From: Methylacidiphilum caldifontis
GTDB taxonomy: Bacteria; Verrucomicrobiota; Verrucomicrobiia; Methylacidiphilales; CAMAQI01
NCBI GenBank assembly: GCA_945877805.1
Contig: CAMCSM010000011.1
Coordinates: 1 to 45,088, forward strand
Length of the DNA stretch: 45,088 nt
Reading direction: 5' to 3'
The translations under genes and the position numbers were made by a program. Below, one piece after another: positions 1 through 45,088 of the stretch; the first letter of the stretch is position 1, and each line of letters starts with the position of its first letter. The notes beneath the pieces were generated by a model. The model saw nothing but the letters and a program-made list of their open reading frames with translations, did not search any database and was not told the origin of the DNA.

Positions 1-563
1 GCCAGAAGCAGATAGTAAAGAAAGAGAACATTTAAACCGATGCTGCGCGCGTGACTCGGATCAAAACAAAAGAGAAGTAAATCCCGCCGAAAAAGAAGAG
101 TAAATCCGAGGGCAATCGAGCCAAAGAAGAGTGTCTCAAGCATCTGTGATTTTGATATCCCTAACAAACTTCCAAAAAGAATATGATTTAAATGGATATC
201 CGATTCGATCTTCGAATACAAAACTAAGCCGAAAGCAAACATTCCTGTAAAGACAACCCCCATTACCGTATCCTCTTTAATACGACTTCTGACCTTAATA
301 AACCCGGTAGAAATAGCACAAAAAAAACCGGCGGCAAATGCCCCTAACGAAAGAGGAATTCCGATCATATAAGCAAGGACCACTCCTGGAAAAATGGCGT
401 GCGAGATCGCATCCCCCATCAAGGACCAACCTTTTAAAATCAAATAACAAGAAAGTACGGAACAGACAATTCCCACAAGCGATCCCACGAGCCAAGCATC
501 TCTCATAAATGAAAATTGAAAGGGAGCCCACGGATCACTTAATAATAATTGCCAAGCATTCAT
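1..563 (-). CDS. Metal ABC transporter permease, TroD/TroC-like (partial, cut by left edge)
   Basis: Second inner-membrane permease of the manganese/iron importer encoded just upstream. Translating the minus strand from an ATG at 563 gives an uninterrupted frame of about 187 codons to the window edge, beginning MNAWQLLLSDPW. It is strongly hydrophobic. It carries the segment [20 protein letters not shown], nearly identical to [20 protein letters not shown] in the neighbouring permease; this is the conserved signature of the ABC-3 family (ZnuB, TroC/D, MntB). The C-terminal third is missing. The start lies 2 bp after the stop of the preceding permease, so the two are surely co-transcribed and probably form a heterodimeric channel, as in Treponema and Chlamydia tro/ytg operons. 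Which of the pair is TroC and which TroD cannot be decided here. Confidence 0.88.
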   Translation of the reverse strand, partial: MNAWQLLLSDPWAPFQFSFMRDAWLVGSLVGIVCSVLSCYLILKGWSLMGDAISHAIFPGVVLAYMIGIPLSLGAFAAGFFCAISTGFIKVRSRIKEDTVMGVVFTGMFAFGLVLYSKIESDIHLNHILFGSLLGISKSQMLETLFFGSIALGFTLLFRRDLLLFCFDPSHARSIGLNVLFLYYLLL

Positions 564-565
564 CT

Positions 566-1432
566 CTACTTGAACTCCAGACGCAATGATTTCATCTTGA
601 ATCCCTTCATCGCTAAAATCCCATGTTTAGGAGCAAATATCCAAGCGATTAAAAACAGCGATGTTTGCAAAACCACGATCGATCCCCCTACTGAACCATC
701 AAAGAAATAACTCAGATAGGCACCACAAAATGAGGTGAGCGATCCTAAAAATAAGGCGATGATCATCATCGTTCCAAATCGATCGGACAAAAGATAGGCA
801 GTCGCTCCCGGAGTAATTAACATCGCGACGACTAAACAAACCCCAACGGTTTGAAGCGCCGCCACCGCTGTCAACGTCAGCAGGGTTAACAACATAAATT
901 TAAGGAGTCGCACCGGAAACCCCAATACCTGCGCCTGAATCGGATCAAAACACCAAAGGAATAAATCTTTCCAAAAAATAAAAATTGTTGCGAGACAAAG
1001 GGCAGAGATCGCTAAAAGCTGAACGATATCTTGATCAGAAATCCCGAGAATATTTCCAAAGACAATCATTTTTAAATTAATCGGACTTGGATAAAGAGAA
1101 ATTAATAATAATCCAATCGCAAAAAAGGTACTAAAGACCACCCCAATGATCGCATCATCTCGAATCGCAACCATTTCCTTAATCCAACCGATCGCCCCCG
1201 TCGCAAGGGTCCCCGCAACAAATGCGCCTAATGCAATCGGTATCCCTAATCCATAGGCGACGACAACCCCAGGAATAATCGCATGAGAAAGGGCATCCCC
1301 CATCAGCGACCACCCCTTCAAGGTCAAAAAGCAAGAAAGCAACCCACAAACCGCCCCCACTAACGCACTGACAAAAATTGCTTTTTGCATATACTCATAT
1401 TGAAAGGGCATGAGTAAATCAGAAATCATCAC
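566..1432 (-). CDS. Metal ABC transporter permease, TroC-like
   Basis: Full-length ABC-3 family permease of about 288 residues, normal for the family, with several predicted membrane helices. The signature [20 protein letters not shown] sits near residues 40-60. It should form the membrane pore with the partial permease that follows, driven by the ATPase encoded immediately upstream. The frame can start at GTG 1432 or at the next codon, ATG 1429. The ATG forms a TGATG junction with the ATPase stop, which suggests translational coupling, so ATG 1429 is slightly preferred. The region after the last helix is short and hydrophilic. Substrate cannot be read from the permease; the Mn/Fe assignment comes from the binding protein and the MntR regulator next door. 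Confidence 0.9.
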
Positions 1433-2319
1433 GGCTCATTCCCCTCTTTGGAATTAGTTAAATTTCGATGCTCTAAATGCCCTCCCTTTCCTAAAACTAA
1501 AGGCCTTTCATCATCGGTAATTAAGGTCACAGAGCGTCCATCGTTATCGTCGATCGTCGATTTATCAAAATGGAAATGACGTAAGACACCGCCAAAGGCC
1601 TTCGTGAGGTTCTCTTCGGTAAATACTTCATTTAAAGGACCCCATGCTAAAACACGCCGATTAATCAAAACAGCATGATCACAAAAATCGGGGACTGATC
1701 CTAAATTATGAGTTGATACTAAAATAATTTTCCCCTCGGCACGCAACTCTCGCATCAAATCGATAATCGCATTTTCAGTCTTCACATCTACCCCTGTAAA
1801 TGGTTCATCCAGTAAGATCACACGGCTTTGTTGCGCCAGCGCACGTGCTAAAAAGACTCTCTTTTTCTGACCTCCACTTAACTCTCCTATTTGACGATCT
1901 CGAAAATCCCACATTTGAACCTTCTGCAAACTTTCCTCCGCAATCTTTTTATCGTTCGAGGAGGCCATACGAAGAAAGTTCATATACCCGTATCGTCCCA
2001 TTAACACCACATCCCAAACGCTCACAGGAAAAGTCCAATCGACCTCCTCCGCCTGAGGAACATAAGCAATCCAATTTCTTTTCTGGGCCTCCAGAACAGG
2101 CCTTTCAGAAATCAACACATCCCCATCGGTCGGCTTCACAAATCCCATGAGCGCCTTGAAGAGAGTCGATTTACCGCTCCCGTTCACTCCTACGAGAGCA
2201 CAAATACAGCCTGCCTCTAAATGAAAAGAGGCCTCTTCAATTGCCCGATGCCCGTTCGAGTAAGTAACGGTCACCCCGCGAACGGTTATCGTTAATTTTT
2301 CCGGAGAGAGAGAAGTCAT
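1429..2319 (-). CDS. troB: Metal ABC transporter ATP-binding protein, TroB-like
   Basis: Cytoplasmic ATPase powering metal import through the two permeases. Walker [10 protein letters not shown] lies at about residues 44-52, the Q-loop near YVPQAEEV, the ABC signature LSGGQ at about 147-151 and Walker B VILLDEP at about 167-173, so the protein looks active. After the ATPase core there is a polar tail of about 45 residues ending NSKEGNEP. The frame is open back to 2385, overlapping the binding-protein gene, but I chose ATG 2319 because AAAGG lies about 8 bases before it and the ABC fold begins right after ([12 protein letters not shown]). The gene overlaps the next permease by a few bases, as expected for one operon driven from the troA promoter. 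Confidence 0.9.
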
Positions 2320-2344
2320 CGGCGTTACCTTTCGATCATTAAAT

Positions 2345-3250
2345 TTAGTTGAAAATTTCAAACCCTTTGAGGATTTGATCGGCATTGTATTCTAAAAGTT
2401 TCAAATAAGTCGGAACGGGACCATTTTGATCAGTCAATGAATCAACATAAAGAACCCCCCCGTAGCGAACCCCGGTCTCTTTCGCCACCTGCTTCATCGG
2501 CTTATCACTGATCGTACTTTCAGAAAAAACAACAGGAATCTGATGAAGCCGAATCGTATCGATGACTTTACGGATTTGTTGGGGAGTCCCCTCCTCATCG
2601 GCATTCACTGGCCATAAATAAAGCTCTTTCATTTGATAAGTTCGAATCAAATAGGAAAAAGCCCCTTCACTACTCACCAGCCAACGCCGATTCAACGGAA
2701 TTTTCGCCAGTTTTTGAGCAACAGGTTCCCCCACCAATTGAATCTTACGGCGATAGGCCTCCGCATTAGCATTATAAATCGGCTCATTGACGGGATCGAG
2801 TGCAACAAGTGCTTTTCTGATATTTTCGACATAAATCAAAGCATTGCTCGGCGACATCCAAGAGTGTGGGTTCGGCTTTCCTTGATAAGGTCCAACGGCA
2901 ATCCCCATCGGCTCAATTCCCTCAGAAATCACCACCTGGGGAACTCCTTTCACATTCTTAAAAAAACGCTCGAACCATCGCTCCAGTCCCATTCCATTCC
3001 AAAGAACCAAATCCGCCGATTGCGCTTTAACAATATCTAAGGGAGTAGGGTCATACTCATGAATTTCTGCCCCCGGCTTGGTGATCGATTCGACGATCGC
3101 AGCACTCCCTGCAATATTTTGCGCCATATCTTGAATAATGGTAAAGGTCGTTAATACCCTTTTAGGCTTCACGGGAGCTGCCGTCGATACCCCGATCAAT
3201 AGGCATAGCCAAAATAACCATAAAATAAATTTCATCTTGCTCATCATCAT
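2345..3250 (-). CDS. troA: Manganese/iron-binding ABC transporter substrate-binding protein
   Basis: Periplasmic cluster A-I binding protein that captures the metal and delivers it to the permeases. A signal peptide covers roughly the first 25 residues, with a [13 protein letters not shown] core and a likely cut after STA. Counting from the start at 3250, the probable metal ligands are His64 (EIHEYDPT), His129 (NPHSWMS), Glu195 (SSEGAF) and Asp270 (YVDSLT). His-His-Glu-Asp is the PsaA/MntC arrangement of Mn/Fe binders; Zn binders usually have His in the third position. The frame extends to 3298, but that would place the start inside the 22-bp operator and put a non-signal stretch in front of the signal peptide, so one of the three consecutive ATGs at 3250, 3247 or 3244 is preferred. 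First gene of the transporter operon. Confidence 0.9.
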
Positions 3251-3277
3251 GAATTTAAAATATTTAACTGTCAATAT

Positions 3278-3299
3278 AATGTTTGTATATACAAACATT
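3278..3299. promoter_or_regulatory. Perfect 22-bp palindrome, probable MntR operator
   Basis: The half-site AATGTTTGTAT is followed directly by its exact reverse complement. It lies 27 bp upstream of the chosen troA start and 46 bp upstream of mntR, between two divergent genes of one metal-homeostasis module. DtxR/MntR repressors bind such inverted repeats when metal-loaded. The position would allow control of troA and interference with the mntR -35 box, which begins 11 bp beyond the palindrome. The sequence is seen directly; binding by MntR is inferred. Confidence 0.72.
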
Positions 3300-3310
3300 T
3301 TATTAGAGCA

Positions 3311-3339
3311 TTGACTATCTTTATTATTTCCTTTATTCT
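3311..3339 (+). promoter_or_regulatory. Predicted sigma-70 promoter of mntR
   Basis: TTGACT at 3311-3316 and TATTCT at 3334-3339 are separated by exactly 17 bp. Transcription would start at about 3346, which is the A of the mntR ATG, so the transcript may be leaderless. No Shine-Dalgarno sequence precedes the ATG, which agrees with this. Confidence 0.5.
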
Positions 3340-3345
3340 CTTAAA

Positions 3346-3735
3346 ATGCCCAGACGCCTTGGTGTCATTTTATCCGAAAAAGCGGAAGACTATTTAGAAC
3401 GCATTCAAGAGCTGACCGATCGTCAAGGCTTTGCTCGTGTCTCCGATCTTGCCGAGGAGCTTCATCTCGGAAAAGCCAGTGTCTCCAGTATGATTCTCCG
3501 ACTTGCAAAACAGGGATTAGTCAACAATCAACGCTATCGAGGCTTTACCTTAACTGCGAAAGGCATCAAAGTCGCTAAAACCATCCGCCAGCGACACGAG
3601 GTTCTCACTCAATTTTTCAACTTCCTCGGAGTCAGTACAAAAGTGGCTCAAAAAGATATTGAGGGGATTGAGCACCACTTAAGCCCTGAGACGGTCCTCA
3701 AGCTTAAGACCCTCCTCCTCTCCCGTAAAAGCTAA
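3346..3735 (+). CDS. mntR: Manganese-responsive DtxR-family repressor MntR
   Basis: A 129-residue winged-helix regulator that likely represses metal uptake when Mn(II) is plentiful. The N-terminal HTH includes RVSDLAEELHLGKASVSSMI (31-50). The six metal ligands of Bacillus MntR (Asp8, Glu11, His77, Glu99, Glu102, His103) align at a constant +7 offset with Asp15, Glu18, His84, Glu106, Glu109 and His110 (EDYLERI, RHEVL, IEGIEHHLS). An aspartate at the first ligand favours manganese over iron. Length fits the short MntR type without an SH3-like domain. In Chlamydia the related regulator is fused to a permease; here it stands alone and divergent from the transporter. It ends 10 bp from the convergent glnD stop. 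Confidence 0.92.
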   Translation: MPRRLGVILSEKAEDYLERIQELTDRQGFARVSDLAEELHLGKASVSSMILRLAKQGLVNNQRYRGFTLTAKGIKVAKTIRQRHEVLTQFFNFLGVSTKVAQKDIEGIEHHLSPETVLKLKTLLLSRKS

Positions 3736-3745
3736 ATGGACTACA

Positions 3746-6493
3746 CTAGGTCGCCTCAAGTACTTTTCGTAACTCCGTGGTCATGTGATCGATCCAAGCA
3801 GGATCAATAATCTTTTGATTCTCTCGATCCGTTAGATAAAAACTATCCAAAGCCGCTCCCTTTTCTGTCGTCACACGAGCAAAAACAATATTCGCATTAC
3901 ACTCCGATAAGGTGTTCGTAATCTGATACAGTAACCCAGGACGATCAGGGGTGGTAATATTCAAAAGAGTCGATTGCAAGGAACTTCGTGTATCAAAGGT
4001 GATTTTTGTCGGAAAATCTAATCCCTCTAACCCCAGTCGCATAATTCCCTTTTTAGCTGGAAGCACGGCATTAAAATCAAAATCCGGATTTGAAAAAACT
4101 TTCTCCATTAAATCTCGTACTTTTTTCTGATCTCTCGGATGCGTCACCGCAGCAGACATCTCGTTCGAGATCCGAAACGTATCGACGACTATATTATCGG
4201 CGCGAGTAAAGATCTCGGCACTTAAAATTGAAAATCCGGAAAGCGCCAAAACTCCGGCAATTTTGGAAAAAACCTTTTCCCGATCCCACGTCACAAACGT
4301 CACCTCGGTATGAGATTGCTCAGGATGGTCAATCCACCCCACCACTGGAGAAAGGGCAAAAGCCGGATCGGAAAGTCGCCCCAAAAACTCATGGATAAGC
4401 GTTAAATGGTGAATTATAAGAGGCTCCCTTAAGGTATTAAAATACCGCTCAGGTAAACCAAAAAAATGTGCCTCCACCTCTTCCTGTGTGATCAATTTCG
4501 GACGCTTTTCAATGACCTGTAACTTGAGCTCGATGATTGACCGCTTCGCTTCCAATAAAAACTCCTCTTCGCCCGAAAGCGCCTGTCGCGTTAAATGATA
4601 GAGCCTCCACAACAACATCTCACGCCAATCCAACCACTTTTTGTCTCCCCCTGTGCCCATTCCATCAGCAAGGGTGATCAACATCAACATCTCTAAACGT
4701 TCTTGATTCTGAACAATCCGTGCAAAAGCCAAAATCGCCTCATGCTCATCTAAATTCTTTGTCCGAGCGACATCGGACATGGTCATATGATGATCGGTTA
4801 GAAAAATAAGGGTCGAAAGATCGGTTCCCTTTAATTTAAACCGGCGCCCCACTTTCATCGCATTTAAAGCACTTTGTTCGGCATGATGTCGCCCTCCCTC
4901 ACTTTTCCCAGTATCATGAAGAAGCATCGCTAAATAGAGTAAATGCGGTTTATCGACTCGCTCCATCAATGGCTTATACGGCAAAAACGGCGACTCCGTT
5001 GCGTCGATGATTTTATCCATCATCTCAAGACAAACTAAGGTGTGCTCATCCGCCGTGTAACGATGGAAAAATTCATGCTGCACAAGACAGGTCAACGGCT
5101 CAAACTCAGGAAAGAATCGGCCTAAAAGCCCGACTTCATGCATCTGCCTGAGAATCCCACCCACTCTCCCTTTTTTAGAGAAAATACCAATCAACATCGC
5201 ACGTACCGATTGATGATAGATAAAACTCCGATCGACTAACTTCCAACGTCTTCTCAGCTTAAAGCGAATCTCCGAGCCTAATATCAAAGAGTAATTTTGA
5301 GCATGCACAAAAACCCGCAAAATTCGCTTCGGATCTTCTGTGAAAATTGAGGAATCGGAAGCCTCAATCATTCCTGACTGCACAACAAATCCATCAACAT
5401 TTTTAGCTCGCTGAACCTTCTGAGGAATGAGCATCGACCGGGGGGCACTTCGAGAGGTTTTGACTCCCGCAATACGTTCAGATAAATGATTGGTCAGTTG
5501 ATACAATAATTGAGCATGTTGATAATAATCGCGCATCAATGTTTCAATTCGCCGTAAAATCGTTTTTTGCGGATAGTCAAAGCGATTCGCAATCTTCCCT
5601 TGAAGCTGCAAGGTTAAAATATCCCCTTTGCGTTTTTGCTGAAAATGGAGCTCCGTTCTCAGTCTTAAAATAAAATCATAAGCCGATTCCATCGACTTCC
5701 GTTCGCTCGGAGTAATGAACTTCGCCTCGACTAACTCCTGGGTCGTATGAATCTTCCGCTTCACCTGTGCCAACCAAAGCAAACTATGATAATCTCTTAG
5801 CCCCCCACATCCCCCTTTGATATTCGGCTCTTGAACAAAGGGGGTATTATTATTTTTTAAATGCCTTTGCCGCTGATCTTCAAGCCGCCACTCCACATAG
5901 CCATTGACATTATCTTCGTAGCAAGTTCTTTGAATGGTCGCCTCAAACTTCTCCCAAATCTCCTCTTTGCCACATAAAAAACGGGATTCCAACATCGCCG
6001 TTCGTGTTTGAAAATCCTCTTTTACTTGCTCAATGACCTCCTCATGAGATCGAGTCGCGTGACCAACATCGAAGCCAACATCCCAAAGCATATAAAGTAC
6101 CTCTTCGACAATATCCTTCACAAGCGCAGAAGACTCCCCCCCTTTATCATATAGAAAGAGGAGATCGATATCGCTCTGGGGATTGAGCTCCCCTCGTCCA
6201 AATCCCCCCACTGCGATCAATGAAACAGGAAGACTCTTCTGGAGATGCGCGCGCTTTGCATTTGCCACCGCCCCACGCCAAATATGTTTTAAAACAAGGG
6301 AGATTAAGTAAGATCTCTTTTGAACAATCTCTCGTCCGCCCCCCCCGCTGATATGGTTGAGCTTCAGTCGATGCTCTTCAATTTTAAGAAACTTTCGATA
6401 AACATCCAACAAATCACGCGGCTTCCCCAAGGAATCACTTTCCAATTGCCGCTCGGCATGACTTAATACTTTTTCCCAATGCGATAAGGCCAT
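3746..6493 (-). CDS. glnD: Bifunctional uridylyltransferase/uridylyl-removing enzyme GlnD
   Basis: Cytoplasmic nitrogen sensor that uridylylates PII proteins when glutamine is low and deuridylylates them when it is high. At 915 residues it is full length. The nucleotidyltransferase motif GGFGRGEL is at about 96-103, followed by SDID at 107-110 with both catalytic aspartates. An HD hydrolase motif (MLLHDTGKSEGGRHHAEQS) is near residue 525. Two C-terminal ACT domains occupy roughly 720-800 and 840-915 (VTFVTWDREKVFSKIAGVLA; LLNITTPDRPGLLYQITNTL). Both activities therefore look intact. No PII (glnB/K) or ammonium transporter gene is adjacent. The start codon is ATG 6493 with no Shine-Dalgarno sequence; instead it lies in the loop of a possible hairpin (see 6481-6530). 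Confidence 0.95.
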   Translation of the reverse strand: MALSHWEKVLSHAERQLESDSLGKPRDLLDVYRKFLKIEEHRLKLNHISGGGGREIVQKRSYLISLVLKHIWRGAVANAKRAHLQKSLPVSLIAVGGFGRGELNPQSDIDLLFLYDKGGESSALVKDIVEEVLYMLWDVGFDVGHATRSHEEVIEQVKEDFQTRTAMLESRFLCGKEEIWEKFEATIQRTCYEDNVNGYVEWRLEDQRQRHLKNNNTPFVQEPNIKGGCGGLRDYHSLLWLAQVKRKIHTTQELVEAKFITPSERKSMESAYDFILRLRTELHFQQKRKGDILTLQLQGKIANRFDYPQKTILRRIETLMRDYYQHAQLLYQLTNHLSERIAGVKTSRSAPRSMLIPQKVQRAKNVDGFVVQSGMIEASDSSIFTEDPKRILRVFVHAQNYSLILGSEIRFKLRRRWKLVDRSFIYHQSVRAMLIGIFSKKGRVGGILRQMHEVGLLGRFFPEFEPLTCLVQHEFFHRYTADEHTLVCLEMMDKIIDATESPFLPYKPLMERVDKPHLLYLAMLLHDTGKSEGGRHHAEQSALNAMKVGRRFKLKGTDLSTLIFLTDHHMTMSDVARTKNLDEHEAILAFARIVQNQERLEMLMLITLADGMGTGGDKKWLDWREMLLWRLYHLTRQALSGEEEFLLEAKRSIIELKLQVIEKRPKLITQEEVEAHFFGLPERYFNTLREPLIIHHLTLIHEFLGRLSDPAFALSPVVGWIDHPEQSHTEVTFVTWDREKVFSKIAGVLALSGFSILSAEIFTRADNIVVDTFRISNEMSAAVTHPRDQKKVRDLMEKVFSNPDFDFNAVLPAKKGIMRLGLEGLDFPTKITFDTRSSLQSTLLNITTPDRPGLLYQITNTLSECNANIVFARVTTEKGAALDSFYLTDRENQKIIDPAWIDHMTTELRKVLEAT

Positions 6494-6530
6494 AATTTAT
6501 CGCTTATACAAGCAAGAATCATGCGATAAA
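6481..6530 (-). promoter_or_regulatory. Alternative hairpins around the glnD start codon
   Basis: Read along the glnD mRNA, TTTATCGC (6530-6523) is followed after 19 nt by GCGATAAA (6503-6496), then after a short loop containing the ATG by TTATCGC (6487-6481). The middle element can pair with either flank: an 8-bp stem upstream, or a 7-bp stem with a 9-nt loop that holds the start codon. The two pairings exclude each other. The repeats are seen directly; a regulatory role is inferred, and a protein operator is also possible. Confidence 0.4.
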
Positions 6531-6581
6531 AAAGAAATATAATTGATAACCCCTTTTCCCTCAAAGGGCTATACTGACCAG

Positions 6582-8393
6582 TTAGGTCGGTTCGTGTAAC
6601 TCGATGATCAATTTTTCTAAAACGAATCTCATCGAATCAGGAATCATTCCTCCCTGAAAACCGCTCACCAGCAGAGTTGTTCCTCGCTTCATAAAAATCC
6701 AAAAACCAGCCTTATCTTTCAAGATAAATTGATGCATTAACCCCTCAGAGGCAGTCAACCCATTTGCAGTAGAAAGACAGGCCTCTGCTTGGGCAATAAA
6801 CTCCTCCAAATGACTTACTCCCACAAGAGAACCGGTGACGGTTTTCTCTTGTTTGACAACACATCCGCGTAAACCAGGCCAAAGGGCCACTCGCGCAACA
6901 ACCTGTTCGATCGTCCACTTTAATTCGGATGTTATATTCAAAAGCTCATGAATTCCGACTAAAGTTCCTATCGAAGCATGACTTCCTGTAATCGAGCGAT
7001 AGACGCGATCGGTCATCCCAGGAACGAGAAGCAACGACTCCACTTTAGAAAAACCACCTGATTGCAAACGATAGGAAATAATCGATCTCGCCATCTCTTG
7101 AGAGCAATGAATCGACTTCATCAACAGCGCCTCATCACATCGATTTAAATCTAACTCAACCTCTGACGAAACCTCAGGAGTAAGCACTTGAGCCTCTGAT
7201 TTTACTGCCGGCACAGGAACCGGAACAGTCACAGAGGGGATCAGAGGAGGTGTCGACACCGCTTCGATCGGCGTTGAACTCTCGATTTTCTCTGAAATCG
7301 GCTCTTGAATATCTATCTTATCCTCTTGGAGTTCAGGAACGACCAACGTCTGCTCTCCCACAGGAAGATCCTTAAGCGCCTCTTGAGCCGCTTCTAATAG
7401 TTCCTCCAATGGAACGGAAGGAGATTGAGAAACAGAGGGTGCGATCTGCGCCACGAACGGAGGAGGAGGAATTACCTCAACAACACGAGGCGACTCTTCA
7501 ATGATCAAATCGACAGAAGGGGGATTTTCAAATGTTTTTTCACCCGTTTCCTCATCCCCCAACGCACATTGTGCTGCCGCTAATAGGCTTTCTAAGTTAT
7601 TTTCACCCATCGGAGCGGTTGGAGGAATCGCCTCTGGAATTAAAGGAGCAGAAGGAGTGGGCACCGGCAAATCAAGAATACGCGTCTTGCCCTTATCTGG
7701 AATGATCGGAGTTTGAATAATCGGAGCTGAAATAGCCTCCTTCAGTTTATTTTTTTGCGTAGAAAGACGCGTAAAAACCTCCATCATCGGCAAAACGACT
7801 TTCACCTCCATGAGAGAGGAAATTTCCTCGGGAGATTTAAAAAGCGTCGAGGGCAGGAATTCGATCATCTGTCTCACTGTAAATTCAATTTTCCCGACAG
7901 AAAGTTGAGGAACCACTAAGTCCATCGGTATCGAAAATTCTTCAGAGGCGCCTGCAATCTCCTGGGCTTGATCCGATAAAACAGCCGGAGGAAGAGATCG
8001 ATAAGCGATACTCATCGGAAGGAGAACCTTATCCTGCGACTGACTCTTTGTATTGAAGCCCTCTTGCAACTTCGCAGTTGCTCCTTCAATTTTCCCAGGA
8101 ATCATAATCCGCATCGTCGGTTCTATTGCATTTTGAGACCCCGGCGGAGCCGGACGTAAGGAGGGGGGGAGCAATGGCCCTGTTTTTTGAGCAGGTAAAA
8201 CAATTCTTTGGGTCGATTTAGCCACTTTATTTCCAAGCGGTTTCGGTGCCTTTAATCCCATGATCGAAGAGGGAAAATCAGCAATCGGAGGAGGAGCTCC
8301 AATCCCAGGGGGGCGTGGAGCGGGAGGTTTCATTCCTGAAGGAGGAGTTGGAATCTCACTCTTTTTCCCAAACATTCCTAAAAAGCCAGACAT
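6582..8393 (-). CDS. Proline-rich protein with helix-hairpin-helix and possible roadblock-like C-terminus
   Basis: Unrecognised 603-residue protein. It starts MSGFLGMFGKK and then has a proline-rich, low-complexity N-terminal half. Around residues 150-220 there is a more ordered block (IPMDLVVPQLSVGKIEFTV). Two similar helical motifs, NLESLLAAAQCALGDEE and LEELLEAAQEALKDL, sit in the disordered middle and could be docking peptides. Residues of about 411-467 (LDLNRCDEALLMKSIHCS... FSKVESLLLVPGM) resemble a ComEA-type double helix-hairpin-helix. The last 125 residues (VVARVALWPGLRGCVVKQ ... LLVSGF) look like a roadblock/LC7 fold. No signal peptide or membrane helix is seen, so it is probably a cytoplasmic scaffold. 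GGAG precedes the ATG. It lies upstream of glnD on the same strand, 88 bp apart. Function unknown. Confidence 0.75.
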   Translation of the reverse strand: MSGFLGMFGKKSEIPTPPSGMKPPAPRPPGIGAPPPIADFPSSIMGLKAPKPLGNKVAKSTQRIVLPAQKTGPLLPPSLRPAPPGSQNAIEPTMRIMIPGKIEGATAKLQEGFNTKSQSQDKVLLPMSIAYRSLPPAVLSDQAQEIAGASEEFSIPMDLVVPQLSVGKIEFTVRQMIEFLPSTLFKSPEEISSLMEVKVVLPMMEVFTRLSTQKNKLKEAISAPIIQTPIIPDKGKTRILDLPVPTPSAPLIPEAIPPTAPMGENNLESLLAAAQCALGDEETGEKTFENPPSVDLIIEESPRVVEVIPPPPFVAQIAPSVSQSPSVPLEELLEAAQEALKDLPVGEQTLVVPELQEDKIDIQEPISEKIESSTPIEAVSTPPLIPSVTVPVPVPAVKSEAQVLTPEVSSEVELDLNRCDEALLMKSIHCSQEMARSIISYRLQSGGFSKVESLLLVPGMTDRVYRSITGSHASIGTLVGIHELLNITSELKWTIEQVVARVALWPGLRGCVVKQEKTVTGSLVGVSHLEEFIAQAEACLSTANGLTASEGLMHQFILKDKAGFWIFMKRGTTLLVSGFQGGMIPDSMRFVLEKLIIELHEPT

Positions 8394-8479
8394 GATTTAT
8401 CTCCAGTAAAGGTTGTATATTTACGGAATTTCGCATAAATAGATCCTTGATGCAACAGAATAAGGACTTTCTATTCCCC

Positions 8480-8550
8480 CTCCCGTCACAGGGAAAGCCC
8501 TCGCTCTCCGATTTTTTACAACTTCTGGCTTTCGAAGATTTTGACGGGAG
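8480..8550 (+). promoter_or_regulatory. Nested inverted repeats in the leader of nrnA
   Basis: CTCCCGTCA (8480-8488) pairs perfectly with TGACGGGAG (8542-8550), and inside it GAAAGCC (8493-8499) pairs with GGCTTTC (8527-8533). The 27-nt inner loop contains a T6 run. The element lies in the 203-bp gap between divergent genes, 46 bp before nrnA. It does not match an FMN riboswitch or another element I recognise. It may be a structured 5' leader or a small RNA. Confidence 0.4.
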
Positions 8551-8596
8551 AATCGATCTGTACGCTTACCTAAATAAATAATTTCCAAAACCCCAC

Positions 8597-9574
8597 ATGA
8601 ACTCCTTAAACAATCTCCAATCGCTCATTGCAAACAGCAAAAAAATCGCCCTATTTTCGCACCTTCGACCAGACGGAGATGCCTATGGAACCAGCCTCGC
8701 CTTTGCCCTATCGCTTCGCGCCGCTGGAAAAGAGGTCGCCGTCTATAATGAAGACGGCCTCTCTTCTCTCTACTCTTTTCTTCCTCAATCGCATTTGATC
8801 ACCCCCCCTCCCCAGACTCCCCCTCTTGAAACCACCTTCATCGCCGTCGATACCGCAACTCAAGATCGACTTGGCTCCACTTTTCTTTCTTGGAAAATTC
8901 AGCCCGATTTAAATCTCGATCACCATATCAGTAATACTCTCTACGGAAAAATAAATTGGATCGATTCCGAGTCCCCTGCCAGCGCGCAAACCCTCTTCGA
9001 GCTCCTCCAACAACTCCAGCTTCCTATCACCGCAGAAGTCGCTCAATGTCTCTATGTCGGAATAATCACCGATACCGGCAGCTTTCGTTATCGACAAACA
9101 ACTGCCAAAACACTCGAAATCGCCGCCGCCTTAATTAGAGCCGGAGCAAACCCCTCTGAGCTCTCTCAATCCTGCTACCAAAACTACTCCGCCTCTCGAC
9201 TTCTCCTCCAAAAAGAGGCCCTCAATACAGTAAAGTTCGATCACCATAATCAAATCGCTTACTTTTGCCTTACCCCAGAGATGTTTCAAATCAGTGGCGC
9301 CTCCTCTGAAGAAACCGAGGGCCTCGTAGAATCTCTCCAAGCGGTACGTACCGTAGAAGTCGCTTTCGTGATCGAAAAAGTGGACGAAACAACCACGCGA
9401 GCGAGCCTTCGCTCCCGAGGGAAAATCGATGTTCAAAAAATCGCCTCTGAATTGGGCGGAGGAGGTCACACCCTTGCCGCAGGAATACGCAGTAAACTCC
9501 CCCTCCCCCTTCTCAAAGAAAAACTCTTGGAAAAAATCATTTTTTCCCTTCAATCCGCATCCGGTTCAAAATAA
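8597..9574 (+). CDS. nrnA: DHH/DHHA1 bifunctional oligoribonuclease/pAp phosphatase NrnA
   Basis: Degrades very short RNA oligomers and dephosphorylates pAp to AMP in the cytoplasm. The 325-residue length fits NrnA. Motif SHLRPDGDAYGTSLAFAL near residues 20-38 gives the first metal-binding aspartates; AVDTATQDR, LDHHIS (the DHH motif) and ITDTGSFRY follow, and the DHHA1 domain ends in GGGGHTLAAGI. All core metal-binding motifs are present. The gene heads a plus-strand run with truB (12 bp later) and ribF, matching the common rbfA-nrnA-truB-ribF order without rbfA. No Shine-Dalgarno sequence is visible. Its sense strand is markedly C-rich. Confidence 0.9.
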   Translation: MNSLNNLQSLIANSKKIALFSHLRPDGDAYGTSLAFALSLRAAGKEVAVYNEDGLSSLYSFLPQSHLITPPPQTPPLETTFIAVDTATQDRLGSTFLSWKIQPDLNLDHHISNTLYGKINWIDSESPASAQTLFELLQQLQLPITAEVAQCLYVGIITDTGSFRYRQTTAKTLEIAAALIRAGANPSELSQSCYQNYSASRLLLQKEALNTVKFDHHNQIAYFCLTPEMFQISGASSEETEGLVESLQAVRTVEVAFVIEKVDETTTRASLRSRGKIDVQKIASELGGGGHTLAAGIRSKLPLPLLKEKLLEKIIFSLQSASGSK

Positions 9575-9586
9575 AGGGTCTCTTAT

Positions 9587-10300
9587 ATGGAAATAGATGG
9601 CGTGCTTCTCATCGACAAACCTCAGGGTAAAACTTCACACGATCTCGTCGATTTTGTGCGTCGTAAATTCAACTTCAAAAAAGTAGGCCACTGCGGCACT
9701 CTTGATCCCATGGCCACAGGCCTGCTCATTCTTGTCCTCGGAAAAGCCACGAAAATCCAAGATCTCCTCATGAACGAAGAGAAGGTCTACTCAGGCACGA
9801 TGAAACTGGGACAAAACACCGACTCCCAAGATGCCGATGGACAAATCACGGAAGAACATCCCGTCCCTCCTCTCACGCAAGAGGGATTTGTAAAAATCAT
9901 GCAAGAGTTCTCAGGAGACTTCTATCAAACTCCTCCGATGTATTCTGCGGTAAAAATAGATGGAGTCCCTCTTTATAAACTCGCTCGAGCAGGCAAAGAA
10001 ATTCCTCGCGAACCCCGTTTGGTTCATATTTTTCACCATAAAATCACCCAGTGGAATCTTCCTCATATCTCCTTTGAAATTGTCTGTAGCAAGGGATTTT
10101 ATGTTCGCACCTATTGCTACGATATCGGTCAAAAAATCGGTTGCGGAGCCCATCTCACTCAACTCGCACGATTAAAGTCGGGGAACTTCGCCTTAAATCG
10201 CGCCCTCACTTGGGATAACCTCCAAGCGCTCCGAACCGTCGATGACCTCCGAAGTAGTATCCTCTCCCTTCCCGAGGTCTCGCAAATGCGTCGGCAATGA
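9587..10300 (+). CDS. truB: tRNA pseudouridine-55 synthase TruB
   Basis: Converts U55 in the T-loop of nearly all tRNAs to pseudouridine. The N-terminal motif GVLLIDKPQGKTSHDLV is followed by KKVGHCGTLDPMATGLL, where Asp40 is the catalytic nucleophile. FYQTPPMYSAVKIDGVPLYKLAR and SKGFYVRTYCYDIG are further TruB motifs. At 237 residues it is shorter than E. coli TruB (314) and ends after the catalytic core, so the C-terminal PUA-like domain is absent or minimal. The last four bases overlap ribF (ATGA), suggesting coupled translation. Confidence 0.94.
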   Translation: MEIDGVLLIDKPQGKTSHDLVDFVRRKFNFKKVGHCGTLDPMATGLLILVLGKATKIQDLLMNEEKVYSGTMKLGQNTDSQDADGQITEEHPVPPLTQEGFVKIMQEFSGDFYQTPPMYSAVKIDGVPLYKLARAGKEIPREPRLVHIFHHKITQWNLPHISFEIVCSKGFYVRTYCYDIGQKIGCGAHLTQLARLKSGNFALNRALTWDNLQALRTVDDLRSSILSLPEVSQMRRQ

Positions 10301-11208
10301 TCCCTCTCCTCAAAAGCTCCTCTCTCGCCATCAAACATGTCGGTATCGGCGTTTTTGATGGAGTCCATCGTGGACATCAAGAGATTATCTCCACGGTCCT
10401 TCAACAGTCTCACTCTCCCCAAGAAACCGCGATCCTGACCTTTCATCCTCACCCGCTCGAGATCATCGCTCCCGATAAAGCCCCGCTTCGATTAACCTCC
10501 CCCGATCGCATGGAGTATTGGATCCAGCACTACGGAATCCCCCATCTCATCGCCATCTCCTTCGACGAAAAACTCCGCCATTTCAGCCCCCACGAATTCA
10601 TTCTCTGGCTCAAACGCCATCTTCCCAATCTTCAAAGTCTGACCGTCGGATTTAATTGGCGATTCGGATTCAACGGCCTTGGCAGTACCCTGACTCTCGT
10701 CGATCTCGGAAGCCAACTCAACTTCGCCACTCATATCGTCCCCCCCCTCACCATCGAGAATGAACCGGCAAGCAGCACCCGTATCCGAGAAGCGGTCCTC
10801 CAAAAAAACTTTTTACTTGCCGATCAGCTCCTTGGACACCCCTTCGAAGTCAGTGGAACTGTCGTTCACGGAGATGGCAAAGGAAGCTCTCTTGGATTTC
10901 CCACCGCCAACTTAACCCCCCATCGCCAACTCCTTCCTCCCTTTGGCACTTATGCCTGCCTCGCCACTGTCGAGGGAGCCTCCTATCGCTCGGTTCTTAA
11001 CTACGGACTTCGTCCCACTTTCCAAAAAAAATCCCCTCAACTCGAAGTCCATCTCATCGGATTCACCGGTGATATCTACGACAAAGAAATCCTCTTAAAT
11101 CAATGGCATTGGCTCCGAGAAGAAAAAAAATTCACCGATCTCCCCTCGCTCCAATCTCAAATCTCAACCGACATTCAATCGGCTCTTCAAATCCCCTTTT
11201 TCCCATAA
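10297..11208 (+). CDS. ribF: Bifunctional riboflavin kinase/FAD synthetase
   Basis: Phosphorylates riboflavin to FMN and adenylylates FMN to FAD. The N-terminal FAD synthetase nucleotidyltransferase domain has GIGVFDGVHRGHQ (about 16-28) and FNWRFGFNG; a short TRIR motif lies near residue 165. The C-terminal flavokinase domain starts near 180 with GTVVHGDGKGSSLGFPTANL and continues with YDKEILLNQWHWLREEKKF. The length of 303 residues is normal. It begins inside the end of truB and is followed by a short hairpin, so it probably ends this transcription unit. Confidence 0.94.
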   Translation: MIPLLKSSSLAIKHVGIGVFDGVHRGHQEIISTVLQQSHSPQETAILTFHPHPLEIIAPDKAPLRLTSPDRMEYWIQHYGIPHLIAISFDEKLRHFSPHEFILWLKRHLPNLQSLTVGFNWRFGFNGLGSTLTLVDLGSQLNFATHIVPPLTIENEPASSTRIREAVLQKNFLLADQLLGHPFEVSGTVVHGDGKGSSLGFPTANLTPHRQLLPPFGTYACLATVEGASYRSVLNYGLRPTFQKKSPQLEVHLIGFTGDIYDKEILLNQWHWLREEKKFTDLPSLQSQISTDIQSALQIPFFP

Positions 11209-11209
11209 A

Positions 11210-11224
11210 TCGGTCAAAGACCGA
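11210..11224 (+). terminator. Short hairpin after ribF
   Basis: TCGGTC-AAA-GACCGA immediately follows the ribF stop. A T5 run lies about 9 bases further on rather than directly after the stem, so it is a weak terminator candidate. A 14-nt part (GTCAAAGACCGAAA, 11213-11226) recurs at 42873-42886 before another gene. Confidence 0.3.
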
Positions 11225-11328
11225 AAATAAGAATTTTTCATGCCTTCATGCTTTCCTGAGAATCCCTTCTTTTTTTGTGATTACTTTTTGATTGTCGAAT
11301 CATCCATTCTTGATTATTCCATCTCTGC

Positions 11329-13170
11329 ATGAGCACTCCCGAAAAACATACGTTCCAAGCAGAAATCCAACAACTCCTCGAAATCGTCATTCACTCTCTC
11401 TATACAGACAAAGAGATTTTTGTTCGTGAGCTCGTCTCCAACGCCGCCGATGCCATGGAAAAGCTTCGCTTCATTCAATCATCCGGCGAAAAAATCCAAG
11501 ACGAATCGCTCCCCCTCAAAATCTCCCTCACGACGGACGATCAAGCCCACACGGTCACTTTCTCTGATACCGGCCTCGGAATGACCAAAGAGGAACTGGT
11601 TCAAAATCTCGGCACCATCGCCCGCTCTGGCTCCAAAGCCTTCCTTCAACAAATGGTCCAACAAAAAGAAAAAAGCCTCGAACTCATTGGTCAATTCGGC
11701 GTCGGATTTTACTCGACCTTCATGGCAGCTGAAAAAGTCGTCGTCTCCACCCGCTCTTGGAAAACAGGAGAACAAGGATGGATCTGGACCTCCACAGGAA
11801 CGGGCTCCTTTGAAATCGAGCCGGCAGAAGGACTCGAGCGAGGAACGAAAATCGTCGCCCACTTAAAGGCCGATGATCACGACTTCTCCAACGCCCATCG
11901 CATCGAAACAATCCTCAAACGCTACTCCTCCTTTGTCTCCTTCCCTCTCGAACTTAATGGCAAAGCAGTCAATACCGTCCAAGCAATCTGGACCCGTAGC
12001 AAATCGGAGGTCAAAGAGGAGGAATATCAGGAATTCTATCAATTCATCTCCCATGAATCCGATACCCCTCACTATCGACTTCACTTTTCCGCCGATGCCC
12101 CTCTTAACATCAACTCACTGCTTTTCGTTCCCAAATCAAATATCGAAAAACTCGGATTCACCCGCCTCGAATCCGGAGTTCATCTCTACTGTAAAAAGGT
12201 TCTCATCCAATCCGAAGCAAAAGGGCTTTTTCCGGAATGGCTCCGCTTCCTCAAAGGAGTCGTCGATAGCGAAGATCTTCCTCTCAATATCTCCCGTGAA
12301 ACGATGCAAGACAGTGCCTTGATGCAAAAACTCAACAAGGTCCTCACCGGTCGAATCCTCAAAATGCTCGATGAAGAATCAAAATCCAATCCCGAGCAAT
12401 ATGCCCACTTCTACCAAGAATTCGGCGGCTGTCTCAAAGAGGGAACGGCCAATGACTTCCTCCACCGAGAGCCCCTCTCGAAACTCCTCCGCTTTGAATC
12501 TTCACTCACCGAAAAAGGAAAAACGATCGGCCTTACCGACTACGCGGCTCGGATGCCGGAATCACAAAAAGAGATCTACTATCTCTCCGCCCCAAACCGT
12601 GAAAGTGCCGAAAACAGCCCTTACTACGAGGTCTTTAAAGCTAAAAATATCGAGGTTCTTTTCCTTTTTGATCCCCGCGATGAATTCGTCATGGAAAACC
12701 TCCGCCAATTCGACAGTAAATCGATCAAATCCTGTGAAAAAAGCGATCTCTCGCTCGACTCCCAAGCCTCGGGACTTACCGACGAACAAGCCCTCTCGCT
12801 GACGGATTGGATGAAAACCTTTCTCTCCACCGAAATCTCGAATATTCAATCCTCACGCCGACTGATTAACAGCCCCGCAGTGGTCGTTGATGAAGATCCC
12901 TACACCAGCACCTCCATGCGTCGGATGATGAAAGCGATGCAACGGGATAACCCGACGGCAATGCCCACGGAAAAATACCGTCTGGAAATCAACCCCAGCC
13001 ATCCGCTCATCCAAAAGCTCTCTCAACAAAAAGAACTGCAACCGGAAATTGCTGAAAAAGTAGCCCGCCAACTGCTCGATACAGCGAAGATCACGGCCGG
13101 AATGAGTGAAGACCCCCGCATCCTCATCCAACGCATGCACGAGCTCATGGAAGTCGCTCTCTCAAAATAA
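11329..13170 (+). CDS. htpG: Molecular chaperone HtpG (Hsp90)
   Basis: ATP-dependent cytosolic chaperone dimer. The N-terminal GHKL ATPase domain carries IVIHSLYTDKEIFVRELVSNAADAMEKLR, FSDTGLGMTKEEL, and IGQFGVGFYSTFMAAEKV. The middle domain includes RGTKIVAHL, VDSEDLPLNISRETMQ and the C-terminal dimerisation region ends near AGMSEDPRILIQRMHELM. The 613 residues match bacterial HtpG. No CIRCE element is visible in the 120-bp upstream gap, so control by HrcA is not supported by the sequence. The ATG at 11329 is preceded by pyrimidine-rich sequence without a Shine-Dalgarno motif. Confidence 0.97.
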   Translation: MSTPEKHTFQAEIQQLLEIVIHSLYTDKEIFVRELVSNAADAMEKLRFIQSSGEKIQDESLPLKISLTTDDQAHTVTFSDTGLGMTKEELVQNLGTIARSGSKAFLQQMVQQKEKSLELIGQFGVGFYSTFMAAEKVVVSTRSWKTGEQGWIWTSTGTGSFEIEPAEGLERGTKIVAHLKADDHDFSNAHRIETILKRYSSFVSFPLELNGKAVNTVQAIWTRSKSEVKEEEYQEFYQFISHESDTPHYRLHFSADAPLNINSLLFVPKSNIEKLGFTRLESGVHLYCKKVLIQSEAKGLFPEWLRFLKGVVDSEDLPLNISRETMQDSALMQKLNKVLTGRILKMLDEESKSNPEQYAHFYQEFGGCLKEGTANDFLHREPLSKLLRFESSLTEKGKTIGLTDYAARMPESQKEIYYLSAPNRESAENSPYYEVFKAKNIEVLFLFDPRDEFVMENLRQFDSKSIKSCEKSDLSLDSQASGLTDEQALSLTDWMKTFLSTEISNIQSSRRLINSPAVVVDEDPYTSTSMRRMMKAMQRDNPTAMPTEKYRLEINPSHPLIQKLSQQKELQPEIAEKVARQLLDTAKITAGMSEDPRILIQRMHELMEVALSK

Positions 13171-13189
13171 TTAAAAATAGGCGGATCGC

Positions 13190-13212
13190 TTTTGAGAGTT
13201 GCCAACTCAAAA
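13190..13212 (+). terminator. Imperfect hairpin between htpG and the bactofilin gene
   Basis: TTTTG-AGTT pairs with AACT-CAAAA around a GCC loop, with a 2-nt bulge. No U-run follows directly, so termination is uncertain; it could also slow or structure the bactofilin leader. Confidence 0.3.
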
Positions 13213-13232
13213 TCTTCTGTCACCTTTTCCCT

Positions 13233-13574
13233 ATGAAAGAAGAGACTATCACAACAATCGGGAAAACGATCAGAATCCAAGGCCAAATCTCTGGCGACGA
13301 AAGCCTCGTGATCGATGGCGCTGTCGACGGTGAAATTACGATCCAAAAAGATCTTCAAATCAATCCAACCGGTAACCTCCGTGCAAAAATCAATGCCCGT
13401 AGCGTCACCGTCGCAGGAACGATCACGGGATCGGTCAATGCCTTGGAAAAAGTTGAAATTCTCGCCGGTGGAGTCGTCATCGGTGATATCATCTCCCCTC
13501 GCTTCCTTGTCCGTGATGGCGGAACCCTCAACGGTAAGATCGAAATGCCGATTCCTGATAAACTCTCCGAATAG
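13233..13574 (+). CDS. Bactofilin
   Basis: Small cytoskeletal protein of 113 residues that polymerises into membrane-associated filaments and helps localise cell-wall enzymes or shape determinants. The protein is one right-handed beta-helix: regular hydrophobic repeats run from GKTIRIQGQISGDESLVIDG through GEITIQKDLQINPTG, SVTVAGTITGSVNA and VEILAGGVVIGDI to VRDGGTLNGKI, the typical bactofilin (DUF583) pattern. A short N-terminal tail and a C-terminal proline-containing tail flank the core. The following polysaccharide deacetylase fits an envelope context, although a terminator separates the two genes. Confidence 0.9.
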   Translation: MKEETITTIGKTIRIQGQISGDESLVIDGAVDGEITIQKDLQINPTGNLRAKINARSVTVAGTITGSVNALEKVEILAGGVVIGDIISPRFLVRDGGTLNGKIEMPIPDKLSE

Positions 13575-13593
13575 TTCAATATCAATATTACCT

Positions 13594-13643
13594 CCCCAAT
13601 TTTACTAACCTGTTAATTCCTGTTTGTAGAATTGGGGGTTTTT
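13594..13643 (+). terminator. Intrinsic terminator after the bactofilin gene
   Basis: CCCCAATT (13594-13601) pairs with AATTGGGG (13630-13637) across a 28-nt loop, followed by G and TTTTT (13639-13643). The stem and U-run are typical of an intrinsic terminator; the loop is longer than usual. Confidence 0.55.
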
Positions 13644-13662
13644 ATGATCTCCTGATTCTTCC

Positions 13663-14394
13663 ATGAAACGTAGTGACTTCTTAAAACTTTTGACGGCCTC
13701 CACCGCCTCACTCTTCATCCCCCAACTCTCGGGGGAGGAGGTCGACCCCTTTTCTCCTCCGAAAGTCATTCAATACGAAACGAATCGAGCCTTTACCACC
13801 GCAGGCCCCGGTTTTGGTCGTCGCTTAAGCATCACCTTTGATGATGGCCCCAATCCCTCCACAACAAACATGGTTCTCGAGGAACTCAAAAAACGCGATA
13901 TTAAAGCCACCTTTTTCCTCGTCGGAAAAAATGTCGATGCCTTCCCCGACTCCGTAAAAAAAATCCGTGATGAAGGCCATGAACTCGCCAACCACAGCTA
14001 CACTCATCCTCCCCTCAAAAATATGGCGGAGGAAAAGGTCCGGGCCGAAATCGCCCGCTGCCAAGAATCGATCGAAAAAGCCAGTGGCATTAAACCGGTC
14101 TGGTTTCGCCCCCCTTACGGCTCCTTCTCCCAAAAACAACAACAGATCTCCTCTGATTTTCACCTCAGTGTTGCCCTCTGGTCCCTCGATCCTTTCGATT
14201 GGAAAAGACCCGGCTCCTCCGTCGTTGCTCAACGGGTCCTCGCTCAATCCAATCCCGGAAGTGTCATCCTTCTCCACGATATCCACAAACAAACCGCCGA
14301 AGCCGTTCCAGCAATTCTCGACGGCCTCCTCGAAAGAGATTACACCTTTGCCACGATGTCCGAATTCCTCGGCGACCCCCTCCTCCCGCTCTAG
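13663..14394 (+). CDS. Exported polysaccharide deacetylase (NodB/CE4 family)
   Basis: Metal-dependent deacetylase acting on N-acetylated glycans such as peptidoglycan or surface polysaccharide. CE4 motifs in order: TFDDGP at 58-63 with the catalytic base Asp60 and metal ligand Asp61; HSYTHP at 111-116 giving two histidine ligands; RPPYG at 149-153; and LLHDIH near 207-212 with the catalytic histidine. All key residues are present. The N-terminus MKRSDFLKLLTASTASLF resembles a signal peptide and weakly a Tat signal, but the twin arginine is incomplete. The substrate cannot be read from the sequence. The next gene starts 6 bp after its stop. Confidence 0.88.
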   Translation: MKRSDFLKLLTASTASLFIPQLSGEEVDPFSPPKVIQYETNRAFTTAGPGFGRRLSITFDDGPNPSTTNMVLEELKKRDIKATFFLVGKNVDAFPDSVKKIRDEGHELANHSYTHPPLKNMAEEKVRAEIARCQESIEKASGIKPVWFRPPYGSFSQKQQQISSDFHLSVALWSLDPFDWKRPGSSVVAQRVLAQSNPGSVILLHDIHKQTAEAVPAILDGLLERDYTFATMSEFLGDPLLPL

Positions 14395-14400
14395 TTTATT

Positions 14401-14814
14401 TTGAATACCTCAATCCCCACCCCTTCCCCCGACTCCATTTCCTACGAATGCCAACGCTGTGGAAATTGCTGTCGTTGGCCTGGAGTGATTAAACTCAAAG
14501 AAAATGAAATCGAACCGATCGCCGATTTCCTAAAAATTGATCCCCTCGACTTCATTCAAGACTACTGCGAAATCCTCCCCGACCGTGGTGGCTTGGGAAT
14601 TATCTCCCGACCGACCCACGAATGTATTTTCCTCGAAGGTAAAAATAGCTGTAAAATTAACTCCGTCAAACCGGCGCAATGCAGTGGCTTTCCCAACCTT
14701 TGGAAATTCCCTGGCTGGCGCGATCTCTGCGAAGCGATTCCGATCCCCTCCGAATCCCTTTCTCCAGAGCTCGCTGCCCTCCTTCAAAAAACAGCACATC
14801 GATCTCAGCAATAA
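14401..14814 (+). CDS. YkgJ-type cysteine cluster protein
   Basis: Small protein of the zinc/iron-chelating YkgJ-like family, whose biochemical role is unclear. The diagnostic CxxCxxCC is at residues 17-24 (CQRCGNCC), followed by conserved cysteines at about 75 (HECIFL), 84 (SCKI) and 94 (PAQC), the pattern CxxCxxCC...C...C...C of the family. The frame begins with TTG at 14401, 6 bp after the deacetylase stop; no ATG precedes the cysteine cluster, so this or another non-ATG codon must be the start. No signal peptide or membrane helix. Confidence 0.82.
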   Translation: MNTSIPTPSPDSISYECQRCGNCCRWPGVIKLKENEIEPIADFLKIDPLDFIQDYCEILPDRGGLGIISRPTHECIFLEGKNSCKINSVKPAQCSGFPNLWKFPGWRDLCEAIPIPSESLSPELAALLQKTAHRSQQ

Positions 14815-14853
14815 CTTGCCTCTTTCCATTCTATCAGTACCCTGCGCCCTCCT

Positions 14854-16806
14854 ATGCTCACGCTCTCTAAAGTCAGTAAAGCCTATGCCCATAAAACTCT
14901 CTTCGAGGAGATCTCCCTCCAAGTGAATACCGGGGATCGCATGGCTCTTGTCGGAGCCAATGGAGCCGGCAAATCAACCCTCTTTTCGATCATTCTTAAA
15001 ACCCTCCCTCCCGATGAAGGAAGCGTTAATCTCGATCGCTATACCACTCTCGGTTACCTCCCCCAAGAAACCACCGTCATCGGAGATGAAACCGTCCTCG
15101 AACTCGCGACCAATATCTCCCCCGAACATGAACGCCTTCGCAGCATCCTCTCCGAGGGGGATCGCACCGGCGCCACCGACACTGAGGAATATCACGAGGC
15201 CCAAGGAAAATTCGCAGAACTCGGTGCCTACCAACTCGAACCAAAAGCCAAACGAATCCTCAAAGGCCTCGCATTTCGTGAAACTGATTTCGACCGCAAA
15301 GCGAAAACAATGAGCGGAGGCTGGGTCATGCGCGCCCACCTTGCCCGACTCCTCGTCATGGAGCCCGATCTGCTCATGCTCGATGAGCCGACCAATCACC
15401 TCGATCTCGAATCCCTCCAATGGTTCGAAACCTATCTTCAGTCCTATCCCGGAGCGATTCTCATGATCTCCCACGATCGCTCCTTCCTCAATGCCCTCGT
15501 TGATCAAATTCTCGAACTGCGCAATCAAACGCTTCATATCTACCGAGGGAACTACGACGACTACGTTCTCGAGCGCGCCGAACGTGAAGCCCGCCAACTT
15601 TCCGCCTTTCAGAACCAACAAAAAGAGATTCAACGACTCCAAGAGTTCGCCGATCGTTTCCGTGCCAAAGCCAGTAAAGCCTCGCAAGCCCAAAGTAAGC
15701 TCAAACAGATCGATCGAATGGAGAAGCTCGAAGCCCCTGAAACCACGGATAAAAAAATCAATATCCGCTTTCCTCAGCCGCCACGCAGCGGACAACGGGT
15801 CATTGCCCTTGAGGAGGTTCACCACGCCTACGGCGACCTTTCGGTCTACCAAGGGATCAATTTTGAAGCCGAACGAGGCAACCGTACCGTTCTGGTCGGC
15901 CCCAACGGCGCCGGAAAATCAACTCTCCTCAAACTTCTCGGAGGAGCCCTTGAAATCCAACAAGGAAAACGAATCCTCGGACACAACGCCCTCGTCGGCT
16001 ACTTCTCCCAAAATCGTGTCGAGATGCTCAATCCCAATCGTACCGTCCTCCAAGAGGTCATGAGCATCTCCAAACCGGTCCCTGAAGTCGCCGCCCGTAC
16101 CGTCCTCGGCTCCTTCCTCTTTTCCGGAGATGATGCCTACAAAAAAACCGCCGTTCTCTCGGGAGGAGAAAAATCTCGACTCTCCCTCGTCAAACTCCTC
16201 CTCGATCCTCCGAATCTGCTCCTGATGGATGAGCCAACGACCCATTTAGATATGGCGAGTATCGATGCCCTCATCCAAGCACTCAAACAATATGAAGGAA
16301 CGATCGTTTTTATTAGTCACGATGTCTACTTCATCCGAGCCCTCGCCCAAAACGTCCTCCACATCAGTGGCGGAAAACTCACCGCCTATTCCGGGGACTA
16401 CGATTACTACTTAGAAAAATCAAACGCCGTCTCTGCCAAACATGCCCTCGTCGCAGGAGACAAACTGACCGATAGCCGACCTCAAGAAACGATCGTCGAA
16501 AAAGTAAAAGCCCCTTCCACCTTCAAAACCAAAGAGCAAAAACGCAAAGAGGCCGAGGAACGCCAAGCCCGATCAACTGCTAAAAAGAGCGCAAAAACCG
16601 ATCTCATCCAAGTAGAAGCCGATATCGCCGATTTAGAACGCCGCAAAAAAGCGGTTTGTGCCCAACTCGAATCCCACGAGACCTACAAACAAGGAGGTCA
16701 AGCGGTTGACCTTAATCGAGAGCTCACAAATTTAGAATCAGAACTCGAAGAAAAGAATCGCCGCTGGGAATTCATCTCAGAACTGATCGCAGAGGCGTCA
16801 ACCTAA
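14854..16806 (+). CDS. ABC-F family ATP-binding protein
   Basis: Soluble tandem-ATPase of 650 residues, lacking membrane segments; ABC-F proteins act on the ribosome in translation or in protection from stalling. First domain: Walker A GANGAGKST (34-42), signature MSGGW, Walker B LLMLDEPTNHLDL. Linker: charged helix (QNQQKEIQRLQEFADRF, then RAKASKASQAQSK), the P-site tRNA interaction motif of the family. Second domain: GPNGAGKST, LSGGEKSR, LLLMDEPTTHLDM. A C-terminal coiled coil (about 560-650) is present. This matches the YdiF/Uup-like branch; the exact subfamily is not decided. Last gene of the plus-strand run, followed by a long inverted repeat. Confidence 0.92.
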   Translation: MLTLSKVSKAYAHKTLFEEISLQVNTGDRMALVGANGAGKSTLFSIILKTLPPDEGSVNLDRYTTLGYLPQETTVIGDETVLELATNISPEHERLRSILSEGDRTGATDTEEYHEAQGKFAELGAYQLEPKAKRILKGLAFRETDFDRKAKTMSGGWVMRAHLARLLVMEPDLLMLDEPTNHLDLESLQWFETYLQSYPGAILMISHDRSFLNALVDQILELRNQTLHIYRGNYDDYVLERAEREARQLSAFQNQQKEIQRLQEFADRFRAKASKASQAQSKLKQIDRMEKLEAPETTDKKINIRFPQPPRSGQRVIALEEVHHAYGDLSVYQGINFEAERGNRTVLVGPNGAGKSTLLKLLGGALEIQQGKRILGHNALVGYFSQNRVEMLNPNRTVLQEVMSISKPVPEVAARTVLGSFLFSGDDAYKKTAVLSGGEKSRLSLVKLLLDPPNLLLMDEPTTHLDMASIDALIQALKQYEGTIVFISHDVYFIRALAQNVLHISGGKLTAYSGDYDYYLEKSNAVSAKHALVAGDKLTDSRPQETIVEKVKAPSTFKTKEQKRKEAEERQARSTAKKSAKTDLIQVEADIADLERRKKAVCAQLESHETYKQGGQAVDLNRELTNLESELEEKNRRWEFISELIAEAST

Positions 16807-16821
16807 GACAAAAAAAGACAG

Positions 16822-16958
16822 TTTTTTCACCGCGGAGTAAACGGAGGACAACGGAGGAAATACTGGTTTTTATAAGGAACGAGAAATTGGAATTAGTTTT
16901 ATTTTGAAAAAAGAACCAAGTTTTCCTCCGTTACCCTCTGTTTACTCTGTGGTAAAAA
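16822..16958. repeat. Long imperfect inverted repeat (ACCACAGAG type)
   Basis: The left arm (16822-16860) runs from TTTTTTCACCGCGGAGTAAA to ACGGAGGAAA. The right arm (16921-16958) is its imperfect complement, reading TTTTTACCACAGAGTAAAC on the other strand; the arms match at about 80 percent around a 60-nt loop. It lies between convergent genes and could form a large hairpin acting as a bidirectional terminator. The decamer CTTAAGTTGA follows at 16977. The remaining sequence of the 248-bp gap shows no gene. Confidence 0.7.
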
Positions 16959-17054
16959 TTGTATTTGGTTGATGTCCTTAAGTTGACGCTCATGCGTACG
17001 TGCAGGATCGCTTCCACTATATTTCTAACACAAGAAATGAGAGAACTAAGTTCC

Positions 17055-18080
17055 TTATTTCTGATTCACCTGAATCACTGAATCAGAAGGAGCGACCGTA
17101 TTCTTTTGATAAACGGCAGGAAGCAATGTCGGACGCTCCTGAACAAGAATCTTAAAAGTCATCGTTTTCCCCTCACGCATCACCACTACAGGAAGATCTT
17201 CACCCACTCGACTAAAAAAAGAGAGATCGATCACATCCGAAGGGCGACGAATCTCCCGACTCCCAATCTTTAAAACCAAATCCCCAACCTTGATGCCACT
17301 CGTTAAGGCCGGGGTGTTTTCAAATAAATTCGAGACGATCACCCCTTTTGTCGTTGCTGAGGTCTCCTTCTCAGAAACCCCTACCCCCACCCATCCATGA
17401 AGCGCCTTCCCCGATTGCATCAACTCTTGATAAATACGCTGAACGGCTGCCGAGGGAATCGCATAACAGGCACGCCCATTATCCGCCGACATCGACAATA
17501 CTCCCACAACCTCCCCTTTTGAATTAATTAAAGGACCTCCCACCTGACCGGGACTGATCGGAAGATTCGCTCGAATATGGGTCGTCGGAAAAAACTTATT
17601 TAAATACTGAAAATCAAATCCGGCCACCAATCCAAAACTCGGCGCCACAGGAAGATTATACGGATACCCCACCCCCACCACCGCTGAGGCCGCCTTTAAA
17701 TGATTCGCAGAGGCAAAAACCAACGGCTTTGATTTCATCCCATAAACCTTTAATAAAGCCAAACCACTCCTTAAATCCTTCCCCAAAACCCGAGCCTCCC
17801 ATTGCTTATCCTCACTCTCTACCGTCGTTGCCGTATCATCGACAACGATTAAAGAACTCGTTAAAAGGGTCCCCTCTTGATCAATAAAAAATCCAGAACC
17901 GGTCAACATCATGACCCCGTTATCTGATTTTACCTTAACGACGGATTCCTTAACCCGTTCAAAAACATCGTTAACCTCTTTTCCAATCGAATCAAAAACC
18001 CCTTGTGCATTCATCGTTCCATTCGCACAGAAAACAAAAGCGAGGAAGAACAATAAACGAGTTTTAAATAAATCGATCAT
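17055..18080 (-). CDS. DegS/DegP-like exported pseudoprotease with PDZ domain
   Basis: A 341-residue periplasmic protein with a signal peptide (TRLLFFLAFVFCANG, likely cut near MNA-QG), a trypsin-like HtrA domain (about 35-215) and one PDZ domain (about 228-320; WVGVGVSEKE, IVSNLFENTPALTSGIKVGD). The HtrA fold is clear (SGFFIDQEGTLLT, GLALLKV, GGPLINSKGEVVG), but each catalytic position is changed: His to Leu77 in TSSLIVV (normally TNAHVV), Asp to Gly106 in RSGLALL (normally RTDLALL), Ser to Val180 in PGQVGGPL (normally PGNSGGPL). It is therefore predicted to lack protease activity. It follows a sigma factor and presumed anti-sigma gene, the position of a DegS partner, so it may bind peptides or the anti-sigma factor rather than cleave. 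Confidence 0.88.
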   Translation of the reverse strand: MIDLFKTRLLFFLAFVFCANGTMNAQGVFDSIGKEVNDVFERVKESVVKVKSDNGVMMLTGSGFFIDQEGTLLTSSLIVVDDTATTVESEDKQWEARVLGKDLRSGLALLKVYGMKSKPLVFASANHLKAASAVVGVGYPYNLPVAPSFGLVAGFDFQYLNKFFPTTHIRANLPISPGQVGGPLINSKGEVVGVLSMSADNGRACYAIPSAAVQRIYQELMQSGKALHGWVGVGVSEKETSATTKGVIVSNLFENTPALTSGIKVGDLVLKIGSREIRRPSDVIDLSFFSRVGEDLPVVVMREGKTMTFKILVQERPTLLPAVYQKNTVAPSDSVIQVNQK

Positions 18081-18082
18081 GC

Positions 18083-18580
18083 TTAGAACGCGACAACCGA
18101 ATCGTAGGCCGCAGGAGTTGTGTTCATCACATACTGTGTTCGTTCTGAACCGATCTCGGCTAAAGACAAAGCGGCAAGTTCAACAGGACGTGCCAAGGAA
18201 CCCGCTCCAAGAGAGTCGATCCCATTGGAAGTTAAATATTGCTCCGGAAACAAAGAGGAATTCAGTTGAGCCCCCTCCCCACGATACCAGTTGACCAAAG
18301 AAGTAGAATTTGAATTCCAAGACTGATTCAATCCATTCAATGTAAAAAATAAAAGTACCAAAGAAAAAGCAGAGGCTTGAACTAAACGAGCAGGATTAAA
18401 AAACCAAAGATCTTTTAATGACTCCGTGAGACGGAACGCTAAACTCTTAGAGACAAGCTGCTGATTGCGTTGTCGTGAGTGGAACTCAGACAAGACCCCT
18501 GAAAAATAAGAATCGGAAGGAACTTCGTCACGAAGTCCCGCAAGAGCTTTTTGAACCTTATCGATATTCTCCATACTCAT
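18083..18580 (-). CDS. Putative membrane-anchored anti-sigma factor
   Basis: A 165-residue protein with one membrane helix at about 66-83 (LVQASAFSLVLLFFTLNGL), a cytoplasmic N-terminal part rich in helices (IDKVQKALAGLRDEV) and a periplasmic C-terminal half. The start overlaps the sigma gene stop (TCATGA region) and the next gene begins 2 bp after its stop. No HxxxCxxC zinc-binding motif is present, so it is not a ZAS-type anti-sigma factor. The assignment rests on topology and position between an ECF sigma factor and an HtrA-like protein, as in rpoE-rseA-degS-type systems. No family is recognised from sequence alone. Confidence 0.6.
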   Translation of the reverse strand: MSMENIDKVQKALAGLRDEVPSDSYFSGVLSEFHSRQRNQQLVSKSLAFRLTESLKDLWFFNPARLVQASAFSLVLLFFTLNGLNQSWNSNSTSLVNWYRGEGAQLNSSLFPEQYLTSNGIDSLGAGSLARPVELAALSLAEIGSERTQYVMNTTPAAYDSVVAF

Positions 18581-19176
18581 GATCTATCTCCCTTTTTCAC
18601 ATCGAACAAGTAATTTTTTAACTGTTTGTGGGCATAATGTAAACGGGATCTCACCGTTCCATCCGAGCACCCTAAAATCTTAGCAATCTCAGCGTGACTC
18701 AACCCTTGGATATCAAACAAGTTGACGACTGTTCTATGATCTTCAGACAACTTAGAAAGGGAGACGTTCAATTTATTTTGCAATTCAGAGCGATTTTCTT
18801 GGAGCTCAACCTCATTCACCACCCCCTCATCGATAATATCAAAATCCCCCTCCTCATTCGCATGGATACTCATTTCACGATTACTCTTCCGTAAACGAAT
18901 GAAATTCAACGATCGATTCACCGCAATTCGATAAAGCCAGGTATGAAAACCGGAATCCCCTTTAAAACCGGAGAGGTTATCATGCGCCTTTATAAGTGTC
19001 TGATAAAGAACATCTTCCGTATCGTGATGATGCCGAATAATCTGAAAAATGACACTATACAATCTTTTTTGATAACGAATGACTAAGAGATCAAAAGCCC
19101 TCGACTCCCCTGACTGGGCTCTTTTAACCAAGGAGAGATCACTCGGTTCAATTGAGTCAGTCTGATTGGAATCCAT
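18577..19176 (-). CDS. ECF-type RNA polymerase sigma factor
   Basis: Group 4 sigma-70 factor of about 199 residues. Region 2 covers about 15-90 (AFDLLVIRYQKRLYSVIF, DTEDVLYQTLIKAHDNLSGF, FHTWLYRIAVNRSLNFIR). Region 4 covers about 140-190 (LSEDHRTVVNLFDIQGLSH, AEIAKILGCSDGTVRSRLHYAH), a clear HTH. An acidic linker lies between. ATG 19176 is chosen; a TTG start at 19215 is possible, and GGAGG lies 17 bases before the ATG, farther than ideal. First gene of a three-gene operon with a membrane anti-sigma candidate and an HtrA-like pseudoprotease, which suggests control by an envelope signal. The 204-bp upstream gap holds no recognised gene. Confidence 0.9.
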   Translation of the reverse strand: MDSNQTDSIEPSDLSLVKRAQSGESRAFDLLVIRYQKRLYSVIFQIIRHHHDTEDVLYQTLIKAHDNLSGFKGDSGFHTWLYRIAVNRSLNFIRLRKSNREMSIHANEEGDFDIIDEGVVNEVELQENRSELQNKLNVSLSKLSEDHRTVVNLFDIQGLSHAEIAKILGCSDGTVRSRLHYAHKQLKNYLFDVKKGDRS

Positions 19177-19380
19177 AACTGAGTATGAATTAACCTCCTC
19201 AGCCCTCAGGTGCAATCCTTATTTGCCATTGCATCTTGATTTTTCGGGACGTTCCATCGGGCTTCGTCGAATCCCAAAGGATCTAAACCACTCACCTTCA
19301 CCGCATGTAACTTATAAATTAAAGTGGGTAAGGCATGCCCATTTTTAAACTCTGAAGCAGAAATAGCCCATAATCAGATC

Positions 19381-20652
19381 TTAGTGAGAAAAATGAGATT
19401 CTTTCATCGCAAAATCGATTTTTCGAGCGACCCATTCGACCGTTTTTTCGGGTAGATGGGCGGCATGAAGATAATCCCGCGAACGTGAAAGAGGCTCAGC
19501 AACTTCCTCGTAAAGAACTTTGCATTGAACGTTTGTTAGTCCGGCGAGAGTCCCTTCTTGGAGGAGGTTTTTTGCAGAAATATTTTTGATCACTCCCGCA
19601 ATCGACATGGAGTGTTGAGGAAGATGGTTTAATCCTCCTTCGTCAGAAAAAGTAAGGTCATAAGCAGGAGAAAGTTCCCATTTCCTTCCATCGAAGAGAA
19701 AGGAGTGATTTTTCCCATGATCGTCCGCATTACAACTAAGAACATTAAAGACCATCCTTCGAAAAACTTCTTTAACCTCTTGTAGGCTCCCGGAGAGTTG
19801 GTGAGCTACCTCAAATAAGTTTCGATAGGTCAGATTTTCTGATCCAGGAGTGATCCCGGTTAATGCCGACAAGGTCGCCAAGTGAATTCTTTTTCCACAC
19901 TTAAGATCAAAGCGTCTTGATGCAAAGTGGGAGATTACTTCAGACGAATGAGTCGATGGGATGAGTCGTGCTTCCGGAACTCGAATTCCCGAGGCTTTTG
20001 CCATTTGATGATAGGCATATTCGATGTTGGGGTAGTTGTTTAAGCTTTTTCTCTGTTCAGAAAGTGAGCCGAATTTAAGAACCCATCGCTCTTTTTCTAG
20101 TCCGACTGAGGGATGATCTTCATAAAATAATCCAGTTGCCCAATCTATAGCTAATAATGCCTTAGGAAATCTCCCTCCCGCAGTTCTTGCCGCCCTTCTT
20201 AAACGATGAATCCATTCTTCCGCCGTTTGGGCGATGTTTGAGGAGGCTAATCGTTCTTGCTCACGAAGATCGAATTGTTGAAGTTTTTCCACAGGATAGG
20301 ATTGTCCGGGTCGATAAATCAAAGCACCCAATCCCGTTTCTCCGACGTAAGTAAGTTTATCGATAGCTGTTGGACGATAAAGAGGACCATTTTCTCTTTC
20401 AAACCATCGATTCATGACGACGGACCCATACCCATCCGGGAGCGAGTCAGAAAAAAGAGGTGCTACGAGAGAAAAATCAGGATCATCAAAAAGATAGGGA
20501 GATTCTCTTTTGACCATCGACAGCGGGGAAAGATCAATTTTTGTTCGAAGAAAATCCGCATTGTAATGAAAAAGGGTTTCATTTATCCCGTCGAAAATCT
20601 CCCCGACAAGCAAATCGTGATAGTAAACTTCAATGCTTCTAATCCCTTTCAT
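19381..20652 (-). CDS. hipA: HipA-type serine/threonine kinase toxin
   Basis: Full-length 423-residue HipA homologue. In E. coli HipA phosphorylates glutamyl-tRNA synthetase, arresting translation and promoting persistence. The N-terminal HipA domain contains FSDSLPDGYGSVVMNRWF and YVGETGLGALIYRPG. The kinase part has the glycine-rich RFPKALLAID, then WVLKFGS, the catalytic loop NADDHGKNHSFL near residue 308 and the metal-binding SPAYDLT near 330. All key kinase residues look intact, so the toxin is probably active. The start forms a TAATG overlap with the upstream hipB stop, the usual antitoxin-first order. The target here is not known. Confidence 0.92.
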   Translation of the reverse strand: MKGIRSIEVYYHDLLVGEIFDGINETLFHYNADFLRTKIDLSPLSMVKRESPYLFDDPDFSLVAPLFSDSLPDGYGSVVMNRWFERENGPLYRPTAIDKLTYVGETGLGALIYRPGQSYPVEKLQQFDLREQERLASSNIAQTAEEWIHRLRRAARTAGGRFPKALLAIDWATGLFYEDHPSVGLEKERWVLKFGSLSEQRKSLNNYPNIEYAYHQMAKASGIRVPEARLIPSTHSSEVISHFASRRFDLKCGKRIHLATLSALTGITPGSENLTYRNLFEVAHQLSGSLQEVKEVFRRMVFNVLSCNADDHGKNHSFLFDGRKWELSPAYDLTFSDEGGLNHLPQHSMSIAGVIKNISAKNLLQEGTLAGLTNVQCKVLYEEVAEPLSRSRDYLHAAHLPEKTVEWVARKIDFAMKESHFSH

Positions 20653-20936
20653 TATGAAGCTCTTTTCCGAACCGGTTGTTTTGCTCGTTTAAACTCTTCA
20701 ACCGAACGATAATCCGATTTTTTTTCAAGAATTTGAAAGAGTACTGATCCTTGCCCTAAAGCGATCAAAGCATTCACAAGAGTCCTTGTGCTTCCGAATC
20801 CCGTTTGCTCAAACGTTTGATAGGTTCGCAGACTGACATTGCAACATTCTGCTAAATTTTGCTGGGTCAAATTCAAATTTAAGCGTTCCGTTCTAATTCG
20901 AGACCCGAGTGTCTGAAGTGCTGATCCTGCTTGCAT
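20652..20936 (-). CDS. hipB: HipB-type XRE-family antitoxin
   Basis: A 94-residue DNA-binding antitoxin. A Cro/CI helix-turn-helix spans about residues 10-65 (LGSRIRTERLNLNLTQQNLA, ECCNVSLRTYQTFEQ), followed by a basic tail (KRAKQPVRKRAS). It should bind HipA to neutralise it and repress the operon through boxes in the upstream AT-rich region. It overlaps hipA by one base (TAATG), so the two are translated together. Confidence 0.9.
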   Translation of the reverse strand: MQAGSALQTLGSRIRTERLNLNLTQQNLAECCNVSLRTYQTFEQTGFGSTRTLVNALIALGQGSVLFQILEKKSDYRSVEEFKRAKQPVRKRAS

Positions 20937-20988
20937 AATGGGTAATATATTGCATTTAATTGATAATAAAGCAAATTATTATGCAATA
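20931..20988 (-). promoter_or_regulatory. Candidate HipB operator boxes
   Basis: TTGCATAAT (20931-20939, covering the hipB start codon) has an exact inverted copy ATTATGCAA at 20978-20986. A further TATTGCAT at 20948-20955 is inverted relative to ATGCAATA at 20981-20988. Such clustered dyads are typical of autorepressed toxin-antitoxin promoters. The remaining gap to 21159 holds only a small hairpin, ACTTACC (21103-21109) with GGTAAGT (21122-21128), and no gene. Confidence 0.45.
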
Positions 20989-21159
20989 AAATGCTTATAG
21001 TTATATCATTAAATATCGACGGCGGGGATGCTGTCGGGACAGACTCTAACTTAAAAATCGATTTTTCAAATACCAGTCGTAGGCGGTTTTAATTCCGGTT
21101 TCACTTACCTCAACACCTTAAGGTAAGTTTAAATTGAAAGCCCCGAGAAAGGAATTTAA

Positions 21160-23553
21160 TTATTGAGAAACGAGAGGAATAATATCTGGCCTCAAAGGGG
21201 TTCCATCGGGAAGAAGAATGCGAGGAGTCACGAAGATCAATAAATTCTTCTTCGTCGTCTTCACCGCCTTTGATCGAAACGCGGCGCCAATCACCGGAAG
21301 ATCTCCAAGGAACGGGATTTTATCTTCGACCTTTTGAACCTCATCTCGTGTTAATCCACCCAAAACGAAGGTATATTTGTCCTGCACCGTCACGCGAGTG
21401 TTAATCCTTCGATTATTAAACACCGGTTGATTAATCGTATTGTCACTAAACAAGGCCGTATTTCCAGTCCCATCGACAAGATTAACCGCCTCGCCATAGT
21501 TTACAAATCCTTCAAAATCAACGATATCCGGGGAAAGTGCTAGCTCAATCGAGGTTTTATCCGCAGGGACTTGCGGTTGAACTTCAAGTTTAACCCCGAC
21601 ATCCTTCGCCTCAAAGGCATTTGGAAATGCAGGAACAAAGACTGCCGGAGGAACAATAACGACATTTCCCTGCGTTACTGCTGAAACGGCAGTTGCCTTC
21701 GGCTTATCAAATCCGGTAGGATAGAACATTCTCCTCGAATTATTAATTATGGCCTTAGATCCTGCTTTTACTCGTATGGATGGGGAGGCTAAGAAATCGG
21801 AACTCTTCTTCTGAGCAATCGCCGTCAATATACTCTGTAGCTCACTTCCCGTTAAACCAGAAACTCCCAATTTAAAGGCATTCGGGGTCGCCAATCCTGT
21901 CGATCCTCCGGTAATGATATTGTCTAATCCATTAATTCTAAAGCCTTGCGACCCTCTTAAACCGGTATTGATCGCTGGGGTACGGCCAAAGGTCTGAAGA
22001 GTTGAGTTTTGCTGTTCCCCGATGCTCGCCAAGGAGGCGATCCGCTGGGCAAGTGCCACATCTTTGAGCTTGAAGTTAATGTTATTTGAAATTTCATCCA
22101 AATCAGTTTGGCCGATCTCAACCACTTTCACCGAGACATCAACGACTAAAGACTGTCCACTATCAGCATTAACGAGCTCCTCAATCAAATCGATCTGATC
22201 TTGAGTATTGGTAATCGTTAAGGTTCCTTGTGTTGGAGAATAAACGGCAGTCGAACCGGGAGGAAAATCAACCCCTTTTTCCCGAAGCTGATTCATCGCC
22301 TCCGCATTCCCTCCCCCTTCAGCAACCGTCGTGGTTGTCGAAACTCGTCTTGGGGCAGCACCTCCCCCCGCCTTATCGTCAGCGCCGGCAGAGGTGGTGG
22401 TATTAATAAAGGTTGGAGAGATATTGAAGATCCGGGTAATCAAGACCGTTTCTGGAGCAGAGAGCGGAATAATGACAATCGCAAATTCCTCCACTTTGAA
22501 TTTTACGGAGGAGACCCGACAGACATATCGAAGTGCCTCTCCCAATGGGATATTTTTGAGGGAAAGATCGACCAGTTTTGCCGATTTCTTTGCCTCCTCT
22601 TGAACAATAATCTGAATTCCTTTTTTATCCTTTTTATCAAGCTCTTTGCTCTTCGAAGACAAGAAATTTGTGGCATCGATAATCGAAGCCCCTTTAAAAT
22701 TAAGATCTGGTACCATGATGGTTTTTAATTTTTCATTGATTCCAAATTTATTTGATTTGACGAGCACGACTTGCCCCATCTCCTCTGTTTTCCCTTCGAT
22801 CTTCTTCTTTGGCTTAGCGGCCCATTTCTCTTCTGTCTCTAATAGCCGTTTTTCCCGAGTCTGTTCCCGAGCCACCAGAAAATACTTTTCTTTTTCTTCA
22901 TTTACTTTGTCGATCTGTCCCAAAGCGCTCTTATTATAAGGATCAACGGTTAATGCTTTCTTTAAAACAGTCAACGCTTCATCATATTGTCCAGTTCTTT
23001 GGTATTGCTCAGAAACTTGCAAGAGATCTTCGACTGTTTTCAAACTTTCTAAAAACTTTGGAGTTAACGCAGGATTCACTATGTCCCCTGCAATCCCCGG
23101 ATTATTTGCAGCAAGTTTCACCTTTTTCAACAGTTTTTCAACCGAATCGTTTCCAGGGGAGGCCGATTCGGCCTCTTCAAGAAGTTTCTGAGCCTCCTCC
23201 CACTTTTGCGCATTAAGGGCGAGCTTTGATAATTCATAATTCACTCGGGAAAGACCCTCCCCTGCTACTGCAACAACCGATTCCGTTTCCTGTGATTTCT
23301 GTAAATTCGAATAAGCAAAACGAAAACGCTCTTGAGCCGTTGAATAGTCCCCTAAAGCCTCCGCCTTCTCCCCCTCTTCAATTGCTTTTTGTGAACGAAA
23401 AACGAGTTCCTGACGACGAACAACCTCTACCGCTTGAGCCCGTTCATCTGCCGACGGTGGGACTACTGCCGTGACGACTGGAGTATCCTCGTGGGCAACG
23501 CTAAAGGAAAGCGAGAGAAGAAATAATAGTGAGAAGAAATTTTTGTTTTTCAT
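21160..23553 (-). CDS. Secretin-like outer membrane protein of a pilus-like system (Amuc_1098 family), second copy
   Basis: A 797-residue exported protein with signal peptide (FFSLLFLLSLSFSVA). The N-terminal third has TPR-like helices (ALGDYSTAQERFRFAYSNL, RTGQYDEALTVLKKALTVDP). It is followed by a short N-domain (LKNIPLGEALRYVCRVSSVK) and a C-terminal secretin barrel with the lip signature KIPFLGDLPVIGAAF and the end KKNLLIFVTPRILLP. It should form a multimeric outer-membrane pore for the pilus-like apparatus. It is paralogous to the gene just upstream, 7 bp away, sharing domain order and matching TPR blocks. Akkermansia is known for one such secretin here; two in tandem suggests duplication and perhaps a mixed or alternative channel. 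Last gene of the operon. Confidence 0.87.
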   Translation of the reverse strand: MKNKNFFSLLFLLSLSFSVAHEDTPVVTAVVPPSADERAQAVEVVRRQELVFRSQKAIEEGEKAEALGDYSTAQERFRFAYSNLQKSQETESVVAVAGEGLSRVNYELSKLALNAQKWEEAQKLLEEAESASPGNDSVEKLLKKVKLAANNPGIAGDIVNPALTPKFLESLKTVEDLLQVSEQYQRTGQYDEALTVLKKALTVDPYNKSALGQIDKVNEEKEKYFLVAREQTREKRLLETEEKWAAKPKKKIEGKTEEMGQVVLVKSNKFGINEKLKTIMVPDLNFKGASIIDATNFLSSKSKELDKKDKKGIQIIVQEEAKKSAKLVDLSLKNIPLGEALRYVCRVSSVKFKVEEFAIVIIPLSAPETVLITRIFNISPTFINTTTSAGADDKAGGGAAPRRVSTTTTVAEGGGNAEAMNQLREKGVDFPPGSTAVYSPTQGTLTITNTQDQIDLIEELVNADSGQSLVVDVSVKVVEIGQTDLDEISNNINFKLKDVALAQRIASLASIGEQQNSTLQTFGRTPAINTGLRGSQGFRINGLDNIITGGSTGLATPNAFKLGVSGLTGSELQSILTAIAQKKSSDFLASPSIRVKAGSKAIINNSRRMFYPTGFDKPKATAVSAVTQGNVVIVPPAVFVPAFPNAFEAKDVGVKLEVQPQVPADKTSIELALSPDIVDFEGFVNYGEAVNLVDGTGNTALFSDNTINQPVFNNRRINTRVTVQDKYTFVLGGLTRDEVQKVEDKIPFLGDLPVIGAAFRSKAVKTTKKNLLIFVTPRILLPDGTPLRPDIIPLVSQ

Positions 23554-23560
23554 AAATCAA

Positions 23561-26053
23561 TTACCTCGTTGCATTGTTGCTGGTCATCTCTACGGAATCA
23601 TCAGCGATTTCATAAAAAGGTTTGCCCTTTGAATTCACGAGCCGTGCGGTTAAAAAAAGCATCAGATTCTTCTTCACACTCTTATCCACTTCACTTCGGA
23701 ATAGTCGTCCCAAATAAGGGAGATCGCCTAAAAGGGGGATCTTGTCGTTCACCTTCTGTCTATCCTCACGAATAAACCCCCCCATCACAACCGTTTGGCC
23801 ATTCATCACCGTTGTATCGGTCGTTAGTTTGCGGGTATTAAAGACAGGCTGATTCAGAATTCCACTCGTTAAACTTCCAATAGCTCTACTTTCGGATGAG
23901 CCCTGACGAATAGGCGATCCGTAGTTGATAAAACCTTCAAAATCTTTAACCTCCTGATCGAGCTTAATATCGATTCGTTGGTCAGGATAAGTGGTGGGGG
24001 TTACCGAGAGATTCACCCCAATATTTTCGGTCTTAAAATCACTCGGCGTTGCTGGAATCGGAACGGTCACGGTTGTAGTATTATATCTATATGCCGTTGT
24101 CGAAACTTCCGGGCTTTCGTAGGCACTCGGATATTTCATCTCTCTTCCGACCTCAATCTTTGCGGCAGTACGATTCCGGGTGACTATTTTCGGAGAGAGG
24201 AGAGTATCTACTCCTGTGACCTGATCAATGGCTCTCAAAAGCATTCCAACGGCATGTCCATCCAAATTAAAAGCAGCACTCAAAACATTAGGGGTCTGCG
24301 GATAAATCACCCCTGCAGTCGAGGAAGTAAAGGGGTAGACGCTCAATAGAGAATCTAATTGATTCTGGCTTAATCCTCCATAGACGGTACTTTGCGCTGT
24401 CGGAAACTGACCTGTCGAGGAGTTGCTTTTTCCATCGCGAAGACCAGTGCTTCCTAATAATGATTGTGAGGAAACATTTCCAGCTCCCGTATTAAAGGCA
24501 GCACCCCCATTTCTCAATAGATTTAAACGAGAATTACTGACGCCAACAATGTAATTAAAACTCAGTTCCTTTAAGGCATCATCAGTAAATTCAACCATTC
24601 GAACCTCGAGCTCGACTTGCGCTTCCTCTTTCAGAGCCACCGCATCAATCAAACCTTGAATGACATCGAGTTGATCTTGCGTATTCTTAACCACCATTTT
24701 ACTTTGAGTCGCTAAGAAAATCGCTTTCGATTGTTCTGAGGTAAAGGAGACCCCTTTATCGGTTAAATCTTTCTTCACATCAATCGCCCCCCCTTTGGAG
24801 TTCGCTGTCGAGGTGAGAAAATTCGCAGGAACCGAATAAGTTCTTGTTGAAAGAGTTGTGGCATCATCGCTTTGGGGTAACAAAACAATCGCATAATCAT
24901 CAATCTGTGTTTTTAAACCTGTGGTTGTATTAATAAATCGGAGAACCTCGCTTAAAGGAAGATTACTCAGGGTAATGGTGACCGGAGGGATTTTGTTCGG
25001 CTTTGCGGGAGCTGCTGCAGCAGCAGGCTTTGTCCCTGCGACCGCTAATGTCGGGGCAACAATGCCGCCTTGTTTCAAAACAAAATTCACCCCTTCGCCA
25101 GTCGGATCAGATTCACGACTTTTAACCGTTAAAAAAGTCACCACATCCTCAATCGGAGCCTCATTAAAGGAGATCTCTTTAATCATGATCTCCTCTAATT
25201 TCTTTCGCATCTTCGCAACATTGGAGACCGCTGAATTCAAATCAACCGGACGTGAGGAAAGGAGATTCTCTAGTAAAACCGGTTCGCTCCAACGCTCGTT
25301 TACTTGATTCATTGCCTCTTTTCGGGAACTTTCACGAGAAAGTTTTGCAAACTCCATCTGCTTTTTCTGAAGTTCCATCAAACGGGTTCTGGCAAGTTTG
25401 TTATATTTATCGACTGCAAGCACTCTCTCGTATCGATTTCTTGCCGCATCGTATTGTCCTGTTTCACGAAGACGATCGGCTTCATAAACGAGCTTTTCGA
25501 CTTGAAGAATATTCTCTTTAAATATTGGGGTAATCGCAGGATTTCCCTCGATTCCATCCACTCTCTTTTTCTGATCACCAAGTTTACTGTAAACCCGATT
25601 AAATTCTTTTTCAGAATTATAAATTCCACGATTATCGGGAGATAATTTTCGAGCCTCTTGAATAAGCCCTTTGGCTTTTTCATATTCTTTCGCACTTAAT
25701 GCATCATCGGCCTGCATCACCTTAATCTGAGAGATCCCCAACCGGGCGCTTTCAAATTGAGGACGATAAGTAGGAACATTACGCACGATAAATTCATATT
25801 TTTCTAAAGCCTTATTAAACTCCCGAGCCTCGGCAAGTCGCTCTGCCTCATGGAGGGCTTCATTGTATTGGAAATCACGGTCTTGACGTTTTCCTGCCTC
25901 TTCATCTGCTTTAACCACTGAGGGATCTGATGGATTGACTTGATTCGTTTCAATCACGGGAACTGGGGTTCCCTCAGCCTGAGAAAAGATCTCTTGAACA
26001 GCAAATAATAGTAATCCCATCGTTAACATCAAAGAAAAATTAGAATGCTTCAT
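23561..26053 (-). CDS. Secretin-like outer membrane protein of a pilus-like system (Amuc_1098 family), first copy
   Basis: An 830-residue exported secretin. The signal peptide (LMLTMGLLLFAVQEIFSQA) is followed by TPR-like helices (AREFNKALEKYEFIVRNVP, ETGQYDAARNRYERVLAVD), an N-domain (LSNLPLSEVLRFINTTTGLK), a glycine/serine-rich stretch, and the secretin core with KIPLLGDLPYLGRLFRSEVD and KKNLMLFLTARLV near the C-terminus. An alanine/proline-rich linker lies near residues 335-350. It probably builds the outer-membrane gate of the filament or export complex encoded upstream. The 69-bp gap before it is the largest within this operon and could contain an internal start signal. Confidence 0.88.
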   Translation of the reverse strand: MKHSNFSLMLTMGLLLFAVQEIFSQAEGTPVPVIETNQVNPSDPSVVKADEEAGKRQDRDFQYNEALHEAERLAEAREFNKALEKYEFIVRNVPTYRPQFESARLGISQIKVMQADDALSAKEYEKAKGLIQEARKLSPDNRGIYNSEKEFNRVYSKLGDQKKRVDGIEGNPAITPIFKENILQVEKLVYEADRLRETGQYDAARNRYERVLAVDKYNKLARTRLMELQKKQMEFAKLSRESSRKEAMNQVNERWSEPVLLENLLSSRPVDLNSAVSNVAKMRKKLEEIMIKEISFNEAPIEDVVTFLTVKSRESDPTGEGVNFVLKQGGIVAPTLAVAGTKPAAAAAPAKPNKIPPVTITLSNLPLSEVLRFINTTTGLKTQIDDYAIVLLPQSDDATTLSTRTYSVPANFLTSTANSKGGAIDVKKDLTDKGVSFTSEQSKAIFLATQSKMVVKNTQDQLDVIQGLIDAVALKEEAQVELEVRMVEFTDDALKELSFNYIVGVSNSRLNLLRNGGAAFNTGAGNVSSQSLLGSTGLRDGKSNSSTGQFPTAQSTVYGGLSQNQLDSLLSVYPFTSSTAGVIYPQTPNVLSAAFNLDGHAVGMLLRAIDQVTGVDTLLSPKIVTRNRTAAKIEVGREMKYPSAYESPEVSTTAYRYNTTTVTVPIPATPSDFKTENIGVNLSVTPTTYPDQRIDIKLDQEVKDFEGFINYGSPIRQGSSESRAIGSLTSGILNQPVFNTRKLTTDTTVMNGQTVVMGGFIREDRQKVNDKIPLLGDLPYLGRLFRSEVDKSVKKNLMLFLTARLVNSKGKPFYEIADDSVEMTSNNATR

Positions 26054-26122
26054 AGTTTACCTTATTTTGTTTTTATCTTTAAAAAAGTAAAATGTCAACC
26101 TTTTACAGCAAAAGAGTTTACT

Positions 26123-27121
26123 TTATTTTTTTTCAACTTTTGATGGCAGTTGCCTCAAGTCGTCAGCAGAGAGGCTTGGAATCAGGTATTCCTCGTTTGA
26201 ATCTACCTTCTTCACTTTAACACCGGTCCCAGTGGCATCGATAATTCGATATTTTTCACCCATTAAATCAAAGGATCTCCCCCGTTCTGCAGCAAAAGGT
26301 TGATCGATTTTATTGGCAAGAGCCAAAACAAAGGTCGCATGAATTTCAGGGATATTTTTGGCTTCTCCTTGGACAAATATCGTCTTCATCTCAAGTTCCT
26401 TATTCTCCACTTCTAACTCAGAGACATCGACTTCCTCTTCAGCCCCTGTCGAGGCACTTTTCTTCACCACTTTTTTAAGACTATATCCCACAATCTCAAA
26501 CCCATCCACTTTCTCTCCCTGTTTTTTCATAAAAGAGTTTCGATCCTCCCCTTTTTCAACAAGTACGGAATAAACATCCTTCTCCTCTAATTTTTGAGTC
26601 CCTGTAAATTTGTATTCAATCTTTGTTGCTTTAACCTCTTTCACTCTCAATGCAGAAATATAAGCAGGGTGACTTTGGGGGTCGATAGGGTTTGTCCCCT
26701 CTTCAGGTTTTTCGGAGTGATATTCCATTATATTCGTAAATCCGTCACCATCAGGATCTTGCGTCACGACAGTTAAATCCAAGATCGGAAGATCATATTT
26801 CTGCAACCAACCCAAGGGAAATGGCCCGACCATCACCTTCTCATCTTCCTTTTTAATCTCATTTTTATCAGGAAAATAAAGATATTTTTCTGAAAGAAAC
26901 AAACGATGTTTCGTTTTAGAAATCCATTCTTTGGGAGTTAAAATCTCTTTTTTCATTTTCTCTAACACATTGGGATCCAAAGCGACTGCATTCTTGCCAC
27001 TATTTTTAGGACTCACCCCAAAGACTCCTTCTCCCGTAAATAAAAAAGAATAAGCGGCAAGGAGCAGTCCCGATAAAATGAGCACACTGATCTGGAAATA
27101 AAAATGCCAGGTTTTTTTCAC
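26123..27121 (-). CDS. Amuc_1099-like pilus-system membrane protein
   Basis: A 332-residue single-pass protein with an N-terminal membrane helix (residues 8-28, YFQISVLILSGLLLAAYSFL) and a large periplasmic part. Residues of about 101-150 form the verrucomicrobial block FPLGWLQKYDLPILD...DPDGDGFTN..EY..GTNP, a calcium-binding thrombospondin type 3-like or EF-hand-like loop. The C-terminal part is beta-rich (RSFDLMGEKYRIIDATGTGV). The gene overlaps the Amuc_1100-like gene by 4 bp. Role in the apparatus unknown; probably a periplasmic connector to the secretins, by position analogous to PilP. Confidence 0.8.
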   Translation of the reverse strand: MKKTWHFYFQISVLILSGLLLAAYSFLFTGEGVFGVSPKNSGKNAVALDPNVLEKMKKEILTPKEWISKTKHRLFLSEKYLYFPDKNEIKKEDEKVMVGPFPLGWLQKYDLPILDLTVVTQDPDGDGFTNIMEYHSEKPEEGTNPIDPQSHPAYISALRVKEVKATKIEYKFTGTQKLEEKDVYSVLVEKGEDRNSFMKKQGEKVDGFEIVGYSLKKVVKKSASTGAEEEVDVSELEVENKELEMKTIFVQGEAKNIPEIHATFVLALANKIDQPFAAERGRSFDLMGEKYRIIDATGTGVKVKKVDSNEEYLIPSLSADDLRQLPSKVEKK

Positions 27122-28050
27122 TTTTTTTTCTCCGCAGGTGTCGTGATCTCGCTAACCCCATGCCATTCAATGAAATCAACCCTGACTTTAAATTTTATTT
27201 TTTCCTCCCCAAGAACAGGGACTAAAGGAGGGGCTTTTGTCGCCTGTGCTGCTGCTGTCCCAGTCGTTACAAATTGGCGCTGTAACTCATCTAAACGAGA
27301 AGGAACCGGCTTTAAGCTTGTGGCATAACAGGAACGAACCACATAAAGATAGGGAAGTTTATTCATTTCATTTAAAAACTGCTGAAGCGTCGCCGTAACC
27401 CCAATAAATTCGACTTCTAAAGGGTAGGTTGTGTAAATTTGTTCCGAATGATGAAATGAGGAAAACTTTATTTGTTCCGGCTCAAGAGATCCAGCCTTTT
27501 TAAGCTCACCCTCCTCTTCAAAGGAGCGTCCGATCGATTCAATTTTTTGAGGAGCACAGGCAATTAAGAGCGCGACTAACTTTTCAACTCCTAAAAGCTG
27601 TTTCCCTAATACAAGGGTATCTTTCTTCTTAGGGTTTTGTTTTTGATACCGTGAAAATCCGAAATAGAACTCCGCTGGAATCGAAACGCTTTTTGCTTTT
27701 GCGAGTGCCCTCAGATCGTCAACTGATTTCGAAAGTTGCTCCTTAAATTCAACCGACTCGATCTCTTTGATCTCTGCCGTTCGATTTCCAGAGGGAAGTA
27801 ATATCGGCTTCAATGAAATTAAAAAACCTTCGAGCCTCTTGGAGCTTTCAGTTAAAATATTCATATTTTCCTCACTTGGGTAGTGAGCCCGTCCTGAAAT
27901 GGTGATCAAGGTTCTTTGATGATTATCAAGCTCGGTTTTTTTCTCTTGCACCTCGCCGGTAATCAATACCGCTCCAGTAATTCCCGCAACGAAAATAACT
28001 CCCATCAAGGAGACGATTATCCATTCAAAAGTATTGAGTTTCGTTTTCAA
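27118..28050 (-). CDS. Amuc_1100-like pilus-system membrane protein
   Basis: A 310-residue protein with a membrane helix at 9-30 (FEWIIVSLMGVIFVAGITGAVLI), a coiled-coil segment after it (EKKTELDNHQRTLITISGR) and a periplasmic alpha/beta domain (about 160-310; TYPLEVEFIGVTATLQQFLN resembles PilO-like folds). Length, topology and position match Akkermansia Amuc_1100, an outer-surface protein known to signal through TLR2. Here it is probably a PilO-like structural part. It overlaps both neighbours by 4 bp, so stoichiometric co-translation is likely. Confidence 0.8.
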   Translation of the reverse strand: MKTKLNTFEWIIVSLMGVIFVAGITGAVLITGEVQEKKTELDNHQRTLITISGRAHYPSEENMNILTESSKRLEGFLISLKPILLPSGNRTAEIKEIESVEFKEQLSKSVDDLRALAKAKSVSIPAEFYFGFSRYQKQNPKKKDTLVLGKQLLGVEKLVALLIACAPQKIESIGRSFEEEGELKKAGSLEPEQIKFSSFHHSEQIYTTYPLEVEFIGVTATLQQFLNEMNKLPYLYVVRSCYATSLKPVPSRLDELQRQFVTTGTAAAQATKAPPLVPVLGEEKIKFKVRVDFIEWHGVSEITTPAEKKK

Positions 28051-29834
28051 GGCTTCACCTCAATCGGAATCTTGAGTTTTAAGTTAAGGCTGAAATTCAA
28101 TGCTAAGGATTGATTGTTCTCGGAAACGTTTTCGACAGAAACGATCGCATCTGAAAGTCGAGTATTATCGATATCAAAATATGGAGAAGAGGCAAGTTCA
28201 GAGACAAACTCATTAATCGCTCGGGATGGCGTATCGGACTTGTAAAGCCCCTTGATCACGAGTTGATTGATTTCAGGCGGAAAAGAGACTTTTGGAGCCG
28301 AAACTTCTCCTTTTGCTTTTCCTTTCGGCTTTTTAGCCTTAGAAGCCCCCTCTTTGATCTCAATCAAAAACTCCTCGTTTAATTCATGAATCCCTTTTCC
28401 ATCATTAAACATAGGCGTCAGTTGAGTAATCCATACCCCTTCAGGAATTTTCGCATTTAAATCAGAGAGTACATTTTTCCAGGAGTCCCGATCTCGGGTA
28501 ATTTTTTCAATCGCATCCAGGACTCTTTGATAACGCTCATTTTCCTGTTCTAATTTAACGATCTTTTGCTCTTCTAATTTCAGTTTTTGAACACTTTTTG
28601 ACCGACGATCAAGCTCCTTACTTAAAACAGAAAGCTGCTGATAGGCCCCTAAATTAATGGCACCAAAGAGAAGAGTCCAAGCCAATAATCCAATAATAAG
28701 CATCGGCTTTAAGCGATTTTGTTCTGCCTCTTTTCGGATCGAAACAGGAGAAAGATTAATCTCAATCGGCCTTTCCGATAGAAGAGTTAGTCCCCCACCA
28801 ATCAGCTCACCCATTAACAAAGCCTCTTTAGAGAGCTTTGCAGTCTGTATCGACTTCCCGATGATTACATTTTTAAGCGGATTAAAATACTCAATAGGAA
28901 TGGTGAGTTTTTCTTTTAAAAATAAATCCATGTAAGGGAGCAATGAAGATCCCCCCGTTAAATAAATCATCTTCGGAGAGGAACCCTTTTGCTGAGTCCG
29001 ATAAAAGGTAATCGAACGACTGACTTCCTGAGCTAATTTCCCCATTGTTGTTCGCACGATCTTTGAAGTTCGCGCAACACTCTCCTCAGGACTCTCCGCA
29101 TATTCTGAACCAAGTGAGACGTAGGCCTTCCTCTTTTTGAGCTGCTCAACCACTTCATACGGTTCTTGGAGATCATTGCAAATACTCTGGGTGATTGCGC
29201 TTCCTGCGAGAGGGATACTACGAGTAAAAAAATTGCTCTTCTCAATAAAAAGAAGATTTGTCCCTCGTGCTCCAATATCTAAAAGAAGAACACAATCGGA
29301 AGATTCCGGATAGTTATATCGAAATGCATTATAGAGAGAGAGAGGGGAAAGATCAACACTCGTTGGCTTAAAGTCCAACTTTCTTAAATTCGCTGTGTGA
29401 GCCTCAATTTGATCATTTTTGATCGCGGCTAAAACAGTATCAATATCCCCATCTGTCTTTTTTCCCATTAACAGTTGAAAATCCCAGACCACTTCGTCCA
29501 ACGGAAAGGGAACATTTTGCTGTGCTTCAAACTTTAAAATGTCCTCTAACTGAGCCTGCTCGACAGGAGGGATCTTAATAAATTTTAAAAATGAGGTGTG
29601 AGAGGAAAAAGAGAGGTGAGCATCTCCCCCTTTGATCCCTGTTTCTTTAGATAATTTTTTAATCGCATTCGCAATAAACGGGAGGGCATTCTCCTCTTTA
29701 TTGGGATCAATCCCCATTTCAGAAATTCCATAGCGATTCAGAGTGATCTGTCCCGACTTGGTGGTCGTAAACTCTGCCATTTTCAGAGAAAACGAACCAA
29801 TATCAATAGCAATTGTTTTTGTTGCTCGTGCCAT
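28047..29834 (-). CDS. Amuc_1101-like PilM ATPase fused to a PilN-like membrane segment
   Basis: A 595-residue protein. The first 340 residues are an actin-fold PilM domain: phosphate-1 loop IAIDIGSFSLKMAEF (8-22), adenosine-side LLLDIGARGTNLLFIE (about 186), and IYLTGGSSLLPYMD (about 290). Around residues 355-362 lies INLSPVSIRKE, similar to the conserved PilN segment INLLP that PilM grips. Then comes a membrane helix at about 370-392 (MLIIGLLAWTLLFGAINLGA), a coiled coil and a periplasmic domain like PilN. PilM and PilN are separate genes in classical type IV pili, so this looks like a natural fusion. It forms the inner-membrane base of the system. Confidence 0.87.
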   Translation of the reverse strand: MARATKTIAIDIGSFSLKMAEFTTTKSGQITLNRYGISEMGIDPNKEENALPFIANAIKKLSKETGIKGGDAHLSFSSHTSFLKFIKIPPVEQAQLEDILKFEAQQNVPFPLDEVVWDFQLLMGKKTDGDIDTVLAAIKNDQIEAHTANLRKLDFKPTSVDLSPLSLYNAFRYNYPESSDCVLLLDIGARGTNLLFIEKSNFFTRSIPLAGSAITQSICNDLQEPYEVVEQLKKRKAYVSLGSEYAESPEESVARTSKIVRTTMGKLAQEVSRSITFYRTQQKGSSPKMIYLTGGSSLLPYMDLFLKEKLTIPIEYFNPLKNVIIGKSIQTAKLSKEALLMGELIGGGLTLLSERPIEINLSPVSIRKEAEQNRLKPMLIIGLLAWTLLFGAINLGAYQQLSVLSKELDRRSKSVQKLKLEEQKIVKLEQENERYQRVLDAIEKITRDRDSWKNVLSDLNAKIPEGVWITQLTPMFNDGKGIHELNEEFLIEIKEGASKAKKPKGKAKGEVSAPKVSFPPEINQLVIKGLYKSDTPSRAINEFVSELASSPYFDIDNTRLSDAIVSVENVSENNQSLALNFSLNLKLKIPIEVKP

Positions 29835-29842
29835 GCCCTACC

Positions 29843-30622
29843 CTATTTCTTGTCCGCTGATTTTGCTTTGATCATGGGAAAGCGATCCATCGAATAATTG
29901 GCCCATGGGGTCATATCTTTTGTAATTGCCCCGTTCTTCACCTGTGCCAAAGACTTAAATACTTTCTCCCACTCTTCATCTTTTTCCTTCAAATCTTTAT
30001 AGGACTCATCCGCATTCTTTCCATTGAGCGCCTTTTTGTCTCCAACATAAGCCTCAACACGAATATTCCCTTTAGAGGAGGAATAAAGCTCTTTGAGTCC
30101 ATACAACTCTACGAGTTCTGGGGTCACAAAAAAAATCCCATATCGAAACTTCGCATTGGAGCCTGTTTTTTTCACATTCAGATAGGTCACTTCACCCGTC
30201 AAAAGCGTTGAAAGAGAATCCTGTTTCCCTGTCCCTTTTATCGTTCCCTCAATATAAATTTTAAAACCCACTTCAGGAACATTCGGGTTTAGTTTCCGCT
30301 CCTCATTTGAAAGCTTGGCCCCCCCCTCATCGACCCAATCATCGAGGGTATAGCGAAAAGAAACCTCCATCCATTCATCGTTGGAATCATAGTATTTGTA
30401 AGTCATCTCAGATTCATCCACAGAACCGCCTGACCCAGCAGGGGTTTTTTGGAATTTGGGCTTATGAATATCTGAAATCACCACGTTTAACGATTTGCTT
30501 AAATCCGTTGTCCCCTCCTCAGTCTTGTCTTGTGCAAATAGAAACCCGAGTAGAAAAATGGCCGAACAAAAGGATAAATAAACAAATCGATGAGTTTCAA
30601 AAAGAAACAGATGTTTTTTCAT
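29843..30622 (-). CDS. Amuc_1102-like exported pilus-system protein
   Basis: A 259-residue protein with an N-terminal hydrophobic segment (13-30, FVYLSFCSAIFLLGFLFAQ), either a signal peptide or an anchor, followed by a beta-rich domain (SEMTYKYYDSNDEWMEVSFR, GFKIYIEGTIKG, VTYLNVKKTGSNAKFRYGIF). It has no recognised enzymatic motif. It is the first gene of the six-gene operon, 8 bp before the PilM-like gene. Order and size match Amuc_1102. The ATG at 30622 has no Shine-Dalgarno motif and lies just after a good promoter. Confidence 0.75.
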   Translation of the reverse strand: MKKHLFLFETHRFVYLSFCSAIFLLGFLFAQDKTEEGTTDLSKSLNVVISDIHKPKFQKTPAGSGGSVDESEMTYKYYDSNDEWMEVSFRYTLDDWVDEGGAKLSNEERKLNPNVPEVGFKIYIEGTIKGTGKQDSLSTLLTGEVTYLNVKKTGSNAKFRYGIFFVTPELVELYGLKELYSSSKGNIRVEAYVGDKKALNGKNADESYKDLKEKDEEWEKVFKSLAQVKNGAITKDMTPWANYSMDRFPMIKAKSADKK

Positions 30623-30634
30623 AAACTATTCATA

Positions 30635-30663
30635 ATTGTATTTACTACAAAGGTCAATGTAAA
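30635..30663 (-). promoter_or_regulatory. Predicted promoter of the pilus-like operon
   Basis: On the minus strand TTTACA (30663-30658) and TACAAT (30640-30635) are 17 bp apart, a strong sigma-70 match. The predicted start is about 5 nt before the ATG at 30622, leaving almost no leader. Confidence 0.55.
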
Positions 30664-30748
30664 TCGTCAGATGTAACAATCTCCAGATCAACTTAATAAT
30701 CAACATCTTATATTACCTTTTAAGATCTTCCTGAGCTCAAAACGAAGC

Positions 30749-31810
30749 CTATCGCTGCGAAATCTTTAAGACGCGCTCGGCCATAGCGCTCCAAGTGACG
30801 GTCTTTAAACTCTTTGCCGCATTCTCTCCGATCTGTTCTCGCCGTTCTTTTTGATGATAGGCCAGTTCAATCTGAGAAATGAGCTCTTCGAGGCTAGGAT
30901 CATCCCAATGGGCCGATACATTTCCGTTAGAATCTTTAATCTCTAATGAATTCATCGACTTGACTAAAAAAGAATTTTCAGGGGTAAGAATATCCTGATG
31001 ACCGGAGGAAAAGCTCGCTACCACCGGTTTTCCGCAGGCCATATATTCCATTAAAACGAGGTTTGTCCCCCCCTCGCAACGGTTCGGAAAAACGCCAAGA
31101 TCGGTTTTCCGATAAATCGATCTCATTTTTCGATTCGGAAGTAAGGGGCAGGTTTGAATTTTTTGAGGATCGACCCCATTTCGAATATAAAAAGCATGCA
31201 TTTTTTCGGCCCAACTATCTCCCATTTCGATATAGTCGACATGAGGGGAGAGAGTCATCGTTCGCATCGAGTCAATCCACTGATTCTCCCAAGAAGTGAT
31301 CAGCCTCATATTCGAATATTTTTGACTTAGAATCCGGAAGGCAGCCAAAACAAGATCTTGTCCTTTTCGATATTCAAACTTTCCACCAGAAAAAAGAACA
31401 AACTCCTTCTCCTCACTCTTAGGCTCGAGGGGATAAAAAAACTCTGGATCAATTCCTTGAATAAGAACATCGGTATTGAGAATTCCTTTTGCGCTCATTT
31501 GCGTTTGACACCAAGTCGACCCCGCAAGCACTAGGTCGAGCGCGGAGGCGTTCGCAATCGAAGAGGGATGCAGTTCGTTTTCAAAAAAAACATAACCGAG
31601 ATTTTTATCTCCTCGGAGCGGCATCCATTGCTTAAGATTAACTCCCTCTAATGCATGGAAACAGACTCCCTCCACTTTTTTATCCCATTCCGAAGGAGCC
31701 CAAGAGGTGGGATCGGATAAAGCGGTTATTTTTGAAAGTTCTTTCCTCAAATAAGCACCACAAAGGCCCCATCCATAATTAGTCCCTGTAGGTAAAGCGA
31801 GATGAATCAT
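30749..31810 (-). CDS. GT4-family glycosyltransferase
   Basis: Cytoplasmic glycosyltransferase of 353 residues with a GT-B fold. The N-terminal domain opens with HLALPTGTNYGWGLCGAYLR. The C-terminal domain contains FVLFSGGKFEYRKGQDLVLAAF, then near residue 245 the donor-binding EGGTNLVLMEYMACGKPVVA, which includes the E-x7-E motif of GT4. It probably transfers a nucleotide-activated sugar to a surface glycan or protein; donor and acceptor are unknown. It lies downstream of the kinase gene, separated by 119 bp that contain only a small inverted repeat and AT-rich sequence, so it may have its own promoter. Confidence 0.85.
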   Translation of the reverse strand: MIHLALPTGTNYGWGLCGAYLRKELSKITALSDPTSWAPSEWDKKVEGVCFHALEGVNLKQWMPLRGDKNLGYVFFENELHPSSIANASALDLVLAGSTWCQTQMSAKGILNTDVLIQGIDPEFFYPLEPKSEEKEFVLFSGGKFEYRKGQDLVLAAFRILSQKYSNMRLITSWENQWIDSMRTMTLSPHVDYIEMGDSWAEKMHAFYIRNGVDPQKIQTCPLLPNRKMRSIYRKTDLGVFPNRCEGGTNLVLMEYMACGKPVVASFSSGHQDILTPENSFLVKSMNSLEIKDSNGNVSAHWDDPSLEELISQIELAYHQKERREQIGENAAKSLKTVTWSAMAERVLKISQR

Positions 31811-31929
31811 TATTTTATATTTCAGTTACACTTGATTTCTTTGAATCAATTTTGGATTTTCCGAAAAGCGGTAAACATATCATTTTTCTTATGAGGAACT
31901 TACATTCTATGGTGAATTAGCCCTGGGGT

Positions 31930-33318
31930 TCAATGATGGAGAATAGATCGAAAGAAATAGATCCATAGGAGCACGAAAACAAGTAATGCGACAAGCACAA
32001 GGAAAAAATATTTAATCCAAATTTCCTGAAGTGATTTGATCTGCAGCTTCCACTTTTTCTGAAAACGCTTTGACTCCATGCTTTGCCAAAATACAAACAT
32101 TTCATGGGCATTTTGAAACCGATCCTCCGGCCTCTTTTCTAATGATTTTTCAATCATTTTAAATATCGACTCAGGAACTAATTTTTTGATCCTTTTAAAT
32201 GAGGGGATCTCCTGTAAATGAATCCGTTCGTAGGATTGATTTTCACCAATTTCGTAGGGATATTGATTGCTATACAAGATACAGCTCAAAATTCCGGCCG
32301 AATAAACATCAGAAGCCGCCGTTACTATTTTTGCATTTAAACACTGCTCTGGACTCATATAAGGAGGGGTTCCAAAGGTCTCAAGCTCTTGGGTATCCGT
32401 AATGAGATGCTCGTAAGATTTAAGGTTGAGCATTTTAGCTAAACCCAAATCCAAAATTTTTATCTGAAAATCAGGGTAGACTCCAGAGACTAAAATGTTT
32501 TCCGGTTTTAAATCGCGATGGATCACTCCTTGTTGATGAAGATAGCTTAACCCCTTGAGAAATTGATGAAGCAATAGATCGGCAACATCCCATTGATCAT
32601 TTCCGGTAAACTGAGAGCTCACCTCGACCAATGACTTTCCGTTAACATACTCCATCACATAAAATGGAAACCAGGTCCCCTCATCAAACCCGTAGTCTAA
32701 AATTCGGGTCACATTCGGGTGATTCAATTGAATTAAAATCGTCATTTCTTGAAAAAAACGATCGATAATTTTTGCCTTTAACTCAAGATCCTCCGCGACC
32801 TTGTGATGAATCACCTTAATCGCCACCTCTTTTCCTGAAACTTCATCGAGAGCAAGAGCGACGTGACTAAACCCTCCCTCTCCAAGGATTCGCAAGATTC
32901 GATAGCGCTCTTTAATCAATCCTTTGGGAGTCGCAACCGAGGAATCAGGGAGGGGCAAGCTCGCAGTCAATAATTTGTTTTTTTTGAATCTTAACTCTCC
33001 CAAGCCGACAAAAGATAAGGTTTGAGGCATATAAAAAGAGCCCTCTTGAATCTTATCACCATTCTGCAATGTCATCGGAGGCCCAGAAAGCACTGAAAAA
33101 TCGACAAGGAAATCAGCCCCATTAATCTGAATCGAGAGCCAGCGCAAGGGAATAAGAGGGGCGCGAAGCTGAATTCCGGCCTTTTCATCACTCCCCAAAA
33201 CAATATCCTTAAATAATACAGCAGCCCAATTCACAGATAAGGGATAAATCTGCTGATCAATCTCTGAATAAAAAGTAACCTGAATTTGATCAAGAAAAGA
33301 GGTATCTACTAATCCCAT
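31930..33318 (-). CDS. Membrane Ser/Thr protein kinase with N-terminal FHA-like domain
   Basis: A 462-residue Hanks-type kinase. Residues 1-110 form a beta-rich domain (DIVLGSDEKAGIQLRAP, LQNGDKI) resembling a degenerate FHA phosphothreonine-binding module; this is tentative. The kinase spans about 138-410: glycine loop GEGGFSHVAL (146-155), ATP-binding Lys168 in VAIK, catalytic loop HRDLKPEN (267-274), metal-binding DLG (290-292, in place of DFG) and the activation-segment GTPPYMSPEQ. It should be active. A single membrane helix at 437-456 anchors it with a very short tail outside. The start is 7 bp after the stop of a response-regulator gene, so the two probably act together. Confidence 0.9.
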   Translation of the reverse strand: MGLVDTSFLDQIQVTFYSEIDQQIYPLSVNWAAVLFKDIVLGSDEKAGIQLRAPLIPLRWLSIQINGADFLVDFSVLSGPPMTLQNGDKIQEGSFYMPQTLSFVGLGELRFKKNKLLTASLPLPDSSVATPKGLIKERYRILRILGEGGFSHVALALDEVSGKEVAIKVIHHKVAEDLELKAKIIDRFFQEMTILIQLNHPNVTRILDYGFDEGTWFPFYVMEYVNGKSLVEVSSQFTGNDQWDVADLLLHQFLKGLSYLHQQGVIHRDLKPENILVSGVYPDFQIKILDLGLAKMLNLKSYEHLITDTQELETFGTPPYMSPEQCLNAKIVTAASDVYSAGILSCILYSNQYPYEIGENQSYERIHLQEIPSFKRIKKLVPESIFKMIEKSLEKRPEDRFQNAHEMFVFWQSMESKRFQKKWKLQIKSLQEIWIKYFFLVLVALLVFVLLWIYFFRSILHH

Positions 33319-33325
33319 AAAGAGA

Positions 33326-33736
33326 TTATGTAGGGAGATTTAAGGCTCTCATTAAGGCCGCATACATATCGGAGGGACGTACCGATTTACTCACATAACC
33401 ACTTGCGCCCGCTTCGATGGCCGCCTGAAGACGAGCCTCGTCATAGCCCTCCCCTGTAAAAATAACAATCGGCAATGATGCAAATTCTTTTCGAATTTCT
33501 TGCAATATCTGAATGCCATCGCAATTTTCTAAACCCAGATTCAAATCCAAAATAACGGCATCACAGGGATTCGATTGAAGCCAGCCAAGCACGTGAGTCG
33601 CATCGGTAAGTGAGACCCCTTGATGTCCAAATTTTTTGAGATACACACAGAGAAACTCAGTAATTTGAATTTGATCATCAACAATGAGAAAGCGTTTTAC
33701 CTCTTTTTGAAAAACATTCTTAATGGACTCAAACAT
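33326..33736 (-). CDS. Receiver-only response regulator (CheY-like)
   Basis: A 136-residue single receiver domain without output domain. The acid pair Asp20-Asp21 (FLIVDDQ), phosphoacceptor Asp64 (AVILDLNLG), Thr94 (IVIFTGEG) and Lys117 (GYVSKSV) are all present, so it can be phosphorylated. The frame is open farther upstream into the preceding gene, but ATG 33736 is chosen because the receiver fold begins right after and upstream residues are only the shadow of that gene. No histidine kinase is in the window; the adjacent Ser/Thr kinase is the nearest possible partner. Confidence 0.9.
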   Translation of the reverse strand: MFESIKNVFQKEVKRFLIVDDQIQITEFLCVYLKKFGHQGVSLTDATHVLGWLQSNPCDAVILDLNLGLENCDGIQILQEIRKEFASLPIVIFTGEGYDEARLQAAIEAGASGYVSKSVRPSDMYAALMRALNLPT

Positions 33737-33767
33737 GGTGAAAAAATAAAGAATTATCTGAGAAACG

Positions 33768-35117
33768 TCAATTACTAACGGGTACAACGGGAGGAAGATC
33801 CAAACTTTCTTCTGTCTGAATCGTAAGATTTCCAAGACTTGTTGATCCACTCGTTGACCCAGAAGTCTCTGTCGTACTTGAGTTACTAGAACTAGCAGCA
33901 TCGACCGCAACCCCTTTTGAATTACCCACTAGAGCTCCAACGGTTCGATTTACTTGAAACTCATTCAAAGAAACATACCCCATCGCAGAAAAATTTTTAA
34001 TTTGAATCGGTGCGGGGGGATTCTCACCTGAAGCCCATGTCATCGTCAAATAACGACATGGAGTCACAGGAACTTGTATTGAAAACCGATCGGTACTCCC
34101 ATCAAATGGGATCGAGCGATTCATGGCTGTCGATATTTTGGTCTCACCCCCGATCGACTGCACGAGCATTCCTCCCCACTTTTGCCAACCAACCCCAAGC
34201 AGCATCCGAACCCCCTCTGGAATGAAGGATGTCGATATAGGAGCCGGAACCGCCCGATCTTCTTCAAGCGAAATGCTCATCATCCCCTTCTTTTTCTCTG
34301 CAAAAACAGAAAAACGCTCGAGCTGGCGAGTCTCCTTAAGATCGATCACCATCGGCTTTTGATCGAGAGATCCGGCCGATTCAGGACTTTCATCAGTCAT
34401 TTTTGCGAGATTGTCATTCTCGCTTCCATCCGTATTTCGTGCGTATTTTCCAGCAAAATTAACCTGTCCTTTGGGATCTTTATAAAAAGGGCCTGCTTTA
34501 TCTGTAAAACGACTCGACTCGGGACGCTTTACAAGACGAAAAGTAGAGGCATCGCTATCCGTAAACAGATAAAGACTGGAAACCTCTGCAGGCTGTAAAA
34601 GATCGGCCTCTAAGAGCACGTAACGGGTAAAGGAATAAAGCGGTTTTTGAGACTGCTTTTCCTTAAGATCTTGAGCGGAAGCGGCGCGTAAAAGAGGAAC
34701 CCAGGTTTTTGCACCTGGCACTGCCTTTTGATCGCTCGCATAAAGCGTTATTTTTCCTGTTAAACTCTCAGCCGCAATCGAAAAGTTTTGAATTAGTGTC
34801 GGGGAGTCTAAAGAAATTAAATACCACTGCTTCCCTGTCGGAATCGTGCAAAGGGTGGTATCATCCTCATCTAACCAAGCGACCGCACTCAAATCAGGAA
34901 GGTAATAGCGAGTTTCGGGATCAAATTTCTCAAGAATAGTCCCCATATGATAACGAGCCATGTTTTTACTCACGACCGCACTGGACTGTGGAGCCTCTTT
35001 GGGCGATATCATCGTAACTTCTTTGGAGTTAACCGAGGGAGAGGAATTAGAGGCGATCAAGGAGCTAACGGAAAAACTAATTCCAATGCCAATGCCGATC
35101 ACGATAGGAAGCCTCAT
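33768..35117 (-). CDS. Exported protein of unknown function with two similar beta domains
   Basis: About 449 residues. The N-terminus MRLPIVIGIGIGISFSVSSLIASNSS is a signal peptide or anchor. Two regions look alike: IQNFSIAAESLTGKITLYASD (about 115) and LERFSVFAEKKKGMMSISLEED (about 265), both in the style of discoidin/galactose-binding jelly rolls, with conserved tails (CRYLTMTWASGENP). The C-terminus is a low-complexity Ser/Thr/Gly linker (SSSNSSTTETSGSTSGSTS). A TTG at 35180 could extend the frame, but ATG 35117 starts the signal peptide. First gene of the group with the receiver (31 bp) and the kinase, so it could be the sensed or controlled surface component. Family not recognised. Confidence 0.7.
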   Translation of the reverse strand: MRLPIVIGIGIGISFSVSSLIASNSSPSVNSKEVTMISPKEAPQSSAVVSKNMARYHMGTILEKFDPETRYYLPDLSAVAWLDEDDTTLCTIPTGKQWYLISLDSPTLIQNFSIAAESLTGKITLYASDQKAVPGAKTWVPLLRAASAQDLKEKQSQKPLYSFTRYVLLEADLLQPAEVSSLYLFTDSDASTFRLVKRPESSRFTDKAGPFYKDPKGQVNFAGKYARNTDGSENDNLAKMTDESPESAGSLDQKPMVIDLKETRQLERFSVFAEKKKGMMSISLEEDRAVPAPISTSFIPEGVRMLLGVGWQKWGGMLVQSIGGETKISTAMNRSIPFDGSTDRFSIQVPVTPCRYLTMTWASGENPPAPIQIKNFSAMGYVSLNEFQVNRTVGALVGNSKGVAVDAASSSNSSTTETSGSTSGSTSLGNLTIQTEESLDLPPVVPVSN

Positions 35118-35239
35118 AAGAAGACAATACTCCCATTCATAAAAAAATCCAATAATAAACCGGACGAGCCCTGGAAACAAGGCTCATTTGACGTGCGTGT
35201 CGTTTTGATAACGAATAAACTTATTCTGGAGGATCTTTT

Positions 35240-35908
35240 CTACACCCCTCTCGTCATCGGCTCCCAAATGATCTTATGCAATTGCACCTGAAAACGCACC
35301 GGGAGATGATCCTCTAAGATCCATTTTGCCATCGATTGTAAGTCGATCTTTCCAAAGACCGGAGAAACTAAAATCGCTCCTACCCGTTCATTTAATTGAT
35401 GCGTTTCGATCATCCCCTTAAGCCACTCGTAATCTTCACGGCTCCCCATCACAAATTTCAGTTGATCCTTCTTTTGAAGATAGGGAATATTCTCCATCCG
35501 ATTACGCTCCGATTCACCGCTCGAGGGACATTTTAAATCCATGATCACTTTGACCCGAGGGTCGATCTTCGAAATATCATGAGCGCCACTCGTCTCAATG
35601 AGAACCTCATATCCCTCATCACACAAGAGGGACATCAACGGATGTACATTTCGTTGAAGGAGGGGCTCTCCGCCGGTGACCTCAATGAGTGGCGATCCCT
35701 GTTGCTTGGCTACGGATAGGATTTCAGAGAGAGATTTTGATTTTCCTTCAAAAAAAGCATATTCCGTGTCGCAATAACTACAGCGCAGATCGCAACCCAT
35801 GAGCCGAATAAAAAGACAAGGGAGTCCTGCATAAGTGCTCTCCCCTTGGATACTGTAAAAAATCTCGTTGATTTTAAGATTTAATTCCAATCGTTCATCC
35901 GTACTCAT
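35240..35908 (-). CDS. queE: 7-carboxy-7-deazaguanine synthase QueE
   Basis: Radical-SAM enzyme that contracts carboxy-tetrahydropterin to 7-carboxy-7-deazaguanine in queuosine (preQ0) synthesis. The substrate motif EIFYSIQGESTYAGLPCLFIRL precedes the iron-sulfur cluster motif CxxxCxxC with Cys39, Cys43 and Cys46 (GCDLRCSYCDTEY). VTGGEPLLQRN and IETSGAHD follow. At about 222 residues it is typical. ATG 35908 with GAGG just before it is preferred to a TTG at 35944. No queC, queD or queF gene is adjacent and no preQ1 riboswitch is seen upstream. Confidence 0.93.
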   Translation of the reverse strand: MSTDERLELNLKINEIFYSIQGESTYAGLPCLFIRLMGCDLRCSYCDTEYAFFEGKSKSLSEILSVAKQQGSPLIEVTGGEPLLQRNVHPLMSLLCDEGYEVLIETSGAHDISKIDPRVKVIMDLKCPSSGESERNRMENIPYLQKKDQLKFVMGSREDYEWLKGMIETHQLNERVGAILVSPVFGKIDLQSMAKWILEDHLPVRFQVQLHKIIWEPMTRGV

Positions 35909-36016
35909 ATCCTCACAACCTGAAAAATCTTTGTCGCTTATCAATCTAAATAATTAATTAAGATAGAAATTCATCGACTCCAACGATAACATTTACGCAA
36001 ATAACTTGCATTTTAA

Positions 36017-36044
36017 TTGACAGGTCTCAGATAAACGATAGAAA
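36017..36044 (+). promoter_or_regulatory. Candidate promoter of the porin gene
   Basis: A perfect -35 box TTGACA (36017-36022) is followed after 16 bp by TAGAAA (36039-36044), four of six matches to the -10 consensus. It lies 57 bp before the porin ATG, and the hairpin at 36056-36081 would be in the leader. Confidence 0.4.
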
Positions 36045-36055
36045 TTTTAAATCAA

Positions 36056-36081
36056 TTTTGATCTGAGGCTTCAGGTCAAAA
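36056..36081 (+). promoter_or_regulatory. Hairpin in the porin 5' leader
   Basis: TTTTGATCTGA and TCAGGTCAAAA are complementary except for one position (a G-U pair in RNA) around the loop GGCT. No U-run follows, so it is not an intrinsic terminator. It ends 9 bp before the AAGGAAAG ribosome-binding site and could affect mRNA stability or bind a regulator. Confidence 0.4.
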
Positions 36082-36100
36082 ATAATAACGAAAAGGAAAG

Positions 36101-37417
36101 ATGAAGAAAACAGCACTCCGTTCAATAACCCTTCTCACTCTGACTGTATTTATAGCAGCAGGGGAAGCGCAAGCTGAAAATAAAGATCTAAAAAAAGTAC
36201 TCGAAGAACAAGGAATTTACGTTGAGACCTCAAAACCGGGGATTAAGCTCAGTGGTTATGTCGATGCAGGATATAGTTATAATTTTACAAGCCGTAATGC
36301 AGTTCAACCGTTGAGAAGCGGTAATGATGGAGCGAATGCCTCCGAGAATGGAGGAGATTTCAATCTTAATAATTTTAAACTCGTTCTCGAAAAGCCGCTT
36401 CCCGAGGATAACAGTTTATCGGCTGGTTTCCGTGTCGATTTAAACATCGGAGAAGATGCGGCACTCAGAGTCGGTTCGAATGCGAATGACGGCTTAAGTG
36501 CCCTTCAAATTCAGCAGGCTTACGTTAATTTTAATCTTCCAATGGGAAGAGGCTTAGAAGTTAAAGTAGGGCGCTTTGGAGAATTAACGGGGGTCGAATC
36601 TCCAGAAAGACCCGCTAATCTTAATATTACGGGAGGACTCGTCGCCTCTCTTCTTCCAGGGGAACATGTCGGACTCATGGGAACCTACTCACTCTCCGAA
36701 AACTGGACGGTCAACGGAGTCATCGCTAATCCTGCATGGACCACCAACGGAGATGGAACGGAATTCGTCACAGGAACGAACAAAGGAAATAGCGCCATTC
36801 TTACCACTGGATCACTTGAATACCAAAATAACACAAAAAATCTCACGACAAAATGGGTTTATGTCCATAATCCGAATGGAGGCAACGGAATCCTAACCTC
36901 TCCAACAGTCGCTGGAGCAGGAAATCAAGTGGCAAATGAAGGGGAATCCCTTCTTTTCAATCACAATACCTTTTGGTCTCCTTTATGTTGTAAAGACAAA
37001 CTCCTTTTGGGATACAATGCGGCATTTGGTTTTTACGACAACTACGCCAATGCCCCAGTAGGTGTAGCTCCTCGTGAATACAACGAGAGTTATTGGGGAG
37101 TTGCAGGATATGCGAAGTACCTCTTTAACTCTGTCTTCTCTTTAGCTCAACGTGTCGAATACATCCAATCGAATGATGGAGCTAAATTTGGAACTGTCGG
37201 TTCAGCACTGACCCCAACAAACTTAAATGGAAAAAATTCGGAAGCCCTCGGTTTTACGACCACGGCAGGATTTAACCTCTGGGAAAATATGCTTCTCCGC
37301 TTTGAATACCGTGCCGACTTTACCCACATCAATGATAGTGCCGTCACTTCTGCCTCTCGAAATGGGGATGAAACAGTCGCTCATTTAGCCGCAGCACAAG
37401 TTGTCTATAGCTTCTAA
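36101..37417 (+). CDS. Outer membrane beta-barrel porin
   Basis: A 438-residue exported barrel protein. Signal peptide RSITLLTLTVFIAAGEAQA with cleavage near AQA-EN, then a short helical segment (NKDLKKVLEEQGIYVETS), followed by alternating amphipathic strands from GIKLSGYVDAGYSYNF to the end. The last residue is phenylalanine (AAQVVYSF), the usual BAM recognition signal. Segments such as VKVGRFGELTGVESPERPAN resemble verrucomicrobial porins that allow diffusion of small solutes. AAGGAAAG precedes the ATG, one of the few clear Shine-Dalgarno sites here, and a strong terminator follows, suggesting high expression. The substrate is unknown. Confidence 0.85.
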   Translation: MKKTALRSITLLTLTVFIAAGEAQAENKDLKKVLEEQGIYVETSKPGIKLSGYVDAGYSYNFTSRNAVQPLRSGNDGANASENGGDFNLNNFKLVLEKPLPEDNSLSAGFRVDLNIGEDAALRVGSNANDGLSALQIQQAYVNFNLPMGRGLEVKVGRFGELTGVESPERPANLNITGGLVASLLPGEHVGLMGTYSLSENWTVNGVIANPAWTTNGDGTEFVTGTNKGNSAILTTGSLEYQNNTKNLTTKWVYVHNPNGGNGILTSPTVAGAGNQVANEGESLLFNHNTFWSPLCCKDKLLLGYNAAFGFYDNYANAPVGVAPREYNESYWGVAGYAKYLFNSVFSLAQRVEYIQSNDGAKFGTVGSALTPTNLNGKNSEALGFTTTAGFNLWENMLLRFEYRADFTHINDSAVTSASRNGDETVAHLAAAQVVYSF

Positions 37418-37440
37418 TCAATAAGCCTTCCGATAAACAA

Positions 37441-37481
37441 CCCCCCCTTGGAGATTTCTCCAAGGGGGGGATATTTGTTTT
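37441..37481 (+). terminator. Strong intrinsic terminator after the porin gene
   Basis: A perfect 13-bp stem, CCCCCCCTTGGAG (37441-37453) with CTCCAAGGGGGGG (37458-37470), closes an ATTT tetraloop and is followed by ATATTTGTTTT. It lies 23 bp after the porin stop. Confidence 0.85.
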
Positions 37482-37491
37482 AAAAGCATTC

Positions 37492-37622
37492 TCTCACCAA
37501 GCCACGAAAACACGAAGAAATTCAATAAGCCATCCCAGCATCAATGACCAATGAAGCCTGACAAAGAGATCAATGAATTTGGGATTAAATCAAACTTTGT
37601 GTTTTAGTGTCTTAGTGTGAGA
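37492..37622. repeat. Long imperfect inverted repeat (CACTAAGACAC type)
   Basis: The left arm (37492-37517) reads TCTCACCAAGCCACGAAAAC and on to ACGAAG. The right arm (37595-37622) read on the other strand is TCTCACACTAAGACACTAAA and on to ACAAAG. The arms align with one small gap across a loop of about 77 nt. This is the second such element in the window, similar in style to 16822-16958. No gene is seen between the porin terminator and 37716. Confidence 0.6.
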
Positions 37623-37716
37623 TGCATTTTATGCCAGTAATAACCACCTTACCACTCCTCAACCTCCCTTTCATCTGTTCCGATTTTAGACGGCGGTGAG
37701 ATTCCTCGCATCGGGG

Positions 37717-38307
37717 TTAATTGTTTTTTACCAGTCGAATTCTTGCATAAGGATCAAACTCTCCTTCTAGTACCTGATCGATCTCCGAAAAACGTTCTGC
37801 GATGATCTGCAAATCTTTTTCCAGTTCTTGAGGAGTCGAAAAACTAAGCCCTCCGCTTGCTTCACATTGGGGGATTAAATCTAACCTCATCCACCGACAA
37901 GATTCCGCAATGACCCATAAATGAAGCGGGGTCAAGCGTAGCGTTTCCCCTGCCTTCATCGAAAATAGTTCGACCGCGACCTCATGAATTCCCGCCATCG
38001 CAAGCTCGCCTCCCAAAGCGGCCCCCATCCATGCTCGATTGATAGGAATTCCCTCTTGATTCCACTCGTGCGCGAGTCGAGCCCAAGTATTTTGCAATCC
38101 ACAAAAATCAACAAGATGAATTAAATGAGCAAAATAGCGTTGAAGTCTCTCTCGAAACTCTGCCTCTAAAACGATCGGAAGGGACCTCTTCATCTCCTCT
38201 TCAAGATAACAAAATTCAAAGACTGACGTGGGATCCCAAGGAGCCGCCATTCGCCAATTCCAACCCTTTTTTGATACCGATTCCAATCCTAATTGATTCT
38301 TTTTCAT
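37717..38307 (-). CDS. Conserved-looking hypothetical protein
   Basis: Unrecognised soluble protein of about 196 residues, start ATG 38307 with AAGGGA 5-6 bases upstream; the frame continues upstream to 38382 but without support. It begins MKKNQLGLESVSKKGWNWRM. The rest is mostly helical with many aromatic and acidic residues (FRERLQRYFAHLIHLVDFCG, LQNTWARLAHEWNQEGIPIN, LTPLHLWVIAESCRWMRLDL). No signal peptide, membrane helix or known motif is seen. It sits alone between repeat-bearing intergenic regions. Confidence 0.6.
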   Translation of the reverse strand: MKKNQLGLESVSKKGWNWRMAAPWDPTSVFEFCYLEEEMKRSLPIVLEAEFRERLQRYFAHLIHLVDFCGLQNTWARLAHEWNQEGIPINRAWMGAALGGELAMAGIHEVAVELFSMKAGETLRLTPLHLWVIAESCRWMRLDLIPQCEASGGLSFSTPQELEKDLQIIAERFSEIDQVLEGEFDPYARIRLVKNN

Positions 38308-38351
38308 TCTTTTCCCTTGGGAGACAAAGCCCGAGAGGACAAGGATCTGCC

Positions 38352-38422
38352 TCAACTTAAGAAAAAATACAGGATTCACCACGGGGTAACCTCGACCGCT
38401 GTGCCATGGGTCTCAACTTAAG
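38352..38422. repeat. Two copies of TCAACTTAAG with adjoining repeat remnants
   Basis: TCAACTTAAG occurs at 38352-38361 and 38413-38422. The first is followed by CACCACGG about 15 bases later and the second by TTTTTAACCGCC, resembling the start of the inverted-repeat arm at 16822-16958, whose own copy of the decamer is 18 bp away. This points to fragments of one dispersed element. The whole 498-bp gap 38308-38805 contains no convincing gene; short open frames there cover repeats and are not supported. Confidence 0.5.
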
Positions 38423-38567
38423 GAGAAAGAGATTTTTAACCGCCACTCCCTGCGTGATAACGCAATTAAAAACGGAAACCATTTGGAGAGCCGAGGGTAG
38501 GCAACCAGAAGCGGGGGTGAGAAGGGGCTTCGTAGGTTTGAAAAATTCGCCAAGTTTTAAAGTCATT

Positions 38568-38594
38568 GTTAACCACGGTTGGACACGGATTTTA
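38568..38594. repeat. CACGGAT-type repeat fragment
   Basis: The stretch GTTAACCACGGTTGGACACG followed by GATTTT has two spaced ACACGG/CCACGG units, the same style as arms of the other intergenic repeats in this window. It is short and seen once, so assignment to a family is tentative. Confidence 0.35.
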
Positions 38595-38661
38595 TCTTCT
38601 TTCGTCCAAGGACTACAGCAGACCTGCGGAAGGCATTCGAAACAGGGGAAAACCAATTTAA

Positions 38662-38757
38662 GCTATCTGGCTAATGGGCTATCTGGCTAATGGGCTATCT
38701 GGCTAATGGGCTATTGAGCTATCCGGCTATCCGGCTATCCGGCTATTCAGCTATCCT
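38662..38757. repeat. Octanucleotide tandem repeat, 12 units
   Basis: Twelve consecutive 8-bp units all start GCTA. In order they are GCTATCTG and GCTAATGG alternating three times, GCTATTGA, three copies of GCTATCCG, GCTATTCA and GCTATCCT. Thus a 16-bp doublet is amplified first and an 8-bp unit after it. The array ends about 50 bp past the stop of the rnhC gene on the other strand. Period 8 is not coding-like. Confidence 0.9.
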
Positions 38758-38805
38758 AAATGAGCGGAGATAAGTGGTTTAAAAATGATTTTAACAATCT
38801 TCTCA

Positions 38806-39735
38806 TCATAAACCGAGCCCGGGACTTAAACATTCTTGAAAGGTTTTAAAATGAGCTTTGGAAACCGTACGCAATCCCGCCTCCCCATGTTTCGCCGCAA
38901 TCTCCTCCCCCCGTTTCTTAACGGCTCCCGAAGCCCCTTTTAAGAGCTCCACTCCGATCTGTGCTCCCAATTTCTCTAATCCCTCCAAAAAGGCGGCACG
39001 CGCAAGGATCGAAGCGGCGGCGACGGCCAAATCGGACTCGGCCTTGGTCCGTTGCACCATCTTTATTTTTTTTCCACGTTCTTTGAGCTGATTTAAAATC
39101 AACCGTTCATCCGCAAATTGATCCGAAAGGGCTCGAGGGCAATCAGGGACTCTCTCCAATACATTCTCCAAAACTGTGGCATGCCCCCACGCTAAAAGCC
39201 GATTTAAATTCTTAAACTTAAAATATAATTCATTATACTTTTCCGGCCCTAATGAGATCACACTCCATCTTCCTCCCACGATTCGCTTAATCTCCTCTGC
39301 CAGTCCCCTCGCTTTTTGATCGCTCTTAATCAGTTTACTGTCTCGAACTCCCTTGGCGACCAGCTGCTGAACGATTCCTTTATCCACATAGACCGCGGCG
39401 ATCACGAGAGGCCCAAAGAAATCCCCTTTTCCACTCTCATCAATTCCGATGTGGGGCTCATATTGTTCAGGGGATTCATTCGAATGAACGGCTGTTTGGG
39501 GAATCACCCCCGTCACCTCAGGCTCTAACGTGAACTCGATAAATAATTTTGAATCTTTTCCTTGGAGGACTAATTTACCGGATTGATACATTGCCAACGA
39601 AACCCTCCCTTTTGAGGCCCCAAAGTGGGCGTAGGGAATCGTTCGAAACTCATACCCCAAACCTTCTAAGACCTCTTTCAGCTTTTGAATTTGCGTCGGA
39701 TCGAGTTGAAACGTATAGGTAGAAGAGTCAATCAT
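38806..39735 (-). CDS. rnhC: Ribonuclease HIII
   Basis: Endonuclease that cuts RNA in RNA-DNA hybrids. The N-terminal 80 residues form the TBP-like substrate-binding domain typical of HIII (TYTFQLDPTQIQKLKEVLEG, then AHFGASKGRVSLAMYQSGKL). The catalytic domain begins HIGIDESGKGDFFGPLVIAA (D-E-x-G-x-G-D), followed by VRDSKLI and KAESDLAVAAASILARA, giving the acidic active-site residues. The length of about 309 residues is normal. ATG 39735 is chosen; the frame extends to 39783 but this would run deep into mutY. Its start codon overlaps the mutY start codon on the opposite strand. Confidence 0.93.
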   Translation of the reverse strand: MIDSSTYTFQLDPTQIQKLKEVLEGLGYEFRTIPYAHFGASKGRVSLAMYQSGKLVLQGKDSKLFIEFTLEPEVTGVIPQTAVHSNESPEQYEPHIGIDESGKGDFFGPLVIAAVYVDKGIVQQLVAKGVRDSKLIKSDQKARGLAEEIKRIVGGRWSVISLGPEKYNELYFKFKNLNRLLAWGHATVLENVLERVPDCPRALSDQFADERLILNQLKERGKKIKMVQRTKAESDLAVAAASILARAAFLEGLEKLGAQIGVELLKGASGAVKKRGEEIAAKHGEAGLRTVSKAHFKTFQECLSPGLGL

Positions 39736-40750
39736 GATTAGAACTCCACAAACTACTGTCCGCTTTTGGAAAATCGACCTCAAAATAAAGGCCGCATTTC
39801 ATCGCTCACTCAAAAAATGGTTTCTCACACACCGTCGTGAACTCCCTTGGCGTGATCCTCGGACCCCCTACGCGGTCATTGTTTCGGAGTTTATGCTCCA
39901 ACAGACCCAGGTCAAAACAGTCATCCCCTATTTTAATCGTTGGCGGTTGAGTTATCCCGACTGGGATCGACTCGCCCAAGCCACTGAGCAATCGGTTCTT
40001 AAATCATGGGAGGGCCTTGGGTACTACAGCCGAGCCCGAAATCTTCACCGGCTCGCAAAAACGATCGTTCATAATTTAAAGGGCGAGGTCCCCTCTTCCC
40101 TCGCGGAACTCCAAAAACTTCCGGGGATCGGTCGTTATACCGCAGGAGCGATTGCGAGTTTAGCCTTCAATCAAAAAGCTCCGTTAGTCGACGGCAATGT
40201 GATTCGCCTCTTTAGTCGAATCTTTGCCTGCGCTCAAAACGTCGCTCAACCCAAAGTCATCGCCGAATTTTGGCATCTCGCCGAAGCCCTTCTTCCTCAG
40301 CGCGATTTTGGAATTTACAACGAATCCCTCATGGAGCTCGGGGCGCTCCTCTGCACTCCAAAAAAACCGCAATGCTCGATCTGTCCACTTCAATCGATCT
40401 GCATCGGAAAAAAATCTCCTGAGCGTTATCCGTATAAAGAGAAAGCGAGATCAGAAAAGCGGGAGGAAAAAATCGCTATCGTGAAAAATAAAAATAAATT
40501 CAGGCTCATTCAAGGAACCAAAAGGCAGCGGGGATTTTGGCTTTTTCCTTTATTCAATCCTCAATTGATGAACTGGAATAAAACGATGGGAACGCTCAAC
40601 TACGGGTTCACGAAATACCGGATTACAATGAATTATGGAGAATGCCTCTTCAAAGAAAAAGCGACCGTTCCGGGGAAATGGATGAGCTTAAAAGAGATCG
40701 ACGCACTCCCTCTTCCGCAAGCACACCGAAGGATCGCCAAAGGCCTCTAA
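39734..40750 (+). CDS. mutY: Adenine DNA glycosylase MutY
   Basis: Base-excision repair enzyme removing adenine opposite 8-oxoguanine. The HhH-GPD core shows PWRDPRTPYAVIVSEFMLQQ with catalytic Glu52 (E. coli Glu37), WEGLGYYSRARNL, the hairpin LPGIGRYTAGAIASLAF and LVDGNVIR with the catalytic Asp. The iron-sulfur cluster ligands are C-x6-C-x2-C-x5-C in CTPKKPQCSICPLQSIC. The C-terminal part of about 100 residues (FRLIQGTKRQRGFWLFPLF) is a NUDIX-like domain that recognises 8-oxoG. Length 338, normal. No Shine-Dalgarno sequence, and the start touches the rnhC start. Confidence 0.93.
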   Translation: MIRTPQTTVRFWKIDLKIKAAFHRSLKKWFLTHRRELPWRDPRTPYAVIVSEFMLQQTQVKTVIPYFNRWRLSYPDWDRLAQATEQSVLKSWEGLGYYSRARNLHRLAKTIVHNLKGEVPSSLAELQKLPGIGRYTAGAIASLAFNQKAPLVDGNVIRLFSRIFACAQNVAQPKVIAEFWHLAEALLPQRDFGIYNESLMELGALLCTPKKPQCSICPLQSICIGKKSPERYPYKEKARSEKREEKIAIVKNKNKFRLIQGTKRQRGFWLFPLFNPQLMNWNKTMGTLNYGFTKYRITMNYGECLFKEKATVPGKWMSLKEIDALPLPQAHRRIAKGL

Positions 40751-40796
40751 GCGAGATTTCTGTATTTTGTCCCGAGGATTTTGTAGACTCTTACTT

Positions 40797-40812
40797 CTTA
40801 AGTTGACGCCGT
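40797..40812. repeat. CTTAAGTTGACGC repeat copy
   Basis: CTTAAGTTGACGC followed by CGTGCG at 40797 resembles CTTAAGTTGACGC followed by TCATGCG at 16977, and its core is the reverse complement of TCAACTTAAG at 38352 and 38413. It lies in the 151-bp gap after mutY. Nothing else is recognised there. Confidence 0.45.
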
Positions 40813-40901
40813 GCGACACATCAAGGGGGATCAATTCGTCATGGAAAAAATGGTTCCTTCCCGTTTCCACTGGAATCGGGAAGAAACCGAAAAAATTTAG
40901 T

Positions 40902-41594
40902 TTAAAATCCATCCTCTTCGAACTGGACGCTATTGCGGCGAGTATAGGCGCCGCTCTTTTTTGAGGTAAAACGACCAGGGGGGCCTGGCTTACGCTCAAT
41001 CGATTTTTGAGCTCCGAGCGATTCGTAGCCCGCAATGACAAAGACATCGAGAAGCTCATCTCGGACAGGATCGTAAATCTGATAATCGGCAAAGGAACCT
41101 AAAAGTTTGTACTGAAATTCATGATCCTGCTCCGCGTTTTTAAGTTGTCGGTGAGGAACATGAAATTTACGCGGACTCTCTTGAACAGCGACCCATCGTG
41201 CCTGCTTCCAGCTCTCTTCCGGTTTTTTAATCCAGCCCCATCCTCCTGATTTCTTTTCGTAATACCGAGCCCCTACAAAATGCGGAGTTTCTTCAGGAAT
41301 CACCACCGATTCCAGACCGACTTTTGGAGTTACAGGATCCGATTCCACTTTGGCACTCGCAGGGGCAGCCACTTCAGGGAGAACCTCTTTTTTTTCAGTT
41401 TGAACAACAGGAATCTCCATGGGCTTTGTCTCACTCCCTGGCTCCGAGGCTTTCAAAACGGGGCAGGCAGGATCATGGGTCAACACCGGTTGATCCTCTG
41501 ATTTCGGGGTGTCACTAATTCTCGGAAGAGAGTCGACGGCATTCAACGGAAGAAGCGCAAAAAACAGTGCAAAACAAATCATTCTTAACATCAT
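40902..41594 (-). CDS. Exported hypothetical protein
   Basis: A 230-residue protein with a signal peptide (MICFALFFALLPLNAVDS), a disordered Pro/Glu/Lys-rich middle (about 30-100) and a compact C-terminal part with many aromatic and basic residues (FVGARYYEKKSGGWGWIKKP, WKQARWVAVQESPRKFHVPH). No family recognised. It starts 12 bp after the caspase-like gene and is probably translated from the same mRNA, so the two may work together in the envelope. Confidence 0.65.
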   Translation of the reverse strand: MMLRMICFALFFALLPLNAVDSLPRISDTPKSEDQPVLTHDPACPVLKASEPGSETKPMEIPVVQTEKKEVLPEVAAPASAKVESDPVTPKVGLESVVIPEETPHFVGARYYEKKSGGWGWIKKPEESWKQARWVAVQESPRKFHVPHRQLKNAEQDHEFQYKLLGSFADYQIYDPVRDELLDVFVIAGYESLGAQKSIERKPGPPGRFTSKKSGAYTRRNSVQFEEDGF

Positions 41595-41606
41595 ATAAAC
41601 CTATTT

Positions 41607-42287
41607 TTATTGTGCCCATTGTCCTTTATCACTTGAAAGAAAAGGCAGGGAATGAAGTCGGGAGTAATCGGTCTTTCCGATCGCTCCGATCATCGGAACG
41701 CCAAAATGAGTCTTCCATTTACCGCTATAATACTCCCCCGAATGACAACCCCAACTTTGACAAACGGCATCTGGGGTAAAAATATCTTTTTTAATCTTTT
41801 TAAAATTCATCGTGTGAAGGTAATTCTTCGACATCGAATCCATCACATTACTGTAATCAAAAAGCAAGCAGGCCTTATTGGAGTGGCCAAAATAATCAAA
41901 ATGATGAATCTTATTCGTTGAACGATCCTTGCCATTATTCAGGTAGTTAATCAGTTGATCTTGAGTATCAAACCAAAACAAGGCGACCCCTTCTTGATTC
42001 GCTCGTTTTAAAATATTCGTTAACAAATCCCCATTGATTTCCTCCCCTCGAGATTGATAGCCCGGACGATAGACCAACCAAGTGATCTGATCCCCCTCTG
42101 CGAGCTGCGGCCTAAGCTCCTTAATTCGAACGACCGCCGAGTCGATAAAATTTCCCCAATGTTTGTCATGAGATCGTTCTTTACCGGCCTCATAAAAGCG
42201 AATCGCAGGCCCGCCACTTAAAATAATCCACTCACGTGCCTCCAAAGAGAGAAAAAAACAGGCTAGAACAAGAATAAATCGTCGCAT
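41607..42287 (-). CDS. Exported caspase-like (clan CD-style) protein
   Basis: A 226-residue protein with a signal peptide of about 17 residues (FILVLACFFLSLEA). The sequence alternates beta strands and helices. A His near the end of a hydrophobic strand (HHFDYFGHSNKAC, His135) and a Cys at the end of the next (AVCQSWGCHSGEYYSG, Cys181) are placed like the catalytic dyad of clan CD cysteine peptidases, where the usual motifs are hydrophobic-HG and hydrophobic-C. Here the His is followed by Ser, not Gly, so activity is uncertain. ITWLVYRPGYQSRGEE and WIILSGGPAIRFYE are other conserved-looking blocks. The operon partner is the exported protein downstream. Confidence 0.55.
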   Translation of the reverse strand: MRRFILVLACFFLSLEAREWIILSGGPAIRFYEAGKERSHDKHWGNFIDSAVVRIKELRPQLAEGDQITWLVYRPGYQSRGEEINGDLLTNILKRANQEGVALFWFDTQDQLINYLNNGKDRSTNKIHHFDYFGHSNKACLLFDYSNVMDSMSKNYLHTMNFKKIKKDIFTPDAVCQSWGCHSGEYYSGKWKTHFGVPMIGAIGKTDYSRLHSLPFLSSDKGQWAQ

Positions 42288-42359
42288 TCTTCATCAATAG
42301 CCTCTCAACGAAAAAATGCAACTGAGATCAAAAACTGAAACTCATTTTTTGAAAATAAT

Positions 42360-42389
42360 TTGAAATCTTGCTAAATCCCCCCATATTCA
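42360..42389 (+). promoter_or_regulatory. Candidate promoter of the cytochrome b562-like gene
   Basis: TTGAAA (42360-42365) and TATTCA (42384-42389) are 18 bp apart. The predicted start is about 4 nt before ATG 42400, and no Shine-Dalgarno motif is present. Confidence 0.35.
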
Positions 42390-42399
42390 ATCGTTAACT

Positions 42400-42831
42400 A
42401 TGAAAAACAATTCTCTTTCAATTTTCTCACTCCTTCTCTGTCTCTTCTCGTTTTCAATGCTCATACAAGCAGATACCCCTTTAGAAAAGAAAATGGATCA
42501 AATGAATAAAGCTTATAAAGAGCTCTCCAAATCTCTCAAAAATCCGGTCGAAGGCAATAAAAACAACTATCAAAAACTTGCGGAACAGATACGAGATCTC
42601 ATGAAAGAGTCAGGAAAGCTATCCCCTGAAAAAACAGAGATGATTCCCGCAGATCAACGGGCCGCCTTTATTGAAGGCTACCAAAAAGCGGTCAATCAAA
42701 GCGTTGCGACATTGGATTCGCTCATCCAAGCGATTCAAGCCTCAAATTGGTCCGAGGCTCAAAAACTGATTGCCCTCCTTAAACAGCATCAAAAAGAGGG
42801 ACATCAAGAATACCGCGCTGAGCGTCCTTAA
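42400..42831 (+). CDS. Cytochrome b562-like periplasmic protein
   Basis: A 143-residue exported four-helix bundle. After the signal peptide (LLLCLFSFSMLIQA-DT), helix 1 has MDQMNKAYKELSKSLKN; Met32 lies at the position of axial Met7 of E. coli cytochrome b562. The last helix ends LLKQHQKEGHQEYR, where His135 matches axial His102 (NAYHQKYR in E. coli). Both noncovalent haem ligands are therefore present, and no CxxCH occurs. A periplasmic electron carrier is the simplest role; family members without haem also exist. The next plus-strand gene encodes another haem protein. Confidence 0.7.
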   Translation: MKNNSLSIFSLLLCLFSFSMLIQADTPLEKKMDQMNKAYKELSKSLKNPVEGNKNNYQKLAEQIRDLMKESGKLSPEKTEMIPADQRAAFIEGYQKAVNQSVATLDSLIQAIQASNWSEAQKLIALLKQHQKEGHQEYRAERP

Positions 42832-42903
42832 TCCCAGATTCCTCTTTAGGAATCGATTTGCATCTCAAATCAGTCAAAGACCGAAACCAACGATATCTCT
42901 TAA

Positions 42904-43347
42904 ATGAAAAATAAGTTCTTGAAGTTTTCGGCCTTCCTAATCTTTGTGTTGATCGGAATTCAATGCATCCCCTTTGATCTGACAAATCCCCCTGAACAAA
43001 CCGTCCTCTCTTGGGATAGCCCACATACTCAAGCGCTTTTTACCCGAACTTGCGCCGACTGCCATAGCCATCAAACGCAATGGCCATGGTACAGTCATAT
43101 CGCCCCCATCTCCTGGTTTACCAAAAATCACGTCAATGAAGGGCGTGAATCAATGAACATCTCGATTCCGGATCATGCAGAACCGGATGAAATTGAACAT
43201 CAGATCCATAAAGGGGAGATGCCTCTCTGGAGTTACACCCTTCTACACCCCGAAGCCCGCCTTTCTGAAATTGAAAAAAAAGAACTCATTGAAGGGCTCA
43301 AAAAAACGCTTTCCTCTCAGACTGAAACCTTAATCCCCCTTCAATAA
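42904..43347 (+). CDS. Haem-binding domain protein with CxxCH
   Basis: A 147-residue protein with an N-terminal membrane helix or signal (LKFSAFLIFVLIGIQCIPF), then TRTCADCHSHQTQWPWYSHI, which holds a c-type haem site Cys50-Cys53-His54. The pattern CxxCHSxxTxWPWYS...P.SW and the later GEMPLWSYTLLHPEARLSE match the small haem-binding domain family (Haem_bd) found in many environmental bacteria. It should carry covalent haem in the periplasm. It lies 72 bp after the b562-like gene and its stop overlaps the convergent gene by 18 bp. Confidence 0.82.
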   Translation: MKNKFLKFSAFLIFVLIGIQCIPFDLTNPPEQTVLSWDSPHTQALFTRTCADCHSHQTQWPWYSHIAPISWFTKNHVNEGRESMNISIPDHAEPDEIEHQIHKGEMPLWSYTLLHPEARLSEIEKKELIEGLKKTLSSQTETLIPLQ

Positions 43348-45088
43348 ATTTCGTTTTGAGATGACAGAGGCACTCAGTTGATTCCCTTCTAAGGCTTGAA
43401 TTTTAAAAACCACTTCATCGGCAGCAGCTAAATTCAGATCCTGCTGTAAAACAGTTCTCCCGGAATCGGTAATTTTAATCGTGTAATAGCCAAACAAGAG
43501 AGAATAGGAGCCCCAGTTTAATATCGGAGAACCGTTCACCTGAATTTTTAACTGCGGGTGCATTTTTTTAATTTGATCTGATACATTAAAAATTAATCGT
43601 CCCATATTAACAGTCACCATTAACTCTAAATCTCGATCATCAATGACCATAATTTGTTGTTCCTGAGCTGGAAAATTGGGGAGAGCAGCCCAAATCTTAT
43701 GAACCCCTGCAATCAAATAAACCGTGGCATACCCTTTTCCGACCCAAGCCCCGTTACAGGCAATGGGAATTCCCTCGGGGGTACTTTCGATACGCGCCAA
43801 TGCCCGTGCCCCGACATCGGTCCACTTTGAAAGATCAATAAAACGCCTCTGATTCGGAGATAACTCCACCGTTCCTAAAATAGGAAATTCCTCTGTTTCA
43901 ATAATCACTCCTAATTCTCCCGAGGGAACCTCGGTTAATACCTTCTTTTTCATCGTGTTCACATTCGCTGGAAAAACCGCAACCGCTTTTCCCTCTCGAT
44001 CATAAACTCGAATTTTACCAAGCTTTCCCATCTCACTTTCTTCACAGCTAAGTAAAAGATAACTCCTCGCCCCTAACTCCTTTTTCGGAGCCTCAGGCAA
44101 AATCACTTCCGGCAAAGCAATTTCCTTGGAAACCGCTGGACGTAAAGGGGTCGGAAAATAAATTCGGATGACGGAGGGAATTCCAAATGAAAGCCCGACA
44201 ATCAACGAAATAGCCCATGCTCCCACTAAAAAACTTTTCCTCCATCCTTGGCGAATCCAGGAAACTCCCTTTTTCCTAACATGGAGTAGCTCCTGATCAA
44301 AAACAATTGATGACTTTACTAAAACCGCTTTTTTAATCGGATCTTCAATCGCCTGAATTCTATTTATCTCTGTCTCAATCCAATCTGAAAAGGTTCTTAA
44401 TCCCTGCTTTACCTTTCGACGCCGCCCAAAAACCTTCGGCATTTGAAGAATAAAGGAGAGACTGAAGGTCTTAAAATTAACGTAAGTCTTGAGAATCTCT
44501 TGAACCTTTTCCTTCATTCGAGCCCTCATCTCAATAACATCCGGATCCGTAGAGATATCAAATTCCTTTGTACTGATCGACTGAACAATCGAACTCTGCT
44601 CCTCATTTTTTACTAACGAACTCTGCTCCGAACCAGCAATAGGATAAACTGTCTTACCTGCTTCCTCCTCCTTAGAAGTATTTGTGGAAGCAACCTCTCC
44701 ACTTGTTGCCTTTTCGACCACCGCTTTCTCTTCGGGCTTTGTCTCGACAACCGCTTCTACTTTGGGCTCCTCTGCTGCAACCTGCTTAAGCAACGCCTCG
44801 ATATCGGTCTCTCCCTCTGAAGCTGTCGCCGCAACTGCTGGAACCTCTTTCTCAACCGAGCTTAAAATCGATGCGATATCCTCTCCGACGGCGGTGACAC
44901 TTTCGACTGCCGCTTTCTCTTCGGGCTTTGCCTCAACAACCGCTTCTACTTTGGGCTCCTCTGCTGCAACCTGCTTAAGCAACGCCTCAATATCGGTTTC
45001 TCCTTCTGAAGCGATTGCCGCAACGGCAGGTGCCTCTTTCTCAACCGAACTTAAAATCGATGCGATATCCTCTCCATCTGCGGTCACA
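43330..45088 (-). CDS. Repeat-rich membrane protein with PEGA-like C-terminus (partial, cut by right edge)
   Basis: At least 585 residues; the 5' end lies beyond the window and the GTG at 45087 is not a likely start. The visible N-terminal part is acidic, Ala/Glu/Val-rich and made of 63-residue repeats. A basic segment (MPKVFGRRRKVKQGLR) leads to a membrane helix near residue 280-300 (FLVGAWAISLIVGLSFGIP). The outside part contains a PEGA-like beta repeat (ARIESTPEGIPIACNGAWVG, KGYATVYLIAGVHKIWA) and further beta segments. This is the architecture of a cytoplasmic low-complexity region linked through the membrane to a surface-binding domain. Function unknown. Confidence 0.7.
   Translation of the reverse strand, partial: VTADGEDIASILSSVEKEAPAVAAIASEGETDIEALLKQVAAEEPKVEAVVEAKPEEKAAVESVTAVGEDIASILSSVEKEVPAVAATASEGETDIEALLKQVAAEEPKVEAVVETKPEEKAVVEKATSGEVASTNTSKEEEAGKTVYPIAGSEQSSLVKNEEQSSIVQSISTKEFDISTDPDVIEMRARMKEKVQEILKTYVNFKTFSLSFILQMPKVFGRRRKVKQGLRTFSDWIETEINRIQAIEDPIKKAVLVKSSIVFDQELLHVRKKGVSWIRQGWRKSFLVGAWAISLIVGLSFGIPSVIRIYFPTPLRPAVSKEIALPEVILPEAPKKELGARSYLLLSCEESEMGKLGKIRVYDREGKAVAVFPANVNTMKKKVLTEVPSGELGVIIETEEFPILGTVELSPNQRRFIDLSKWTDVGARALARIESTPEGIPIACNGAWVGKGYATVYLIAGVHKIWAALPNFPAQEQQIMVIDDRDLELMVTVNMGRLIFNVSDQIKKMHPQLKIQVNGSPILNWGSYSLLFGYYTIKITDSGRTVLQQDLNLAAADEVVFKIQALEGNQLSASVISKRNLLKGD
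44695..45072 (-). repeat. 189-bp in-frame tandem repeat, two copies
   Basis: Two 63-codon units (45072-44884 and 44883-44695) encode nearly the same sequence, beginning EDIASILSSVEKE and containing ETDIEALLKQVAAEEPKVEA. Each unit itself seems to consist of two related halves built on D-I-x-x-[IL]-L. The array probably continues past the right edge. Confidence 0.88.

Follow-up and report, generated by a model that had tools for sequence, protein, structure and literature searches.

What can a protein with the fold of DegS and none of its catalytic residues do in an operon with a sigma factor? The window (the whole stretch of 45,088 nucleotides analysed here) raises this question, since an earlier note on its sequence had pointed out an HtrA/DegS-like protein in which all three catalytic residues are replaced and had proposed that it holds or releases a neighbouring anti-sigma factor by binding. 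The features needed to address it, all on the minus strand and given in window coordinates, are the following:

17055-18080, minus strand: inactive ("dead") HtrA/DegS-like protein of 341 aa made up of a signal or anchor helix at the N-terminus, a trypsin-like domain and a single PDZ domain (frame open from ATG; Pfam, DegS alignment, AlphaFold2, Foldseek)
17436-17909, minus strand: its trypsin-like domain, ~aa 58-215, with the triad lost (DegS alignment, family counts)
17850-17852, 17763-17765 and 17541-17543, minus strand: the former triad sites L77, G106 and V180, respectively (DegS alignment, family counts)
17127-17417, minus strand: its PDZ domain, ~aa 222-318, with the conserved ligand loop G229-W230-V231-G232-V233 (Pfam; loop counts in 115 members; comparison with AlgW W281/L282/V284, PMC8545111)
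18083-18580, minus strand: single-pass membrane anti-sigma factor of 165 aa, assigned by homology (zf-HC2 in orthologues; membrane helix in the model)
18086-18133, minus strand: conserved C-terminal tail of the anti-sigma factor, YVMNTTPAAYDSVVAF, the proposed PDZ ligand (F or Y end in 78/78 orthologues)
18577-19215, minus strand: RpoE-like ECF sigma factor of 212 aa from TTG (TIGR02937, Pfam)

The assignment of the dead protein to the HtrA (Do/Deg) fold family, a trypsin-like domain followed by a PDZ domain, was supported by Pfam (Trypsin_2, E 2e-17, and PDZ_2, E 1e-11, both above cut-off and with no other domain match), by an AlphaFold2 monomer model computed from 25 natural homologues, which predicts the HtrA fold (pLDDT 85, pTM 0.80), and by Foldseek, for which the best matches of this model were DegQ, DegP and DegS. 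A sequence search of the PDB likewise retrieved DegP, DegQ, DegS and AlgW. The His-Asp-Ser triad that characterizes HtrA serine proteases is, in turn, missing. In the sequence alignment with E. coli DegS, the catalytic His, Asp and Ser, which we take to be H96, D126 and S201 in DegS numbering, correspond to L77, G106 and V180. The model and the alignment, both of which the earlier note had proposed as checks, thus bear out its reading of the fold and of the three replaced positions, with sequence alignment and monomer models as the basis of these structural statements. The coordinates it gave are likewise correct.

The loss of the triad extends far beyond this genome. In an order that named records (Methylacidiphilum, Methylacidimicrobium, 'subdivision 6') identify as Methylacidiphilales-like, we found an orthologue in 58 of 60 genomes, 37–50% identical outside the genus. 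All of them lack the triad, the Asp site being always Gly, the Ser site I, V or L, and the His site various. A profile search across the class Verrucomicrobiae recovered more distant members, and neither His nor Asp was kept in any of the 48 class members. In the final family set of 115 non-identical members, H-D-S was found in none and His or Asp in none; Ser was kept in just six, each without His and Asp, and one member from another class of the phylum carries D-N-N at the three sites. The surveyed genomes are mostly draft or metagenome-assembled, with uncertain gene starts. Other HtrAs from the same phylum have H-D-S in 29 of 29 cases, and H, D and S are all intact in a DegP-like paralogue encoded by the genome of the window.

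Could the missing triad simply reflect a local sequence error or a decaying gene? Beyond the missing triad itself, nothing further speaks for this explanation, which we regard as refuted. The earlier note had warned that a normal triad in close relatives would betray such an error; the two same-genus orthologues (95% and 85% identical) have the same L/G/V, and these identical substitutions, together with class-wide conservation and dN/dS, rule a sequencing error out. The reading frames are open, and in three same-genus genomes the dN/dS of the dead HtrA gene is only 0.084–0.098 (Nei-Gojobori); between the window and its more distant same-genus relative, the values are 0.057 for the protease domain, 0.061 for the PDZ domain and 0.092 for the sigma factor. 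In a tree of 94 HtrA domains (unrooted, quick search, no bootstrap, the three catalytic columns omitted), a single branch (SH-aLRT 99) sets all 67 dead proteins apart; most parsimoniously, the triad was lost once. Judging from these sequence comparisons, the loss is old and common to the family, and the gene is under strong purifying selection; the note had supposed selection from the open frame and preserved fold.

Another explanation would be that the protein is a cryptic enzyme that still catalyses through other residues, e.g., H168, which, like several residues around it, is conserved among the dead proteins but not among active HtrAs. We consider this very improbable. H168, the sole candidate His, is present in 91 of the 115 members and replaced by Y, L or other residues in the remaining 24, so that it was rejected as a new catalytic residue; moreover, the Asn of the oxyanion loop has become Q or E. 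A search among the conserved residues of the 115 members for a replacement catalytic set found none invariant enough, with no invariant Ser, Cys or Asp partners, which also answers the concern that intact His, Asp and Ser might stand elsewhere in the fold. H168 belongs to a family-specific motif, GFDxxYLNRFFxTTHIR (aa 154–170, window 17571-17621), located just before the former Ser loop and strongly conserved (H168 in 91/115, R170 in 99/115) in this family, not so in active HtrAs. It is a possible binding surface.

The genes upstream provide the context for a non-catalytic role. The sigma factor scores 102.3 bits against the ECF model TIGR02937 (cut-off 42.9) and 139.6 against the RpoE equivalog TIGR02939, below its cut-off of 236.15; the ATG at 19176 may be its actual start codon. 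The ATG of the membrane protein gene overlaps the sigma stop codon, and 2 nt separate the end of its own stop codon from the start codon of the HtrA gene. The neighbours at 18577-19215 and 18083-18580 are therefore as first described, an ECF sigma factor and a single-pass membrane protein, and the survey of this neighbourhood that had been suggested found the order sigma factor, membrane protein, dead HtrA conserved over the class, as one operon in almost all loci. Nearly all loci of the order, and 47 of the 48 in the class, have an RpoE-like sigma gene directly upstream, the sole exception in the class starting near a contig end; the gene in between encodes a small single-pass membrane protein. 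The window membrane protein itself has no family match; four orthologues in the same position reach the Pfam cut-off for zf-HC2, the domain of zinc-finger anti-sigma factors, and by homology we regard it as the anti-sigma factor. In its predicted structure, helices in the cytoplasm and one in the membrane are joined by a disordered tail in the periplasm, the latter modelled with low confidence. In two loci (L121, L038) the anti-sigma gene seemed to be fused to neighbouring genes, but the long frames there are overlapping reading frames and the fusions were discarded. An RpoE-type promoter motif sought upstream of the sigma gene showed no convincing enrichment over shuffled sequences, and autoregulation thus gains no support from a common motif.

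Other elements surround this operon in the window. The ABC-F gene and the dead HtrA gene are convergent, and an imperfect inverted repeat (16824-16958) with 48-nt arms, 79% complementary and 39 nt apart, lies between them. Its core, GGAGGACAACGGAGGAAA, has ~11 copies in the genome with at most one mismatch (0 for the reversed control), so that it is a dispersed REP/MITE-like element. At 19381-20936 (minus strand), a HipA-like kinase of 423 aa (HipA_C, Couple_hipA) and an upstream HTH protein of 94 aa, whose genes overlap by one base, form a HipBA-type toxin-antitoxin pair. Further on, 21160-26053 (minus strand) encodes two tandem secretin-like proteins (797 and 830 aa); each matches Amuc_1098, a type IV pilus family, with E <1e-149, yet scores below the curated cut-off.

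A new observation concerns the C-terminus of the anti-sigma factor. The last residue is aromatic in all 78 non-redundant loci (<80% identity), with 71 F and 7 Y, and terminates a conserved stretch of 16 residues (~YVLxxxPVSY[DE]xx[VLF]xF) that follows a variable linker. As controls, the C-termini of other proteins at the same loci end in F in 0/78 sigma factors and 0/76 dead HtrAs. The tail resembles the C-terminus of outer-membrane proteins (OMPs): the Omp85 proteins of these bacteria are F-ended in 18 of 20 cases, and FDVGYQF is the C-terminus of the BamA-like protein encoded by the genome of the window. OMP C-termini are the classic ligand of the PDZ domains of DegS and AlgW, which bind Phe-ended tails; in AlgW, the last residue is held by W281, L282 and V284 (PMC8545111). 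In the dead HtrA, W230-V231-G232-V233 corresponds to this AlgW ligand loop, with W in 104/115 and G232 in 111/115 members, the loop being degenerate in about one-tenth of them. The conserved aromatic, OMP-like tail thus lends support to the earlier note's suggestion of a contact between PDZ domain and anti-sigma factor, for which it is a candidate ligand in sequence terms.

Do the aromatic tail and the dead HtrA occur together? Class genomes without dead HtrA mostly still have the sigma and anti-sigma genes, and tblastn detected no dead HtrA remnants at the loci scored as lacking it. Among the loci placed on the sigma tree, 83 of the 84 with an adjacent dead HtrA have an aromatic tail, versus 17 of the 44 without one. 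In several lineages without it, the final Phe is gone and the PVSY stretch is kept (PVSYKE in L265, AVNYEKPSK in L273, PVNFEKK in L248), and the single non-aromatic tail accompanied by an HtrA (L236) ends in Met beside a degenerate dead HtrA whose PDZ loop is unalignable. Because these counts share ancestry, we used the sigma tree for correction. It requires about seven changes of HtrA presence, and the tail follows HtrA in about three of six independent pairs, never in the opposite direction and with no difference in the rest; a sign test over these independent pairs was not significant. In addition, Phe tails are kept with no dead HtrA beside the operon in family f20 and in loci L235 and L274, so the tail may have another reader. 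With the non-significant test and the f20 tails taken together, the link between tail and dead HtrA is suggestive, though unproved.

Two anti-sigma families deserve separate mention. In family f11 (L220, L221, L249, L255, L256, L236), a far more degenerate dead HtrA (profile scores 55–99) is encoded downstream of the sigma operon, and the anti-sigma factor is Phe-ended in five of the six loci despite this degeneration. In family f20 (L224, L226-L229, L232, L257, L258, L262-L264, L266, L267, L269), the anti-sigma factors are longer (~270–300 aa) and end in ...KF, RF or QF (also ...IKF), with no neighbouring dead HtrA.

The exceptions above give some weight to an alternative in which the reader of the tail is an intact HtrA, the RseP PDZ domains or the machinery for OMP assembly, and the dead HtrA serves as an OMP chaperone in the periplasm and simply happens to be encoded in the same operon. 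The ...IKF tails of f20, the similarity between the tail and the signal at OMP C-termini, and the fact that inactive HtrA variants can act as chaperones (PMC11642142) all fit this explanation. We nevertheless judge it improbable, given the unequal distribution of aromatic tails between loci with and without an adjacent dead HtrA and the decay of the Phe where the preceding motif stays.

We find it rather probable that sigma factor, membrane anti-sigma factor and dead DegS form an envelope-stress module, in which the dead protein would be the non-catalytic PDZ partner of the anti-sigma tail and would control the stress response by binding, not cutting.

How such a module might work can be sketched as follows. 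The PDZ domain of the periplasmic dead HtrA would dock on the Phe with which the anti-sigma factor ends, and the docked protein would shield the anti-sigma factor as RseB shields RseA. When OMP assembly fails, Phe-ended OMP tails would compete for the PDZ domain and the guard would leave. An active site-1 protease, either an intact HtrA of the genome or another enzyme, could then cut the anti-sigma factor, and an RseP-type M50 protease would finish the cleavage and free the sigma factor. The genome of the window encodes three intact HtrAs and an RseP-like M50 protease as candidates for these cuts. The dead HtrA would then sense stress through binding and competition in place of cutting. That it is a guard as opposed to an activator has, in our view, a little less than an even chance. 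The full proposal, namely that the C-terminus of the anti-sigma factor mimics an OMP and is recognized by the PDZ domain of the dead DegS, that stress is perceived as real OMP tails competing with the mimic, and that the DegS fold has become a receptor or shield and is no longer the site-1 protease, is a tentative one, somewhat more open to doubt than to belief.

The main rival to a shielding role assigns the dead HtrA the opposite effect, as an adaptor or allosteric subunit that joins active HtrA oligomers or hands the anti-sigma factor over to them, so that cleavage is promoted. HtrAs form trimers, the same genome has the three intact HtrAs mentioned above, and MamO, which promotes MamE-dependent proteolysis (PMC4794232), provides a precedent. 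However, the genes of the intact HtrAs lie elsewhere, with no link between any of them and the operon, and we consider this adaptor role unlikely, although less so than that of a chaperone sharing the operon.

HtrA pseudoproteases (MamO) and the DegS, AlgW and RseB pathways are already known. In the open-access literature searched, we found no paper on this operon or on a dead DegS of Verrucomicrobia, and none that reports a sigma operon containing a dead DegS or an anti-sigma factor whose tail is OMP-like. If the proposal is true, a whole class would operate the best-studied envelope-stress switch, in which DegS cuts RseA, through binding, and the anti-sigma factor would bear a copy of the OMP signal. 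For pseudoprotease biology this would be an ancient and widely retained bacterial example that already comes with a candidate ligand, and Verrucomicrobiota would acquire a candidate pathway for envelope stress.

Among known systems, the module resembles those of DegS (E. coli, RpoE-RseA) and AlgW (P. aeruginosa, AlgU-MucA) in the HtrA fold with one PDZ domain, in the RpoE-type sigma and membrane anti-sigma factors, and in the PDZ loop for Phe-ended tails, which the dead HtrA keeps. It differs in that the HtrA lacks all three catalytic residues and is encoded inside the sigma operon, and in that the anti-sigma factor is itself Phe-ended and OMP-like, whereas RseA and MucA are not so described in the literature searched. 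The dead HtrA is not an ordinary DegS, as it scores 109.6 bits against the curated model TIGR02038, below the cut-off of 422.95. A MucD-type HtrA is encoded with algU-mucA, which likewise places an HtrA in a sigma/anti-sigma operon; MucD, however, is an intact protease and the window protein is dead. RseB and MucB share with it the periplasmic location, the lack of catalysis, the third position in a sigma/anti-sigma operon and the proposed protection of the anti-sigma factor, but their fold is unrelated; the dead HtrA matches Trypsin_2 and PDZ only, and RseB (PF03888) was not detected in 17 verrucomicrobial genomes, including that of the window, with a positive E. coli control. MamO, the magnetosome HtrA pseudoprotease, is similar in having kept a regulatory role; it binds metal, sits in magnetosome islands and promotes MamE proteolysis (PMC4794232), and the dead HtrA does not belong to its family (35.4 bits versus an NCBIfam cut-off of 800). 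Because of its position in the operon and its missing catalysis, the dead HtrA may, by analogy, act more like RseB, as a guard, or MamO, as an adaptor, than like DegS.
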